From: a bacterium
GTDB taxonomy: Bacteria; Bacteroidota; Ignavibacteria; Kapaibacteriales; UBA7675
Direction of reading: 5' to 3'
Assembly: GCA_030430495.1 (NCBI GenBank)
Contig: JAUIKM010000002.1
Span: 186,001 to 250,000 of the forward strand
Length of the DNA: 64,000 nucleotides
The stretch's first letter is position 1. Every line of letters starts with the position of its first letter. Made by a program: the position numbers and the translations under genes. The notes beneath the pieces were generated by a model. It searched no databases, had not been told where the DNA came from, and saw nothing but the letters and a program-made list of their open reading frames with translations. This document shows, one piece after another, positions 1 through 64,000 of the stretch.

Positions 1-70
1 TACAGCGCCGTTCCGGCTCGTTTTTCTGAGCTTTTTGTTTGTCTTTGCGGGGAAAAAACGAGGCGTGGCG

Positions 71-334
71 TCAGGTGCGGCCCATGCCTTTGTAGAGGTC
101 AAAGCGCGCTTTGTAGGCCACCAGGTTGAAGTCGCTGTCGCGCAGCGTGCCGCCCGAGGGCAAAAAGTAAAAGGTGGAGGTTGTTCCGGTGACGGCGCGG
201 GAGATCACGCCGCGACCGTCCACGTAGAAGCGCAGGATTTTGTAGCCCAGGTGTTCGTCGGCCGTCTGCAGCTGCCGCTTCAGGTTGTCGTCGGAAAAGA
301 GGTGGAGGTCCGTATCGGTTTGTTGATTTGGCAT
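71..334 (-). CDS. Small hypothetical protein (87 aa)
   Basis: I do not recognise this protein. It is read from an ATG at 334 and runs MPNQQTDTDLHLF to a C-terminus KGMGRT. A longer in-frame extension upstream is possible, but its residues (arginine- and serine-rich) look like noncoding translation. The chosen start gives a compact 87-residue protein with no signal peptide, membrane segment or cysteines. It is divergent from secA. A copy of the dispersed GACAAACAA element lies 28 nt past the stop in the same orientation. It may be a real small gene or chance; no homologue is evident to me. Confidence 0.45.
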   Translation of the reverse strand: MPNQQTDTDLHLFSDDNLKRQLQTADEHLGYKILRFYVDGRGVISRAVTGTTSTFYFLPSGGTLRDSDFNLVAYKARFDLYKGMGRT

Positions 335-576
335 GGGAAAAGGATCCGAAGGAAAGAGCGCCGCGCTTTGGCCGCCGCGGCGAATAAGCGTAAATTCGGG
401 ACTGCCTGACTGCAAAGAAATCCACGCCTTATGGCGGCGTCCAATATCACTGCCGGACGTGTTCACGGCTAACGCGGCGAACCACAATTTATTTGGCGGC
501 GGACAGTCTTTGAACTCTCTTTTTCCGTCGCGCGCGCGGCGGGCCGAATTGCACTCACGAAGAGACACAAAATATT

Positions 577-3768
<3,192 letters not shown>

Positions 3769-3787
3769 GAATTGCCTGTAACAGCAG

Positions 3788-3832
3788 AGGCCCCGCGCGG
3801 CGGATTGAACATCCGCTGCGCGGGGCCTTTGT
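3788..3832 (+). terminator. Intrinsic terminator of secA
   Basis: An 18-bp near-perfect stem (3788-3805 with 3811-3828) has a 5-nt loop and ends in a short T run. It lies 20 nt after the secA stop. Confidence 0.85.
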
Positions 3833-3854
3833 GTTTCAGGTCCGCAGCAAATCA

Positions 3855-3892
3855 AATGAGGCTGTTTTCCACCCGCGGAAAGCAGCCTCATT
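3855..3892. terminator. Bidirectional hairpin between secA and rnhC
   Basis: The inverted repeat AATGAGGCTGttTTCC / GGAAagCAGCCTCATT spans 3855-3870 and 3877-3892 around a 6-nt loop. It sits between convergent secA and rnhC, so it most likely ends rnhC transcription and backs up the secA terminator. Confidence 0.6.
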
Positions 3893-3946
3893 CGTATTCA
3901 GGAGCACATAAACAGTAACCCCGGAAACGGGGGAGGTTTCAGGCTT

Positions 3947-4876
3947 TCACCCCAACACCTTCTGCGTGCTCTTGAAATGCAGCTTGGCGACTTTGCCCAG
4001 CGCAGATGCCCCGTGGCGTTTGACCAGCTCCTGCGCCGCCCTGATGACTTTGCCGCTCGCGCCCTTGGGCAGCGCCATGCCGAATTCTTTTTCCAGCACC
4101 GCCATGTGTTCCACGTAGGCCGCACGCGCCAGAATGCTGGCCGCGGCCACCGCCACGTTGCGCTCCGCGCGCACCTCCTGGCGCAGCGTGATCTTGCGGC
4201 CGCGCTGCATCAGATTGCGTTTGATCATGAATTCGTGCGCAAACTTGTCCGAGAGCACCGTGTCGCAGTCGACTTTTTCCAGCAGGTTCTCGATGACGCG
4301 CGCATGCCCCCAGCCGAGCAGTTGGTTGAGGTTGCCGATTTTGGCGTAGAGTTCGTTGTATCTGGGATTGTTGATCGCCACGACGGAGTACGCCAGGCGT
4401 TTTTTCAGGCGCGCGGCGATCGAGACAATCTGCGCGTCCGTCAGGATTTTGCTGTCGCGCACCCCGAGTTTTTTCAGATCGGCCACGTCCTCGCGGCGCA
4501 CGTGCGCGCCGGCGATCACCAGCGGACCGAGGTAGTCGCCCTTGCCGGATTCGTCCACGCCGATGAGCGACGGCAGCTCCGGCATCGAGAGATCCGCCTC
4601 CGCGTCTTTGGGCGGCGCCGCCTCCTGTCCCAGGATCTTTTCGATGTTTGCGCGCAGCGCCGGCGGCCTGACCTGCGAGAGGTCCAGTTTGACGCCTTTT
4701 TTGCCGGCGTAAATGCGAATCATGAATTTTTGCTCTCCGTTACCCACTTCGGCCTGTAAACCGTAGCTGATAGCGCGCGGCTCTCCCACCAGCCAGCCGG
4801 CATGACCCAATGTGCGCGTTACCGCGTGCAGCATGTCCATTGCGGTTTTGTATTCCTGCGGCACTTCGACTCCCAT
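3947..4876 (-). CDS. rnhC: Ribonuclease HIII
   Basis: This enzyme cleaves the RNA strand of RNA-DNA hybrids, removing primers and R-loops. The signature GVDESGKGDYLGPL marks the HIII branch (type 2 RNase H with an N-terminal TBP-like substrate-binding domain), rather than RnhB. Later conserved segments are DSK in the middle and AAASILARA near the C-terminus. The ATG at 4876 (MGVEVPQEY) is preferred. A TTG 36 nt upstream is in frame, but its codons overlap a copy of the dispersed 25-nt repeat. The gene is convergent with secA and stands alone. Its upstream intergenic region carries the DnaA-box cluster. Confidence 0.93.
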   Translation of the reverse strand: MGVEVPQEYKTAMDMLHAVTRTLGHAGWLVGEPRAISYGLQAEVGNGEQKFMIRIYAGKKGVKLDLSQVRPPALRANIEKILGQEAAPPKDAEADLSMPELPSLIGVDESGKGDYLGPLVIAGAHVRREDVADLKKLGVRDSKILTDAQIVSIAARLKKRLAYSVVAINNPRYNELYAKIGNLNQLLGWGHARVIENLLEKVDCDTVLSDKFAHEFMIKRNLMQRGRKITLRQEVRAERNVAVAAASILARAAYVEHMAVLEKEFGMALPKGASGKVIRAAQELVKRHGASALGKVAKLHFKSTQKVLG

Positions 4877-4906
4877 TCGATGATTGACGGTTGTTAACCC
4901 GGTGCA

Positions 4907-4931
4907 AAACAAAAAAATGCCTTTAAAGCGG
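4907..4931 (+). repeat. Dispersed element, 25-nt exact repeat copy 1
   Basis: The 25 nt beginning AAACAAAAAAATGCC are identical to 54459-54483, which lie inside a glycosyltransferase gene. Both belong to the GACAAACAA family described in the findings. Confidence 0.8.
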
Positions 4932-5010
4932 ATTTTTCAGGGCGGATTGGACTTTGCAGGTCGGTTCCGCCGCCAAAATTACGGAAGCCCCGCCAAAAAT
5001 GCGGACCGCG

Positions 5011-5276
5011 TCTTCCACATGCGCTGTGGAAAAGTGGCGGGACGATGTGGATAAGTGTATAAGTCGGTGGAAAACTGGTGGAAAAGTGTGGGTTTTGTGC
5101 GGGCTCTCACTGTGAATAATTCGCTAAGTCATTGAAAACAAACAGCTTAAAGCTGCCCGCATTGGCGTGGTAACGGCAAACTACGGCTTGACTTTTTCCA
5201 CATTGCAACAGTTTGAACTAAGAGAGTCCTTGAGACTGCCGAGCCTAAAAGCTTGAAATACATAAGGTTGTCCACA
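5011..5276. other. Cluster of DnaA-box-like sites (candidate replication origin)
   Basis: The 472-bp gap between rnhC and the next gene holds two perfect matches to TTATNCACA on the minus strand (TGTGGATAA at 5046-5054 and TGTGAATAA at 5111-5119). It also holds three one-mismatch sites (5025-5033, 5194-5202, 5268-5276) and a two-mismatch site (5011-5019). Further GTGGAAAA words lie between them, and the stretch near 5110-5150 is AT-richer. This density is typical of oriC or a DnaA-regulated region, but no dnaA or dnaN gene is adjacent. Confidence 0.45.
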
Positions 5277-5348
5277 GTCAGACGAAGTGGTTTCTGCAGC
5301 TTGGCGCTCGGTTTGGTCAGTCTGGTGATCTGGTGTTACGGCAAAGTG

Positions 5349-6644
5349 TCAACATTTTGACGTCCAGCCGGGCGGAGTGGATTGCCGGCGGCGCAGTTCC
5401 AGAAGTAAAGCGATTGCGCGATTTTGTTGCGGCCCGGAGTGAGCAATTTCCAGCGATTCGAGCTCAAACAGCTCCGCCGCGCTCTGCCCGGCCGGCAGGA
5501 CAGGATAAACTTCGTCGCGCAGGCGGTGCACAAATTTGAGTGCGCGCAGGTTGTTGAACCAGCTGAAAATTTTGCGGCGCAGCATGGCCGCCCCGCCGCT
5601 GTTGGCGCGCAGATGCTCCAATGCCTCGTAAAAGTCGACGCTCCGCAGGAAGTCGTCGAGCAGGTCGTCGCGGCGCAGCTCCTCCACAAAGTCGGCGGTT
5701 TCCAGTGTGTGCAGGCCGCGAACGGCGCGGCAGAAGTGACGCACATGCCGCCAGGTGCGCGGGTCGTAACTGCTGATGCCCGCGCCGGATTCGATGCGGT
5801 CGCCGACGGCCTTTCCCGTGCCGAAAGGGACGCGGTCGGAGATGCGCGGAGACGGAACCACGCGCGTGTCGAGAATCTCGCCGTAGTCGCCCAGCGGAAA
5901 GAGTTTCTGCAGGAAGTAAAAGTCCTCGGCCGCCTTGCGTTTGTTCATGCCGCCCTCGCGGCAGTAAACCGCGGCGCGCACGGCAAAACTGGAGCCGATC
6001 GTATGAAAAGCCCAGGGGTAGTCGGCCGCGCGCAGTCCTTCCACGTAGCTGCGCAGGTGCAGCTCGTATTCGACAATTGCCGCGTATACTTCCGGCGCAA
6101 AGTCCGCGCCGTCCAGCGGATGTTCGTAGTGGATCGACGCGGCGGGCATGGCCGGCGCGCGCCGGAAGGCCCGCTCAATGGCACAGAGGTAGTCGGCGTC
6201 GACGAGCGAGTCGGCGTCCAGCCCGGCGATAATACCGTCGTCAAATCCGCCCGCCGCAAATCGACCGGCGGCCTCGTCCATGACCAATTTGCGCGCCAGG
6301 CCGACGCCGGCGTGTTTCGGCGGCAGATCGTCCGCTGCAAAAACGTGGAAGGCGCGCCGCGCCGTCGAGTGCTGCGCGGCAAAACGTCTGACCTGATCGA
6401 GCGCGGCGGCGTTGAGCGCGCGCGTTGCGGCATCGGCATCCGCGCCGCCGTTGACGCAGACGAGGACTTCCACATCGCCCTCGGGCAGGCGGCAGGTCCG
6501 CAGCGATTCCAGCGTCGCCAGTATATTTTCCTCGCGAAAAGCGGGGATCGTAACAGCCAGGCGCAGATTGCGCGCCGGCGGAAGGTCGACAAAGGGCGGC
6601 GCGGCCCCGAAGCGACTGCGATAGTGACTGAACAGCTTTTGCAT
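5349..6644 (-). CDS. Family 2 glycosyltransferase
   Basis: A 431-aa GT-A fold glycosyltransferase, likely acting on cell-surface glycans or lipids. The nucleotide-sugar binding start is VTIPAFREEN. The DxD-type metal site is in GLDADSLVDADYL (about residues 135-150). An AEDFYFLQKL segment matches the ED motif of GT2 acceptor sites. There are no membrane segments, so it is cytoplasmic or peripheral. The ATG at 6644 (MQKLFSHYRSRF) is preferred, because upstream in-frame sequence overlaps the divergent sigma gene's leader. An inverted repeat TTTTGCA-n5-TGCAAAA (6637-6655) spans this start. The substrate cannot be predicted. Confidence 0.8.
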   Translation of the reverse strand: MQKLFSHYRSRFGAAPPFVDLPPARNLRLAVTIPAFREENILATLESLRTCRLPEGDVEVLVCVNGGADADAATRALNAAALDQVRRFAAQHSTARRAFHVFAADDLPPKHAGVGLARKLVMDEAAGRFAAGGFDDGIIAGLDADSLVDADYLCAIERAFRRAPAMPAASIHYEHPLDGADFAPEVYAAIVEYELHLRSYVEGLRAADYPWAFHTIGSSFAVRAAVYCREGGMNKRKAAEDFYFLQKLFPLGDYGEILDTRVVPSPRISDRVPFGTGKAVGDRIESGAGISSYDPRTWRHVRHFCRAVRGLHTLETADFVEELRRDDLLDDFLRSVDFYEALEHLRANSGGAAMLRRKIFSWFNNLRALKFVHRLRDEVYPVLPAGQSAAELFELESLEIAHSGPQQNRAIALLLELRRRQSTPPGWTSKC

Positions 6645-6655
6645 CAATTGCAAAA
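6637..6655. promoter_or_regulatory. Inverted repeat over the glycosyltransferase start, possible operator
   Basis: A perfect 7-bp palindrome with a 5-nt spacer (TTTTGCATCAATTGCAAAA) lies in the divergent region between the glycosyltransferase and the ECF sigma gene. Its position over the start codon would suit a repressor site, but no regulator is identified. Confidence 0.3.
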
Positions 6656-6757
6656 ATACACAGCAACGCGGCAATGCGCCTTTGAAACTTTTCGGCGGCG
6701 GCGCGCCACCTTGGCGGCAAATGAATAACATTGCGGACCCGGAACGGGAAACGATAC

Positions 6758-7306
6758 ATGACGGAAACAGTTGAGACACGGGCGGCGGGAGCGGTAAGTG
6801 AGCGGGGCAGGGAAGAGCGCTTCCTCGAATTGCTGGAAGCGGCCAAACCCGGCCTGACGCGCTTCTGCTGGGCAATGACGCGCGACGAGCAGGACGCCGC
6901 CGACCTGCTGAGCGACACGGTGATGCAGGCCTGGCAGAATTTCAGTTCGCTGCGCGACCCCAGGGCCTTCCCCAAATTCTGTTTAACCATTGCGCGCCGC
7001 GCCGCGGCTTCAGTCTGGCGGCGGCGCAGCCGCCAGGCCGCGAGCGAGCAGTGGACCGAACTGCTCTCGGACGCCACGCCGCCGGATGTGCGCAGCGACA
7101 TCGGCCGCCTGCAGGCGGCGCTTGCACAGCTGCCGCGCAAGCAGCGCGAAGCCGTGGCGCTGTTTGAACTGAGCGGTTTCAGCCTGAACGAAATCCAGGC
7201 GATGCAGGGCGGCTCGCTCTCCGGCGTGAAGTCGCGCCTGCGGCGCGGCCGCGCCAAACTGGCCGAGATCCTGGGCGTCGAAGACGCGCCGTCCGCTGAA
7301 CGATGA
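6758..7306 (+). CDS. ECF-type RNA polymerase sigma factor
   Basis: A 182-aa sigma-70 family factor with only regions 2 and 4, hence extracytoplasmic-function type. Region 2 is about residues 25-95 (DAADLLSDTVMQAWQN, then FPKFCLTIARR). Region 4 is about 120-170 (LPRKQREAVALFELSGFSLNEIQ followed by SGVKSRLRRGRAKL). The ATG at 6758 is favoured over an upstream ATG at 6731 because it starts just before the conserved domain. The next gene, 61 nt downstream, encodes a single-pass membrane protein with a short cytoplasmic head, the arrangement of sigma and membrane-bound anti-sigma pairs. Confidence 0.9.
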   Translation: MTETVETRAAGAVSERGREERFLELLEAAKPGLTRFCWAMTRDEQDAADLLSDTVMQAWQNFSSLRDPRAFPKFCLTIARRAAASVWRRRSRQAASEQWTELLSDATPPDVRSDIGRLQAALAQLPRKQREAVALFELSGFSLNEIQAMQGGSLSGVKSRLRRGRAKLAEILGVEDAPSAER

Positions 7307-7367
7307 AAGACTCACCGACTGTTAAACGAGACTTCAACAGAAAACTTCAACAGCAATAGTTGCATAC

Positions 7368-8729
7368 ATGAAAACTTCCAGACAAAAACTCGACGACTTG
7401 TTTAACGACGCGCGCGATCACATTCAGTCGCCCACGCAGGAGCAGATGGCGGGCCGGCTTGTGGCGACGTCCCGCGGAATGCGTTTTAACAAATTCCTGA
7501 TCGGGATCGTCAGCGCGGGCTTCGGGGCGCTGATCTTCCTTTATCTCCTCGCACCCGCCGACCCTGATCCACAGATGGCGGAGAGCGACATACCGGCCGC
7601 AGATCAGGCCGTTGTCGTGGACAGCCTTCCAGCCAAATACAGCGTTGAATATTTTCCTTTCCCGGAAGGATCCGATCCGATCGACATCGATGCAGTAATC
7701 GTCCCTGCAGATCCACCTTGGGCTGCGGTTGAACCACGGTCAGATTCAATTGATGCTGAAGACGGGTATAAGGCTGTAAGTCCGGATACGCCGTCCGTCG
7801 ACCGGCGGCTGTCGGTTCGGGGAGTGCGCCAGCGCAATTCGGATGTGTTAAACACAGTCAAAACAAAAGTTAAACTGCGCATGTCCGAACTGGCGGCGCT
7901 CGGTCTGGTCGAGCAGGAATGCGGCTTGCACTTTTTCCGGCGTGTTGAAGTCGATCTGAGCGACGAGCTGGTGCGTCGGAAATGGATCGAAAACGGCCTG
8001 TCGCCGGACGAGCCTTTTTACATCAACAAGACTGTTGTCGAATACCTGAGCGTCGGCGGCGACAAAGTCGACAAACCATATCCGTCGCGCGAATTGATTG
8101 AAGGTCCCAAACCGTTGCTCGTCATGGCGGCGCAGGCCGGCAGCGCCTACGGTCCCACGATGCACTTCGACTCGCGCGGCAAACAGCTCAACCGCATTCG
8201 GATGGAACGCAACAGTTATGAACTGGAGGACGGCTTCTATCTAGGTTCGGCGCTTGTGGTGGCCGTGCAGGTTCCGATGAAGTGTTCGACAGTCGATTTC
8301 TCCGTTGTGCTGTGGTATGAGTTAAACGAAGAATTACTTGCACGTCTGCCGCGTCGCTTTCACCCTGAACTGGAATCCCTGTTGTTTAACACGAGCACTT
8401 CCGTTGAAGCTGAGCCGGCGCCGCAGGGAAGCGAGACCTATCTGGCGCCCGTCGAGGACCGCAATACCATCGAAAATGCGCGGGTCTTTCCCAATCCGGC
8501 GTCCAATGAAGCGACGCTGGAATTTGAGTGCCGCGTCAGCACATACCTGATGATCGGTCTGTACAATATGCAGGGCGGCCTGGAGCGCGAGATCTTCAGC
8601 GGCAACATGGAGCCGGGCGCGCGCGACCTTCGCCTGGACCTGAGCGACGTCGCCAACGGCGCGTACATGATTCGTTTTCAGGGCGGCAGCCGCACGCCGA
8701 CGACGCTTAATCTCGTTGTGCGCCATTGA
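7368..8729 (+). CDS. Single-pass membrane protein with T9SS-type C-terminal domain, putative anti-sigma partner
   Basis: 453 aa. A cytoplasmic head of about 40 residues (KLDDLFNDARDHI) is followed by one transmembrane helix at about residues 43-62 and an acidic, proline-rich periplasmic stretch. A central region of unknown fold carries pairs of charged residues. The C-terminus from residue 373 (VFPNPASNEATLEFE, ending NGAYMIRFQGG) is a type A Por secretion tail. Such tails normally direct export through the type IX system of proteins that have a cleavable signal peptide, so an uncleaved anchor with this tail is unusual. Its position after an ECF sigma suggests an anti-sigma factor, but no classical anti-sigma motif is visible. 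Confidence 0.65.
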   Translation: MKTSRQKLDDLFNDARDHIQSPTQEQMAGRLVATSRGMRFNKFLIGIVSAGFGALIFLYLLAPADPDPQMAESDIPAADQAVVVDSLPAKYSVEYFPFPEGSDPIDIDAVIVPADPPWAAVEPRSDSIDAEDGYKAVSPDTPSVDRRLSVRGVRQRNSDVLNTVKTKVKLRMSELAALGLVEQECGLHFFRRVEVDLSDELVRRKWIENGLSPDEPFYINKTVVEYLSVGGDKVDKPYPSRELIEGPKPLLVMAAQAGSAYGPTMHFDSRGKQLNRIRMERNSYELEDGFYLGSALVVAVQVPMKCSTVDFSVVLWYELNEELLARLPRRFHPELESLLFNTSTSVEAEPAPQGSETYLAPVEDRNTIENARVFPNPASNEATLEFECRVSTYLMIGLYNMQGGLEREIFSGNMEPGARDLRLDLSDVANGAYMIRFQGGSRTPTTLNLVVRH

Positions 8730-8835
8730 CCTCATCTGTGTGATTTCCTGACACTTTTCACACTTCGTGGTTAAAACATCCACAGACTTGCCCCCTTTTT
8801 AACTGAGAAACTTCAGGAGCAGGCCCGCGGAGGGC

Positions 8836-8899
8836 GCATGTGGGAATGGCACGATACTTGTAGGTTAAACGGGGACTCGTGTTCATACCCACATGTGCT
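8836..8899. repeat. Long-range inverted repeat in the 8730-9287 gap
   Basis: The 558-bp gap between the T9SS-tailed protein and cutA holds no convincing gene. GCGCATGTGGG near 8836 and CCCACATGTGC near 8888 are complementary in 10 of 11 positions across about 40 nt. A weaker GTGTGA/TCACAC hairpin lies at 8738-8763, just after the upstream stop. A dispersed-element copy (GACCAACAA) is at 9141-9149. Confidence 0.35.
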
Positions 8900-9215
8900 T
8901 CCGTAGCGGCACTGTACAACACGCAACGAGCGTCACTGCATCCCGGCGCGTCGACCGATCGAGGTTCACACTGTCTGGACCAAAGCTTTTCGCGAACGAC
9001 GGATGCGGTGACGTTTGTTTCGTTTTTTGAAAACCTTCTCAATCCGGCCTGCGCCCCCTGCGGCGGCTGGTCCCTTTTCCTCTTGTTTACCATCGAATAA
9101 AAAGCTCTTGTACGTTTCGTTTGTCGGTATCCACCGCGTTGACCAACAAAAAGGGATTGGTAAAAAATCGCTGCGAAGTCAGTGCTGCCGCCATCTGCCG
9201 AAATAGCCTGCTGTA

Positions 9216-9241
9216 TTGCAACGGGGAGTTTTGTACCTTTG
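9216..9241 (+). promoter_or_regulatory. Bacteroidota-type promoter candidate for cutA
   Basis: TACCTTTG at 9234-9241 matches the Bacteroidota -7 element TAnnTTTG, with a TTG at 9216-9218 in the -33 position. The cutA start is 47 nt downstream. Confidence 0.45.
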
Positions 9242-9287
9242 TCGCGAGGAAGGAAGTTGAACCAAGCAGAATTGGGAGCTCGGCGGC

Positions 9288-9629
9288 ATGAGTGCGCAAT
9301 TCGTCTACATAACCTGTAAAGACAATGACGAGGCCGAGAAGATCGGCCGTGAATTACTTGAAAACCACCTGGTGGCCTGTGTTAACATCATGGACGGCAT
9401 GCGCAGCATGTACTGGTGGGAAGGTGAAATTCACCGCGACACGGAAACGGTGTTAATCGCCAAAACGCGGCAGGCGCGAGTGGAGGCGGTTGTTGAAAAA
9501 GTTAAACAAATCCACAGTTACGAATGTCCCTGCGTGGTCAGCCTCTCCGTGGTCGGCGGCAATGCCGAGTACCTGGAGTGGGTGTTAAACGAAACGGGAT
9601 TTGAGGGACGTAAAACAGAGTTGGTATGA
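9288..9629 (+). CDS. cutA: Divalent-cation tolerance protein CutA
   Basis: A 113-aa member of the CutA1 family, small trimeric cytoplasmic proteins related in fold to PII. They have been linked to copper tolerance, although their biochemical role is uncertain. Family landmarks are VYITCKDNDEAEKIGRELLE, LVACVNIM, SMYWWEGEI, ETVLIAKT and HSYECPCVVSL. The length is typical. The stop overlaps the start of the next gene (ATGA, 9626-9629), so the two are probably co-transcribed and translationally coupled, although no functional link between them is established. Confidence 0.95.
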   Translation: MSAQFVYITCKDNDEAEKIGRELLENHLVACVNIMDGMRSMYWWEGEIHRDTETVLIAKTRQARVEAVVEKVKQIHSYECPCVVSLSVVGGNAEYLEWVLNETGFEGRKTELV

Positions 9630-10210
9630 AGTTTTCGCTGGACATGGCCTGCGCGTCGCCGTCGGCATGGCTCGATGCCGTGATGCAGGATTTTAACGCC
9701 TTTCTGCAGGATCACGCCGACTGCGAGCGCAAAGCCTCGGCCATGGCGATGAGTTTTGTCGCCAAATATCCGGATCGCACGGAAATCATTCCGGAGCTGA
9801 TCGCCACGGCGGTGGAGGAACTGGAGCATTTCCGGGACGTGTATGCCATTATGCAGCAGCGCGGCGTGCAGCTGCGCCACGAGATACAGGCGGACGACTA
9901 TGTTAACCAGCTGTTGAAGCGCTGCCGCAGCGGCCGTTTTGAGCGATTTATCGATCGTCTGTTGCTCGCCTCGGTCGTCGAGTGTCGCGGCGCTGAGCGT
10001 TTCCGACTGGTCTACGAGGCTCTGCCCGCCGGCGAACTTAAACAATTTTACCACCGTCTGTGGGCGTCCGAAGCCAAACACGGCAACATCTTTGTGGTGA
10101 TGGCGCTCAACTACGCGCCGGAGGAAGACGTCTACCGCCGCCTGCGCGAGTTAACAGCGGACGAGGCGCCGATTCTGCAGAGTCTGCCGATCCGCGCGGC
10201 GCTGCATTGA
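9626..10210 (+). CDS. miaE: MiaE-like tRNA 2-methylthio-N6-isopentenyl adenosine hydroxylase
   Basis: A 194-aa ferritin-like diiron protein. MiaE hydroxylates the isopentenyl group of ms2i6A37 in tRNA using oxygen. The four-helix bundle ligands are visible: an E in DCERKA, E and H in AVEELEHF, E in VVECRGAERF and E/H in SEAKHGNIF. The length and the FVAKYPDR segment match the family. No miaA or miaB is present in the window. The gene overlaps cutA by 4 nt. The gene name rests on family resemblance; the substrate in this organism is untested. Confidence 0.85.
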   Translation: MKFSLDMACASPSAWLDAVMQDFNAFLQDHADCERKASAMAMSFVAKYPDRTEIIPELIATAVEELEHFRDVYAIMQQRGVQLRHEIQADDYVNQLLKRCRSGRFERFIDRLLLASVVECRGAERFRLVYEALPAGELKQFYHRLWASEAKHGNIFVVMALNYAPEEDVYRRLRELTADEAPILQSLPIRAALH

Positions 10211-10231
10211 GGGGGGGCGGAAAAGAGCGTG

Positions 10232-11143
10232 TTAACTTAACGACTGAAAAAGACTCGGTTCTTCCATCGGGCGCTGTTGTTCCCGCGGCGCATGCGCAGG
10301 GATATCCGCATCGAAGTTATACACCAGTGCTTCTACTACCGTATTCCTGTTTTCAATTTTAGCGCCGGAGTGATAGAAGTGATCCTTGGTTGCAATGTTG
10401 AATTCATTCCAGTACTGGTCGATCATCTCGTTCTTGCGAAACTTATTGTGGTGCCAGGTGGAGAGGATGAATTTTGCTTTTGACTTTTTTAATTCTCTAA
10501 AAAGATCGGCTTCGTCATCCTGTGTCCAACCGTTGTAGTAGTCAACGTAGCGTCCATAGTACGGCGGATCACAATAAATAAGATCATCCGCTTCAGCCAT
10601 TTGGATGACTTCCCTGAAATCCAGATTAAATAACGCCCAGTCCCGCTGCAGTAGTTCGGAAGCGGCTTTTACCTGGTTTACAATCTTCGTGATATAGGAC
10701 TGCCTGAATCTGTCCGGTTTTTTGCAGAAGGGAATGTTCCATCCACCCGATTTGTTAAAACGCATCATTCCGTTAAATCCGGCACGAGAGAGAAAGAGGA
10801 AATCCAGCGGGTCGTGTGAAGTGTTAAAACGCGACCGTATGAGCCGGTAGTGATCATATCCGTCATTTGCAGCGTTTCGCAGTCTGTCGCCCTCCCTCTC
10901 AAGGTAATGTCTGACGGTTCCCGGGTTCAATTTGCCGCTTTGTATTGATCGGTAAAAGTTGATGATGTGAGGGTTGCTGTCGCTTAATACTCCCTGTTTA
11001 ATGTGCGCATTAAACGCCACTACGCCGGTTCCTAAGAATGGTTCGATCCATCTTCCAGAAACCTGCGGAGCCAGCGAGACTATCCAGGGAACGAGCTTTG
11101 TCTTGATGCCCTGTGATTTCAAGGGAGGAACTATGACTTTCAA
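10232..11143 (-). CDS. EcoRV-type adenine-N6 DNA methyltransferase
   Basis: A 303-aa Dam/D12-class modification enzyme that transfers methyl from SAM to adenine. From memory it closely resembles M.EcoRV: VPPLKSQGIKTKLVP at the start, WIEPFLGTGVVAFN (SAM-binding FxGxG), RAGFNGMMRFN, PFCKKPDRFRQSYITKI, the catalytic DPPYYGRYVDYY and FILSTWHHN. The predicted target is GATATC. Translation starts at a TTG (11143-11141). That codon overlaps, as TTGA, the stop of the extended nuclease frame upstream, indicating ancestral translational coupling. The sequence is visibly AT-richer than its neighbours, which fits lateral acquisition. Confidence 0.93.
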   Translation of the reverse strand: MKVIVPPLKSQGIKTKLVPWIVSLAPQVSGRWIEPFLGTGVVAFNAHIKQGVLSDSNPHIINFYRSIQSGKLNPGTVRHYLEREGDRLRNAANDGYDHYRLIRSRFNTSHDPLDFLFLSRAGFNGMMRFNKSGGWNIPFCKKPDRFRQSYITKIVNQVKAASELLQRDWALFNLDFREVIQMAEADDLIYCDPPYYGRYVDYYNGWTQDDEADLFRELKKSKAKFILSTWHHNKFRKNEMIDQYWNEFNIATKDHFYHSGAKIENRNTVVEALVYNFDADIPAHAPREQQRPMEEPSLFQSLS

Positions 11144-11292
11144 TTCTTGCGCTTCCGTTTTGGTTCGACAGGGTTTATCAGGGATATATCTCCGCCTTTA
11201 AACTCCACAAATTCCCGAAGCCGTGTTATTGGAATCGATTTACCTCCTTTTTTCATTGTAGTAATCTTGTAGTTCATCCAATATTCATCGAA
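11140..11292 (-). other. Orphaned C-terminal coding tail of the EcoRV-like nuclease
   Basis: Immediately after the TGA the same frame reads FDEYWMNYKITTMKKGG and stays open for 50 codons to a TGA at 11142-11140 that overlaps the methylase start. EcoRV, as I recall it, has EFLDYWRNYER at the matching place. This points to a nonsense mutation, a sequencing error or stop-codon readthrough rather than a natural shorter enzyme. Confidence 0.7.
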
Positions 11293-12066
11293 TCAGTCTT
11301 CGCCAAGATTGGCGAAGATACCCTTACCTTCAATAATGTCAGGGATATGAGTGATCGACCCAATGTTTGCTGTGTTGCCGGATCCACGTCGGTCTGATGC
11401 AAGTTCCCATTTTTCACACACGAAAAACTGGAAGTTTGATATAACCGAAGCGATAGACTGTAAATGCTCAACCCGTGTAACCTGCCAGTTTCCAACTGGG
11501 TAGTTCACCGACTGAGAATCCATCATGTCGTGTACCGCAAATACTTCGGTTTCATCTACTTCATCTTCTCTTGCTCTTGAGTAAATCACACCCAGACAAA
11601 AATGGCCCGCATATTCAGAATAGGGAAACTGGATATTTTTCTTTGAGGACCTGTCTCGAAAGTAGGCGCCATGGCTTCCAAGGGTAAAACCGTTCACATG
11701 TCCAGGGTAATCCGGGTCGCGGTAGGTGGTCTTGAGGTCAAGGGCAAACTTTAAGTGAGGTTTGCGCTTGCTGATGAAGCTGATGTCAGGATACCAGTTT
11801 TGATGTTCGGGTAGAACAATCGTAAGGTCATTTGCTTCTGCAAACTTGAGCAGCATTGGAAACAGGTGAATTTCAAGGATCTTTGAAATTATCTTGGTGT
11901 CAGACGAGATGGTGTAAATATTTCTATAGATGTCGATGAATCCCTTGACTGTCCAGTTCCCGTCGTCGTCAGATACATGGGAGACAAACCCGGACACTAA
12001 GTCTCGGAGTGCGCTCTTAAAGCCGAGTTTCGCGTTGTTGATATCTTGCGCCGGGTTTTCAGCCAT
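11293..12066 (-). CDS. EcoRV-like type II restriction endonuclease, truncated by an in-frame TGA
   Basis: A PD-(D/E)XK restriction nuclease resembling R.EcoRV (cuts GATATC). The catalytic set is present: D94 in WYPDISF, then D110 and K112 in FALDLKTTY. Other shared stretches are ISSDTKIISKI, GFTLGSHGAYFRD, NIQFPYSEYAGH and RRGSGNTANIGSI. From the ATG at 12066 the frame ends at a TGA (11295-11293) after GIFANLGED. Downstream codons in the same frame (see the next entry) continue EcoRV-like sequence, so about 50 C-terminal residues are lost unless the TGA is read through. A GTG at 12117 is an alternative start. Two GATATC sites lie around the start codon. Confidence 0.88.
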   Translation of the reverse strand: MAENPAQDINNAKLGFKSALRDLVSGFVSHVSDDDGNWTVKGFIDIYRNIYTISSDTKIISKILEIHLFPMLLKFAEANDLTIVLPEHQNWYPDISFISKRKPHLKFALDLKTTYRDPDYPGHVNGFTLGSHGAYFRDRSSKKNIQFPYSEYAGHFCLGVIYSRAREDEVDETEVFAVHDMMDSQSVNYPVGNWQVTRVEHLQSIASVISNFQFFVCEKWELASDRRGSGNTANIGSITHIPDIIEGKGIFANLGED

Positions 12067-12079
12067 ATAGATCGATATC
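12040..12079. promoter_or_regulatory. Two GATATC sites at the nuclease start
   Basis: The predicted recognition sequence occurs at 12040-12045 (inside the ninth and following codons) and at 12074-12079 (8-13 nt upstream of the ATG). The spacing would allow methylation-dependent control of the nuclease. Confidence 0.35.
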
Positions 12080-12117
12080 AAGACTAGAGGATGTAGAGTT
12101 CTGATTAATTGATTCAC

Positions 12118-12703
12118 GACGAATCAGTTGGACGACATTGTCGGCCATTGCCACAACATTTCAATTGCTGATGGCACGAGGAAGTATTAAACACCTGCAC
12201 CATGTGTCAGGCATAATGTCCAAAACCGACATCCGATGAAGGGGTTCCAGCGGACAACTGCATCCTGCCCGCTTGCCGGCAATGCAATAATAAAACGATT
12301 TTTGAGAAGCAGAGCCTTTGTCCAACCCGTAGTCTTCGATTTACCGGATCGACAAAGTTCCGATACTCTGTTTCTTGTCCCATGCACCTTACCCGCTTTT
12401 ATCTCGGCAACATGCCTCCGGATCGCCCGCACATCAAGCGCAAAAAACTGAACGTACCGCTTTCGCTTCTGACCGGGTCATATTTCACGATTTGTGCTCC
12501 GGCGCGTGCTGCTCACCCGGCTTTTCGTGCTGCTTTCCGCGGCCGTAGCGGGCCGCCGCAAGCGATCGCATTCCCGCTGTGCTACCGCAATGGAACGCCC
12601 GCCGCCCGGGCGCGCGCAGGGCCTCCGCTACTGCTTGCAGGGCGCGCAGATTTTTCCTAATTTTGGCGCAAATATCCGTTCAAATACGCAGAAAATTCAA
12701 GCG
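12118..12703. other. Noncoding stretch between the restriction locus and yqgE
   Basis: No gene is convincing here. A minus-strand frame of 81 codons (12187-12432) has no recognisable features. The segment 12410-12456 resembles 49519-49559 (shared ACATGCCTCCGG and CTGAACGT) and is treated as a degenerate copy of that repeat family. Confidence 0.4.
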
Positions 12704-13270
12704 ATGCAAGATGTCTCGCCGACCGTCGGCAAAGGATCGATTCTCCTCGCGGATCCCTTCCTGCTGGATCCCAACTTCCGGCGCTCCGTTATCCTCGTAA
12801 CGGAGTACGACGAGGAAGGCGTCGTCGGTTTTGTGCTCAACAATCCCACCACCCTCAAACTCAGCCAGGCCATCGAAAATCTGACGGACATCGACGTGCC
12901 GCTCTACCTCGGCGGTCCCGTCGAACCCGAATCGCTCAACTTTGTGCATCGCCTCGGCGATCGCATTCCCGAGTCGACCGAAATCGGCAACGGCGTGTTC
13001 TGGGGCGGCGACTTTGAGCTGATGATCGCCATGATCCGCAACGGCGAGGTCTCGCCCGACGACTACCGATTTTTCCTCGGTTACGCCGGCTGGAACTCCA
13101 AATCGCACCTGCAGCGCGAACTCGACGAAAACTCCTGGTTCGTCACCGGCATGCGCAAGCGCTACATCTTTGACGACGCTACCAAAGAACTCTGGGGCAA
13201 TATCCTGCGGGACATGGGCGGCGACTACGCCATGCTCATCCACGCACCGGCGCACCCCTCGCTCAACTGA
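12704..13270 (+). CDS. yqgE: YqgE/AlgH family protein (UPF0301)
   Basis: 188 aa. The family is widespread and of unknown biochemical function. Diagnostic segments are GSILLADPFLLDPNFRRSV near the N-terminus, GFVLNNPT, LYLGGPVE, GVFWGGDFE and FLGYAGWNSKSHLQREL. The ATG at 12704 gives the standard N-terminus just ahead of GSILLADP. A longer upstream frame is proline- and arginine-rich and improbable. The gene is convergent with the arginase-family gene, with only 13 nt between stops. Confidence 0.93.
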   Translation: MQDVSPTVGKGSILLADPFLLDPNFRRSVILVTEYDEEGVVGFVLNNPTTLKLSQAIENLTDIDVPLYLGGPVEPESLNFVHRLGDRIPESTEIGNGVFWGGDFELMIAMIRNGEVSPDDYRFFLGYAGWNSKSHLQRELDENSWFVTGMRKRYIFDDATKELWGNILRDMGGDYAMLIHAPAHPSLN

Positions 13271-13283
13271 TGCCGCTTTTGAT

Positions 13284-14384
13284 TTATTTCCGACCTGATT
13301 TCTGACCAGATAAATCCGCTTTTGTTAGTCGCAGCATGTCGTGTGAGACGCCGCAGAGGCAGGCCATGCGGTAGAGGATGCGCGCCCCCACGTTGGCGTC
13401 CCATTCATTGCCGTCCGCAGCCGGATTGACTTCCACCAGATCAAAACCAATGATTGTGCGGCCGCTGCGCACCACCTGCTCAATCAGAAAAATTGCCTCG
13501 TTGAAGTGCAGGCCGCCGGGCACCGGCGTGCCCGTGTTGGGACAGAGCACCGGGTCCAGTCCGTCGATATCAAAGCTGATGTAAACCTTGTCCGGCAGCG
13601 TGGCCACTATTCTTTCGCACTGCGCGCGCCAGCTCTCGCCGTCAAAACGCCGCGCCTGGATCTCTTCATCGTGGAACAGGCGGATGCGCTCGTCGCCGGC
13701 CGCCAGCTCCGCCTCGGCCGCGCAGATGTCGCGTACGCCCACCTGCGTAAGTCTATGAATTTGCGGGATTTTCAGCGCGTTGAACATGATGGCGGCGTGC
13801 GACTGCGCAAATCCCTCGTAGGCGTCGCGCAGGTCGGCGTGTGCGTCGATCTGCAGAATGCCGAACTGCTCGTGGCGCTCCGCCAGCGCGCGCATCAGCC
13901 CCAACGGCGTCGAGTGGTCGCCGCCCAGCACGCCGACGACTTTGCCCTGGTCCAGCAGCTCGCCGGCGCGACGCTGCAGGCGCGCGCTCATTTCCTCGCA
14001 TGCCTGGTTGATCTCGGCGTAGAGCGCGCCGTGACTCGCCGTCGCGTCCGCGCCGTTCTCCAGCATCTGAATGATGCGCGCCGCGGCGCTGCGCAGCCGG
14101 CGCGAACGCGCCGCCGTCTCCGCATCGGCTTCGTCCAGCGCCAGGCCCAGCTCCCAGGCGCGTTCGATGCCCGGAATGTGCAGGTCCAGCTGCGGCGAAG
14201 CCGCCAGAATCGCTTCCGGTCCGCGCGCCGTGCCGTGACCGTAAGAAACCGTCACGTCCCAGGGCATCGGGATCAAAACGATGCGCGCCTGTTCCAGGCC
14301 GAAGGGCAGGCCGTACAGCCCGGCGTTGACCAGGCCCACGCCGTTGGGATCGAATTCAGCGAGCAAATCCTGTCGAGTCTTCAT
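13284..14384 (-). CDS. Arginase/agmatinase/formiminoglutamase family ureohydrolase
   Basis: A 366-aa binuclear manganese hydrolase of guanidino compounds. Metal ligands are visible in GGDHST, DAHADLRD and SFDIDGLDP, and a late glutamate is in DLVEVNP. The N-terminal GTARGPEAI substrate-loop region is typical. An extended segment around residues 95-130 is longer than in classical agmatinases. The substrate cannot be told from sequence. The last codons contain a dispersed-element copy (13312-13331), so the C-terminus (KADLSGQKSGRK) is partly element-encoded. The upstream glycosyltransferase gene overlaps its first 29 nt. Confidence 0.9.
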   Translation of the reverse strand: MKTRQDLLAEFDPNGVGLVNAGLYGLPFGLEQARIVLIPMPWDVTVSYGHGTARGPEAILAASPQLDLHIPGIERAWELGLALDEADAETAARSRRLRSAAARIIQMLENGADATASHGALYAEINQACEEMSARLQRRAGELLDQGKVVGVLGGDHSTPLGLMRALAERHEQFGILQIDAHADLRDAYEGFAQSHAAIMFNALKIPQIHRLTQVGVRDICAAEAELAAGDERIRLFHDEEIQARRFDGESWRAQCERIVATLPDKVYISFDIDGLDPVLCPNTGTPVPGGLHFNEAIFLIEQVVRSGRTIIGFDLVEVNPAADGNEWDANVGARILYRMACLCGVSHDMLRLTKADLSGQKSGRK

Positions 14385-16092
14385 GTCCGATGTCTATATG
14401 TGTTTGAAAGGAGTCCACGCGGTCGGCCGCCGCCCGCGCCGCACCGAAGAGCAGATATCGCCTTGTTTCCAGCAGCAGCGGCCTGCGTTGCGTCAGGTAT
14501 GTTCTTGTGCTGTCGTACGCCCGGCCGTAGGCCGGCGAAAAGTGATAGACGAGCTGTGCGTCCGGCTGCGCGGCTTCGGCCTGCGCCAGCAACTCACGAT
14601 CGAAACGCCATTCGTTCAGGCCGCGCACTTCGGCAAACTTGCCCGCGCGCTGGTTGAGCGCCCAGCCGCGCGTGTACCAGGCCAGCTGCGGCACGAGCAG
14701 ATCGCCTTCGTTGCGCGCATGCACAAGCACGAGCAGACTGTCCGCGCCGCCGTTTTCAAGCGCGTCGGCTGTCCGCGCCGCGCCGTCCACCTGCCGCCCT
14801 TCGGTCGCCAGATTGTACGCGAATGCGCGCGCGTACAGGCAGAGCGCCGCCGCCGCGGCCAGGATGACCGCGCTGCGCGCCGCAAAGCGCGGCAGTTTTG
14901 CGCCGACGAAAATGACGATTCCCAGTGCGATCAGCAGCGCCGGCCAGACCAGCATTTCCGGATTGGCGCGCAGAATCTGTGCGTAGCCGGCGCGCCACCG
15001 CGGCGCAAGCGACCAGGCAAGCAAGGCCGGAATCGATGCAAGCGCGATCCGAACGGCAATTGGAAGCGGTTTTGTGTTGCGCACGATGCCGACAATAAAC
15101 AGCGCCGCGCCGAATACCAGCGGCGGCAGCATCAACAGCGCGTAGTGCGGCATTTTGGTCTGCGCAAATGAAAACACGATGAAGCTCAGAACGAACCACA
15201 TGGCGCTCAGCGCCTCCAGCGGATGCCGCGCGCTCGTTTTGCCGCGCCCGCCGATGCGCAGCGCAAGCGCCGCGCCCGCCAGCAGCGGCACATCGACCAG
15301 CAGGCGGTTGGCGTAGTACCACCATCCGCGCAGCGCCGGTCCGCCCTCCGCCATGCCGAACACGTGCGGCGGCGCCAGCGCGCCGTAGAACTCCGCGCCG
15401 TAGCGCAGCCACATATAACCGTACCACGGAGCCGCGAGCATCAGCGCCGCCAGGCTCGCAAACAGCAAGTACCGGCGGACTTCAGGCTTTGCTCCCGGTG
15501 ACAAACAAAAAATCAAGGCAAAGAGCAGCGGCAGGAGAGAAACGACAATCTTGGTCATCAGCGCCGCGGCAAAAGCGATGGTGAAAAACAGTGCGGCCCG
15601 CAGCATTGTTGTTCGGTCGTCGGCCTCGTGCAGCCGCAGCGCCGCCCAAAGCGCCAGCAGGCAGAAGAACATCAGCGGCACGTCTGTCATGCCGAAGTGC
15701 GCGTAGATCTGCCAGCTCAGCGCACCGCTCAGGAGCGCCGCGGCCAGGACGCCGCCCCACTCGCCCAGCCGGGCCCGCGCAATCAGAAACATGAGAATCA
15801 CGCCGCCCGCGCCGCAGAGCGCGGAGAACATCCGCACACCCCACAGGTTGCGGCCGAAGATCGTCATGCCGGCGCTCATGCCCCACACGCTCAGCGGCGG
15901 CTGCGTGGACGAGTACAGGCCGCCGGGCGACCAGCGCGTCTGGTCCAGGATGTGGCCGTGGTCGAGTACCGCCTCCGCGCGCAGCGCGTACAGCCCCTCG
16001 TCCCAGGATTGCAGCTCGCCGTCGCCCAGACAGAAGAATATGGGCGCACAACAGAGCAGTACAAGCAGACGCGTCATCGAGCGAGAATTCAT
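14356..16092 (-). CDS. Family 39-type membrane glycosyltransferase (ArnT/PMT-like)
   Basis: A 578-aa polytopic inner-membrane enzyme that would move a sugar from a polyprenyl-phosphate donor to a lipid or protein at the periplasmic face. A first-loop acidic motif (SWDEGLYALRAE) corresponds to the catalytic DE of GT39 enzymes. GGLYSSTQPPLSVW follows, as in the ArnT group, and then about ten hydrophobic segments and a soluble C-terminal domain. ATG at 16092 (MNSRSMTRLL) is preferred; an ATG 15 nt later is equally possible. A dispersed-element copy (15500-15508) falls inside a membrane segment. The gene ends inside the arginase-family gene. Confidence 0.82.
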   Translation of the reverse strand: MNSRSMTRLLVLLCCAPIFFCLGDGELQSWDEGLYALRAEAVLDHGHILDQTRWSPGGLYSSTQPPLSVWGMSAGMTIFGRNLWGVRMFSALCGAGGVILMFLIARARLGEWGGVLAAALLSGALSWQIYAHFGMTDVPLMFFCLLALWAALRLHEADDRTTMLRAALFFTIAFAAALMTKIVVSLLPLLFALIFCLSPGAKPEVRRYLLFASLAALMLAAPWYGYMWLRYGAEFYGALAPPHVFGMAEGGPALRGWWYYANRLLVDVPLLAGAALALRIGGRGKTSARHPLEALSAMWFVLSFIVFSFAQTKMPHYALLMLPPLVFGAALFIVGIVRNTKPLPIAVRIALASIPALLAWSLAPRWRAGYAQILRANPEMLVWPALLIALGIVIFVGAKLPRFAARSAVILAAAAALCLYARAFAYNLATEGRQVDGAARTADALENGGADSLLVLVHARNEGDLLVPQLAWYTRGWALNQRAGKFAEVRGLNEWRFDRELLAQAEAAQPDAQLVYHFSPAYGRAYDSTRTYLTQRRPLLLETRRYLLFGAARAAADRVDSFQTHIDIGHEDSTGFAR

Positions 16093-16168
16093 ACAGTTGC
16101 GGGTTGCGGCCGAAAGCGCACAGTCGTCAGGGCCGGAAATCGCCGGGCGCACTGCCCCGGCCTGCAGC

Positions 16169-16819
16169 TCAGCCGAACAGTTCGCGGTCGGCCGTAAAAT
16201 AGTGTACGCCCGGCTCCAGCGGCCGCAAAATGCGGTCCCGCAGCAGCGCGTAATGCCGGTCGTTGTCCACAAACTCCACGTGCGTGCAGTCCACGATCAG
16301 AATCGTCAGGTCGCGCCGGTTCCAGAACAGTTGAATGTAAGCTTCGTGCAGACGCTGCAGGTAGTCCGCCGTTACGCTGCGCTCGTAGACACGCCCGCGC
16401 TTGCGGATGTTGCGCAGCAGGTGCTGAACGTCGTTCTGCAGGTAGACAATGACGTCCGGGCGCGCCAGGTTCGGCTCCAGGCTCTCGGCCACCTGGCGGT
16501 AGAGGTTGAACTCCGCCGGCGGCAGCGTCAGTCGTGCAAAGATCTCGTCTTTCTGGAAGGTGTAGTCGCTGACGATGCGCTCGTGGAAAAGGTCCAGCTC
16601 GTTCAGGCTCAACTGCTGTTTGTAGCGGCTCAGCAGGAAAAACATCTGAGCCTGGAAGGCAAACTGCTCCGGCCTCTCGTAGAACTGCGCCAGGAAGGGA
16701 TTTTCCTCAAACTGCTCCAGCACCGCGCGCGCGCTCAGGTCGGCCGACAACTTCTCCGCCAGCGTGGTTTTACCCGCGCCGATCGGCCCCTCAATCGCGA
16801 TATATTTAACCTCGCTCAC
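16169..16819 (-). CDS. Deoxynucleoside kinase (dAdo/dGuo kinase family)
   Basis: A 216-aa dNK-family kinase that phosphorylates deoxynucleosides for salvage. The P-loop is IEGPIGAGKTTL (residues 8-19). SDYTFQKDEIFARLTL and the DVIVYLQNDVQHLLRNIRKRGR segment carry the substrate and LID features of the family. Translation likely begins at the GTG at 16819, giving VSEVKYIAIEGPIG; upstream in-frame residues are implausible. The start lies inside folK (14-nt overlap), making this the third gene of folB-folK-dNK, a pairing common in Bacteroidota. Nucleoside specificity is inferred. Confidence 0.88.
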   Translation of the reverse strand: MSEVKYIAIEGPIGAGKTTLAEKLSADLSARAVLEQFEENPFLAQFYERPEQFAFQAQMFFLLSRYKQQLSLNELDLFHERIVSDYTFQKDEIFARLTLPPAEFNLYRQVAESLEPNLARPDVIVYLQNDVQHLLRNIRKRGRVYERSVTADYLQRLHEAYIQLFWNRRDLTILIVDCTHVEFVDNDRHYALLRDRILRPLEPGVHYFTADRELFG

Positions 16820-17375
16820 GCGCAACAGTCGCCTGGTGATCGGAATCCGGGGGACAGGGCGCCGCGTCGTATACGTCCACCCGTCCGGCATCGCCGCACA
16901 ACTCCAGCAGCCGCGCCACGTCCGCGTCGCGGCCCGTGTGAACCATGTCCGCGGCAACGTCGGCGGCGGGCAGCAGCACAAAACGACGCAGGTGCATCTG
17001 TGGATGCGGCACCGTCAGCACGGCCGTGTTTATCTGCTCGCGGCCGTACAACAGGATGTCGATGTCGATCTCGCGGGCGTGCCAGCGCTCGCGCGGGCGG
17101 CGCCCGAATTCCTTTTCGATTGTCTTGCAGAGCCGCAGCAGCTCATCCGCCGGGAGCGCGCACTGCGCGCGGACCGCCATGTTGAGGAAGTCGGGCTGGT
17201 CCTCGACGCCGTAGGGCGCGGTGGCGTAGAGCCGCGAGCAACGCACCCGGCGCAGGTGCGCCACCTGCTCCAGGCGCCGCAGCGAACCCGCCAGCGCCGC
17301 GCGGCGGTCGCCCAGGTTGCTGCCGAAACCCAGCAGAATGTCGACGTCCCCGTCCCGCCGCGCCGCCTTGTTCAT
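16806..17375 (-). CDS. folK: 2-amino-4-hydroxy-6-hydroxymethyldihydropteridine pyrophosphokinase (HPPK)
   Basis: A 189-aa folate-pathway enzyme that transfers pyrophosphate from ATP to 6-hydroxymethyl-dihydropterin. Diagnostic stretches are LLGFGSNLGDR at the start, YGVEDQPDFLNMAV, and RPRERWHAREIDIDILLYG, which holds the magnesium-binding DxD. VPHPQMHLRRFVLLP follows. Its ATG overlaps the folB stop as ATGA, and its 3' end overlaps the kinase gene, so the three are translationally coupled. Confidence 0.96.
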   Translation of the reverse strand: MNKAARRDGDVDILLGFGSNLGDRRAALAGSLRRLEQVAHLRRVRCSRLYATAPYGVEDQPDFLNMAVRAQCALPADELLRLCKTIEKEFGRRPRERWHAREIDIDILLYGREQINTAVLTVPHPQMHLRRFVLLPAADVAADMVHTGRDADVARLLELCGDAGRVDVYDAAPCPPDSDHQATVARERG

Positions 17376-17737
17376 ATCTGCGAGCGCGAGCGGCTGTGTT
17401 CGATCTGGACAAAATCGGGCATCTGCTCCAGCGGCAGATGCAATTTGCGCAGGCGTATGCCGACTGTGTTCAGCCGCGGGAAGCTGCGCAGCAGCTGATC
17501 GACGATGTGCCCGGCCAGCGCTTCAAGCAGTTTGTAGCGCTGCTGCTGCATGATCGACTGCACCGCCGAGGCTACGCTCTGATAGTCGACCGCGTGGTGC
17601 AGGTCGTCGCTGTCGGCCGCGGCCGAGGCGTTGTACTCCAGCTCCAGATCGACGGCAAAACGGCCGCCGAGGCTTTGTTCTTCCGGCAGGACGCCGTGGT
17701 GCGCGTACACGCGCATGTTGTTGATCGTAATTTTCAC
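17372..17737 (-). CDS. folB: Dihydroneopterin aldolase
   Basis: A 121-aa enzyme that cleaves dihydroneopterin to 6-hydroxymethyl-dihydropterin, the substrate of the adjacent FolK. Family hallmarks are the N-terminal strand VKITINNMRVYAHHGVLPEEQ, then HAVDYQSVASAV, and YKLLEALAGHIVDQLL, which contains the pterin-anchoring glutamate. The GTG at 17737 is chosen because it retains the first beta strand; the ATG seven codons later would remove it. This is the first gene of the folB-folK-kinase operon, divergent from queF. Confidence 0.94.
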   Translation of the reverse strand: MKITINNMRVYAHHGVLPEEQSLGGRFAVDLELEYNASAAADSDDLHHAVDYQSVASAVQSIMQQQRYKLLEALAGHIVDQLLRSFPRLNTVGIRLRKLHLPLEQMPDFVQIEHSRSRSQI

Positions 17738-17923
17738 GCTCGGCGGACCGAAGAATTTTGAGGAAACCCGCTTCGAATTTCCGGAGCGGAAAGAAGCGAA
17801 GATGCGGCAATCTAGCGGCTTATCGGGCGTAAAACAAACCCGAAAACGGTGCGCGCCGCCCGGCGATGATGGCCATGTGCCCGCGCGGTCGTATTTTTGC
17901 GCGCGGCGCGCCGTGCCGAAGCC

Positions 17924-18310
17924 ATGAACTACGGACTTCAAGTCAGGAATCAAACTGTGACGATCGAAACATTTCCGAACCCGGAGCCCACGCGTCCCTA
18001 CACAATCACGCACGTCAACCCCGAATTCAACTCGGTCTGCCCCAAGACGGGCCTGCCCGACTTCGGCACGATTACGCTGCGTTATATTCCCGCCGACACG
18101 TGCATTGAGCTCAAATCGCTCAAGTACTACTACCTGGCTTTCCGCAACGAAGGCATTTTCTACGAGGCGGTGACGAACAAAATTCTCGACGATCTGGTGG
18201 CGGCCTGCAATCCAAAGGAAATGCACGTCAAATCCGAGTGGTCCACGCGCGGCGGCATTCATTCGATTATTGAAGTCTCCTGGCGCGCCGACGAACAAAA
18301 ATCGGCTTGA
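17924..18310 (+). CDS. queF: NADPH-dependent 7-cyano-7-deazaguanine reductase QueF
   Basis: A 128-aa short (unimodular) QueF that reduces preQ0 to preQ1 in queuosine synthesis. The catalytic cysteine lies in SVCPKTGLPDFGTI, and ELKSLKYYYLAFRNEGIFYE is the QueF substrate/NADPH motif. The ATG at 17924 matches the family start. The C-terminal ADEQKSA is encoded within a dispersed-element variant (18290-18298). It precedes queD by 40 nt, and both act in the queuosine pathway. No preQ1 riboswitch could be recognised upstream. Confidence 0.96.
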   Translation: MNYGLQVRNQTVTIETFPNPEPTRPYTITHVNPEFNSVCPKTGLPDFGTITLRYIPADTCIELKSLKYYYLAFRNEGIFYEAVTNKILDDLVAACNPKEMHVKSEWSTRGGIHSIIEVSWRADEQKSA

Positions 18311-18350
18311 GCGGATTTTTCAGAAGTAAATTTTATCAGGGAGAGCGGCC

Positions 18351-18776
18351 ATGCAGGCGCGGATCGGCAAGGATTTTCATTGGGAAATGGGGCACAGGCT
18401 GCCGTACCACGAGGGCGGCTGCAGCAACGTGCACGGACATTCCTATCGCATGCGCGTAGAAATCGTCGGCGAGGTCGACGAACGCGGCATGGTCGTCGAC
18501 TATTTTGACCTGAAAGCGGCCGTGGAACCCATCGTGCAGGAGCTGGACCACGCCTTTCTCTGCGATGAAAACGACGCGGTCATGCGAGCGCTCTTTGCGC
18601 AGAACCCCATGAAAGTCGTGATGGCGCCCTTTCCGTCCACGGCGGAAAACATCGCGTCTTTCCTGCTGGAGCGCATCGCGGTCGCACTGGCTAAATACAG
18701 CAAGCTGACCGAAATCAGCGTCTTCCTGCAGGAAACCGAGCGCACATTCGCCTCCGTCAGCAAACGCCTGGCCTGA
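18351..18776 (+). CDS. queD: 6-carboxytetrahydropterin synthase QueD
   Basis: A 141-aa PTPS-family zinc enzyme that turns dihydroneopterin triphosphate into 6-carboxytetrahydropterin, an early queuosine step. Zinc-binding histidines are in WEMGHRL and NVHGHSY. The MVVDYFDLKAAV and ELDHAFL segments and the late ETERTFASV are conserved. It sits between queF and gltX in the same direction. queC and queE are not in the window. Confidence 0.94.
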   Translation: MQARIGKDFHWEMGHRLPYHEGGCSNVHGHSYRMRVEIVGEVDERGMVVDYFDLKAAVEPIVQELDHAFLCDENDAVMRALFAQNPMKVVMAPFPSTAENIASFLLERIAVALAKYSKLTEISVFLQETERTFASVSKRLA

Positions 18777-18820
18777 GGCCGGAACTTAGAACTGCAACCA
18801 CAAAACAGGATTAAATAGAT

Positions 18821-20269
18821 ATGAGTGTTCGCGTACGTTTTGCTCCCTCGCCCACGGGGTATCTGCACGTCGGCGGCCTGCGCACGGCGCTGTACAATTA
18901 CCTGTTTGCACGTCGTCACGGCGGCGTCTGCATCCTGCGGCTGGAGGATACGGACCGCACGCGCCTGGTGGAAGGCGCGATGGAAAAACTGATTGAATCG
19001 CTGGCGGCCTGCGGCATTGAGTTTGACGAAAGCCCGCTCAAACCCGGCAATCACGGGCCCTATATTCAGTCCGAACGGCTCGATCTGTACAAAACGCACG
19101 CTGAAAAACTCCACCAATCCGGCAAAGCCTATTTTGCTTTCGACACCGCCGAAGAATTGCAGGCCATGCGCGAGCGACGCCAGGAGCAGGAGGGCGGCGG
19201 CGGTTACGACCGGAAGAAGATGCGCAACGAGATAACCCTCGGGGCGGAAGCCACGCAGAAATTGATCGCCGACGGCGCGGACCACGTGCTGCGTCTGCTC
19301 GTGCCGGAAAACGACACCGTCGAATTCGAGGACGTCGTGCGCGGTCGCATCAGCGTGCGGAGCGGCGACATCGACGACCAGGTACTGCTGAAATCGGACG
19401 GGTTCCCGACCTATCACCTGGCCAATGTGGTCGATGACCATTTGATGGAAATCACGCACATCATCCGCGGCGAGGAATGGCTGCCGTCCACGGCCAAACA
19501 CATACTGCTCTACGACGCGTTCGGCTGGGAAGCGCCGCGTATGGCGCACCTGCCGCTGCTGCTCAACCCCGACCGCAGCAAACTGAGCAAACGCCAGGGC
19601 GACGTGGCGGTGGAAGACTACCTGTCCAAAGGTTATCTGCCCGAAGCGCTGGTGAACTTCGTGGCGCTGCTGGGCTACAACCCGACGGGCGACCGCGAAG
19701 TGTACTCGATGCAGGAAATGATCGACCTGTTCGACCTGTCCAAAGTCAACAAAGCCGGCGCGGTCTTTGACCTCCAGAAGCTGGACTGGATGAACTTCGA
19801 GTACCTGAAAAACCTGGATCCGCAGCGCGCGGCGCGCGAACTGATGCCCGCCGTGCGGGCCGCCGGCTACGATGTCGATGCCGACTACGTGGCGCGTTGT
19901 TTTGCGCTGCTGCGCGAGCGCCTGCGTTTTACCGCCGACCTGCTGACTGTTGGCGACTACATGTTCGCCGATCCGCGGGAATTCGAGGAAAAATTCCGCA
20001 AGAAACACTGGAAGGACAACACGGCCGAGCTGGTCCAACCCTTTGTGGAGCAGCTGCGCCGCGCCGAAACCTTCGACCATGAATCGCTGCACAAACTGGC
20101 CGAGGCCTACACCGCCGAGCACGAGATCGGCTTCGGCAAACTGATGAACCCGATCCGCCTGATGCTGACCGGCAAAGGCGCGGGCGCGGGCATGTTTGAG
20201 ACGATGGAACTGCTGGGCCGCGACACCTGCATGCGGCGCATCGACGCATTCCTGGGAAGTCTCGCCTGA
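18821..20269 (+). CDS. gltX: Glutamyl-tRNA synthetase
   Basis: A 482-aa class I synthetase that charges tRNA-Glu. The HIGH-type motif is in RFAPSPTGYLHVGGLRTAL and the KMSKS-type motif is KLSKRQG (about residue 252). ILRLEDTD and GEEWLPSTAKH are also diagnostic. Full length, start ATG at 18821. The stop codon lies inside a 7-bp hairpin (CGCCTGA/TCAGGCG, 20263-20282) that lacks a T run, so it may be a weak terminator. Whether it also charges tRNA-Gln cannot be judged. Confidence 0.97.
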   Translation: MSVRVRFAPSPTGYLHVGGLRTALYNYLFARRHGGVCILRLEDTDRTRLVEGAMEKLIESLAACGIEFDESPLKPGNHGPYIQSERLDLYKTHAEKLHQSGKAYFAFDTAEELQAMRERRQEQEGGGGYDRKKMRNEITLGAEATQKLIADGADHVLRLLVPENDTVEFEDVVRGRISVRSGDIDDQVLLKSDGFPTYHLANVVDDHLMEITHIIRGEEWLPSTAKHILLYDAFGWEAPRMAHLPLLLNPDRSKLSKRQGDVAVEDYLSKGYLPEALVNFVALLGYNPTGDREVYSMQEMIDLFDLSKVNKAGAVFDLQKLDWMNFEYLKNLDPQRAARELMPAVRAAGYDVDADYVARCFALLRERLRFTADLLTVGDYMFADPREFEEKFRKKHWKDNTAELVQPFVEQLRRAETFDHESLHKLAEAYTAEHEIGFGKLMNPIRLMLTGKGAGAGMFETMELLGRDTCMRRIDAFLGSLA

Positions 20270-20486
20270 GCGCATTCAGGCGCGCCGTGTCCACAATTGT
20301 GCAATCTCTCCGCCCGCGCTGCGTCGGATCGCGGCCCGCGGGCGGCGACCGCCTGCGGCCGATTTCCTTCGGTCGTTCTGGCTCAAAATGCTATTTTCCG
20401 GGTTCGATGCTGTTGCAGTCTTCCGCTCCCCGTCCCCGCGGAGACCGTACGTCACTTGTCTCAGCGACAAAAACGCGTCAGAAACT

Positions 20487-21884
20487 ATGAAGATCCTGAT
20501 TGCAGATGACAATCACGAGTTTTGCACTACGATCGCCGATATCATCGCGTCGGAGGGGTGGGAGTACAAAATTACGAACACGCCGCAGGACACGCTGCAG
20601 TATCTGGATGTACACGCGGACCGCGTCGGCGTGCTGCTGCTGGACGTGGAGTTCAACCATCCGACGCTGACCGGCATCGACGTGCTGGAGCGCTCGGTGC
20701 GCAACTGGCCGCAGATCCCGGTTGTGATGATCACGGGCGTCGGTACGATCAGCATCGCCGTGCGCGCCACGCAGCTCGGTGCAATGAACTTCATTGAAAA
20801 GAGCGCCATCGACCGCGCGCGGCTGAAAGAAGTGCTGTACACGGCGATGGAAAAAGTCAACGTGCGTTCGGCCGCCAAGGAGGCCATGCAGTTGATGGAC
20901 GATCAGGGCCTGATAGGCCGCAGCAGCGCCATGCTGGATGTGGCCGACAACATCTACCGCTACGGCCGCACGGAACTCAACATCCTGATCCTGGGCGAGA
21001 CCGGCACCGGCAAAAAACTGGTGGCGCGTGCGCTGCACGCCGCCAGCGCGCGCAACGGCAAACCCTTTGTGACGGTCGACATTCCGAACATTCCCGCGCC
21101 GCTGTTCCAGAGCGAACTGTTCGGCCACACCAGGGGATCGTTCACGCACGCGACCGAAGACAAAAACGGCCTCTTTCAGCAGGCCAACAAAGGCACGATT
21201 TTCCTGGATGAAATAGGCGATCTGCCGCTGGAGTTGCAGGCCAACCTGCTCGTGCCGATCGAGGAAAAAACGGTGCGGCGCCTGGGCTCGATCAAGTCCA
21301 CGCCCATCGACGTGCGTTTTATCTCGGCGACGGACCGCAACCTGATCGGCGCAATCGAGGAAGGCAAGTACCGCGAGCAGCTTTATCATCGTCTGCGCGA
21401 ATGTGAAATCACGCTGCCGCCGCTGCGGGACCGGCGCGAGGACATTCCGCTGATCGTTGAGCACTACACGCAGGCGCACAACAGCAAGATGGACGAGCAG
21501 AAAATGTTCAGCAGCGCCGCGCTGGAATACATGTCCGAACTGCCCTGGCCGGGCAACGTGCGCCAACTGGAAAACATGCTGCGCGTGGTCCTGCAGACCA
21601 GCAACGGCGACAGGGTGGAAGTGGCCGACGTGGCGCGCGTGGAATCGCCGCAGCCCAACGGCAAGCGCAGCGAACGCAGCAACGTACAGTCATTTCTGGA
21701 CAGCGGCAACACTCTGCGCGAAGACGTGGACATGCTGAACAAAATCAAGATTGAAGACGTGCTTGAAGCCAACAAGGGCAACGTCAGCAAAGCCGCGGCC
21801 AAACTGGGTATCAGCCGCGAGACCCTCCACAATCGCATTAAAAAACACGGTATCGACGTCAGTCGCTTTCGGCGTAAACGCTGA
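20487..21884 (+). CDS. NtrC-like response regulator with degenerate GAFTGA loop
   Basis: 465 aa. A receiver domain (residues 1-120; phospho-acceptor D in LLLDVEF) is followed by an AAA+ domain with Walker A GETGTGKK and Walker B GTIFLDEIGDLPL, then a Fis-type helix-turn-helix (NVSKAAAKLGISRETLHNRIKK). The sigma-54-contacting loop, normally GAFTGA, reads GSFTHA, and the arginine-finger region is altered (LVPIEEKTVRRLG). It may not open sigma-54 promoters and could instead act as a sigma-70 regulator. No histidine kinase is adjacent. The ATG at 20487 gives the normal MKILIADDN. Confidence 0.88.
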   Translation: MKILIADDNHEFCTTIADIIASEGWEYKITNTPQDTLQYLDVHADRVGVLLLDVEFNHPTLTGIDVLERSVRNWPQIPVVMITGVGTISIAVRATQLGAMNFIEKSAIDRARLKEVLYTAMEKVNVRSAAKEAMQLMDDQGLIGRSSAMLDVADNIYRYGRTELNILILGETGTGKKLVARALHAASARNGKPFVTVDIPNIPAPLFQSELFGHTRGSFTHATEDKNGLFQQANKGTIFLDEIGDLPLELQANLLVPIEEKTVRRLGSIKSTPIDVRFISATDRNLIGAIEEGKYREQLYHRLRECEITLPPLRDRREDIPLIVEHYTQAHNSKMDEQKMFSSAALEYMSELPWPGNVRQLENMLRVVLQTSNGDRVEVADVARVESPQPNGKRSERSNVQSFLDSGNTLREDVDMLNKIKIEDVLEANKGNVSKAAAKLGISRETLHNRIKKHGIDVSRFRRKR

Positions 21885-21977
21885 CGTCGCTTGAGTTTAG
21901 CGCGCATGTCGCTCTCCGGCTGTCCGGGGCGCGCAGCGCAACTGGTTTGCCGGCGGGCGCGGAACCTCCAACCCGTT

Positions 21978-22003
21978 GACAAACAAGAAGGCATTTAAAA
22001 GGT
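21978..22003 (+). repeat. Dispersed element copy upstream of smc
   Basis: GACAAACAAGAAGGCATTTA plus AAAGG occupies the 161-bp gap between the response regulator and smc. It matches the consensus GACWAACAARAA followed by GG/GC and TTTAAA. Confidence 0.65.
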
Positions 22004-22045
22004 ATTTGTCAGGGCTGGTACTCACAGTTGAGAGTGGATTAAGGC

Positions 22046-25000
22046 ATGTATTTATCGAATCTCGATATAGTCGGGTTCAAGTCGTTTGCGGACAAGACCA
22101 AGCTGCTGTTCAACGAGGGCATTACGGCGATTGTGGGCCCGAACGGCTGCGGCAAAACGAACGTGGTGGACAGCATCCGCTGGGTGCTGGGCGAACAGAA
22201 GTCGTCGACGCTGCGCTCGGACAAAATGGAAGACGTGATCTTCAACGGCACGCGCAAACGCAAGCCGCTCGGTATGGCCGAGGTGTCGATGACCATCCAG
22301 AACTCGCGTGGCGTCCTGCCGACGGAGTATTCGGAAGTGACGCTGACGCGGCGTCTGTTCCGCAACGGCGACAGCCAGTACCTGCTGAACAAAACGGTCT
22401 GCCGCCTGCGCGACATTCTGGACCTGTTCATGGATACCGGCATGGGCTGCAACGCGTACTCGGTCATTGAGCTGAAAATGATCGAGACCATTCTGAGCGA
22501 CAAAACCGACGAGCGCCGGCGTCTGTTTGAAGAAGCCGCGGGCATCACCAAGTACAAAACGCGCCGCCGCGAGGCGCTGCGCCGCATGGACGCGATTGAG
22601 ACCGACCTTTCGCGCGTGCGCGACATCCTGACGGAAGTGGAGAAAAACGTGCGCTCGCTGGCGCGCCAGGCTTCCAAGGCCAAACGCCACAAAGAAATCA
22701 CCGACCAACTGAAGGCGCTTGAAATTCTGCTGTTGCAGCACGAGTTCTTCAATCTGCGGCGTCAGCTGGAGCCGCTGGAGAAACAGCGCGAAGAACAGGT
22801 GATCCAGCGCAACACCGTGCAGCGCGACCTTGTCCAGCAGGAAGAGGTCGTAGCCAAACTGGAAGAACAGCAGAGCGACGTGGAAGAGCGCCTGAGCGGC
22901 GCGGAAGAAGAACTTGCCACGGCCAACAAGTCGATGTCCGACGCGACGCGCGAACTGGCCGTCAGCAAAGAGCGCATGATTTCGATCCAGACGGCGCGCG
23001 GGCGCTCCGAGCAGGACAAAGCGGAGCTGATCAGTCACATCGCCAAGGTAAGCGACGGGCTGGCGGAAGCCGAACAAACGCGCGAAAAGCTGGAAGAAGA
23101 ACTGGGCGAAGCGCAGCGGGAATTCGACACGCGCAAGAGCCACCAGGACGAGAGCATGGCGCACGTGCAGGAAGTGCGCACCCGCGCCAGAGACGTCAAG
23201 TCCGGAGTGATGAACTCAATGGACGAGATCAACAACGTGCGCGCCACGACCGAGCGCAACCGCGCGCGCATCGAGTCGCTGCAACGCCGCATCGAGGAAA
23301 CGCGCCAGACGGGCGAAAGCAGCAGCGCGCGCCGCGACGAACTGCGCGGTCAGCTGGACGAGCAGGCGCCGCACAAGGCGCGCCACGACCAGGCGGTGGA
23401 AGACGCCGAGAAAAAACTGGCCGACGTGCAGGAATTTCAGGTGAAACTGCGCGAAGAGACGGAAGACATCCAGCGCAACATGAGCGAGCGTCAGCGCGAC
23501 CTGAGCCACAAACGCGCCTCCCTGGAGTTTCTGGGCGGCCTGGTGGACATGAGCGAAAGCTCCGAGTTTCTGCTGGGCAACACCAACTGGCTCTCAACCA
23601 GCAAACCGCTGATACTGGCGGAAGCCATCGGCGCGGACGAAGAACTGCGCGTGGCGCTTGCGGCGGCCCTGGGCCCGGCGGGCGACTACTTTGTGGTGGC
23701 CAGCCCGCGCGAGGCGCGCTCCGGCATCCAGCAGCTGCGCGACAGCGACAAAGGCAAGGCGAGTTTTGTCTGCCTGGAAAACGTTCCTGAAAGCGCCGTA
23801 CCGCCCGCCGCACCCGCGGGCGAAGGCATCCTTGGCTGGGCCTCTGAAATTGTACGCGTCGAGGACGAGCGTCTGCGCCATGCGCTGCGCCTCCTGCTGA
23901 ACGGCACGCTGCTGGTGCGCTCCGCCGCCGACGCGGACGCGGCCGCGCTCGAAAACGGCGTCGTGCGCGCCGTGACGCTCGAAGGCGACATCGTCGGCGC
24001 GCACGCGGCCTTCCTGGGCGGCGGCAGCAGCAAAAACACGGAAGGCGCCATGATCGGCCGCCGTGAGAAAATGGCGCTGCTGGAAAAAGACATCGCCGCG
24101 CTGGAAAGCGAGATGGACCAGCTGCAGCGCCGCCGCAACGAAAAGCGCGCCGAGTACAACAACATCAACCTGCGCGAGTACTCGGATGCGATCCGCCGCG
24201 CGGAGGCCGAGCGCTCCCGCTACGATCAACTGGTCGGCAAGCTGCGCTACGACCTGGAACGGACGGAGCAGAGCCTGGCGCGCACGGAAGAGAGCATCGC
24301 CAGCTTTCAGGCGGAAATCGAAAAACTGAGTGAAAAAGGCGGTGACAACCTGCCGGAGCTGTCCGGCCTGATCGAGAAAAAGGAGTCGCTCGAAAAAGAT
24401 CTGGCGGCGACCGAAGAGGAGCTGCGCCAGGCCGAAGAGAAGTTCGAAGTCGATTCGGGCGAGTCGCACCGCGCCGAGATGAAGCTGGTGCAACTGCGCG
24501 GCGAGGCCAAATCGCTGGATCAGGAGCTGGACCGCCTCAACTCTCAGCTGGCGGGCGCGAAACGACGACTGGAATTTCGCACCAAAGAGATTGAGTCTTC
24601 AGCCACGGAGTACGAGCACCTCAGCGGCGAGCTGGGACGCATGGAAACGGCGGTGCAGGAAGCGCAGAACGTGCTGGAGCGCGCGCGCGAACGACGCAAC
24701 GCCGTTGCAGCGGAGCAAAGTGAACTGCGCAAGACAATTCACAAACAGGCCGAGACACTGCGCACGCAGCGCCGCGAGCACGACGGCAGCGTCAACACAA
24801 TCCACAAGCTGGAGCTTGATCTGGAACGCCTGCGCGGCGATGCTGCGCGCTGCAAAACGCGCGCGCAGGAAGAGTTTGAGCTGGAGCTGACGGGCGAGGA
24901 GCCGCCGGCCGACCATCCCGAGGGCGACAGGCCCTTCCGCGTGGAGTCGGCGCGCGGCGAAATTGCCGACCTGAAGCGGCGTCTCTCCGGCATGGGCGCG

Positions 25001-25639
25001 GTCAACCTGCTGGCTTTTGACGAGTTCGAAAAAGAGAGCGAGCGCAAGAAGTTCCTGGACGAGCAGCTCTCCGACCTGCTGGAGTCGCAGAAGACGCTGT
25101 CAACGACGATTGCGGAAATCAACGCGACGGTCAAGCAGAAATTCTCGGAGACTTTTGCGCAGATCCGCGAGAACTTTGTGCGCATTTTCCGCACGCTGTT
25201 CGAGGCGGGGGACGAGGCGGACCTGCTGCTGGAAGAGGGCGACCCGCTGGAGGCGAAGGTGGAAATCATCGCCAAGCCGCGCGGCAAACGCCCGGCGTCG
25301 ATCGACATGCTCTCGGGCGGTGAAAAGACGCTGACGGCCATTGCGCTGCTCTTTGCCATCTACCTTGTCAAACCAAGCCCGTTTTGTATCTTGGACGAGG
25401 TCGACGCGCCGTTGGACGACGCCAACATTGATCGCTATCTGCGATTGATTCGCGAGTTCAGCAAGGAGACGCAGTTTATCATGATCACGCACAATAAGCG
25501 TACCATGGAAGCCGCCGACACAATGTATGGAGTGTCGATGCAGGACAGCGTTTCCCGACTGGTGTCGATTGAGCCGCGCAAGCACGGACGTCCGATTGAA
25601 CACGCAGGCCACGGGCGGCCCGCCGCCGTGGAAGCCTGA
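22046..25639 (+). CDS. smc: Chromosome segregation protein SMC
   Basis: A 1197-aa structural maintenance of chromosomes ATPase that dimerises and condenses or segregates DNA, usually with ScpA and ScpB (absent here). The N-terminal head has GPNGCGKTNVVDSIRWVLGEQ (Walker A, about residues 32-50). Long charged coiled coils flank a hinge at about residues 500-670 (VALAAALGPAGDYFVV, AAFLGGGSSKN). The C-terminal head has signature LSGGEKTLTAIALLFA and Walker B FCILDEVDAPLDDAN. The ATG at 22046 gives MYLSNLDIVGFKSFA. The gene has almost no TTAA tetranucleotides, in contrast to the tracts described in the findings. Confidence 0.97.
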   Translation: MYLSNLDIVGFKSFADKTKLLFNEGITAIVGPNGCGKTNVVDSIRWVLGEQKSSTLRSDKMEDVIFNGTRKRKPLGMAEVSMTIQNSRGVLPTEYSEVTLTRRLFRNGDSQYLLNKTVCRLRDILDLFMDTGMGCNAYSVIELKMIETILSDKTDERRRLFEEAAGITKYKTRRREALRRMDAIETDLSRVRDILTEVEKNVRSLARQASKAKRHKEITDQLKALEILLLQHEFFNLRRQLEPLEKQREEQVIQRNTVQRDLVQQEEVVAKLEEQQSDVEERLSGAEEELATANKSMSDATRELAVSKERMISIQTARGRSEQDKAELISHIAKVSDGLAEAEQTREKLEEELGEAQREFDTRKSHQDESMAHVQEVRTRARDVKSGVMNSMDEINNVRATTERNRARIESLQRRIEETRQTGESSSARRDELRGQLDEQAPHKARHDQAVEDAEKKLADVQEFQVKLREETEDIQRNMSERQRDLSHKRASLEFLGGLVDMSESSEFLLGNTNWLSTSKPLILAEAIGADEELRVALAAALGPAGDYFVVASPREARSGIQQLRDSDKGKASFVCLENVPESAVPPAAPAGEGILGWASEIVRVEDERLRHALRLLLNGTLLVRSAADADAAALENGVVRAVTLEGDIVGAHAAFLGGGSSKNTEGAMIGRREKMALLEKDIAALESEMDQLQRRRNEKRAEYNNINLREYSDAIRRAEAERSRYDQLVGKLRYDLERTEQSLARTEESIASFQAEIEKLSEKGGDNLPELSGLIEKKESLEKDLAATEEELRQAEEKFEVDSGESHRAEMKLVQLRGEAKSLDQELDRLNSQLAGAKRRLEFRTKEIESSATEYEHLSGELGRMETAVQEAQNVLERARERRNAVAAEQSELRKTIHKQAETLRTQRREHDGSVNTIHKLELDLERLRGDAARCKTRAQEEFELELTGEEPPADHPEGDRPFRVESARGEIADLKRRLSGMGAVNLLAFDEFEKESERKKFLDEQLSDLLESQKTLSTTIAEINATVKQKFSETFAQIRENFVRIFRTLFEAGDEADLLLEEGDPLEAKVEIIAKPRGKRPASIDMLSGGEKTLTAIALLFAIYLVKPSPFCILDEVDAPLDDANIDRYLRLIREFSKETQFIMITHNKRTMEAADTMYGVSMQDSVSRLVSIEPRKHGRPIEHAGHGRPAAVEA

Positions 25640-25730
25640 GGACAAACACTCTGATGCGACTCCGGAGTACCAGCCCGCACAACCCGGCATTTTGGGGATT
25701 TGCATCCCGATTACATTGCAAGTTTGGAGA

Positions 25731-26306
25731 ATGAAGTCGATGAAAATAGCACTCAAAACCGCGCTCGTACTGCTCTGTTTCTGCCTGGCGCTGCAATCCG
25801 CGGATGCGCAGGGTCATTCGCGCAAAGACAAACTGAAGGACGACAAACTGAACGGCCGCAAGGAGACCTACGAAGGTACGTACCAGCTGCCTTTCCCGGA
25901 CGTGTGGAATATCATCAAGGAATCGATCAACGAAATCGGTTGCCAGATCGAATCCGCCAAGCCGATTACCACGGATGAAGGCACGTACAAAGGCAAGATC
26001 CAGTCGACCTTCTGCATTCTGGTGCGCAGCGACGACACGACGGACGTCGTGCTGGAGCGCTACGCGATGGAAGTTCCCTACATCCGCGCGGGCGTCTGGA
26101 CGTCCGGCCGCATGCAGTACACCTTCTACGTGGTGGAAAAGGACAACGGCGACGTCAACGTGCGCCTGAAGGGCGAGCTGAGCGGCTACGAGGACCACGT
26201 GACTTCCAAGTTCCACTACTTCGAATCCAACCGCATTCTGGAAGAGAAGTTGTACAATATCATCGAAGGCAAGATTGCGGCGATGATGGAAGAGTCCGAC
26301 GGCTAG
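25731..26306 (+). CDS. Secreted protein of unknown function
   Basis: 191 aa with a clear Sec signal peptide (LKTALVLLCFCLALQSADAQ, cleavage after ADAQ likely). A lysine-rich linker follows, then a domain starting TYQLPFPDVWNIIKESINEIG. The rest alternates polar and hydrophobic residues as in a beta-rich fold (GRMQYTFYVVEKD, KFHYFESNRILEEKLYNII). I cannot name the family. It is 91 nt after smc and ends at a strong terminator, so it could be the last gene of that unit. Predicted location is periplasm or outer membrane. Confidence 0.75.
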   Translation: MKSMKIALKTALVLLCFCLALQSADAQGHSRKDKLKDDKLNGRKETYEGTYQLPFPDVWNIIKESINEIGCQIESAKPITTDEGTYKGKIQSTFCILVRSDDTTDVVLERYAMEVPYIRAGVWTSGRMQYTFYVVEKDNGDVNVRLKGELSGYEDHVTSKFHYFESNRILEEKLYNIIEGKIAAMMEESDG

Positions 26307-26357
26307 CATTAACATCAGAACAATTGAGTTGCAGCGCCTTTGGTGCATGCGACTTCA

Positions 26358-26397
26358 ACAAACGGCGGCGTCCCAATGGGTTTGGGCCGCCGTTTGT
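26358..26397 (+). terminator. Intrinsic terminator after the secreted protein
   Basis: Stem ACAAACGGCGGC (26358-26369) pairs perfectly with GCCGCCGTTTGT (26386-26397) and contains an inner CCCAA/TTGGG stem. It works in either direction between the convergent upstream gene and dgt. Confidence 0.75.
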
Positions 26398-26508
26398 CGT
26401 TTAAAGACAGGTTTGGCGCTTAAGACTTGCGGGCTTGACGCTGCGTGCCGGACACTCGGGACTTGTGAGTTTCTCGTTGGCTTGTGGATCGGCGACTTCA
26501 GGCTGCGG

Positions 26509-26533
26509 GACAAACAAAAAGCGGCTGTTAAAA
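26509..26533 (+). repeat. Dispersed element copy downstream of dgt
   Basis: GACAAACAAAAAGCGGCTGT followed by TAAAA lies 13-37 nt beyond the dgt stop. It marks the left edge of a TTAA-rich tract running through dgt. Confidence 0.6.
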
Positions 26534-26545
26534 GAGGTGTTGCAG

Positions 26546-27946
26546 TCAGCGGCGGGGAGGGTGTGTCTGGCGGTCAACCGAAACACCTGTCAGTTGATGA
26601 TAGAGCGTGATCGCCTCGCTTTCGGAGAAGCTGGAGATGATGTCGGCCGTCAGGCGCGAGCGCAGCCGCGTTTCGTTGGAGCTGCCGTTTGAATGCGCGC
26701 TGTTTAACTCGTATTCGACCAGACTTTTGTGGCGCGGTGCGAGAATGTTTATGTCTTTGTCTGATCCGGTGGCGTCGTAGATGATGTCGAACAGCTCTTT
26801 TAACAGGCGGCGTTCGCCGTGTTGTTGCGCGGCGAGCGAGGGGTGGTCGTAGACGTAGAAGTGCATCATCTGTTTAAGGATTTTGATGGAGAGGCGCGTG
26901 TATTTATGCGCCGCGAGGTCAATATTGCCCTCGTTGTGAGACAATCGAAATGACCTGGAAAATTTGCCGATCAGGCGCGAGACGAACTGCACCTGGCTGC
27001 CTTGCTCCGGGATGTTGCCGCGAAAGGGAGTTTGCAGCTCGGGCGGACAGTTTTGAAACATGTCGTCGAATGCCCGCCTGATGTCCTGATCGCAAAACCC
27101 CTGTGATGTAAGGTCAATGCAGTCACAGCAAAAGGCGAAGAATTTTTCGCGTTCCCGTCTGTTAAATACCAGTTCGTTCAAGGGTAAAACTCCGGCGCGA
27201 TAAAAATCATCCATGTCGTGCACGCTGTAAGTAATGTCATCGGCCAGGTCCATGATATCGGCTTCCAATGTTCTCGAAGGTTGCGCGCGACAACTTTCCG
27301 CGGGAACTCCGACCCCGGGAATTCCGACCCCGAGAGCTCCGACCCATTGAAAGACCTCGGCATCGTTGGTGTAAACGCCCCATTTGTTCTCGGTCTCCCG
27401 GCCGGCGCAGCGCATCCAGGGGTATTTCATCAGGGCTCGCAGCGTGGCGCGGGTCAGATTCATCCCGTGGTAATTCGGCCTGCTGGATTCGAGCCTGGTG
27501 ACGATGCGAAAGCTCTGTGCATTGCCCTCAAATCCGTCAATGTTCAAACGCCGTTGAAGGCATTTGTTTAACACTTCTTCGCCGACGTGTCCAAAAGGCG
27601 GATGACCCAGATCGTGCGCCAGTGCGGCCGCTTCCACGACGTCGGGGTCCAGATCAATGTCCCGAACGACGTCCGGAGCGCTCTGGATTAAGAATCGTTC
27701 GGCAAATCTTCGCGCGACCTGGGCCACCTTCAGCGAATGCGTCAACCTGTTGTGCACGGTGTGGTCTTCACCGGCGGGAACAACCTGAGTGACATTGGCC
27801 AGGCGCCGCAATGCCGCGCTGTAGAGAATGCGATCGCGATCGCGCTGGAACGGCGACCTGAAATCGTTGTCATGTTGTCGTTCGGGATAGAAGCGTTCCG
27901 TCCGGTGTTCTTTGATCCCGACGCCGGCGGGAAGGTGATTTGCCAT
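26546..27946 (-). CDS. dgt: Deoxyguanosinetriphosphate triphosphohydrolase
   Basis: A 466-aa HD-domain enzyme that hydrolyses dGTP to deoxyguanosine and triphosphate. Key motifs are HSLKVAQVARR (first H), ALAHDLGHPPFGHVGEE (the HD pair) and ADDITYSVHDMDDF (last D). The N-terminus RSPFQRDRDRILYSAALRRL is typical of dGTPases. A short low-complexity insertion (VGALGVGIPGVGVPA) is encoded by three 15-bp tandem repeats at about 27302-27346. The start is the ATG at 27946. The gene is TTAA-rich, unlike smc next door. Confidence 0.94.
   Translation of the reverse strand: MANHLPAGVGIKEHRTERFYPERQHDNDFRSPFQRDRDRILYSAALRRLANVTQVVPAGEDHTVHNRLTHSLKVAQVARRFAERFLIQSAPDVVRDIDLDPDVVEAAALAHDLGHPPFGHVGEEVLNKCLQRRLNIDGFEGNAQSFRIVTRLESSRPNYHGMNLTRATLRALMKYPWMRCAGRETENKWGVYTNDAEVFQWVGALGVGIPGVGVPAESCRAQPSRTLEADIMDLADDITYSVHDMDDFYRAGVLPLNELVFNRREREKFFAFCCDCIDLTSQGFCDQDIRRAFDDMFQNCPPELQTPFRGNIPEQGSQVQFVSRLIGKFSRSFRLSHNEGNIDLAAHKYTRLSIKILKQMMHFYVYDHPSLAAQQHGERRLLKELFDIIYDATGSDKDINILAPRHKSLVEYELNSAHSNGSSNETRLRSRLTADIISSFSESEAITLYHQLTGVSVDRQTHPPRR
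27302..27346 (-). repeat. Three in-frame 15-bp tandem repeats within dgt
   Basis: Units GGGAACTCCGACCCC, GGGAATTCCGACCCC and GAGAGCTCCGACCCA follow one another. Being 15 nt long, they add five residues each without breaking the frame. Confidence 0.75.
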
Positions 27947-28282
27947 GGCAAATGGGTTCCATTTTAATGGAAGTGTGAGATTCGTTTCGTGACTTCAGAC
28001 TGTTTGGCCAAGCAGAATCTACATCAGAAAGCGGCAGTGCTGTTCAGTTGTTAGGCAGATGCAATCAATGAAAAATCAGTAGCAGCGCCAATCGGATCGT
28101 GGAAAATTCAGCTAAGAGTTTTTCTGACGTCACTTTAAGGGAATATCTTACTCTTGTCTAAGGGTTATTCTGAGTCGAGATTGGGGGATTCACTTAGAGG
28201 ATATTTCATAGTCTGTCAAGGCGTCGCCCGGAATTCCTCGGAATTGCCTTACGAGCCGGGTGTAAATGCGAGCGTGTGAATA
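27947..28282. other. AT-rich intergenic stretch
   Basis: 336 bp without a gene, lower in GC than its surroundings. Three loosely similar blocks occur between 28130 and 28220 (TAAGGGAATATC, TAAGGGTTATTC, TTAGAGGATATT). It should contain the dgt promoter; no confident -33/-7 pair was found. Confidence 0.4.
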
Positions 28283-28678
28283 TCAAGACCAAACGACCCA
28301 TTCATTATCCTTGCTTTCCCAGTCTATCGGTTCTCGCAGGATCTCCCTCATGATCTCCGGATCGATCAGGTGCCATTTGAAATTGAGGTCGAGTTCGTCA
28401 AACTCCAGCAGGTCCTGCATCAGGCGGCGGATCTCTGATTCGCTGATCTTGATACCTTCGGTTTCGACAAAGTGGTTTTGTACGGCGGCGATCATCGCGG
28501 GGACGCGCATGCCGTCACGTCCTGCGGCCTTGACGACCGCGACCATAACGTCTTTGATGTCGGTTTCTTCAATTGCATTGGCCACTGTCGCTTCCATCGT
28601 TCCTCTGTCTTCATCAATTGCCAAAATGCGCCCCGATAATTTCAGATGAAAGGTATGGCTTTCGCGCGGTGAATTCAA
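28283..28678 (-). CDS. Hypothetical protein (up to 131 aa)
   Basis: I do not recognise this protein. The frame opens at a TTG (28678); an internal ATG 27 codons on (MEATVANAIEETDIKDV) is an alternative start. The C-terminal half (RVPAMIAAVQNHFVETEGIKISESEIRRLMQDL) has the helix pattern of a small regulatory or winged-helix-like domain, but this is only a guess. The end is rich in tryptophan and acidic residues (DWESKDNEWVVWS). It is 44 nt downstream of coaE in the same direction, so it may be co-transcribed with it. Confidence 0.55.
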   Translation of the reverse strand: MNSPRESHTFHLKLSGRILAIDEDRGTMEATVANAIEETDIKDVMVAVVKAAGRDGMRVPAMIAAVQNHFVETEGIKISESEIRRLMQDLLEFDELDLNFKWHLIDPEIMREILREPIDWESKDNEWVVWS

Positions 28679-28722
28679 TCATTTTAATCTACTGCACGGA
28701 ATCCCGCATGAGCGGGCGTTTT

Positions 28723-29415
28723 TCACTCTTCTTCGTCGCTTTCGCCGCGTTTAACGGGAAGGAAAGGCAGGATCGGCAGCAGTTTGCCGAGTGCATTCCG
28801 CAGTTCTTCGATGCCGTGGGAGTTGTCGATTACAAAGTCGGCGCGGCGGCGTTTTTCCTCCGAACTCATCTGCGTGGCCATGCGCGCGCGAATGTCCGCC
28901 TCGCTCATGGAGCGCGAAGCCAGCAGGCGCCGGACGCGCAGGTCTTCCGGCGCGTCGATGACCATCACATAGTCGTAGAGCGCCTCCAGACCGGCTTCAA
29001 ACACAATGGCGGTTTCGTTGAACACACAGCGTTTGCCGGCCTCGTAGAGCTGCTGTAGTCGTTCGGCGATTTCCTGGACGACGTAGGGATGCACAACGCC
29101 GTTCAGCGTGCGCAGGCGCGCCAGATGCGCGGCGTCGGGCCCAAAGACGAGTCCCGCAACGACGGCTTTGTTGAGCGTGCCGTCCGCGTTCAGTACTTCC
29201 TCCCCCAGCGCCTCGGCGATTTCGCGGCGGATCTCGCCGTGCTGCGCAATCAGATCGGTCGCGATGGCGTCCGAATGCAGGACGTCGTATCCGGCGGCGC
29301 GCACGATGTCCGCAGCAGCGCTCTTACCACTGCCGATGCCGCCGCTGATGGCGATAAACAGGCCGCTCGCGCCTTTGATTTCGTCAAAAACTGATTTCAG
29401 ACTGCCGATTGCCAC
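28723..29415 (-). CDS. coaE: Dephospho-CoA kinase
   Basis: A 230-aa P-loop kinase that phosphorylates dephospho-CoA in the last step of coenzyme A synthesis. P-loop ISGGIGSGKSAAADI (about residues 23-37), DVLHSDAIATDLI with the catalytic aspartate, LNGVVHPYV and the LID-like ASRSMSEADIRARMATQ are visible. It begins at a GTG (29415). The acidic tail (GESDEEE) is short and unremarkable. It is divergent from polA. Confidence 0.95.
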   Translation of the reverse strand: MAIGSLKSVFDEIKGASGLFIAISGGIGSGKSAAADIVRAAGYDVLHSDAIATDLIAQHGEIRREIAEALGEEVLNADGTLNKAVVAGLVFGPDAAHLARLRTLNGVVHPYVVQEIAERLQQLYEAGKRCVFNETAIVFEAGLEALYDYVMVIDAPEDLRVRRLLASRSMSEADIRARMATQMSSEEKRRRADFVIDNSHGIEELRNALGKLLPILPFLPVKRGESDEEE

Positions 29416-29551
29416 GCGTTCGCTCCATTGGTTTTTGGCCCCGAAAGGCGTAAATTTCGCCGCAATTTACGGTGATTCCGCGGCCGTGCAACCCGGCCGC
29501 ACGCAATTCCACACGCCGCACTTTTCCTCACGTTTCTCCGACGGCCCCGCT

Positions 29552-32389
29552 ATGCCCCGTTTGTTCCTGATCGATGCAATGTCTCTTGTCTTCCGCGCCT
29601 ATCACGCCATGTCGCGCTCCGGTTTGTCGACGCCCGACGGCGAGCCGACGGGGGCGGTCTTTGGATTTGCGAACATCATTTCCACCATCATCGACAACGA
29701 AAAACCCGACTATCTTTCAGTCGTGTTCGACACCGCCGCGCCGACCTTTCGCCACGAACAATACGAAGAATACAAAGCCAACCGGCCCGATTTCCCCGAA
29801 GACCTCGTTCCGCAGGTTAAACGCATCAAAGAAATGATCGACCTGCTGGGCTATTGCCGCGTGGAACGCGACGGCTACGAGGCCGACGATATTATCGGCA
29901 CCATGACAAAATGGGCCGTCGAACACGACCTGGACGTCTTCTGCGTAACCTCCGACAAGGACTACATGCAGCTCGTCAGCGACCGCGTTAAACTCTTCCG
30001 CCCGACCGGCAAAGGCGCGGGCGACTACGAAGTGGTCGATATCGAAGGCGTCGCCAAAAAATTCGGCGTGGCGCCGGAACGCGTCATCGACGTGCAGGCG
30101 CTGATCGGCGACTCCGTCGACAACGTGCCGGGCGTTAAAGGCATCGGCGAAAAAACGGCCATTCCACTGATCCAGGAATTTGGTTCGCTCGAAAATCTCT
30201 ACGAGAATCTCGACAAGGTGCAGCGCGCCGCCGTGTTGAAAAAACTCGAAGCCGACCGCGACAACGCCTTCATGTCCAAGGAACTCGTCACCATTGATGT
30301 TAACGTGCCGATAGAAGTCGACATAAACGGCTGTAAACTGCGCGACAAGGACGTGGACGGACTTAAACAACTCTTTTCCACGCTGAACTTCCGTCGCATG
30401 ATTCCGCAGCGCTTCGGCATCGACATGGACGGCGACGGCGAGGCGGACGCAAACGGCGCAACGACAGGGCAGGCCGGACCGGACACGCTGGACGGGGTCG
30501 ACCACAACTACCTCTTGTTGGACTCGCTCGCAAAGATTCGCGCAGCAATTAAACAACTGGCCGATGTGAAGATGCTCGCTTTTGATACGGAGACCACGGG
30601 CCTCGATCCAATGTCGTGCGACCTGGTTGGAGTCTCGTTCGCCGCCAAAGCGGGTGAAGCTTATTACATTCCGCTGTTTCGCCCGCGCGAGGACATCGCC
30701 GGATTCGACGAGTTAAACATCCCGGAGACGGAAGAAGAGTCGGACAGCGGCACGCTTTTTGCCGAAGACAGCAAACCCGTGCACCAGTACAACGAGTGCC
30801 GCGCCGTGCTGGAATTGTTAAAGCCGCTGCTCGAAGATCCGGCCGTCGGCAAAATCGGGCAGAATATCAAATACGATCTGCTGGTGCTTAAACGCTACGG
30901 CATCGACGCGGCGCCGGTCGCCTTCGACACGATGCTGGCCAGCTACGTGCTCAACGCCGACAACAAACACGGCATGGACGAGCTTTCGCGCGTGTGGTTA
31001 AACTACCAGCCGATTTCGATCACGACATTGATCGGTGAAAAAAAGAGCACGCAGAAGTCGATGAGCGAAGTGCCGGTGGCCGACGTGGCGAAATACGCCG
31101 CCGAAGACGCCGACATCACCTGGCGGCTCTACGAAAAACTGCGGGACAAACTGCGCGAAGACAAGCTGGAAGAACTGGCGCGCAGCACCGAATTTGATCT
31201 GGTGCTGCCGCTGACGCAGATGGAGTTTAACGGCGTCGGCATCGACCCCGAAGCGCTTAAACAATTCAGCGTCGAGCTGGGCGAATTGATCGAAGGCAAA
31301 AAGGCCGAAATCTACGAGGAAGCCGGCAGCGAGTTTAATATCGATTCGCCCAAACAGTTAAGTGAGATACTCTTCGACAAAATGGGCATCCCGCCGGTCA
31401 AAAAGACCAAGACGGGCTTCAGTACCGACTCGTCCGTGCTGGAAGAACTGGCGCACAGTTTTCCGATCGCCACCCTGGTGCAGGATTATCGCCAGATGAC
31501 CAAACTGCGCTCGACCTATGTCGACGCGCTGCCGAAGATGATCAATGCAAAAACCGGGCGCATTCACACGACGTACAACCAGACGGTGGCCAGCACGGGG
31601 CGTCTTTCATCGACCGATCCGAATCTGCAGAATATTCCGATCCGCACGGAGCTGGGGCGGCGCATACGCCAGGCGTTCATTCCGGCGGAAGGATCAAAGA
31701 TTCTCTCGGCCGACTATTCGCAGATCGAGCTGCGCATCATGGCGCACATCTGCGGCGACGAGACGTTGACGCACGCCTTCCAGAACGGACTGGACATTCA
31801 CGCGGCGACGGCGGCGAACCTGTTCGGCGTGGCACTGGAGGATGTGGACACGGAGATGCGCCGCCGCGCCAAGACGGTGAACTTCGGGCTCATGTACGGA
31901 CTCGGAGCCTTTGGGCTCGCGCAGCGACTCGGCATCTCGCGCACGGAAGGCAAGGAGATTATCGACGCCTACTTCAACAAATACCCGCGCATCAAGGAAT
32001 ACATCGACTCGTCGATAGCCGCCGCCGGCGAAAAAGGCTACGGCGAGACGCTGCTTGGACGAAGACGATATTTCCCGAATATCAAGGCGAGCAACCGCGC
32101 GCTGCGCAGCGCCGCCGAACGCGCCGCAATCAACATGCCGATCCAGGGCAGCGCCGCCGACATGTTAAAACTCGCCACAGTCACGATCTACCGCGAAATG
32201 AAAGAGCGCAATATGAAGTCGCTGATGATGCTGCAGGTGCACGATGAACTTGTGTTTGAAGTGCCGCGGCAGGAACTCGACGAACTGAACGATCTGGTGA
32301 AAACGCGCATGGAAAGCGCCATGCCGATCGGCAATGTGCCGGTGGAAGTTAACATCGGCATCGGCGACAACTGGGACGAGGCACACTGA
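29552..32389 (+). CDS. polA: DNA polymerase I with 5'-3' and 3'-5' exonuclease domains
   Basis: A 945-aa family A polymerase for Okazaki-fragment maturation and repair. The 5'-nuclease domain is at about residues 1-290 (LFLIDAMSLVFRAYHAM, GYEADDIIGT, DSVDNVPGVKGIGEKTA). The proofreading domain appears intact (LAFDTETTGLDP and YAAEDADITWRLY). The polymerase has DYSQIELRIMAHI, RRRAKTVNFGLMYGL and LQVHDELVFEV. The ATG at 29552 (MPRLFLIDAM) is favoured over a longer frame running back through coaE. TTAA words are dense between about 29815 and 31370 and nearly absent elsewhere in the gene. Confidence 0.97.
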   Translation: MPRLFLIDAMSLVFRAYHAMSRSGLSTPDGEPTGAVFGFANIISTIIDNEKPDYLSVVFDTAAPTFRHEQYEEYKANRPDFPEDLVPQVKRIKEMIDLLGYCRVERDGYEADDIIGTMTKWAVEHDLDVFCVTSDKDYMQLVSDRVKLFRPTGKGAGDYEVVDIEGVAKKFGVAPERVIDVQALIGDSVDNVPGVKGIGEKTAIPLIQEFGSLENLYENLDKVQRAAVLKKLEADRDNAFMSKELVTIDVNVPIEVDINGCKLRDKDVDGLKQLFSTLNFRRMIPQRFGIDMDGDGEADANGATTGQAGPDTLDGVDHNYLLLDSLAKIRAAIKQLADVKMLAFDTETTGLDPMSCDLVGVSFAAKAGEAYYIPLFRPREDIAGFDELNIPETEEESDSGTLFAEDSKPVHQYNECRAVLELLKPLLEDPAVGKIGQNIKYDLLVLKRYGIDAAPVAFDTMLASYVLNADNKHGMDELSRVWLNYQPISITTLIGEKKSTQKSMSEVPVADVAKYAAEDADITWRLYEKLRDKLREDKLEELARSTEFDLVLPLTQMEFNGVGIDPEALKQFSVELGELIEGKKAEIYEEAGSEFNIDSPKQLSEILFDKMGIPPVKKTKTGFSTDSSVLEELAHSFPIATLVQDYRQMTKLRSTYVDALPKMINAKTGRIHTTYNQTVASTGRLSSTDPNLQNIPIRTELGRRIRQAFIPAEGSKILSADYSQIELRIMAHICGDETLTHAFQNGLDIHAATAANLFGVALEDVDTEMRRRAKTVNFGLMYGLGAFGLAQRLGISRTEGKEIIDAYFNKYPRIKEYIDSSIAAAGEKGYGETLLGRRRYFPNIKASNRALRSAAERAAINMPIQGSAADMLKLATVTIYREMKERNMKSLMMLQVHDELVFEVPRQELDELNDLVKTRMESAMPIGNVPVEVNIGIGDNWDEAH

Positions 32390-32422
32390 CCTTGCCCCAA
32401 ATTGCACACGGCCCGCTTCGAC

Positions 32423-32464
32423 TCCGTCGCACCGTCAGGGAAAAACCTGAGGCGCGGCGACGGA
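32423..32464. terminator. Hairpin between convergent polA and cdsA
   Basis: TCCGTCGC (32423-32430) pairs with GCGACGGA (32457-32464), with an inner TCAGG/CCTGA stem. There is no T run, so termination is inferred from position. Confidence 0.5.
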
Positions 32465-32480
32465 CAGCTTCCACCACGCC

Positions 32481-32506
32481 GACTAACAAGAATGGATTTG
32501 GAAAGG
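32481..32506 (+). repeat. Dispersed element copy between polA and cdsA
   Basis: GACTAACAAGAATGGATTTG followed by GAAAGG is in the same orientation as polA and 92 nt past its stop. It is closely similar to the copy at the pdxB stop (42602-42630, minus strand). Confidence 0.6.
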
Positions 32507-32534
32507 CGCAGAAAGAGGATCGGCGCTTCGGGGA

Positions 32535-33437
32535 CTAGACGCTTGTGAAGAGCAGAAAGAGACAGACGTAAATGTAGACGAGCGGTGCGACAAAGAGCAC
32601 GCTGTCGGAGCGGTCCAGAATGCCGCCGTGACCCGGAATGAGGTTGGAGCTGTCCTTGACGCCCGCGTCGCGTTTAAGCAGAGACTCCGCCAGGTCGCCC
32701 AGTTGACCGGCCGCGCCGATAAGACCGCCGACGATGATGGCGTGCCAGACGGGCAGGACGGGCAGGAAAATGTACGACATCACCGTGAAAAACACGATTG
32801 AACCGACAAAACCGCTCAGCGCGCCCTCCCAGGATTTTTTCGGACTGATGCGTTCGAAGAGTTTATGGCGACCGAATTTGGAGCCGATAAAGTAGGCCGC
32901 CGTGTCGCAGGTCCAGATGGCGCCGAGCATGTTAAGTACCAGCCACATGCCGTAGGTGTCGGGAAAGGTCGTGGGGTCGCCGCCGCCGGCGTCGAAGCGC
33001 AGCCAGGGCGCTTCAAACAAGGTGCGCAAACCGATCAGGCTCTCCATGCCGAGCGAGACGTAGAGCACGCCGAAGACGGTAACGCTGACGTTGACGATGG
33101 CGTTGGGACGCGCGCGCCAGAGTTCCATCGATAAAACGACGATGGTGAACAGGAGCAGAATGGAAATGAGCAGAAAGAGGCGCGCGCCTTCGTGGGCGGC
33201 CAGGCCGTACAGGTCGCCGGTGAACTGCAGAATAAAACCCGCCGCGATGCCGGCGGTATAACCCGCCACGCGATTGCCGCGCGCCTTGTTTTCGGCCATT
33301 TGATAGAACTCGGACAGACCCATCAGTGCGATGACCTGCACAAAGGCAAAAAACCACCAGCCGCCCAGGATAATTGTCGCCACAATGATGGGCGCGCCGA
33401 TTATCCCCACCAGAATACGCTTGGTCACATTGCTCAC
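32535..33437 (-). CDS. cdsA: Phosphatidate cytidylyltransferase
   Basis: A 300-aa inner-membrane enzyme that makes CDP-diacylglycerol from CTP and phosphatidate, the entry to phospholipid synthesis. About eight hydrophobic segments are visible. The family signature near the C-terminus reads LIPGHGGILDRSDS, where two aspartates bind metal. KKSWEGALSGFVGS precedes it. Translation probably starts at a GTG (33437). It is the downstream partner of the DUF547 gene, 49 nt away on the same strand, though no functional link is known. Confidence 0.95.
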   Translation of the reverse strand: MSNVTKRILVGIIGAPIIVATIILGGWWFFAFVQVIALMGLSEFYQMAENKARGNRVAGYTAGIAAGFILQFTGDLYGLAAHEGARLFLLISILLLFTIVVLSMELWRARPNAIVNVSVTVFGVLYVSLGMESLIGLRTLFEAPWLRFDAGGGDPTTFPDTYGMWLVLNMLGAIWTCDTAAYFIGSKFGRHKLFERISPKKSWEGALSGFVGSIVFFTVMSYIFLPVLPVWHAIIVGGLIGAAGQLGDLAESLLKRDAGVKDSSNLIPGHGGILDRSDSVLFVAPLVYIYVCLFLLFTSV

Positions 33438-33486
33438 GTTGATCGCCCGCCGCTCTTCTCGATTGTTTCCTGTGCAAAAATAGGCT

Positions 33487-34353
33487 TTACTCGTTCAGAG
33501 ACCAATCGTAGTCGAGGAATTCGATGTCGGGAAAGCCATTGCGCGCCTCCGCGGCGGCGTTGCGGGCGGTCGCGGGGAAGTAGGGCAGCACCGCGCGGGC
33601 CATGGCTTCCCGCGACGCGCCGAAGTCGGATTCGTACCAGTCGAAAATCTTTGAAAGATAGAGAACGCCCGCCGCGGCGTCGTAGCGATTTTTGTTCGTG
33701 TCGGCGCACCAGACGCGCATGTTGTCGTCCAGCTGACTGTCCAGCCGCGCGGCCGCATAGGCTTCGTTGCGCAGCGGCGGGCACGAAACCGAGGCGCAGA
33801 CGACGGCGGCGTGAATGCGGAAGTCGGCGAACCGCTGGCGCAATATCTCGTGCTCAACCTTGTTGAGCGTGTATTCGCTGCCGTCAATCTCAAATTCGTA
33901 GCTGTCCCAGACGCTCAGCCCAAGGGGCACGGAGATGTAAAGACTGCCCAGAAAGTGCAGGTCGTTGATGCTCTCGACCGGATAGTTGTCGCAGATCAGT
34001 TTGAGCGTGAAGGCGTTGTAGACGTTGACCCAATAGGACTTCACCGCATTTGAGTCGACGAGCTGTTGCGGCCGCACGCGCGCCAGGCTGTCGCAGACCT
34101 GCGGCAGGCGCGGGTCGTCTTTCATGCGGCGGTAATCGACATGCCCGCCGCGCACATGCTCGCGCAGCAGCGCGGTGAACAGATCGTCCGCGGCGGTCGC
34201 GGCCGTGTCGCGCGGCCTTTGTGTTTGCGCTGCGGGGATGTCCGCCGCGGGGGCGTCGCAGGCCGGCAGCAGCGCACCCAGGAAGATGAGCAGATGCAGC
34301 GCGACGCGCCGTGGCCGCCGACGTCTGCGCCGTATTTTTACCATGTCGTGCAT
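33487..34353 (-). CDS. DUF547 lipoprotein
   Basis: 288 aa. A basic N-terminus and hydrophobic stretch end in a lipobox (LLPAC), so the mature protein is probably lipid-anchored. The DUF547 domain (about residues 60-230) carries SYWVNVYNAFTLKLI, YTLNKVEHEILRQRF and VCASVSCPPLRNEAY. These include the conserved histidine and cysteines whose arrangement has been compared with cysteine peptidases. Function is unknown. It lies divergent from the dehydrogenase-like gene, separated by a 52-bp gap that must hold both promoters. Confidence 0.85.
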   Translation of the reverse strand: MHDMVKIRRRRRRPRRVALHLLIFLGALLPACDAPAADIPAAQTQRPRDTAATAADDLFTALLREHVRGGHVDYRRMKDDPRLPQVCDSLARVRPQQLVDSNAVKSYWVNVYNAFTLKLICDNYPVESINDLHFLGSLYISVPLGLSVWDSYEFEIDGSEYTLNKVEHEILRQRFADFRIHAAVVCASVSCPPLRNEAYAAARLDSQLDDNMRVWCADTNKNRYDAAAGVLYLSKIFDWYESDFGASREAMARAVLPYFPATARNAAAEARNGFPDIEFLDYDWSLNE

Positions 34354-34405
34354 TTGTCCTAAGTTTGCGGATTATTATTCACGATCGTGCAAGTTCGGGC
34401 ATTTT

Positions 34406-35227
34406 ATGGATATTCACACACTTCCGGCTTCGCTGCCGCATGTTGTCATCGTCGATGCGGATCAGCGTCAGTCGTCGGTTGACCTGGCCAAAAAAATGAT
34501 CGGGGCCGGATTGGGCTTCACCTACATCGCTCCCGAGCCGGAGTTGCTGCCCGACAACGTGCGCAAACACTGGCGCGAGACCGCTTTTGACCTGGACAAA
34601 AACATCGGAATTATCGTCGATATGACCTGGAGCGTCCCGCTGACGGACGACACCATTCTGATTCTGAACGACGTCGACCTGGACGCGCCGCCGCTGATTC
34701 TGACGACCAACGCCAATGAGACGACGGGGTCGGCGAGCGAACTCCTGCCCGAGTTTGACTTTATCGGCTTCAACGGCCTGCCGGGTTTTTTCCCGCTGGG
34801 CACGTCCGTGGAAGTGGCGCCGCCGCGCGGGGCACATCCGGAGGCGCTGGCGATGGCCAAACGCTTTTTCCGCACGCTGGGTTTCGAGGTCGAGTTAATA
34901 GAAGACCGTCCCGGCTACGTGCTGCCGCGCATCATCAGCATGATTATCAATGAGGCGGCTTTCTGCGTGATGGAAGGCGTGGCCGAACCGGAAGCCATCG
35001 ATACGGCAATGAAACTGGGCACCAATTATCCCAGGGGGCCGCTGGCCTGGGCCGACGAAATCGGCATCGACGTCGTAACGACCATCCTGATAATGCTGGA
35101 AAGCGAGTACCGCCAGGAGCGCTACCGTCCCTGCCAGCTTCTGCTGCAGATGACGCACAACAGCGAACTGGGCGTCGTTTCCGGCTCCGGTTTTTACGAA
35201 CACCCCGGCGCGGTCGGCGAGCTTTGA
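34406..35227 (+). CDS. 3-hydroxyacyl-CoA dehydrogenase-like protein with degenerate NAD site
   Basis: 273 aa. The C-terminal half matches the 3-hydroxyacyl-CoA dehydrogenase helical domain (DRPGYVLPRIISMIINEAAF, MKLGTNYPRGPLAWADEIG). The middle keeps TTNANETTGSASELLPEF, the usual catalytic-region TNTSS-type segment. In contrast, the N-terminus HVVIVDADQRQSSVDLA lacks the GxGxxG dinucleotide loop, so NAD binding and activity are doubtful. The short family may have a different role in fatty-acid or hydroxyacid metabolism. Its stop overlaps the phosphatase start (TGATG). Confidence 0.75.
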   Translation: MDIHTLPASLPHVVIVDADQRQSSVDLAKKMIGAGLGFTYIAPEPELLPDNVRKHWRETAFDLDKNIGIIVDMTWSVPLTDDTILILNDVDLDAPPLILTTNANETTGSASELLPEFDFIGFNGLPGFFPLGTSVEVAPPRGAHPEALAMAKRFFRTLGFEVELIEDRPGYVLPRIISMIINEAAFCVMEGVAEPEAIDTAMKLGTNYPRGPLAWADEIGIDVVTTILIMLESEYRQERYRPCQLLLQMTHNSELGVVSGSGFYEHPGAVGEL

Positions 35228-35961
35228 TGAGCGTCCGCGAGGAGGGCGCAGCGCCCGTTTACGTTTTCTGCGATTTTGACGGGACGATAGCGCGCGACGA
35301 TATCGGCGATGCGATTGTGCGCCGCTTTGGCGATTTTGACCGCCTGCACGCCGAGCTGATGGACGGCAAACTGAGCGTGGCGCAGTATTGGCGCGCCTCG
35401 CTCGCGACTTTTCCCGCCGGATTGCGGCAGGGCGACGTGGATGATTTCACACGCGACTTCCAGCTGGACGCGTACTTTGCGCGTTTTGTGGAATTCTGTC
35501 GCCGGCGACGCTGGCCTCTGACGGTGGTGAGCGACGGCTTTGAAAATTACATTCGTCCTATGCTGGCCGCGGCCGGGCTGGACGATCTGCCTGTATTCGC
35601 CAACCGCGCCCTGTTTACCGGGGACGCCGCCCCGACGGCGCACTTTCCCAATGCCGACGAGGCCTGCGGCTGTTTCTGCGCTTCCTGCAAGCGCAACGTC
35701 CTCATCACGCAGATTCCCGACGATGCGATCGTCATCTACGTCGGCGACGGACTTTCGGACACCTGCGCGGCGGAGCATGCCGACGTGATTTTTGCGCGCG
35801 ACAGGCTGGCGGCGTACTGCAACCGGGAGCGGTTGCCGCATTTTCCCTTCAACAGTTTTTTCGACGTCATCGCGCTGCTGGAGACCACTCTGGCCGGCCG
35901 CGGGTTGCAGTTGCGTCACCAGGCGCAGCTCAAACGCCGTCGCGCGTTCATCAGCGAGTAG
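35227..35961 (+). CDS. HAD-superfamily phosphatase (MtnX-like)
   Basis: A 244-aa soluble HAD phosphatase. Motif I is VFCDFDGTIARDD, motif II is the serine in VVSDGFENYI, and motif IV is YVGDGLSDTCAAEHAD. A cysteine cluster (CGCFCASCKR) sits between motifs II and IV, as in MtnX-type enzymes, where it may bind metal. The fold and motifs are secure; assignment to methionine salvage is not, since no other mtn gene is nearby. The ATG at 35227 overlaps the preceding stop. Confidence 0.82.
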   Translation: MSVREEGAAPVYVFCDFDGTIARDDIGDAIVRRFGDFDRLHAELMDGKLSVAQYWRASLATFPAGLRQGDVDDFTRDFQLDAYFARFVEFCRRRRWPLTVVSDGFENYIRPMLAAAGLDDLPVFANRALFTGDAAPTAHFPNADEACGCFCASCKRNVLITQIPDDAIVIYVGDGLSDTCAAEHADVIFARDRLAAYCNRERLPHFPFNSFFDVIALLETTLAGRGLQLRHQAQLKRRRAFISE

Positions 35962-36883
35962 ACTTTCGACGATTGTGCCTTTGTGTTGAGCGTTAAAGCG
36001 CGGGATAAGTATTTGCCTGCGGTGGCGCTGTCGCGAGCGGGTTATGCGCTGCGATTATGCACGCAATTTGCCCGTTCAACCACGCTGTGTGGCCGTTCGC
36101 GTTTTTGCGCTTGTACAGGTCTTGAGCGTGCGGCATGTTGCATGCGTCGGACCGTCCGGCTGCGCCGCAGAGGGGAGTCCCGCGCCGAGGGGTGGGATAG
36201 CCCGGAAGGACATGGGCAGGTGAAAAAACCACGGAAAACGAGGGGGCGTGCGGGTGTGCCCGCCGGTTGGCAGACGGAAAATTTTGGACAGGCGGCGGCG
36301 GGGTGGCGACCCTTTTAAGGGTCCAAAAACCGCTGTTTAAGTCGCCAGGGCGCCGGACTCTTTTTGTCGGAGGTCGCGGCGAGGTAGCTTCACCCGCAGA
36401 ATAGTTGCCTGGCAGCAAATTCAACCCGAAAGCCGGTTCGTCTGCCGCGCTCTTTTTGTCGGAGATCGCGGCGAGGCAGCTTCACCCGCAAAATTAGTTG
36501 CCCAGGCAACAATCTTGTGTGTTTAATACGTTTAACACTCGATTTGCACTGATATTCTGATCGCTTTGAGTTCCTCGCTGCGCTCCTCACTCAGGCTCTT
36601 ATGACTTTTTTGTTTGTCGCGCGGTGAATTGTCGCTGAGGCTTGAGGCTGTTTAACATTTTTGATTCAAACGGGCTTGAAACGGGCGCTCATCAAACGCG
36701 TTGACGAGCAAAAGAAAAAAGCAAGCCGCCAAGTGAAACGCCGGAGGCGAAGCGCTCAGTCATCAAGTGCCAGGAGTACAGTTAAACAGAAGCCGCAAAG
36801 CCTTTTGGTGAGATGCCCGCCGGAAGGCCCCGGCATCAGGTCCCGCAGTTCTTGACAAAAGTGGTTGTGAGAAGGCATTAAAC
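35962..36883. other. Repeat-rich noncoding region
   Basis: About 920 bp with no supported gene; open frames here lack any family features. It contains the paired direct repeat at 36358-36512, a dispersed-element copy on the minus strand (36610-36618), a variant (GACGAGCAAAAG near 36702) and several GTTTAA words. It separates the + strand phosphatase from the minus-strand mreD end. Confidence 0.5.
36358..36512. repeat. Pair of about 61-bp direct repeats
   Basis: Unit 1 (36358-36418) and unit 2 (36450-36512) share CTCTTTTTGTCGGAG, CGCGGCGAGG and AGCTTCACCCGCA, with a few substitutions and small indels near the 3' ends. The offset is 92 nt. Both start with a sequence reminiscent of the dispersed element's complement (TTTTTGT..GTC). 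Confidence 0.8.
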
Positions 36884-37399
36884 TCAATACTGCGATTTGC
36901 GCGCCACAATCAACATCGGGATAACGCTGATAACCGTCGTGTACAGCGTCGCCGCAATGCCGTAGGTCGTGAACAGCGCCATGAAGTCCAGCTCCGTCGG
37001 CTCGATTAACAGAATGTGGTAAACCAGATTGTACACAAAAGCGCTCAAGGCAATGACGATGGGGAACTTGTAGCTGCCGACCGTCTGGCGGAAACGGCCC
37101 TCGCGGTAAAAATACCCCGCCAAAAAAACCGCCAGGATCGAAGCCATGGCGTTGACGCCCAGTAAAACATTGCCGATGACGTCGTAGGTTAAACCCGCCA
37201 GAAATGCCGCGCCCAGACCGACCAGCTGACCTTCCCGCAGCGCGACGGCAACCGTGAAAATCAGCAGGAAATTGGGGTAGATGTTTTCAAACGCAATCAA
37301 GGGAGACACGAGCAACTGCGCGATGGCCAGCAAGAGAATGGCGATTGCGTACGCAATGTATCGGATGAGCGGGGTATCGAAAATTGAACTGTCCGTCAC
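36884..37399 (-). CDS. mreD: Rod-shape determining protein MreD
   Basis: A 171-aa inner-membrane protein with five or six hydrophobic helices. It is part of the MreBCD elongasome that guides lateral peptidoglycan synthesis. The sequence is weakly conserved, as usual for MreD, but its length, the LTYDVIGNVLLGVNAMA segment and its position directly after mreC (30 nt) identify it. Confidence 0.9.
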   Translation of the reverse strand: MTDSSIFDTPLIRYIAYAIAILLLAIAQLLVSPLIAFENIYPNFLLIFTVAVALREGQLVGLGAAFLAGLTYDVIGNVLLGVNAMASILAVFLAGYFYREGRFRQTVGSYKFPIVIALSAFVYNLVYHILLIEPTELDFMALFTTYGIAATLYTTVISVIPMLIVARKSQY

Positions 37400-37429
37400 G
37401 ACCGGGCCTGGCTCCGCAATTACACAGAA

Positions 37430-38275
37430 TTAGTGGTTTTCGTTCAGCTCGGCCTGCAGCTGCCGGCGCAGTTCAACGCGTTCCGGATCGGGCATCTGCG
37501 TGCTGACAAAAACCTGTTCGAGCGTCTCGAAGTTAACAAATGGGCGCACCACGATTGTGCGGAAGAGCGAGGTGGCGTCGTCGCGCACTTCGCTGATACG
37601 GCCGACGACAATCCCCTCGGGAAATTTGGTGCTGAAACCGGAAGTGACGATGCGATCGCCGGCGGCGACGTCGAATGCTTTGGCCACCTTGTGCACCAGC
37701 AGGTTTTCGCCGCCTTCCCAGGTTAAAATTCCGTTGACGCGCGTGCTTTCCACCTGTACGGCCACGCGGCTGTCGGTGTCCACCAGCAGGCGCACCTGGC
37801 AATAATTGTCGCTGGCGGTGATAACTATGCCGACCAGACCGCGGTCCGTAATGACGGCCATGCCCGGGCTGATGCCGTCGTTCGTGCCGACGTCGAGCGT
37901 AATAAAGTTGTTCAGGCTGCTGGAGATGCGGCCGATGACTTCGGCGGAGATCACCGGGTATTCGCTGTTTTCTTTGAATTCCAGTGCGCGGCGCAGGCGT
38001 TCGTTCTCCACCACGGCGCGGCGCGATTTGGCATATTCGCGGCTCAGGTAGAGGTTGAGTTCGCGCAGCGCTTCGTTTTCGCTTTTGAGTTTGACCGGGT
38101 TGGGCACCCAGGAGAAGAGATTCTGTGCCACGCCGATTGTGCCGACGACGAGCGTGCGGAAACCGCGCAGTTCGGCCGGGTTGCCGACGCTCATGAGCGC
38201 GATGCAGATCACGATCAGGACGGAAAGCGTGATGTATTCCTTGAAGTTGACGACAAAACGCAGGAGTTTATACAT
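37430..38275 (-). CDS. mreC: Rod-shape determining protein MreC
   Basis: A 281-aa bitopic protein with an N-terminal helix (about residues 14-32), a coiled coil with LKSENEALRELNLYLSREYAK, and the beta-rich periplasmic MreC domain (ISSSLNNFITLDVGTNDGISPGMAVIT, VVGRISEV). It bridges MreB to the periplasmic synthesis machinery. It lies 72 nt after mreB and precedes mreD, in the standard order. Confidence 0.95.
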   Translation of the reverse strand: MYKLLRFVVNFKEYITLSVLIVICIALMSVGNPAELRGFRTLVVGTIGVAQNLFSWVPNPVKLKSENEALRELNLYLSREYAKSRRAVVENERLRRALEFKENSEYPVISAEVIGRISSSLNNFITLDVGTNDGISPGMAVITDRGLVGIVITASDNYCQVRLLVDTDSRVAVQVESTRVNGILTWEGGENLLVHKVAKAFDVAAGDRIVTSGFSTKFPEGIVVGRISEVRDDATSLFRTIVVRPFVNFETLEQVFVSTQMPDPERVELRRQLQAELNENH

Positions 38276-38347
38276 ACCGGTTACGCGACCGTTGTTTGCG
38301 GGTGGAGCGCGCCGCCTTCAGTGCGGCGGCATCCGTTGGACAAGGTA

Positions 38348-39370
38348 TCAATACCGCCGGCTTTTGATCAATACGCCGGAGAATTCACTCAGGTTGTCGA
38401 GCACCTTGCCCGTGCCGCGCACCACCGCCGTGAGCGGGTCTTCGGCTACGTGCACCGGCAGATTGGTTTCCAGCTGGATGCGTTCGCTCAGGCCTTTAAG
38501 CAGCGCGCCGCCGCCCGTCAGCATAATGCCGCGGTCAAAGATGTCGGCGGCCAGTTCCGGTGGTGTGCGTTCCAGCAGGGCGCGGATGGCGTCGACCATG
38601 ACGGACACGGCTTCGTTGAGCGCTTCGCGGATATCCTTGCTGGAGACCTGCGTCATGCGCGGAATGCCGTTGACCAGATCGCGGCCTTTGACTTCGATTT
38701 CGATCTCGGGGTCGAGCGGCATGGCCGAGCCGACCTGACACTTGATCATTTCGGCGGTGCGTTCGCCGATCAGGATGTTGTAGTTTTTCTTGAAGAACTG
38801 CACCACGGCGTTGGTCATCTCATCGCCCGCGATGCGGATGGACTCGTCGTTCACGATGCCGGAGAGCGCAATCACGGCGATCTCGGTCGTGCCGCCGCCG
38901 ATGTCGACAATGACGTTGCCGACGGGTTCGCTGACGTTGAGGCCGACGCCGATGGCCGCGGCCATTGGTTCGGCGATGAGGTAGACTTCCTTGGCGCCGG
39001 CGTGTTCGGCGCTGTCGCGCACGGCGCGTTTTTCCACTTCGGTAATGCCGGAGGGCACACAGATGACGACGCGGCGCGCGGGCTGCCAGGCCGGGGAGAT
39101 TTTGCGGATAAAGGCGCGCAGCATGCCTTCGGCAATCTCAAAGTCGGCGATGACGCCGTCCTTGAGCGGGCGAATTGTGCGGATGTCGCGGTGTGTTTTG
39201 CCCACCATGTTTTTGGCTTCTTCCCCGATGGCGACGATGCGTTTGGTGGTGCGGTCAAAAGCCACAATGGACGGCTGGTTCAGCACGATGCCTTTGCCCT
39301 TCATCCAGATGAGCGTATTGGCGGTTCCAAGGTCAATAGCGATGTCGTTTGACAGGAAGCTGAAAGCCAC
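38348..39370 (-). CDS. mreB: Actin-like cell-shape protein MreB
   Basis: A 340-aa bacterial actin forming membrane-associated filaments. Nucleotide-binding motifs are visible: NDIAIDLGTANTLIW (phosphate 1), NVIVDIGGGTTEIAVIAL (phosphate 2) and IMLTGGGALLKGL (adenosine). The GTG at 39370 (VAFSFLSNDIAI) matches the family start better than an upstream TTG. It heads mreBCD and follows the fli genes in the same orientation. The 248-bp gap upstream contains palindromes CGTGTTTAACACG (39442-39454) and ATCGTTCCCAACGAT (39479-39493). Confidence 0.97.
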   Translation of the reverse strand: MAFSFLSNDIAIDLGTANTLIWMKGKGIVLNQPSIVAFDRTTKRIVAIGEEAKNMVGKTHRDIRTIRPLKDGVIADFEIAEGMLRAFIRKISPAWQPARRVVICVPSGITEVEKRAVRDSAEHAGAKEVYLIAEPMAAAIGVGLNVSEPVGNVIVDIGGGTTEIAVIALSGIVNDESIRIAGDEMTNAVVQFFKKNYNILIGERTAEMIKCQVGSAMPLDPEIEIEVKGRDLVNGIPRMTQVSSKDIREALNEAVSVMVDAIRALLERTPPELAADIFDRGIMLTGGGALLKGLSERIQLETNLPVHVAEDPLTAVVRGTGKVLDNLSEFSGVLIKSRRY

Positions 39371-39618
39371 GTGTGGGTTCCTCAATAGCCGATGCGGAGA
39401 ACTGACGACTTAAACAAAATGCGGCGCAGCGACTTTGCACTTGCGTGTTTAACACGACATGTAGAAGCCGACTGTTCAATCGTTCCCAACGATTAGTGCT
39501 GTTTCCGGTAGGAGAATTTTAAGCTGCGCGCCGCCGACGAATTTGCAGTGTGCGTTGGAATGCGAATACTGCCTACGTCACAAAAACTCTGTAAATATGC
39601 GGATTTGGCGGCGATTTT
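39371..39618. promoter_or_regulatory. Gap between fliO and mreB with two palindromes
   Basis: CGTGTTTAACACG and ATCGTTCCCAACGAT are perfect inverted repeats in what should be the mreB promoter or leader region. No protein binding them is known to me; they are operator candidates. Confidence 0.35.
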
Positions 39619-40134
39619 TCAAGAGTTTTTCCGCGGCGGCGTCACTTTGATCCGCATCGATTTCACGAAGTCGCTGAAGCTGAGATCGGAAGGGGTCTCG
39701 GCGCGCGGTGGTGCGCCCGCCTGTAACTGACGGCCGGCCTTGTGTTGCGGCGTTTCCGCCTTTGGCTGCGGCGCCGGCATGCGGCCGGATTGAATGCGCC
39801 GCGCCTCCGGATTCGGCGCGGTATTGTCTGCTGTATATGCGCCAAGGACGCTTGTGCCGGTCAGTCGCGCCACTTCGTCCGGGTCGGTGATCTCGCTCAG
39901 GATGTTGATGCCCTGCTCGCTTGCACCGACGATCAGTACGCGTTGGCCCACCTGAAGCATGTAAACCTGTTTGCGCGTTTGCAGGTTGACGCGGTTGAGC
40001 ACGCGCATCCCCGGGCCGTCGACCGGTCCCTTTTGTTTGCGCGCCGCATAGCGCTTTACAAAAAACAGGACCGCGGCGAGTGCGATGACGATAAACACCA
40101 GCGTACCGAAGGCCCTGAGCAGTTCTTCCTGCAT
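39619..40134 (-). CDS. fliO: Flagellar biosynthesis protein FliO
   Basis: 171 aa. A single N-terminal membrane helix (LLRAFGTLVFIVIALAAVLFF) is followed by the small beta domain of FliO (RVLNRVNLQTRKQVYMLQVGQRVLIVGASEQGINIL). FliO stabilises assembly of the FliP ring of the flagellar export gate. The C-terminal 80 residues are low-complexity, rich in alanine, proline and arginine. It follows fliN by 33 nt. fliP, fliQ and fliR, which commonly follow, are not in the window. Confidence 0.88.
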   Translation of the reverse strand: MQEELLRAFGTLVFIVIALAAVLFFVKRYAARKQKGPVDGPGMRVLNRVNLQTRKQVYMLQVGQRVLIVGASEQGINILSEITDPDEVARLTGTSVLGAYTADNTAPNPEARRIQSGRMPAPQPKAETPQHKAGRQLQAGAPPRAETPSDLSFSDFVKSMRIKVTPPRKNS

Positions 40135-40167
40135 GTTTTCTCCGCGCGTTCCGTCGGCTGCGACGGA

Positions 40168-40614
40168 TTAACGTTTGCCGCCGATTTTGATGCGGTCGGC
40201 CGGGTCGATCAGCGTCGTGATCCTGATCCCGAAATGTTTATCGATTACGACAACTTCACCCTCGGCAATCTTTTTACCGTTTACCAGCAAATCGACCGGC
40301 TCGCTGGCGAGTTTGTCGAACTCGACGACGTAGCCGCGGCCCATGCGCAGGATGTCGCGAATCAACATGTTCGTGCGGCCCAGTTCAATCGACACCGGCA
40401 ACTGCAGGTCGTAGAGCAGTTCCATCTTGGGGTCGAGCGGGGAAGGGCCGCCCTTGGCCGTGCTGGCGGTGCTCGGTGCATCCAGATCCGGGAAGTCGGC
40501 TTCGTTGATTTCGACGGGTGCGGGCGCCGCGCCTTCATCGCCGGCGCCGGGACTGTCCACATCGCCGCCGGCTCCGCCGCTGTTGATCAAAGCATCGATT
40601 TCTTCTTGTGTCAT
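40168..40614 (-). CDS. fliN: Flagellar motor switch protein FliN
   Basis: 148 aa. It starts MTQEEIDALINSGG like FliM/FliY proteins, has a proline/alanine-rich linker, and ends in the SpoA domain (LYDLQLPVSIELGRTNMLIRDIL, VDLLVNGKKIAEGEVVVIDKHFGIRIT). With FliM and FliG it forms the C-ring that switches rotation and receives export cargo. It is separated from fliM by 101 nt. Confidence 0.95.
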   Translation of the reverse strand: MTQEEIDALINSGGAGGDVDSPGAGDEGAAPAPVEINEADFPDLDAPSTASTAKGGPSPLDPKMELLYDLQLPVSIELGRTNMLIRDILRMGRGYVVEFDKLASEPVDLLVNGKKIAEGEVVVIDKHFGIRITTLIDPADRIKIGGKR

Positions 40615-40715
40615 GACAACAACTCCTTTGTGCTGACGAGCGGGCGTTTAACACGTCGCCCGGCAAACCCGGTTCACTGCGGCGCACCATCCTGTGTCTG
40701 CCGCTGCCGAATCGT

Positions 40716-41725
40716 TTACTCGTTGATAATTTCGTCGGGATGCAGTTTGCGAATGATCTTGACGGCTTTTTTGCCGTCGACCACGCCGGGGCGCACCGCC
40801 AGTTTCTTGCGTCCGCCGATCGACATGTGAATTTCCTGGTCGATCCTGGTATCCAGCCGGATGATGTCGCCTTCTTTCAACTCGACGATGTCGCGCACGG
40901 TCAGCTCGGCGCGGCCCAGTTCGGCTATCACCGGCAGCGTCGTGGTTGAAATCTGCTTGCGCACCATCTGTTCGTTTTCCGGCACGCGTTCCTGCGTGGA
41001 CTTGATGCCCGCCGTCAGCTGTCGCCGCGACAGACCGGCGATGATGTCCTCCAGCGCAAAGGTCGGAAAACACAGATTCATCAGGTAGGAGTTTGTGCCG
41101 ATGTTCACGTCGAAGGACGTCACAAGCACGATCTCCGAGCCGGGCGCGATCTGCACAAAGTCCGCCTCCGACTCAAAACGCGAGAAGGAAAACCGCAGAT
41201 CGCCGATCGAGCGCCAGGCCGTCGTCAGGTCGCCCAGCAGCCGCTCGATAATCCCGCGGATCACGGCCTGCTCGATGCTCGAGATGGCGCGCGCTTTTTT
41301 GTGGCGTCCGTGCCGCCCCCCAGCAGCCGCTCCACCATCGTGAAGGCCAGCTGCGGGCTGATTTCCAGAATGCCGCTGCCGTCCGTGCCCTCGATGTCGA
41401 ACACGTACAGACAGCTCGGCGTCGAGACCGAGAGAATAAATTCGGAGTAAAAAAGCTGATCGACCGAGGTGACGGAAATCGAGACGATGCTCTGCAGGCG
41501 CTGCACCAGGTAGTAGGCAAATGACTCGGCCAGGCTCTCGTGCACGTTCTGGAACGTGCGGATCTGGTTTTTGGAGAGGCGGCTCGGGCGCCGGAAGTCG
41601 TAGGTGGCAACTTCGCGCTGGCCCAGCTGCTGGCTGAGCATGTCTTCCACCTGGATCGTCCCGGCGGACATGCCTGAAAGCAGGTTGTCAATTTCCTGCT
41701 GGGATAGTACGTCGCCCATTGACAT
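40716..41725 (-). CDS. fliM: Flagellar motor switch protein FliM, split by a -1 frameshift
   Basis: FliM forms the C-ring and binds CheY-P. The N-terminal part (41725-41261, 154 codons) has LSQQEIDNLLSGM, YDFRRPSRLSKNQIRTFQ and the middle domain up to VERLLGGGTDATKK. It then falls into a nonsense tail ending at a TGA. The remainder (middle-domain end and SpoA domain, VIRGIIERLLG to HPDEIINE) continues in the -1 frame. The join is an ACA AAA AAG run (41302-41294), a classical slippery heptamer. Read through a -1 shift it gives ARAISSIEQAV and a product of about 336 aa, normal for FliM. Indel, assembly error or programmed frameshifting are all possible. Confidence 0.9.
41271..41300 (-). promoter_or_regulatory. 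Candidate -1 frameshift signal in fliM
   Basis: Slippery A_AAA_AAG at 41300-41294 is in the correct phase. A 10-nt spacer and a small perfect hairpin CTCGA-GCA-TCGAG (41283-41271) follow. The heptamer is the one used in E. coli dnaX. The hairpin is short, so stimulation may be weak. Confidence 0.5.
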
Positions 41726-41791
41726 GATGCATTCTCCCCAACCTGTGCCCCGCAGGGCTTCCCGCCTGAATGTTGCCTTGCGGCTGCCTGC

Positions 41792-42370
41792 TTACTGGAT
41801 CAGAAATTTCGAGATGTAGACTTCGTACAGCTTTGCCTCGCTGAAGAACGGCGAAATGTCGCGCCGCAGTACTTTGGCGATCGAATCGCGCACGGTCACA
41901 TCTCTTAACCTGTCGACGGTCATTGATGCAAATTGTCTGGAAATCACGGTGCGCACGGGAATCAGGACTTTTTCCAGCTCGGCGGCTTCCTCCGCATTGG
42001 CAAACTCCAGTCCGATTCCGGCCACGACGAATTTGCCCGCCTGGTCCGCCGGATTGACGATGATGTCCTCCAGCGCCACCACGTGATTGACCGGGCGTTT
42101 GTGCCGCGGCATTTCCGGCTCGTGGTCCATCATCTCCCCGCCGTGATCCGCGTCGTCTGCGTGATCGTCGCCGTGATCATCGGCCGCGTGTTCCGTCGAG
42201 GCCTTGTCTCCGGCGGGCGCGTCGTTTACCACCCATTTCAGGGCAAACACCACTACCAGGGCCTGCAGCAGCAGCGCGCCGCCGATAATGCCGATGATGG
42301 CGCCTGTCGACAAGCCGGATTTTTTGTTGTCCCCCGCATCCCTTTCCTGGGTGTCATTTTCATCGGCCAT
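41792..42370 (-). CDS. fliL: Flagellar basal body-associated protein FliL
   Basis: 192 aa. A short cytoplasmic head, one membrane helix (about residues 22-46, TGAIIGIIGGALLLQALVVV) and a histidine/aspartate-rich linker (DDHGDDHADDADHGG) lead to the periplasmic FliL domain (ISRQFASMTVDRLRD, LYEVYISKFLIQ). It associates with the stators. The His/Asp linker could bind metal, which is only inference. First gene of the fliL-M-N-O run. Confidence 0.92.
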   Translation of the reverse strand: MADENDTQERDAGDNKKSGLSTGAIIGIIGGALLLQALVVVFALKWVVNDAPAGDKASTEHAADDHGDDHADDADHGGEMMDHEPEMPRHKRPVNHVVALEDIIVNPADQAGKFVVAGIGLEFANAEEAAELEKVLIPVRTVISRQFASMTVDRLRDVTVRDSIAKVLRRDISPFFSEAKLYEVYISKFLIQ

Positions 42371-42601
42371 AGCCTGCTCCGAATGTGCTGATTATCGGTC
42401 GTGCGTACACTGTATCTAATCATGTATCGGCTGCGCGCGCTGAAAAGCGTAATAAAAAACGCGACAAACCACCAATTGGCGAATAATAGCCGAATAGTTG
42501 CTCTCGCAATCCGCAATTGCCCGCTGTTTTGGCGCTCCTGGGCGCCCAGGCTCTAAGCTGATACGAAAATTCCATGCCAAAAATCTTTCGACGGCGGCCG
42601 A

Positions 42602-42630
42602 CTTCTTTTTAAATCCCCTCTTGTTAGTCG
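42602..42630 (-). repeat. Dispersed element copy spanning the pdxB stop codon
   Basis: On the minus strand GACTAACAAGAGGGGATTTA followed by AAAAGAAG; the TAA of the element is the pdxB stop. The rest of the 253-bp gap to fliL holds nothing recognisable. Confidence 0.6.
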
Positions 42631-43739
42631 CCGGGTGTGGGGCGGCGGAGCGACTCGCGGCGGAGTGTGTACTGACGTCGCATGCGTTCGAATGCGTCGG
42701 CGCGACGGCTGTCGTCGGCAAACAGGCTTTGTCGGAACAGTTGAGTGTCGTCCGTCAGACGGCGCGACTTGTCCAGTACGCGGTAGATGTCGTCCGCTTT
42801 GCGCATGTCCAGCTCGATGTCGTTGGACGGCAGGTCAAAAGCCTGCCGGCGCGGCCGCAGCCCGAAATGCTGTGCCAGCGCCGATGTCACCATGCGCGAT
42901 CCTTCCAGCTTGGCGTCCAGCGAATAACCGGCGATATGCGGTGTCGCGGGGAAGGCCGCGCGCGCCAGCATCACGCTTGCCAGCGGCTCGTACTGCCACA
43001 CGTCCAGCGCCATGCCCAGTTGTTTGGTCAGCAGCGTTGCCAGCAGGGCGCGCTCGTCCACCACGCCGCCGCGTGAAGCGTGCACCAGCAGGGCGCGTGA
43101 ACGGAACAGCTCCAGGCGATCGGCGTCGATCAGTCTGACGGTCGGATGCGGCCCGTCCGACGTCAGCGGTACGTGGGTGGAAACGACGTCGCTCTCGGCG
43201 CATAACTCGTCCGGCTCCACATAGGTGCAGCCCGCCGGAAAATGTGCGCCGCTCGCGCGCAAGGGCGGATCGTTTATCAGGACTTTCATACCGAGTTTGA
43301 GGGCGTAGGCCGCCAGCAGACTGCCCACCGCGCCGAACCCGAAGATGCCCAACGTGCATCCGGCGGGGTCGTAGTCATGCCTGCGCGCGTGCGCACAAAT
43401 GCTGAACAGGACGTACTCGGCCACGGCGTTGGCGTTGCAGCCGTGCGCGTCGGCAAATGTGATTCCGCGCTGCCGCAGGTAGTCCGTGTCTATGTGGTCG
43501 ATGCCGGAAGTCGCGCTGCCCACAAACGTCGCCGGGCTGTTCTTGAGCAATTGTTCATTGACCGGCGTCAGCGAACGGACGAGCAGTGCGTCCGCGCCGG
43601 CCAGCAGGTCGCGATCCGGCAGCCGACTGTTGTAGAGCGAAACGCGGGCGCAGTCGCGCAGCGCCTCGCTGATCCCCGGAAGCGCGCCGTCGGCGACTAC
43701 ATGCGGTTTGTGATCGGAATTCGACTGTTGATGTTTCAT
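42624..43739 (-). CDS. pdxB: Erythronate-4-phosphate dehydrogenase
   Basis: A 371-aa D-2-hydroxyacid dehydrogenase of pyridoxal phosphate synthesis. Diagnostic segments are LLVRSLTPVNEQLL, FVGSATSGIDHIDTDYL, GCNANAVAEYV and the NAD fold LGIFGFGAVGSLLA. Catalytic R, E and H are in HASRGGVVDERALL, ALDVWQYEP and TPHIAGYS. The C-terminal PdxB dimerisation region is present. The stop codon falls within a dispersed element. Confidence 0.93.
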   Translation of the reverse strand: MKHQQSNSDHKPHVVADGALPGISEALRDCARVSLYNSRLPDRDLLAGADALLVRSLTPVNEQLLKNSPATFVGSATSGIDHIDTDYLRQRGITFADAHGCNANAVAEYVLFSICAHARRHDYDPAGCTLGIFGFGAVGSLLAAYALKLGMKVLINDPPLRASGAHFPAGCTYVEPDELCAESDVVSTHVPLTSDGPHPTVRLIDADRLELFRSRALLVHASRGGVVDERALLATLLTKQLGMALDVWQYEPLASVMLARAAFPATPHIAGYSLDAKLEGSRMVTSALAQHFGLRPRRQAFDLPSNDIELDMRKADDIYRVLDKSRRLTDDTQLFRQSLFADDSRRADAFERMRRQYTLRRESLRRPTPGD

Positions 43740-43753
43740 GTCCGCCGTGCCGC

Positions 43754-45460
43754 TTAAAACGTGAGGTTGATATCCTGTGTGGTCCAGCGCGGTTTGACGC
43801 GCAGAATGGACGGAAAAATGCGGAATTCTTCGGCGGGTTCAAAAGGGAATACCCGGCCGAAGTCGTAGCGTCCGTTGCCGTTGTTGTCCTGAATCACAAT
43901 GATGTCGTACTGCGCCGGCAGCAGCCCGCTGAACTGCCAGACGCCTTTGCCGTCGACGCGCTCCAGCGTCAGGCTGCGGTTCATTTTTTCATTGTCGCCC
44001 GCGGCGGGCCGCAGTTGAACGATAAACGCTCCTTCGTAGCCGGTCGAATTAATCAGCGTGCCCATGGCGTCGCCCAGTTCGCGCGGATCGGTGGTGATGA
44101 ACGAGCGCTGTATCAGCGAGTCGGCCGCCGCGCGTCCGTTGCGCGCTTTCAGTCGCGGTCCGTCCAGATTCAGGTGGTACAGCACGCCGGGCTCGAGTTC
44201 CGCGGCGGGGAGAATGCGAATCACGTTGTCGGCCGGCAGCTCCAGTTTGATGTTGACCGGGCCGGCGGCGCTGTCCAGGCTGTTGATCAGCCGGATCGCC
44301 GGATTGGGACTGCCGTTGTCCGGCAGCGCCATCGCCTCGCTGAACACCAGGTCAAAGGGTCCGCCGCGCGGCACGCCCTTGGCATCGGGAGTGAAGGGCC
44401 AGCTCACGAGGCGCACCGCGCCGCTGTCGGGCCGCGTCGCGGGGCTGAAAATAGCGCTGGAAGCCGTGTCGGCAATCGGATTGCCGGACGAGTCGCGCAC
44501 GGCGGGGGCGTCGAGTACCCAACGGCGGCCGGCGTCCAGCGCGCGTGCGCTGCGCAGGATCACCGCCAGCGGATTTTCCGCGTCAAGGTGCGCTGTTTCA
44601 ATGTCTGCCACCTGTGTGCCCGCCGAATCGCGCAAGGCAAAGGACGCCCTGCTGATCGTTTGTGGGTCGGGTTTTTCGTTGAACACCGCGGCAAATTTGT
44701 TTTCCGCCAGCACGCGCACTTCGTAGAGCTGCGGCGCGCGCAGGTCTTCGGCCGGCCGCAGACGCAAGGGCAGGCCGTTGCGCTGTTCGCCGGTTTTGAG
44801 TGTGATGTCGCCCGCCGCCGCACCCCAGCCGTCGACGCCGGGTTCAAACAGGCGGTCGCGGAACTCATCGTCCACCACCAGAATGCGATAATCGCCCGGC
44901 GCAAGCGCCTGGAACTCGAAGTCGCCGGTTTTGCCGAGCTGCGTCAGGTAGCGCGGCGGCGTGTGTCGCGGGTCGAGTGTGTCGCGGTCGAGGTCGTTGA
45001 GTGGATAGAGGTACACAAACGCACCGGAGGATTGTGCGTCGAACACGCGCCCGCGGATACTGCCGGAGTCGAGCACCGCGCCCGTTGCAAAAATGATCGT
45101 GGTTGACCTGTCGCCCTTGTTGCCGCGGAAATCGCTCACCTCAGCGCCGATAGTTACCGCATAAGTAGTATTCGCCGCCAGATCTTCGGTGAATTCAATC
45201 TCGACGTCCGGCCCGGACCAGTTGATCTCGAATTCGATCGGCGGCGAGATAAAGACGTTCTCCGTCAGGGATTCGCCGCGGACCCATTCGTCGAATTCGA
45301 TGTTGACGGACCTGCCGTCGAACAGCGTGGTTCCGCCGGCGGGTTCGACCGCCAGAATCGCGGGCGCTTCTTTGTCGGCCGGGCCGCCCGGCGGCATCTC
45401 GGGGTTGGCACAGGCGTTCGCGGCCAGGAGGAGGGCAATGCAGAGGAGGCGGATTTTCAT
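43754..45460 (-). CDS. Lipoprotein with SbsA/Big_5-like Ig domain
   Basis: 568 aa. Lipobox LLLAANAC at the N-terminus, followed by the Bacteroidota-typical PPGGPADKEAPAI. At least one Big_5-type domain follows (VNIEFDEWVRGESLTENVFISPP to NTTYAVTIGAEVSDFRGN). Then come carboxypeptidase-regulatory-like segments (SIRGRVFDA, FEFQALAPGDYRILVVDD; near the end FSGLLPAQYDIIVIQDNNGNGRYD). Such proteins are surface or periplasmic lipoproteins of unknown role. The ATG overlaps the flippase stop as ATGA, so the two are coupled. Confidence 0.82.
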   Translation of the reverse strand: MKIRLLCIALLLAANACANPEMPPGGPADKEAPAILAVEPAGGTTLFDGRSVNIEFDEWVRGESLTENVFISPPIEFEINWSGPDVEIEFTEDLAANTTYAVTIGAEVSDFRGNKGDRSTTIIFATGAVLDSGSIRGRVFDAQSSGAFVYLYPLNDLDRDTLDPRHTPPRYLTQLGKTGDFEFQALAPGDYRILVVDDEFRDRLFEPGVDGWGAAAGDITLKTGEQRNGLPLRLRPAEDLRAPQLYEVRVLAENKFAAVFNEKPDPQTISRASFALRDSAGTQVADIETAHLDAENPLAVILRSARALDAGRRWVLDAPAVRDSSGNPIADTASSAIFSPATRPDSGAVRLVSWPFTPDAKGVPRGGPFDLVFSEAMALPDNGSPNPAIRLINSLDSAAGPVNIKLELPADNVIRILPAAELEPGVLYHLNLDGPRLKARNGRAAADSLIQRSFITTDPRELGDAMGTLINSTGYEGAFIVQLRPAAGDNEKMNRSLTLERVDGKGVWQFSGLLPAQYDIIVIQDNNGNGRYDFGRVFPFEPAEEFRIFPSILRVKPRWTTQDINLTF

Positions 45461-46785
45461 GTGTCTGTGCGTGTCGAGGAGTGCTCCGACGAATCCGGCT
45501 CCGGGAAATCCTCACGTCGGGAAAGCTGCAATTTCGTCAAAAAAGCCAAGGCGATGCAACTGATTGCATGTGTAATCACCGTCAGCCAGGCCATTTGTTC
45601 GGCGGCGCGGGCCGCGTCAACTTCTGCGTGCAGGTTGAGGATGTACAGCGCGCCGACTGCCAGCAGCGCCAGCTCGCTGAAAAACACGCCGTTGACCCAT
45701 CGCTCGCGCCCCGCCGCCAGCAGATGCGCCTCAAACACATGCACCAGCAGGTGAATCACAAATCGTCCCGCTAAAATTTGCAGCACGACGATCGAGTACA
45801 CAAACTCCGGCCCGAGCAGCCACGGCACCAGCCAGGGCGCGGTCAGCGCCAGAGCGGCGGCGGTTGGAATGCCGACAATCATACTGCCCAGCAGCGAGTT
45901 GCGCAGCAGGCTGCCGCCCTTTTTCTCGGCGGCAAATCCGGGCAGCAGCACGTTGAACAGCACGCCCGGCAGCATGCGCAGTATGTTGATAAAACGCGCC
46001 GCACCGGCGAAATATCCGACGCTGCTGCGGTCCGCACCTTGATCGAGCAAAAACAGCGGTGCGCGCACGCTCAGCACGGACGTGATGTTGATAAAGGCCA
46101 GCCCGGCATTGCGCCGCAGTCCTTCCACAATTGGCAGCGTCCTGCGCACGTGTTCCTCCGCCGGCATGATGCCGTTGAGGGCGCGCCGCAAAAAGACGGC
46201 GCGAATGATATCGCCGCAAAAAATGACAAGCATGGCGTGTCCGAGCACTCCGGTCCGCCACATCAGCACGGCTGCGGACAGAAACTGCACGACACCAATC
46301 ACTCCCTGAATTCGCGCCAGGACGCGCGTGGCCTCGAGGGCTCGCAGGGCTGCCGACGATGTGGCTGCATGGGCGCGCGCGGGGACGAGCAAAATTGACC
46401 AGGCCAGAAAAAATGCACCGGAAGGATCAGTGGTGGCGACAAATATTCCGATGGAAAAAGCGGGCAGGAGGAATGCGCCGCTGGACAGCTTGAAACGCAG
46501 CGCTTCGCGCACGACTGAACGGGTCAGTGACGGCCTGCGGCCGATAGAGCGGGCCACGTGTAGATCGCTGCCGAAATCGACCAGCATTTCCACGACGGTA
46601 ATGACGGCAAACGCCAGGGCGAAGAGAGCGAGTTCGTCCGCGCCGCCCAGGCGCGCCACGACCACGCTGAGCGCCATTCCCGCCGCGGCCACGAGCACAT
46701 CGGCCGAAAACAGCCTTGCAACAGCTTTGGCAAGACTGCGTCCGGACGTATTTTGAGGGCCAGGGGATTGTTGTTCCGTCGACAT
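45457..46785 (-). CDS. Polysaccharide/lipid flippase (MATE/Wzx-like)
   Basis: A 442-aa inner-membrane protein with about 12-14 predicted helices, arranged like O-antigen and polysaccharide export flippases of the MOP superfamily. Typical segments are FALAFAVITVVEMLVDFGSD and the central INITSVLSVRAPLFLLDQGAD. The ATG at 46785 (MSTEQQSPGPQ) is chosen over an upstream ATG with an implausible extension. The substrate is unknown. Likely co-transcribed with the downstream lipoprotein and divergent from the YihY-like gene. Confidence 0.8.
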   Translation of the reverse strand: MSTEQQSPGPQNTSGRSLAKAVARLFSADVLVAAAGMALSVVVARLGGADELALFALAFAVITVVEMLVDFGSDLHVARSIGRRPSLTRSVVREALRFKLSSGAFLLPAFSIGIFVATTDPSGAFFLAWSILLVPARAHAATSSAALRALEATRVLARIQGVIGVVQFLSAAVLMWRTGVLGHAMLVIFCGDIIRAVFLRRALNGIMPAEEHVRRTLPIVEGLRRNAGLAFINITSVLSVRAPLFLLDQGADRSSVGYFAGAARFINILRMLPGVLFNVLLPGFAAEKKGGSLLRNSLLGSMIVGIPTAAALALTAPWLVPWLLGPEFVYSIVVLQILAGRFVIHLLVHVFEAHLLAAGRERWVNGVFFSELALLAVGALYILNLHAEVDAARAAEQMAWLTVITHAISCIALAFLTKLQLSRREDFPEPDSSEHSSTRTDT

Positions 46786-46841
46786 GTTCACAAAAATCCG
46801 TGCAATCCTGTCCGAATCCAAGCGAACGGCACTGAAAATAC

Positions 46842-47771
46842 ATGGGGCAGCGAAATTTACGGCTTGAATGGACCCTCCGCATTCTGCACGCGATCTACCG
46901 CGTGTTGCGAGCGATCTACATCCATGCCAATACGGTAATCGATCGGGCGGGGAACCACCACTCTTTCCTGCTGTCGGCGGGCATCAGCTTCAACGTTTTC
47001 CTCGCCGTGCTGCCGACGCTGCTGACGATTGTGTTTGTGGTCGACATGTTTACCGATGCGACATCGGTCGCGCTGGCTTTCCGCGAGCTGATCGAAAGGA
47101 CGCTGCCGGAAAACAAGGCATCGGCGGACATGCTGCATGCGCTGACGCTGGAGATAGAGCAGGTGTTCAACAAGTCGTCGTCGTTCGGTCTGGTAGGTAT
47201 CCCCTCGCTCATCTGGATTTCAAGCGCTTTGTTCGGAGCCATCCGCACGGGCCTGAACCGCGTATACAACGTGGCTGAAACCGGCCTGTTCCTCAAATAC
47301 AAGCTGCGCGACTTCGGCATGCTGGCCATTCTGCTGCTGCTGCTGCTCGTGTCCAACTTTGCCAACACGGCCTACGCCCTGGTGGAGTCGGCCGGCAGGC
47401 AGATAGCGCCGGAGATGTTTCAGGACGGCATGGCGCAGTTCATCAGCTACGGCGCTCAGTTCCTGGTAACGGCGCTGTTTTTCTACCTGATGTACCTGAT
47501 CATTCCGAGCCGTCGCCAGCCGGCATTTGTCATCAATGTTTCGACGCTGATCTGTACGCTGCTTTGGGTTGCCGCTCGTTTTCTGTTCACCTGGTACACC
47601 AGCAATTTTGCTTCGTACGGCCGTATTTACGGCACGTATGCCGTGCTGGTGGCCGTGGCGTTGTGGCTGTATTACTCTTCGCTCATCCTGCTGATTTCCG
47701 CTGAGATTGCACGATATTGGAACGAGTGCCGTCAGGAAGCCAGGAAAAAGAACGCAACGGTTGAAAATTGA
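46842..47771 (+). CDS. YihY/BrkB family inner-membrane protein
   Basis: A 309-aa protein with six or more helices. The family hallmarks are HHSFLLSAGISFNVFLAVLPTLL at the N-terminus and SYGRIYGTYAVLVAVALWLYYSSLILLISAEIARY at the end. YihY proteins were once called ribonuclease BN in error; they are probably membrane transport or lipid-related proteins of undefined role. Followed after 13 nt by a small hypothetical gene. Confidence 0.9.
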   Translation: MGQRNLRLEWTLRILHAIYRVLRAIYIHANTVIDRAGNHHSFLLSAGISFNVFLAVLPTLLTIVFVVDMFTDATSVALAFRELIERTLPENKASADMLHALTLEIEQVFNKSSSFGLVGIPSLIWISSALFGAIRTGLNRVYNVAETGLFLKYKLRDFGMLAILLLLLLVSNFANTAYALVESAGRQIAPEMFQDGMAQFISYGAQFLVTALFFYLMYLIIPSRRQPAFVINVSTLICTLLWVAARFLFTWYTSNFASYGRIYGTYAVLVAVALWLYYSSLILLISAEIARYWNECRQEARKKNATVEN

Positions 47772-47784
47772 GAGGTACGGAATT

Positions 47785-48051
47785 ATGAAAGCCGAGAGCA
47801 ACGAATTTGACCCCGAAGAGCGCGAGTTACGCGACGGCATTCAGGAAGAATTGAAGCAGACTCTGCTGGCGCTGAAACGATCAATGAAAGACCGCGATTA
47901 CGACCAGGCCGTCCTGTTTTGCCTGAGCGCATCGCGTTACCTGCGCGAGCTCGACGAGCACGGACTGGCCACCGACGCCGACCGCAGTCTGCTGTACGCC
48001 ATGCGCAGCAATGTCCACGAAATATTCCGGATTCAGAACCGCTACCATTAA
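47785..48051 (+). CDS. Small acidic hypothetical protein
   Basis: 88 aa, entirely alpha-helical in appearance (ERELRDGIQEELKQTLLALKRSMKDRDYDQAVLFCLSASRYL), with no signal or membrane segment. I do not recognise a family. The ATG at 47785 is 13 nt after the YihY-like gene and the stop is 48 nt before the M50 peptidase, so it is likely an operon member. It may be a small adaptor or a TPR-like helical hairpin. Confidence 0.65.
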   Translation: MKAESNEFDPEERELRDGIQEELKQTLLALKRSMKDRDYDQAVLFCLSASRYLRELDEHGLATDADRSLLYAMRSNVHEIFRIQNRYH

Positions 48052-48099
48052 TGAGCGGCCTGGCATTTTCCTCAATTGTAGCTGTGCGGCAGTCCCCCG

Positions 48100-48795
48100 A
48101 TGTTTAATGAAATGGATATCGTCCTTGGTTTGCAGCGTTTGCTGATCATGGGCCCGGTTCTGCTTTTCTCGTTGTCATTTCACGAAATGGCGCACGCCTG
48201 GACATCCAACCGACTCGGCGATCCGACGGCCCGTTACCTGGGCCGCATTACCCTGGATCCCGCCAAGCACATCGACCTGTTCGGCACGATCATCATTCCG
48301 TTTATGGCAATCCTGCTTTCGGGATTTTCACTGATCGGCTGGGCCAAACCAGTGCCGTTCAATCCTGCCAATTTCGACAACTGGCGTCGCGACTCAACGC
48401 TCGTGGCGCTTGCCGGTCCGGCGTCGAATCTGCTGCTGGCTGTGTTGTTCACCATTCTGTTTGTCGTATTGCACGCTGTGGGCGTTGCGGCTGCGCCGTC
48501 CGGCCCGCTGGAGGAAATACTCTTTTCCGGTTCTGGCGTAGGCGCTTACCTGTTCGGCGCCGTGGCATTAAACATCGCCCTGGCCTTTTTTAACATGATG
48601 CCCGTGCCGCCGCTGGACGGCTCGCACGTCCTGATAAACTACCTGCCCGAAAAGTACTCGATGATTTTGCAGCAGATCGGTTTCATGGGGATCATCATCC
48701 TCATCTTGCTGATGAACACGCCGGGCGTTCGCGATTTGTACATCACGGTATTTTCCCTTCTGTTGACGCCATTTTACTACGTGTTTTATTTCTGA
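48100..48795 (+). CDS. Site-2 protease family protein (peptidase M50)
   Basis: A 231-aa intramembrane zinc metalloprotease. The HExxH motif is in SFHEMAHAW (helix 2), and the third ligand motif is FNMMPVPPLDGSHVL. Five or six membrane segments and no PDZ domain place it with the short FwdE/YwhC-type rhomboid-unrelated S2P homologues. Such enzymes cleave membrane proteins, sometimes anti-sigma factors; two candidate membrane anti-sigma proteins occur in this window, but no direct link is visible. Confidence 0.9.
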   Translation: MFNEMDIVLGLQRLLIMGPVLLFSLSFHEMAHAWTSNRLGDPTARYLGRITLDPAKHIDLFGTIIIPFMAILLSGFSLIGWAKPVPFNPANFDNWRRDSTLVALAGPASNLLLAVLFTILFVVLHAVGVAAAPSGPLEEILFSGSGVGAYLFGAVALNIALAFFNMMPVPPLDGSHVLINYLPEKYSMILQQIGFMGIIILILLMNTPGVRDLYITVFSLLLTPFYYVFYF

Positions 48796-49625
48796 CGCAT
48801 TTAACAATTGTCTGCCGGCTTCGTCCTGCGGTCCTGCGGTCTTGCTGTCTGACCCTCTTGTTTGTCAGTGAGTTGGAAGTTTTCAATATCTGAGAAAGTC
48901 CCGAGGCGCGGCGGCGGCCTGCCTTTGAGAAATCTTGAAGGCGAAGACGCCCGCAGTTTCAGATCGCAGGTGATTAACAGTGCGCTGCGCCTCCGACTTG
49001 TCAGGTATTCCGCGCGTTCATGCACCCGTCTGTTCCGCGTTCCGCATCTGATTTGTGTTTCATCCGCAATGTCATTCATGTCGTCCCTGCGCGTTTGTGT
49101 CGGGATTTCGGGCCTGACCTTCGTGCCTTGCCCGTCGCTTTGCTCCCGGCATACGCAACAAGGATAGGCCGGCGTGCGCTGTTTAACAAGCGGAAAAGAC
49201 TGAGTGTGCGGTAAAACGCGGTTGACCGTGCCGTTTTTCTGTCCAAGCGGGCGAGAGGGCCGTGATTGAGTGTGTTTTAGCCCTCCGGTGCGTCATGAGC
49301 GGCGGAATGGAGCGTCGAGTTTCAAGTTTAAAGTCTGGGAAATTTGAACGGAGCGCGCCGAGAAATCATGGGTCCCCCACCCCCGCCTCCGCCGCCTTCA
49401 ATTGTTTAACACCACACACCCATCCCCGGCCGCGTTCCCTCCCGAAAACCGGCCCGATATTCCGCTGTTAATCCGAATCCATGGAAGTCGGTTCCTTCCG
49501 TGCACGCAACAAGGATAGTGAACATGCCTCCGGCGCGCAAACGGAAAAGACTGAACGTCGGCAAAATCGCGGTTGACCGGGCGGTTTTCCTGTTTAAGCG
49601 GATGGCCGGTGATTCAGTGCGCCGC
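48796..49625. other. Noncoding stretch with repeats
   Basis: 830 bp with no convincing gene. Contains a minus-strand dispersed-element copy (48858-48866), the two-copy direct repeat described next, and several GTTTAA words. Short open frames encode arginine/serine-rich peptides without recognisable features. Confidence 0.5.
49153..49621 (+). repeat. Two-copy ungapped direct repeat, about 118 bp each
   Basis: Copy A (49153-49274) and copy B (49504-49621) share ACGCAACAAGGATA, CGGAAAAGACTGA and CGCGGTTGACCG at identical internal offsets (0, 38 and 64 nt). A third, partial relative is at 12410-12456. Function unknown; could be a small RNA family or a decayed mobile repeat. Confidence 0.7.
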
Positions 49626-50180
49626 TCACAAAGCCGGATTGGTCCACGGTCTGTCTTCAATGCCCGCGTGTTTGTTCGCCAGACGCGCCGCAACAAACAA
49701 ATAATCCGATAATCTGTTCAGATAGACTTGTACCTCGCTGTTGATCTCTTCGCGTTCCGACAGCTCGGTCACGCATCGTTCGGCGCGGCGGCAAACTGTG
49801 CGCGCCAGATGCAGTTGCGCCGCCGCCGGTGTTCCGCCCGGCAGAATAAAACTCTTCAGTGGCGCAAGTTCCTGCTCCATGGCATCGATGCTGCTTTCCA
49901 GCGCGGCGGCCTGCTCGGCCTGGATGCGCGGGATCGCGTATTTCGGTGGTGGTGACAGCGGCGTTGCCAGGTCGGAGCCGAGCGAAAATAATAACGCGCT
50001 GATGTTTGTCAACTCGCGCCGTAGCTCGTCCGGCATCGCAAAAGTCAGGGTAATGCCGATGTGAGAATTCAGTTCGTCCACCGTGCCGTACGCTTCAATG
50101 CGCGCGTCGTGTTTGGCCACGCGCCGCCCGCCAAAAAGCGCGGTCTGCCCCTTGTCGCCCGTGCGTGTATAGATTTTCAC
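49626..50180 (-). CDS. Cob(I)alamin adenosyltransferase, PduO type
   Basis: A 184-aa enzyme that adenosylates corrinoid to adenosylcobalamin with ATP. N-terminal KIYTRTGDKGQTALFGGRRVAKHD is the ATP-binding signature. EAYGTVDELNSHIG and the late RTVCRRAERCVTEL and LNRLSDYLFVAAR complete the family pattern. This suggests the organism salvages corrinoids for a B12-dependent enzyme such as methylmalonyl-CoA mutase, which is not in the window. Confidence 0.94.
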   Translation of the reverse strand: MKIYTRTGDKGQTALFGGRRVAKHDARIEAYGTVDELNSHIGITLTFAMPDELRRELTNISALLFSLGSDLATPLSPPPKYAIPRIQAEQAAALESSIDAMEQELAPLKSFILPGGTPAAAQLHLARTVCRRAERCVTELSEREEINSEVQVYLNRLSDYLFVAARLANKHAGIEDRPWTNPAL

Positions 50181-50294
50181 CGTTGTGTTTCCCGCCCTGC
50201 TGGTTCAAAAAGATTCTGGTCAGTCAGCGACTAGTAATATATTCGTAATTTACCTGTTTATGCACAACTGCCGGCAAGAGGAAGCAAAAGCACC

Positions 50295-51128
50295 GTGGCG
50301 CGAACACTACGAATTCTGTTTATTGGCGATTTGGTGGGAATGGCTGGACTGGAAACGCTCACCGCGTACCTGCCGGACCTGATTGCGGAATACAAATCCG
50401 ACTTCGTGATTGTCAATGGTGAAAACATTGTCAATGGCAAAGGTCTGTCGGAAAAAGAAGCCGACGTCATTTTTGGGCTGGGCGCGCACGTCATAACGAC
50501 GGGCAATCACGTCTGGGAAAACTGGAAAGCGCGTCCGCTGCTCAGTAAAAATCCCAAAGTCCTGCGGCCGCTGAACTATCCGTCGAACAATCCCGGCAAC
50601 GGCTCTGTTGTCGTCGAACTGCCCGACGGCCGCAAAGCGGCGGTTCTTCACCTGCAGGGCCGCGTCTTTATGCAGCCCATCGACTGTCCCTTCCGCGCGG
50701 CCGAAAAAGCGCTGCCGCGCCTGCAGGCCGAGACGAACATTATTTTCGTCGACATGCATGCCGAAGCCACCGCCGAAAAAATGGCGCTGGCCAACTTTCT
50801 GGACGGAAAGGTCTCGGCACTCGTCGGAACACACACGCATGTGCAGACGGCCGATGCACGCATCATGCCGCGCGGCACGGCTTATCTGACGGACGCCGGT
50901 ATGACCGGTCCCTACGAATCGGTGCTCGGCATGCGCACGGACATCGCCCTGCGCCGCTTTCTTTTGCAGACGCCGCACAAATACGAATCGGCGACGAACG
51001 ATCTGCGCATCTGCGGCGTGCACGTTGAAGTGGATGAGCAGAGCGGTGCGGCGCTTGAAATCGAAACCATCATGCGGCCGGAAATGACGCGCGTTCGGGC
51101 CGCCGACGCAGGACCTCCGCCGGCCTGA
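50295..51128 (+). CDS. YmdB-family metallophosphoesterase
   Basis: A 277-aa binuclear metallophosphoesterase (TIGR00282 group). Metal sites are in LFIGDLVG, VNGENIVNGKGL, TTGNHVWEN and GTHTHVQTADARI. In Bacillus, YmdB hydrolyses cyclic nucleotides and affects motility and biofilm formation. Here a flagellar flbD gene follows after 51 nt, which fits a motility connection but does not prove it. Starts at a GTG (50295). Confidence 0.9.
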   Translation: MARTLRILFIGDLVGMAGLETLTAYLPDLIAEYKSDFVIVNGENIVNGKGLSEKEADVIFGLGAHVITTGNHVWENWKARPLLSKNPKVLRPLNYPSNNPGNGSVVVELPDGRKAAVLHLQGRVFMQPIDCPFRAAEKALPRLQAETNIIFVDMHAEATAEKMALANFLDGKVSALVGTHTHVQTADARIMPRGTAYLTDAGMTGPYESVLGMRTDIALRRFLLQTPHKYESATNDLRICGVHVEVDEQSGAALEIETIMRPEMTRVRAADAGPPPA

Positions 51129-51179
51129 GCCGCGCGCGGACAAATTTTGGCCTTACTCCACGTTGCGGGCATCCGTATT

Positions 51180-51377
51180 ATGATCAGACTCACGAAACTC
51201 GACGGCACGGAAATTGTTGTCAATGCCGATGAAATCGAAACTGTCACGTCGACGCACGACTCGCAGATCCGCCTGTGCAGCGGTCGCAACTTGCTCGTGC
51301 GCGAGTCGGCCGACGTTATTACCGCTCGTGTAATCGAGTACCGGCGCAAATGTTATCAGACGCCCGCACAGGACTGA
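51180..51377 (+). CDS. flbD: FlbD-family flagellar protein
   Basis: A 65-aa protein of the small FlbD family (MIRLTKLDGTEIVVNADEIETV, then SGRNLLVRESADVITARVIEYRR), found in flagellar operons of several phyla and of undefined biochemical role. The ATG at 51180 matches the family start. Its 3' end overlaps the next gene by 28 nt in another frame. Confidence 0.85.
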   Translation: MIRLTKLDGTEIVVNADEIETVTSTHDSQIRLCSGRNLLVRESADVITARVIEYRRKCYQTPAQD

Positions 51378-53278
51378 TTCGAAGCTGTTTCACGACGGCG
51401 CTCCTGCTGTGCTTCGGCGCGGCGGCGGTGCAGGCCCAGGTGCAGTCGAATGCGCGCGACAGTCTGCTGATTGAGCCCTTGTTTTCCCAGGGATTTGACA
51501 AAAACGCCAATACCATTGTTTTTAACGGCCTCCTGCGCGGCAGCATCCCCACCTTTATCGCCGATGACGCCTGGTTTCTGTTCGACCTCCGGTATCGCGC
51601 CAATACCATCCGCGGTTTTAACACATCTGTTCGCGACGACGCCGAAGCCTTGCTGGAGCAACGCCTGGGGCTGGCGCCGGAGTGGTTTGCCTTTGTGTCG
51701 GCCGGCGGCCTGATTTCCGACGACAGCCGCAGTCTTACCATCAACAAATTGCTCAATGGAAACCTGCGCAGCGGCCTGCGCTACCAGTCCCTGGACGACC
51801 GCATTCAGGCGGAAGCGGCGGCGGCGGCGGTCTACAGCGAACAACTCGGAATTGCCGACCGCGGCAGCGAGTACGGCGGATTCCTGCGCGGCAGGGGGCT
51901 GAAACTGGACGATTTTGACCTGCAATTCGACGCTGTGGCCGACCTCTCGCAGCTTTCCGGCGAGCGCCTCAACTTTACCGTCGGCGGCGATGGGGAAATT
52001 GGCCGCATTTTTCCGGAAGGGGCAGCCATCTCGATTGTCGGCGAGGTCGAAGATTCGCGTCGCGATTTCTATACCTTCGTCGGCTCCGGCAGTACGGCGG
52101 CGCTGGAAACCCGCAAACGCAACAACTGGGCCGTTGAAGCGCGCGCCGCGTTCGACCTGAGCGACGACATCGACCTGGATCTGCGCACCGCCATACGCAG
52201 CGAGGCAATAGAGCGATTTTACCGCGCGGCATTTCAAGAGAATTCCGTCACGGCGGTGGCGCGGGCTCGCGATGAATTGCGCCTGGATATCGAGGCTGTC
52301 GCCCACGGCCGCTGGGCCGGCGGCCTGCATTCGCTGGGATTTTTTGTCAATGGGCGCGACGAAAGCAATTCCGTCGCGCAGCGTTTTGACGTCAACCCGA
52401 GCGAGCTGACGCGTCTGCGCGAGAGCGAGCGCCAGCGCGACAACTCGTCGACGCGTTCCGGCGTCAGCCTGCGCTCCGAGTGGCCCGCGTTTGGGCGCGA
52501 TACGCTCAGCGCGTCGTTTTCAGGTATCGTATTGCGCTACGACACACCCAGCGACGAAAACAACGACGACCGCGACGAGCTGTCGCTGATTACCTCGCTG
52601 AGCTACAGTCACCGGCACTCCGATATGTTGACGTCGCGCGTGACGCTGGAGACGCAACTGGAGCACCTCGTATTCCTGCGCGCCGAGCGCAGTGCCCAGA
52701 ACAACTGGAATCGCGTCATCCGCCTGATTCCGCGCATTGAAATCACGACGCGTCGTTTTATAGCGCGGCCCACCTTTGAGGTACTGGCCAACTTCACCAG
52801 CTACGACTTTGAGAATCAGATCATCACCTCGCCCAGTTTCAGCTTCCGCCAGGTGTCGTACCGCGATTCGCTGATCTGGCGGCTGAGTTCGCAGGAGCAC
52901 CTGGACCTGGGAATTGTGACGCGTTACTACGAGCGCGGTCGCTTCCGCTGGAACAGCTTTTCAGAGACGCCGCAAGATGAAAACGTTGAACTTTTTTGTA
53001 GATTATTGCTCTTTCATACCCCGAATTTTTCCGATCCGAACGGCACGCAGGTAGGGGTTGGCGCCCGTATTTACTCCCTCAGCAGCAGCCCCGCCGGTAC
53101 GCCGCTTCCGGGGCAGGAAACGCTGCGGCAGTCGTTCGCACCGGAAACCGTCATCAGATTTTCGGCCGGTCCCAGCACAGACCTGGAGCTGCGCGGCTGG
53201 TACGAAATCGAATTCGACAGGGGCAGAGAAGTCAGGCGCTTTCCCAATGTGTTCCTGCAATCGACCGTCCGACTCTGA
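51350..53278 (+). CDS. Large outer-membrane beta-barrel-like protein
   Basis: 642 aa. A signal peptide (SCFTTALLLCFGAAAVQAQ) is followed by an almost continuous run of alternating polar and hydrophobic strands (SGLRYQSLDDRIQAEAAA, LHSLGFFVNGRDESN, TSLSYSHRHSDMLTSRVTLETQLEHL) ending in STVRL. This pattern and the Arg/Asp-rich turns suggest a barrel of 20 or more strands. I do not recognise a family. The ATG at 51350 overlaps flbD. An alanine run (QAEAAAAAVYSEQ) is encoded by GCG repeats. Confidence 0.7.
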   Translation: MLSDARTGLIRSCFTTALLLCFGAAAVQAQVQSNARDSLLIEPLFSQGFDKNANTIVFNGLLRGSIPTFIADDAWFLFDLRYRANTIRGFNTSVRDDAEALLEQRLGLAPEWFAFVSAGGLISDDSRSLTINKLLNGNLRSGLRYQSLDDRIQAEAAAAAVYSEQLGIADRGSEYGGFLRGRGLKLDDFDLQFDAVADLSQLSGERLNFTVGGDGEIGRIFPEGAAISIVGEVEDSRRDFYTFVGSGSTAALETRKRNNWAVEARAAFDLSDDIDLDLRTAIRSEAIERFYRAAFQENSVTAVARARDELRLDIEAVAHGRWAGGLHSLGFFVNGRDESNSVAQRFDVNPSELTRLRESERQRDNSSTRSGVSLRSEWPAFGRDTLSASFSGIVLRYDTPSDENNDDRDELSLITSLSYSHRHSDMLTSRVTLETQLEHLVFLRAERSAQNNWNRVIRLIPRIEITTRRFIARPTFEVLANFTSYDFENQIITSPSFSFRQVSYRDSLIWRLSSQEHLDLGIVTRYYERGRFRWNSFSETPQDENVELFCRLLLFHTPNFSDPNGTQVGVGARIYSLSSSPAGTPLPGQETLRQSFAPETVIRFSAGPSTDLELRGWYEIEFDRGREVRRFPNVFLQSTVRL

Positions 53279-53340
53279 AAGACCGCACACAGGCGCGGCG
53301 CGGAGTCTCTGTACAAAGCCTGGATGAATCGACGAAAGCA

Positions 53341-53748
53341 ATGAATCACACACTCACGATTCCGAGTGATACCAAAAAACTGAATCAGCTGGAGCCTTTC
53401 CTGGCCGAAGTATTCAAGGGCCACGATGTGACGGAAACCGCCTATCACAATGCCATGGTCGTACTGACGGAAGCCGTCAACAATGCGATCAACCACGGCA
53501 ACAAACGCGACCCGGCCAAGCAGGTTTCCGTCGCCGCGGCAGTGATTGAAGGCAAACTTCATTTGGAAATTCTGGACGAAGGCAGTGGCTTTGACGCCTC
53601 GGCCTTGCCCGATCCGCTGCATCCCGACAACCTCCTGCGCGAAGGCGGCCGCGGTGTCTTCCTCATTCGCGCCTTCAGCGAGACGGTGGAATTCGAGAAC
53701 ACCGGCAGCGGCACGCGTACCAAAATCAGCCTGAAAACAGGCGCCTGA
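53341..53748 (+). CDS. RsbW-like anti-sigma/serine kinase (HATPase_c)
   Basis: A 135-aa single GHKL ATPase domain. N box TEAVNNAINHGNK, G1 box LDEGSGFD and G2 box GGRGVFLI are intact, with the compact size of RsbW/SpoIIAB-type proteins. These switch partners by phosphorylating an anti-sigma antagonist (STAS) protein. No STAS or RsbU gene is present, so the partner is elsewhere. It lies 62 nt after the outer-membrane protein gene and 11 nt before the glycosyltransferase gene. Confidence 0.9.
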   Translation: MNHTLTIPSDTKKLNQLEPFLAEVFKGHDVTETAYHNAMVVLTEAVNNAINHGNKRDPAKQVSVAAAVIEGKLHLEILDEGSGFDASALPDPLHPDNLLREGGRGVFLIRAFSETVEFENTGSGTRTKISLKTGA

Positions 53749-53759
53749 CGATCCCCGCC

Positions 53760-55127
53760 ATGTCAATGCGAACCAGCGGCCTGCTGCTGTATCTCGTCGC
53801 TTTTCTCGTGTATCCCTTTCTGCCCGCCACGCGCGATTCCGGATTGGCTTTTACGATTGTATGCGGTCTTCACGTTCTGCTGGGGCTGGCGCTGCTGCCC
53901 GTTTTGGCGCGTGGTCTGCGGCGTCGCGCGCTGTGGTTCCTGGCTCTGATTTTCCTCCCGCGTCTTTTCTGTCTGCCGATGCATCCATGGCTGTCCGACG
54001 ATGCCTGGCGCTACCTGTGGGACGGCGGACTGGTGCTGGACGGTAAAAATGTGTATCTCTACGCGCCGGCGGATCCGGCGCTGGAGCATCTGCGCGGCGA
54101 GGTGTATGACTTTGTCGATTATCGCGACGTGAAAACAATCTATCCGCCGCTGGCGCAGCTCGGTTTTTCCGCCGCCGTCCTGATGGCAAGGCCGTTCGGC
54201 GGCGGCGCGTTTGCGCAGTTTGTCTGCCTCAAGGTGCTGCTGGTCGGGACGGAAATTTTTGCCCTCCTGCTGTTGCTGCGAATGTTGCGTTACCGCCGCT
54301 CCGCACATGCGCCGCCGTCCGCTCTGGGGTTGTACCTGCTTTCTCCTTTGCCCGTCATCGAGTTTGCCGGGCAGGGGCACCTGGACGCCTGGCTGCTGCC
54401 CCCGCTGGCTGTTCTGATCGGAATTGTCTTAGCGGTTCGCGGCTTTGAACACGTTGGCAAACAAAAAAATGCCTTTAAAGCGGGCGCCGTCATCGGCGCA
54501 GCCGCTCTGATAAAAGTGTTGCCGATAGTGCTGGTCGGCCTGTGGTGGCGTTGTCTGCGCGGTGTTAAACAACGTGCCGCGCTGTTGGCCGGATGTGTGC
54601 TCTGCCTGTTGTTGTTAAGCGCGCCTTTTTTTCTCGACGTGCAGGCCTTTGTTAATCTGCGTGAAACGGCGGCATACTACAGCAATGTGCTCGAGTTTAA
54701 CGGTGTGCCGCTGTATGTGTTAAAAGCGGTGCTCGACCTTGTTGAAGCGCCGAACTACTGGGAGTGGGCGCCGAATCTGTTGAGTGCATTGCGCCTGTCG
54801 GTTGTATTTGTCCTTTTGCTGCGATTAAACGTGCGGGGCCGGCATGAGTTGTTACGCGCAATGTTTTGGGTGCTGTGCGCCGCATTGCTGATTTCGTCCA
54901 AAGTGCACACCTGGTATTTTGCGCCGCTGCTTCTGCTGAACGTGATGATCGGGTTTCGCTGGCTGCCCTTCTTTGCGGGTTTTTCCATGTTAACATATGC
55001 GATATACGCGGTCAGTCCGCCGGCTGAAGCCTACGTGCTGGAATACATCGTGTGGAGCGCCGGTCTCGCGGCAATGCTGTGGGAACTCAGCTTAAACAAA
55101 CGCAGAGCGCTTCAGTCCCCGGCCTGA
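53760..55127 (+). CDS. Polytopic glycosyltransferase (GT87/mannosyltransferase-like)
   Basis: A 455-aa inner-membrane enzyme with about ten helices, likely using a polyprenyl-linked sugar. The first loop has the acidic LSDDAWRYLWDGGLVLDGKN, typical of GT-C enzymes. A cytoplasmic loop reads VGKQKNAFKAG and is encoded by the 25-nt dispersed repeat (54459-54483). From that point the nucleotide sequence becomes rich in TTAA, having been free of it before. Ends tail-to-tail with addB, overlapping it by 16 nt. Confidence 0.78.
   Translation: MSMRTSGLLLYLVAFLVYPFLPATRDSGLAFTIVCGLHVLLGLALLPVLARGLRRRALWFLALIFLPRLFCLPMHPWLSDDAWRYLWDGGLVLDGKNVYLYAPADPALEHLRGEVYDFVDYRDVKTIYPPLAQLGFSAAVLMARPFGGGAFAQFVCLKVLLVGTEIFALLLLLRMLRYRRSAHAPPSALGLYLLSPLPVIEFAGQGHLDAWLLPPLAVLIGIVLAVRGFEHVGKQKNAFKAGAVIGAAALIKVLPIVLVGLWWRCLRGVKQRAALLAGCVLCLLLLSAPFFLDVQAFVNLRETAAYYSNVLEFNGVPLYVLKAVLDLVEAPNYWEWAPNLLSALRLSVVFVLLLRLNVRGRHELLRAMFWVLCAALLISSKVHTWYFAPLLLLNVMIGFRWLPFFAGFSMLTYAIYAVSPPAEAYVLEYIVWSAGLAAMLWELSLNKRRALQSPA
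54459..54483 (+). repeat. Dispersed element, 25-nt exact repeat copy 2 (inside a gene)
   Basis: Identical over 25 nt to 4907-4931. Here it is translated in frame as KQKNAFKA within a loop of the glycosyltransferase. Confidence 0.8.
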
Positions 55128-58100
55128 AAGTCGCCGCGCAGTTCGCGAATCCGGCAGAGTGGAGCGTGGTCGCAATAGGTGCAGGTCGTTGTTTCAACCG
55201 GAGTGATGTTAAATACACCGGCGGCGATATTCGCAACATAGCCGCGTGCAAAGTTTAGAGCCTCGTAGCGTAAATCGGTCGCGACCGCGGTGTCGGGTAA
55301 CAGGCTGCGCGTGGAAATCCCCAGCGCCTTGCCGGTTTCTTTGTCCGTTAACACCGCCTTCAACGTGCGAGCGTCAATATCGCGTCCGGCGGCAGAACGT
55401 GGTTCGGGCGTCAGAGCCAGGTAGAGCGCGGCGCGCACGGCGCCGTCGATGTTGTAGTTCTCGCGCAGGACTTTCTCAAGAACAAGTGCATACAATGGCA
55501 TCTGCAGCGAAAGGCCCTGTTTAATACGGCTGTTGCCCGGCTGTTTCGATGCCCGCCCGCTTTTGTAGTCAATAATTGCTGCGTCAAGCGGCGCGCCGTC
55601 GTCCAGCCCGCGGATGTCGGCGTCCACGCGGTCGATTTTTCCGGTCAGTTTAAGTCCGTTGCCCAGATCCGCCGCCGGAATGACGCCCGCCTGTTTATCT
55701 GTATCGTCGCGACCAAAAGCCCACTCAAACAAACCGGGTGCGTAGTTCCACTCCGGATTTTCGCTGCGTTTAAGTTCTTCCTGCAGCCAGATGTCGAGCA
55801 AGCCGCGTTGTTTGTCGCCGCCCAGAATCTCCTCGCGCTCGACCTCAAAGAGCGGATGTTCAAAGCGCAGGTGCTCAAACTCGCGCTCGCCGATGGCGCG
55901 CAGGCGTTGTTGGTAGTGCGCCTGTTTGTCGCGGTCCAGAAATACCGGCGCAAGGACCGGCAGCGCGGGGTCCGCCGAAGGCAGGGCAAAAGTGCGTCCG
56001 TCGGCCAGCTGATCGACCTGTTGCTCGCGGTAGAAGTGAAAGAGGATGCGGTGCAGCAGCGCGCCGCGCTCCAGCGGCGACAGCGCGTTGTCGAATTCTT
56101 CCTGCACCTCCAGCCGCAACACGCGGTCGGCAAAGTATTGATAGGGACATTGTGCGTACTGTTCCAGGGCCGAGATCGACGTGGGTTTGAGAACACGCGC
56201 GTGAAAAACGTCGGCGGCCGGCGTTGTCAGCTCGTTTTTCTGCAGGTCCACCCGCGACGTCAGCAGGGGCCGGCGTACCATGCGGGCTATACGCTCGGCA
56301 TCGGACCTGCGACCCAGTCCCTTGGCCGCCGTCGCCAGCTGTTCTATGACTTCTTCATCGCTGCCGGCGTCGGCCTGCAAGCTTATGCGACCCATTACCG
56401 CCAGTAGTTCTTCCGATCCGGCAATCGCCTGCCTCAGGCTCAGAACGTGGCGTGCGGCGTCGCTCTGCGCCGCGTTGTCGACGTCGAGTTCAATCACGCG
56501 GCCGACGGCCTCCAGATTCGTGATTTTCAACAGAGCGTCTACAAAAGGCGAGCGCACAAGTTCGTCCGCGCCGCGAAAGCGCGGGTAGGTCAGGTAGAGC
56601 CGTTTGTCGCCGGAGTTGATCAGTTTGGGAGCATTCGTCAGTGCCTGATAAAAATGCATGCGCTCGGAGCGCATGAAGCGATCTTCCGTCTGCGGCAGGT
56701 CTTTGCCCAGAAACGACTCGGGCACGTAAACCGCCGGGAACTCACCGTCGATCAGGCCGCAGATAAAAGTCACGCGGAAGGGGATGTTGCGGATCTGTTC
56801 CAGCGAGGTGATCGTGACGCCGTAGCCGATCTGTTCGCGCACCTGGTAGCGGCGTGCGCGCGCCGCCGTCCGCAGGCGGTCCGCGTAAAAACGGAAAGCT
56901 TTTGTGGCCGTCAATTCGGGGCCGCCGCCGCGCTCCTGTTGAATATGGGCCAGTTCGTCGATCAGCTCCAGCATGGCCGTGTACGCGCGTGCGTCCTTTT
57001 CGACTTCGGCATATGTCTGCGCGCGTCGCACCTGGTTGTTTTGTTCGATGTTGCCGGCGGCCGCCTGGAAGCGGATGATCGACTCGCGGATGCCCAGATC
57101 CCTGATGATGCGGCGTTTGACGCTTGCGGCGAATTCAAAGGGCGTCAGGTGCTCGTCCGCCGGCGGCACGGCGTTGCGCAGCACGCTGAAGTCGTCGAGG
57201 GCGCGCTCGCATTCGCGTTGTTCGCGTCGCAGTTCGCGCAGTTCGTCTTCGTCGCGCGCGGCGTCGTGAACGCTTTGTTCCAGGCGGCGTCGCAGTACGT
57301 CCAGGCGGCTTTCGATGCGCCGTACCCAGGCGGAGGCGCCGCCGTTGCGATGCCCGCCGGAGATGCGCAGGCGCTGCGCCACTTTCAGCAGGTTTGTGCC
57401 GTCAAGACCGCCCCTGCGTCCTTTTCCCTGGCGCTCGCCGGCAAAACTGATGTAGGGATTCTGCAGCGCGCGGCCCACGTCCTCGCGCCGGAAACCCTGC
57501 AGCGCCAGGTCGATGACGGCAAAAATCGCCACCGCCACGGGTGAGGAAGCCATTGAAAAACGGTCCGTCACATTCGACGGAATGTCGTATTCGGCAAAGA
57601 CTTCGCGGAACAGGTCGGCGTAGAATTCCGGACGGCGCATCACGATGCATATCTGCGCCGCGGCAATTCCTTCGTCCGCCCTCAGCGTCAGGTGTTTGAT
57701 TTCACGTGCGATCAGTCGTACTTCTTCTATGCGGGACGTCGCGCCCCAGACCTGCGTTACCTCGTCCAGGCCCGTGTTGCGGATGTCGCGTTCGGTGTTG
57801 AACAGCCAGCGGCGCAGGTAGGAATCCGGCGGCGTGTGTTGCTCCGGCGCGTAAAACAGGTCGCGTTCGTTCTGGTCTTCCGTGTAGTCGTCATAACCCA
57901 CCGTGCGCAGCAACTCAAAGGTCGATTGGAGATTGCCGAAGAGCGGCCCGTTGCGTTCCGAGTAGTCCAGAAAAATACGCACGTGCGGCTGCGCGGCCGA
58001 GAGCAAAGCCAGAAAGTCGATTTCCGGTGGTTTGAATTCGCTGAAGCCGTCGATGTAAATGGCGTCGACGCCTTTGAGAATCTCGTCCCAGCGTTCGGTG

Positions 58101-58804
58101 GTTCTACGGCGCTCGGCGGACCTGAGCACGTCCGGCGTGGAAGGCGTTCCGGCCTGTTTGGTGGGTATGCGCCGGCCGTCTTTATCGCGTTCGCCGCGCA
58201 GGTACTCGTTGCTGTAAATCAGCAGGCGCGTGCGGTCCGCCAGGTGGTCCCCCAGCAGCTCTTCGTACGCTGTGAACAGCCGCTCAATGTCGCTCAGCCG
58301 TTTGATGTCGGTGATGTCTTCGTCGCCCAGGCGTGCATTGCGGATGTCCAGCCGCAGCGATTCCGGTGTCACGCCGTCTTCCTTCAGGCCCAGCACGACG
58401 TTGGTCAGTCGCTCCAGCGTTGCGGGCCCCAGCTCCTGCTCCGGTCGGCTGAAAAACTGAAGGTCCGCTTTGGACGCAGCCTCTTCCATCAGCGCGGCTA
58501 CGTAGGCGTCCGAGAGACGCAGCAGGCCATTGCCGAAAATACTGCGTGCGCATTCTGAAATAAATGATTCCAGCGTGTGAATGCGCATGTGTCCCTGAAC
58601 AACGGAGCCGGTCCGTGCATTGTCGTCGCGGGCGCTGGTCTGTACGGCCGTTCGTTGCAGCAGGCGTCCGCGGCGGCCGGTCGGGACAATAAACATGGTC
58701 CTGTCGAGCGCACGTTCTTTGACCGCATCCTCAAAAATGAACTCAAACTGTTTGTCGAGCCGGTGTTGCCGTGAAATTCGCCGGTTGTGTAAAACAAAGG
58801 CCAC
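55112..58804 (-). CDS. addB: AddB/RecB-type helicase-nuclease subunit with PD-(D/E)XK nuclease and Fe-S cysteines
   Basis: 1230 aa. The N-terminus TMFIVPTGRRGRLLQ is a degenerate Walker A typical of AddB. A long inactive-helicase-like body contains IPFRVTFICGLIDGEFP. The C-terminal nuclease has AAIIDYKSGRASKQ. Four cysteines (one in QYAQCPYQYF, three in CTYCDHAPLC) match the AddB iron-sulfur staple. With AddA it would resect double-strand breaks for recombination, but addA is not in the window. Begins at a GTG (58804). The 3' fifth of the gene is TTAA-rich, the remainder has none that I could see. Confidence 0.88.
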   Translation of the reverse strand: MAFVLHNRRISRQHRLDKQFEFIFEDAVKERALDRTMFIVPTGRRGRLLQRTAVQTSARDDNARTGSVVQGHMRIHTLESFISECARSIFGNGLLRLSDAYVAALMEEAASKADLQFFSRPEQELGPATLERLTNVVLGLKEDGVTPESLRLDIRNARLGDEDITDIKRLSDIERLFTAYEELLGDHLADRTRLLIYSNEYLRGERDKDGRRIPTKQAGTPSTPDVLRSAERRRTTERWDEILKGVDAIYIDGFSEFKPPEIDFLALLSAAQPHVRIFLDYSERNGPLFGNLQSTFELLRTVGYDDYTEDQNERDLFYAPEQHTPPDSYLRRWLFNTERDIRNTGLDEVTQVWGATSRIEEVRLIAREIKHLTLRADEGIAAAQICIVMRRPEFYADLFREVFAEYDIPSNVTDRFSMASSPVAVAIFAVIDLALQGFRREDVGRALQNPYISFAGERQGKGRRGGLDGTNLLKVAQRLRISGGHRNGGASAWVRRIESRLDVLRRRLEQSVHDAARDEDELRELRREQRECERALDDFSVLRNAVPPADEHLTPFEFAASVKRRIIRDLGIRESIIRFQAAAGNIEQNNQVRRAQTYAEVEKDARAYTAMLELIDELAHIQQERGGGPELTATKAFRFYADRLRTAARARRYQVREQIGYGVTITSLEQIRNIPFRVTFICGLIDGEFPAVYVPESFLGKDLPQTEDRFMRSERMHFYQALTNAPKLINSGDKRLYLTYPRFRGADELVRSPFVDALLKITNLEAVGRVIELDVDNAAQSDAARHVLSLRQAIAGSEELLAVMGRISLQADAGSDEEVIEQLATAAKGLGRRSDAERIARMVRRPLLTSRVDLQKNELTTPAADVFHARVLKPTSISALEQYAQCPYQYFADRVLRLEVQEEFDNALSPLERGALLHRILFHFYREQQVDQLADGRTFALPSADPALPVLAPVFLDRDKQAHYQQRLRAIGEREFEHLRFEHPLFEVEREEILGGDKQRGLLDIWLQEELKRSENPEWNYAPGLFEWAFGRDDTDKQAGVIPAADLGNGLKLTGKIDRVDADIRGLDDGAPLDAAIIDYKSGRASKQPGNSRIKQGLSLQMPLYALVLEKVLRENYNIDGAVRAALYLALTPEPRSAAGRDIDARTLKAVLTDKETGKALGISTRSLLPDTAVATDLRYEALNFARGYVANIAAGVFNITPVETTTCTYCDHAPLCRIRELRGDFQAGD
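55808..55816 (-). repeat. Dispersed-element core inside addB
   Basis: TTGTTTGTC, the exact complement of GACAAACAA. It is in inverted orientation relative to the copy at 54459 and sits at the other end of the TTAA-rich tract. Confidence 0.5.
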
Positions 58805-58867
58805 GCGTATTTTTCCTGTGGGATTCGTCCCGCCGCTGCTTGTGTTTGCTCATCTGACTGTACGGGC

Positions 58868-60106
58868 ATGAAAATACTGCAAAAACTGCTATCTCAATCC
58901 AAACCCATTTTTGTTTGTCTCGCGGTTGTCATGCTCACGTGTCGTCCCCTGCCTGCCCAGTGGCGCAGCGTCGCGGGTTTCGGCGATCAATCCGTGGTCG
59001 CAATGCACAACGCCGGATCGACCGGGCTCTTTGTGTCATTGCGCAGCAAAACGGTGATGCGCTCGACCGACGGCGGCGACACCTGGCAACGGCGAGATTT
59101 CGGCATCGGTGAGTCGGAACAGATTTTCGGCTTCGCGGAGCACAATGACGCGTTGATTGCCGCAACGTACCGCGGCGCCGTGTTCCGCAGCACGGATGCG
59201 GGTGCGGTCTGGGCGCCTCTCTCGCGTCAATCCGATCAGCCGACCATCAATGTCATTTTCAGCCAGGGCCTTTACCTCTGGCTGGCGACGTCGAGTCGTT
59301 CTATACTGCGTTCCGTCGACGGGCTGCAGTGGTTCGCCGCACATGACGGTCTGCGCGACGGCGAGGTCGTGCTTGCGCTGGCCGTCCATGAAAATGAACT
59401 CTATGCCGGCACACCTGCCGGCGTAGCGCGCTGGAGCGAAAACACCGGACGTTGGCAGTACATCAGCGACGGCCTGACAGGACGCCGCATTTACAGCCTG
59501 CAGAGCGCTGGAGACGAACTGTTCGCAGGCAGCGATGCCGACGGCATATACGTCCGCACTCCGGATCTGTCCTTCTGGCAAAAACGCAGTACGGGATTCA
59601 GCGGCGGTTCAGCCGTGGCCGATATGACGTTCCAGAGCGGCAGTGTTGCCGCTGCCACACTTGGCGGTGAGGTAGTCGTCTGGGAGCCCTGGCTGCGGAG
59701 CTGGCACGACATTGGAGACGGACTGCCGCTCAACCTGCAGCCGGCCGTACTTATGTCCGTCGGCACGACGCTTTTTGTCGGTGGTCTCGGCAATGGTTTG
59801 TACAGTCGCGATCTTCAGAACGTCGTGCTCGACGTCTCCGAGTCCACATACGCTGCGGCGGCCGACCTGCGAATCCGGAACGTCGACGGTCGCTTGACGA
59901 TCGTCAACGACAGCGAGTCGGGGCGGAACCTCGAGTTGGAAGTCTTCAGTCTGCGTGGAGTCCGCGTCGCCGGCGATCAGTTACAGCTCACTGCGGGAGA
60001 ATCGAAGGTGCTCGAGTTGCCGCGCCGCCTGCCCGCCGGTGTCTATGCGGTCCGCCTGCGCGGTGCGGCGGCAAACCTGTCCGTCGGCATTGTGATCTCG
60101 CCCTGA
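58868..60106 (+). CDS. Secreted beta-propeller protein with T9SS-like tail
   Basis: 412 aa. A signal peptide ends near RPLPAQ. Repeats of about 45 residues then follow with BNR/sialidase-type blades (MRSTDGGDTWQRR, FRSTDAGAVWAPL, LRSVDGLQWFAAH, VRTPDLSFWQKRS). The last 80 residues (LRIRNVDGRLTIVND to LPAGVYAVRLRG) resemble a type A T9SS sorting domain, though it lacks the usual PNP start. Probably exported to the surface; function unknown. A dispersed-element core (58911-58919) lies in the signal-peptide codons. Confidence 0.75.
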   Translation: MKILQKLLSQSKPIFVCLAVVMLTCRPLPAQWRSVAGFGDQSVVAMHNAGSTGLFVSLRSKTVMRSTDGGDTWQRRDFGIGESEQIFGFAEHNDALIAATYRGAVFRSTDAGAVWAPLSRQSDQPTINVIFSQGLYLWLATSSRSILRSVDGLQWFAAHDGLRDGEVVLALAVHENELYAGTPAGVARWSENTGRWQYISDGLTGRRIYSLQSAGDELFAGSDADGIYVRTPDLSFWQKRSTGFSGGSAVADMTFQSGSVAAATLGGEVVVWEPWLRSWHDIGDGLPLNLQPAVLMSVGTTLFVGGLGNGLYSRDLQNVVLDVSESTYAAAADLRIRNVDGRLTIVNDSESGRNLELEVFSLRGVRVAGDQLQLTAGESKVLELPRRLPAGVYAVRLRGAAANLSVGIVISP

Positions 60107-60147
60107 GCGACGGCGCGTTCCTGCCCGGCGCGCATACAGGAAACACA

Positions 60148-60180
60148 AAAAGGCCGCCCGGAGGGACGGCCTTTTGATTT
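60148..60180. terminator. Bidirectional intrinsic terminator
   Basis: AAAAGGCCG (60148-60156) pairs with CGGCCTTTT (60167-60175), flanked by A and T runs. It separates the convergent propeller gene and rplS. Confidence 0.85.
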
Positions 60181-60216
60181 TTTGTGTATGCCGGGACCAG
60201 CCGCGGCAAACTGCGA

Positions 60217-60597
60217 TCAGTTGATTTTCTGACGCATTTGTTTGTTCGTCATGCCGCGCAGGAAGTACAGCTTGGCGCGACGGACATTGCCGCGAGAGAC
60301 AATGTCGATGCCCTGAATGATCGGCGAGTGCAGCGGGAAGACGCGCTCGACGCCAACGCCGTTCGACAGCTTGCGAACGCGGAAGGTCTCACTCATTCCC
60401 GAGCCGCGGCGACCGATGACGACGCCTTTGAATTTCTGGATACGCTCTTTTTCGCCCTCGACAACGCGTACGGCTACTTCAACCGTATCGCCGGGACGAA
60501 AGTCAGGAATCACCACGTCTTCGCCGTTATTTTTTTCTTTGCGCAGCGCGTGGCTCTCGGCGATTGCCAGCTCATCTATAATGGCTAAATCTTTCAT
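60217..60597 (-). CDS. rplS: 50S ribosomal protein L19
   Basis: A 126-aa ribosomal protein at the 30S-50S interface. [37 protein letters not shown] and [29 protein letters not shown] are unmistakable. Usually linked to rimM and trmD, which are absent here. The 160-bp gap upstream should hold its promoter; nothing specific was recognised. Confidence 0.98.
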
Positions 60598-60757
60598 GAT
60601 CCACCATCTGGTTTATTAAAGACAGATTTCAAATGTACAGGTATTTTTATTTCCGTCCAAAGAAAATCTCTGTTGAACGGCACAGCAATCACGATTGAGT
60701 TCTGCTGGTATTGTCCGGGAACATAGATTTTTCACACTTCCGCCGCTGCGTTCCGAC

Positions 60758-61447
60758 TCAGTCGGCCGGGACAATCGCCGTCATTGTGAATTCGAGGTCC
60801 AGGTCGGTTGACGGCAGGATCTGTTGCGTCGTCGTCGTCAGGCTGAACTCAATGCGGCGCGTGGCCGGATTCCAGACAGCTCTCAGCTCGCACAGCTCCG
60901 CCGGCGCAGCGCCGGAAGGGGTAATGTAGCTCTGATCCGGCGGAGAAATAATGCCAAACTCAAAACCGGCGGCGCGGTCGTTCGCGATGCGCGGATCGGC
61001 GCTCAGCACAATCGGATTTCCATTGGCCGGAACGGCTTTGCAGGAAAACTCCAACCCGTTCAGCGCCCAGTCTTCGGGATTGCCGGGGCGTTCCAGGCCG
61101 CTGGCGCCGATGTCCGGCGTGCGCCGCGCAGCCATTTCAATGTCGAGGACCGGCGGCTCCGGCGCGGAGTCGAAAATGATCTTCAGCTCGATGTCGTTGA
61201 AGTTTTGATTCTTGTCCAGACTCAGGCCGACCATTTCAGCCTGAAATGACTCCACGTCGTTTTCATCGAGTGTAAAGGTGCTCAGGTCGCGGATGTCGCG
61301 TGCGTCGGTGAGGTTGGGTGCGCTGGCGTCGTCACATCCGTTCAGCCCGCCGACAAACAAAAAAGCGCACAGAAAAAAAACGCACGCGGTTGCGTGCGTT
61401 TTGCGAGGTGAGCCTGCAGGGCCGATGTTTGAAACTTGCGACGTCAT
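60758..61447 (-). CDS. Hypothetical lipoprotein
   Basis: 229 aa with a signal sequence VFFLCAFLFVGGLNGC whose lipobox cysteine would be lipidated. The mature part starts DDASAPNLTDARDIRD and looks beta-rich (FNDIELKIIFDSAPEPPVLDIEMA, RIEFSLTTTTQQILP). I recognise no family. The signal-peptide codons contain a perfect terminator hairpin (61374-61402) and a dispersed-element core (61352-61360). It follows the anti-sigma/barrel gene by 28 nt. Confidence 0.7.
   Translation of the reverse strand: MTSQVSNIGPAGSPRKTHATACVFFLCAFLFVGGLNGCDDASAPNLTDARDIRDLSTFTLDENDVESFQAEMVGLSLDKNQNFNDIELKIIFDSAPEPPVLDIEMAARRTPDIGASGLERPGNPEDWALNGLEFSCKAVPANGNPIVLSADPRIANDRAAGFEFGIISPPDQSYITPSGAAPAELCELRAVWNPATRRIEFSLTTTTQQILPSTDLDLEFTMTAIVPAD
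61374..61402 (-). terminator. Intrinsic terminator inside lipoprotein codons 16-25
   Basis: On the minus strand AAAACGCACGC-AACC-GCGTGCGTTTT is a perfect 11-bp stem with a 4-nt loop, running into a total of eight T. It should stop transcripts coming from the upstream anti-sigma/barrel gene unless translation or a factor prevents it. Confidence 0.75.
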
Positions 61448-61475
61448 ACTACGCCAAACGACAGGTCATACGCTT

Positions 61476-62807
61476 TTAGTATACGGCGTACGAAAATCCA
61501 AGAGTAAAGCCGCGTTTCAGCGAGCTGTTGCGGCCGCCGGGAATCGAATACATCAGTTCGGAGTAATGCCAGGCGGCGTCCAGTTCAACCAGGTTGAACA
61601 GGCGGGTCGACACGCCGGCGGAAATGCGTCCAAGGAATGCGTCGGTCGTTCCGTACCCCAACTGCACTTCGGCATAGGGCGCGGTTGCGTCAAACAGACT
61701 GAAATCGGCGGGGCGGTAGCGTCCCGTCACGCCAACCCAGTCGATGATCGGGTTCTGGCGGAATTCCAGCAGGCGGTTGTCTTCATTGCGGAAGCGGAAA
61801 ACTTGTCCGAATTGCTCGTGGCCGTAGGCCAGACCAAGCGACCAGTCTTCGTCCAGCGCGTACATGAGGTCAATCGAAACATTTTCGCTCGATTGTGAAT
61901 TGCTCAGCGCCGCGTTGTCCGTGTTGAGCGTCGCATCGGGGCTGGAAACGCCGCCGATGTAGTTGACGCGCATCTTGAAGCGGCGTGCGTCCGGCAGGAA
62001 GACCGCCGGAAAATCAGCGGCCTGGAAATCGCCTACCGTAGGAACGGCGCGACTGCCGTGCGGCGCGCCCAGATGCGGCAGGGAGACTGCCAGCAGAGCG
62101 CCTTTGCTCAGGCTTTCCGCTGCGAAGCTTTCCGACTCGTCGAAACTGGTCTGAGCGTTGGCCAGTTCTTGCAGACTGATCGTTTCATTCTGCCCCTCGC
62201 CGCTTGTAGTGATCGCGGCGGTAGGCGCATTGTCGTAAATGGCGCCATCCACAGAGCCTGTATGCAGGCCGGCCAGTGCCGAACCGGCGGTTGTCATGCC
62301 GGTCTCCGAGGCTCCGGCGGCGCGTTGAATAGTACCATCGACGGGAACGTCCATATCCAAGGTTCTTGCAGGGGTTTTGGATACAATGTCGGACGCCGTG
62401 GACGTCAACGCGCCGCCGGTATCGTCATCCATCATAAGAAGAGTGACGAGTGTAACCACAACGGCAAGCGCCGCCGTCAGTCCATAGCGAACCAACGAGC
62501 TTTGCATTACCGAGTCCGCTACTGTGGCAGCCGAATTGGCCGGAGGCGGGATGGGAGTGGGAACGGACGCAACAGGCGTGGCCATTCCCAATTTTTCAAA
62601 TACGGCGCTCGTGGCCGCGGCAGGCACCGTCAGCTTGCCGCCGTAGTATTTCAGTGAGGACCGAATGTTCTGCTGTTCGTTGAATCGGCGGCGCAGGTCG
62701 GGATTGCGCCCCAATTCTTCGAATAAGGCGCTCTCCTGCTCGGGATCGATGACGCCGTCAAGGTAGCCGTGCATCAGGTCTTCAGGAGGCAAGTAGCCTT
62801 GGTCCAT
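61476..62807 (-). CDS. Predicted dual-membrane-spanning anti-sigma factor with C-terminal outer-membrane barrel
   Basis: 443 aa. Residues 1-75 form an acidic helical head (PEDLMHGYLDGVIDPEQESALFEELGRNPDLRRRF) like anti-sigma domains. A proline linker and one membrane helix (about 107-126) follow, then about 150 low-complexity residues. From about 276 come eight amphipathic strands (FKMRVNYIGGVSS, VSIDLMYALDEDWSLGLAYG, DWVGVTGRYRP, YAEVQLGYGTTD, LVELDAAWHYSE) ending in the aromatic GFSYAVY of outer-membrane barrels. The ECF sigma gene is 13 nt upstream. The architecture matches the dual-membrane-spanning anti-sigma class described in Bacteroides. Confidence 0.85.
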   Translation of the reverse strand: MDQGYLPPEDLMHGYLDGVIDPEQESALFEELGRNPDLRRRFNEQQNIRSSLKYYGGKLTVPAAATSAVFEKLGMATPVASVPTPIPPPANSAATVADSVMQSSLVRYGLTAALAVVVTLVTLLMMDDDTGGALTSTASDIVSKTPARTLDMDVPVDGTIQRAAGASETGMTTAGSALAGLHTGSVDGAIYDNAPTAAITTSGEGQNETISLQELANAQTSFDESESFAAESLSKGALLAVSLPHLGAPHGSRAVPTVGDFQAADFPAVFLPDARRFKMRVNYIGGVSSPDATLNTDNAALSNSQSSENVSIDLMYALDEDWSLGLAYGHEQFGQVFRFRNEDNRLLEFRQNPIIDWVGVTGRYRPADFSLFDATAPYAEVQLGYGTTDAFLGRISAGVSTRLFNLVELDAAWHYSELMYSIPGGRNSSLKRGFTLGFSYAVY

Positions 62808-62820
62808 GGTGTTTTTGCCG

Positions 62821-63498
62821 TTATTTAAGATTAGACAACTCCGATAAATAGGGCGACAGGATCTCGCGAAGTTTATCCTTGGCGCGCCACACGCGGTTGC
62901 GCAGCGCCGGAATCGAATCTTCGGTTATCTCCGCCATCTCGGCATAGTTCATGCCGTAGATTTCCCGCAGGATCAATGCCTCGCGGTACTCGTCTTCCAG
63001 CAGGTCGATCGACGTTTGCAACAGCTTGAGTAGCTCTTTATTCTCGTAGCTGTCGTCGAAAGACAGGAACTGGATCTCATCGAATTCAATCGTGACTTTG
63101 CTGTCGCGCTTGTGATTCAGACACAAATTGCGCGCGATGCGAAACAGATACCCGGGTACATTGGCGACCGTCTGGCCTTTGACCGCACTGTTGTAGAACT
63201 TGACGAAGGTGTCCTGGAACACGTCGTTCGCTTCTTCGGCATGTCCCAGCATCGTCATGCAGTAACCGTAGATCCGGTGTGAGTAGCGCGAGTACAACTC
63301 CGCAAAAGCCAATTCGGCTTCGCTGCCGCCCGCATTCAGGCAGGTGTACAAGCGCCCATCGTCCAGATCTCCGTATCGGGTTGGTTTCGCCATCCGTTTC
63401 CGCTTTCCATGATCCGGCGCAACGACCACACGTGAGAGCGCATCGCGCTCCTGCGTCGACGTTGTTGTTTCAGATCCTTTGGAGAGCCGGTCTTTCAT
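62821..63498 (-). CDS. ECF-type RNA polymerase sigma factor
   Basis: 225 aa. Region 2 (FAELYSRYSHRIYGYCMTML, EANDVFQDTFVKFYN, VPGYLFRIARNLCLNHKR) and region 4 (LLEDEYREALILREIYGMNYAEMAEI followed by PALRNRVWRAKDKLREIL) are clear. The first 35 residues precede region 2 and are rich in basic residues, so an ATG at 63393 (MAKPTRYGDLDD) is an alternative start. Directly upstream of the predicted anti-sigma/barrel gene on the same strand, presumably its regulated partner. Confidence 0.92.
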   Translation of the reverse strand: MKDRLSKGSETTTSTQERDALSRVVVAPDHGKRKRMAKPTRYGDLDDGRLYTCLNAGGSEAELAFAELYSRYSHRIYGYCMTMLGHAEEANDVFQDTFVKFYNSAVKGQTVANVPGYLFRIARNLCLNHKRDSKVTIEFDEIQFLSFDDSYENKELLKLLQTSIDLLEDEYREALILREIYGMNYAEMAEITEDSIPALRNRVWRAKDKLREILSPYLSELSNLK

Positions 63499-63744
63499 AG
63501 TGTTTCCGCATCATGTCGCCGGGTACAAAGCTTATCAATGATCTGGCTGGAGCGTCGGGCACAGGCCGCGGCAGGCCGCACCGTCCCGACCGGAACTCCA
63601 TTCTCATTTTAAAGCCGTCCTTGCTGGGATGCGACGACGCGAGCAAGACACGGACCATGTGGTTTCATCTCGTGCAAATCGCCGTTTTTTTTACTGAAAA
63701 GACCATGTACAGGCGCCTGGATCTGATTGCGCCCTTGCCGGACC
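63499..63744. other. Gap between ribE and the ECF sigma gene
   Basis: 246 bp without a gene. It should hold the promoter of the sigma/anti-sigma pair. A TAAGCTTTG on the minus strand near 63529-63537 is close to, but not exactly, a TAnnTTTG element. Confidence 0.35.
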
Positions 63745-64000
63745 TTAACCGGCTTGATTCTTTTGTTTGTCCCCGTGTCGGACGCCCAGGAGTTTTTCGA
63801 CGTATTTACTGAGCATGTCAACTTCGATATTGACTTTGTCACCGACCTTGGTAACGCCGATCGTGGTGTTGTTCCAGGTGTGTGGAATAATCGCCACTCC
63901 GACGCGACTGCCCTCGACGCGCGCCGCCGTCAGGCTGATGCCGTCGATGCAGATTGACCCAACCGGTATGACATAGCGCTCAAAACCGTCCGGCAGCTCC
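63745..64000 (-). CDS. ribE: Riboflavin synthase alpha chain, C-terminal part (runs off the window)
   Basis: Riboflavin synthase joins two lumazines to form riboflavin. Only the C-terminal lumazine-binding repeat is visible: ERYVIPVGSICIDGISLTAA, VGVAIIPHTWNNTTIG, VNIEVDMLSKYVEKLL. The 5' end lies beyond 64000. The last codons (HGDKQKNQAG) are encoded by a dispersed-element copy on the minus strand (core 63763-63771). It is followed by 246 bp with no gene and then the ECF sigma gene. Confidence 0.93.
   Translation of the reverse strand, partial: ELPDGFERYVIPVGSICIDGISLTAARVEGSRVGVAIIPHTWNNTTIGVTKVGDKVNIEVDMLSKYVEKLLGVRHGDKQKNQAG

Follow-up and report, generated by a model that had tools for sequence, protein, structure and literature searches.

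A candidate envelope-sensing cassette of ECF sigma factor, predicted two-membrane anti-sigma factor and lipoprotein recurs across the order Kapaibacteriales

We found that, in the 64,000-nucleotide stretch of a Kapaibacteriales genome analysed here (the window), three consecutive genes probably constitute an envelope-sensing cassette, composed of an ECF sigma factor, an anti-sigma factor predicted to span both membranes and an outer-membrane lipoprotein, a reading to which we assign a probability of about 0.7. The basis is in silico and consists of the gene order, the domain plan, the barrel fold, the conservation, the lipoprotein motif and an ECF-type promoter present in most operons, whereas the window operon itself counts against it in lacking the shared promoter, in carrying a weak form of the motif and in having a hairpin before the lipoprotein. 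In the proposed mechanism, the head of the anti-sigma factor would keep the sigma factor bound at the inner membrane, and the chain would cross the envelope by a single transmembrane helix and a long disordered tether to end in an 8-strand barrel seated in the outer membrane. Through a conserved segment near its lipid anchor, the lipoprotein probably docks on the barrel or next to it. An outer-membrane or external signal, reported by the variable domain of the lipoprotein or by the barrel's own state, would trigger cutting first of the tether and subsequently of the membrane helix, and the freed sigma factor would transcribe its own operon and target genes. We infer outer-membrane sensing, inhibition of the sigma factor and insertion in both membranes, as well as the sensor role of the lipoprotein. 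M50 intramembrane proteases are present in the source genome, but they are also present in 14 of 14 control genomes and, being near universal, say little for the mechanism.

The sigma factor gene (62821-63498, minus strand; 225 aa, with an alternative possible start ATG at 63393) encodes a protein with Pfam matches to Sigma70_r2 (E=8.6e-14) and r4_2 (E=1.3e-8) and an NCBIfam match to sigma70-ECF TIGR02937 above cut-off, the more specific models shown being below cut-off. As the original prediction had it, an open reading frame lies directly behind, separated by 13 bases, and its translation, structure model and family profile identify a two-membrane anti-sigma-like protein (61476-62807, minus strand; 443 aa, ending in SYAVY). 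The lipoprotein gene that was expected downstream is also in place as the third gene of the cassette (60758-61447, minus strand; 229 aa), with the lipobox LNG-C and the lipid cysteine codon at 61334-61336. The three genes are flanked by the riboflavin synthase gene and rplS (ribosomal protein L19), names that were assigned by reading the sequence. Near rplS, a secreted repeat protein with the look of a BNR/propeller protein is encoded on the plus strand (58868-60106), and the syntenic locus (L050) of the nearest named relative, Candidatus Kapaibacterium sp. IP29b_bin.46, encodes a similar protein on the far side of rplS.

Upon modelling the 443-aa protein with AlphaFold2, using an alignment with 36 homologues, we recovered the order of head, helix, tether and barrel that had been read from the sequence, all four parts being encoded on the minus strand. 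The head (residues 8-73; 62589-62786) is helical, with four helices in the model and a pLDDT of ~95 to residue 50 and ~75-80 to residue 73, and is presumed to be the sigma-binding domain. It is followed by a single inner-membrane helix (residues 105-126; 62430-62495), indicated by its hydropathy (2.17 over 19 residues from about 107), by its flanking charge (0 before, -4 after) and by a helix at low pLDDT in the model, and by a low-complexity periplasmic tether (residues 127-276; 61980-62429), of which residues 128-272 have a pLDDT <50 and are disordered. The C-terminal part (residues 277-443; 61479-61979) is a predicted 8-strand outer-membrane barrel with an aromatic last residue. Neither an open barrel nor a cleavable signal peptide at residues 107-126, the two outcomes that the original prediction had named as fatal to it, was found, given the model, the outer-membrane barrels among the Foldseek matches and the hydropathy alternation: residues 277-442 form a closed barrel at a pLDDT of about 93-98 over most of its length, and the helix is not a cleavable signal peptide because 105 residues, including a folded head, precede it at the N terminus. 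In a Foldseek comparison with the PDB, the best solved matches were outer-membrane barrels and the closest by size were 8-strand ones, namely the designed barrel 6x9z (E=3e-5, target TM 0.71), NspA (0.58), OmpX (0.55-0.59), Ail and OmpA. In sequence searches with the 443-aa protein, an NCBIfam antisigma match at residues 13-159 was weak and below cut-off (E=1.6e-4), a PDB sequence search gave matches confined to the tether and helix region that probably reflect low complexity, and the head has neither cysteines nor a zf-HC2 match and thus no zinc motif of the ZAS class I type, zf-HC2 being weakly matched in 2 of the 36 homologues. A Pfam search of the protein matched no family, including FecR and the TonB-receptor domain.

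Across 120 family members, the transmembrane segment has a median hydropathy of 1.96, the net charge falls from the head side of the helix to the tether side in 105 proteins, the tether has a median length of 133 aa (range 77-262) with essentially no cysteine, and the chain ends in F, L or Y in 108. This pattern of charge, tether and C-terminal residue fits a head placed inside and a barrel placed in the outer membrane. Additionally, sigma distances track those of the head (rho 0.44, with a Mantel null maximum of 0.15) more closely than those of the barrel (0.23), as expected if the head binds the sigma factor. In the syntenic locus of the nearest named relative, identity is 76% for the sigma factor, 46% for the head, 26% for the tether, 40% for the barrel and 28% for the lipoprotein; by this measure, the putatively outward parts are the ones that change faster.

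Two other readings of the 443-aa protein can be weighed against these features. One takes the C-terminal domain for a soluble beta-barrel sensor of the lipocalin type located in the periplasm, so that only the inner membrane would be spanned, and the lack of any Pfam barrel family match to the protein is in line with this. We regard it as very improbable, since the fold matches are outer-membrane barrels, the hydrophobic residues of the strands alternate as lipid-facing ones do (more strongly than in all of 500 shuffles), the chain ends in an aromatic residue, and OMP_b-brl is matched in 3 of the 36 homologues. The other is that the polypeptide is processed, the barrel being set free as a separate outer-membrane protein and an ordinary membrane anti-sigma factor being left behind, with no single spanning chain at steady state. 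A long, disordered and poorly conserved tether would suit such processing, as would the existence of a separate barrel with an apparent signal peptide of its own, but head, tether and barrel remain fused in nearly all of ~126 homologues, from the order and two other families, and the tether is never shorter than 77 residues, which makes processing an unlikely account.

When extending the analysis to the whole source genome, we found nine pairs of sigma factor and two-membrane anti-sigma factor, the window pair included, of which six more are whole cassettes and two more are diverged pairs without the lipoprotein (L017, 1480-3123, and L020, 772-2217, on C33 and C40). The barrel region of the L017 protein carries a glycine- and acid-rich insertion. 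The same genome also encodes a head-less barrel with an apparent signal peptide beside a lipoprotein starting CDSPTDIEANR (L015, 1186-1983 and 2185-2964, on C25); the 10 kb that were read there (wider view L164) contain no sigma gene. The barrels of L060 and L112 were considered as further head-less cases and dropped, as both stop close to where the fetched locus itself ends. In L019, a lipoprotein with a long DDAD repeat (1-633, minus strand) lies on the opposite strand, upstream of another sigma/anti-sigma-like pair, the second protein of which has a TPR-like region at its end.

Within the order, profile matches were found in 120 of 123 genomes, in most of them several times. Such an open reading frame directly follows 135 of the 136 sigma open reading frames in the fetched loci, a figure of linkage rather than an unbiased rate because a match to either gene of the pair was what led to a locus being fetched, and 126 of the 135 match the profile nearly end to end. 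An adjoining sigma gene is present for 120 of these 126 homologues, the other six being mostly split, overlapping or at locus edges. Since the whole gene pair is conserved across the order, chance is excluded. Two further families of the class also have sigma-anti-sigma operons of the same plan, and several operons outside the order have a lipoprotein-like gene downstream (L157, L159-L163); most other matches in a 395-genome sample of the phylum comprise the head only. Relatives were scanned with the sigma alignment, the anti-sigma profile being too diverged for the contig search. Three records, titled Ectothiorhodospiraceae and Desulfobulbaceae (L078, L087, L092), contain typical operons of the order and are probably misnamed metagenome bins. 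The original prediction had presented this case as extending a Bacteroides design to a different, flagellated lineage. Three flagellin matches in the source genome bear out the flagellated character, and the extension itself holds, although not as a single case, the order being full of such operons; furthermore, because NCBI places Kapaibacterium inside Bacteroidota, in the class Eximiradiia, it reaches a distant class rather than a clearly new phylum.

Upon examining the regions upstream of the sigma genes, we observed the dyad TAAC-N17-GTTA in 32 of 120 by an untrained count, against 0.0 expected. A trained model found TGTAAC-N17-GTTA(TT) in 86 of 120, 76 of them at 17-base spacing, against about 3.5 in shuffles; this count errs on the high side, as it comes from a model fitted to those very sequences, unlike the untrained one. 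The shared ECF-type promoter (TGTAAC-N17-GTTATT; loci L021-L155) suggests that the operons may be autoregulated. It is absent from the window operon (score 0.7) and from the orthologue of that operon. A regulon scan with the promoter model over 800 kb of one relative yielded 12 versus 5 sites at score >=16, little above chance, and is not relied on here. Between the anti-sigma and lipoprotein genes of the window, within the signal-peptide codons of the latter, lies a terminator-like hairpin (61377-61402, minus strand) with an 11-bp stem and a T run (fold z=-3.05), which may lower lipoprotein expression. Comparable hairpins occur in only 5 of 93 operons.

The third gene of the cassette is a lipoprotein gene in about 85% of operons. 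An automatic rule marks a downstream lipoprotein in 96 of 121 operons, compared with 69 of 305 background genes under the same permissive rule (P=1.7e-27), and about nine operons missed by it (L023, L024, L042, L050, L052, L064, L066, L082, L111) were added, having been found by an earlier form of the rule or by eye. Under a stricter rule, 26 of 600 genes in 800 kb of one relative count as lipoproteins. The first ~11 residues from the lipid cysteine follow the consensus C-[TEK]-S-P-L-D-[IVL]-D-T-P-R, and the motif is found in 55 of 97 linked lipoproteins, against 0 of 26 unlinked ones (P=1.5e-8) and about 4 per set of shuffles, the patterns having been written post hoc, after inspection of the same sequences. 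Its absence from the unlinked lipoproteins, drawn from one control genome, makes a sorting signal common to all lipoproteins of the lineage unlikely. The domains behind the motif vary and include DUF4397, VWA, ASH/HYDIN Ig-like, PD40 propeller, TIG and META. One lipoprotein family that was modelled shows a folded all-beta domain (pLDDT 91), for which no solved relative was significant, the best being avidin-like at E=0.04. In the window lipoprotein the motif is present in a weak form only, CDDASAPNLTD.

These lipoproteins could instead be a mere output of the sigma factor rather than a sensor or partner, with the barrel alone sensing outer-membrane stress. In Phocaeicola, NigD surface lipoproteins depend on EcfO, one of them having a locus tag next to the sigma/anti-sigma pair (PMC13114119), and in the three-gene dma2 operon of Bacteroides thetaiotaomicron (das2, dma2, BT_1557) the genes next to dma2 are strongly induced yet dispensable for vesiculation (PMC13088901). 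Several operons here also have no lipoprotein in third place, and lipoprotein type did not co-vary significantly with the barrel beyond its co-variation with sigma factor and head. We nevertheless consider this a possibility of less than even odds: a lipid-proximal motif common to lipoproteins with unrelated domains, and found in none of 26 unlinked ones, counts against a mere output, as does the head-less barrel of the source genome that also adjoins a motif-bearing lipoprotein. Returning to the lipoprotein as a partner of the barrel, we tentatively propose, as an idea that may well prove wrong, a modular platform in which a standard barrel would dock lipoproteins through one lipid-proximal motif while their sensor domains (VWA, Ig-like, propeller, DUF4397) are interchangeable. 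If so, one genome could run many parallel surface-to-gene switches.

The signal sensed by two-membrane anti-sigma factors is an open question in Bacteroides. With its many natural variants, its conserved third component and a short mutable motif, the order makes signal reception by the barrel directly testable. Overall, our findings suggest that an arrangement described in gut Bacteroidota serves as a major mode of signalling in a distant lineage that is largely uncultured and whose member studied here is flagellated.

The precedent in Bacteroides that the original prediction had named is supported by the literature (PMC13088901, PMC9308784, PMC13114119). Dma1 and Dma2 of B. thetaiotaomicron, encoded beside ECF21 sigma genes, have the same four-part plan as the protein of the order, with an anti-sigma head (a presumed one in the order), one transmembrane helix, a long disordered tether and a C-terminal barrel, and the Dma family was described as confined to Bacteroidota (PMC13088901). 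In contrast, three Dma proteins are described in B. thetaiotaomicron compared with nine pairs in the source genome, the lineage here belongs to the class Eximiradiia, and the conserved third gene of the cassettes of the order encodes a lipoprotein, the lipid-proximal motif being shared. The Phocaeicola vulgatus pair later named EcfO-Reo, also considered in Bacteroides fragilis, likewise has a sigma factor followed by an anti-sigma factor predicted to span the periplasm with an outer-membrane barrel; an envelope-damaging toxin induces the pair (PMC9308784), which links it to envelope stress, and surface NigD lipoproteins belong to its regulon (PMC13114119). Mutation or loss of the Bacteroides and Phocaeicola counterparts activates the cognate sigma factor and surface-lipoprotein genes (PMC13088901, PMC9308784, PMC13114119). 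Unlike in that system, the NigD family is missing from the source genome (no NigD_N, PF12667, match, with a positive Bacteroides control), and here the lipoprotein gene follows the anti-sigma gene, its product bearing a motif shared across the order. The likeness to both Dma and EcfO-Reo is drawn from the domain order rather than from sequence comparison. In FecI-FecR, an outer-membrane event similarly reaches an ECF sigma factor via a membrane anti-sigma factor, but the barrel there is a separate TonB-dependent receptor, whereas here barrel and anti-sigma factor form one chain. Lipoproteins of the RcsF type, paired with a barrel outer-membrane protein as an envelope sensor, offer a resemblance only, and their signalling route differs from that of the cassette. 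A literature search returned no report of a lipoprotein partner of this kind, which is weak evidence of absence. The architecture is therefore already known, and what is new is the lineage, the number per genome and the motif-bearing lipoprotein.
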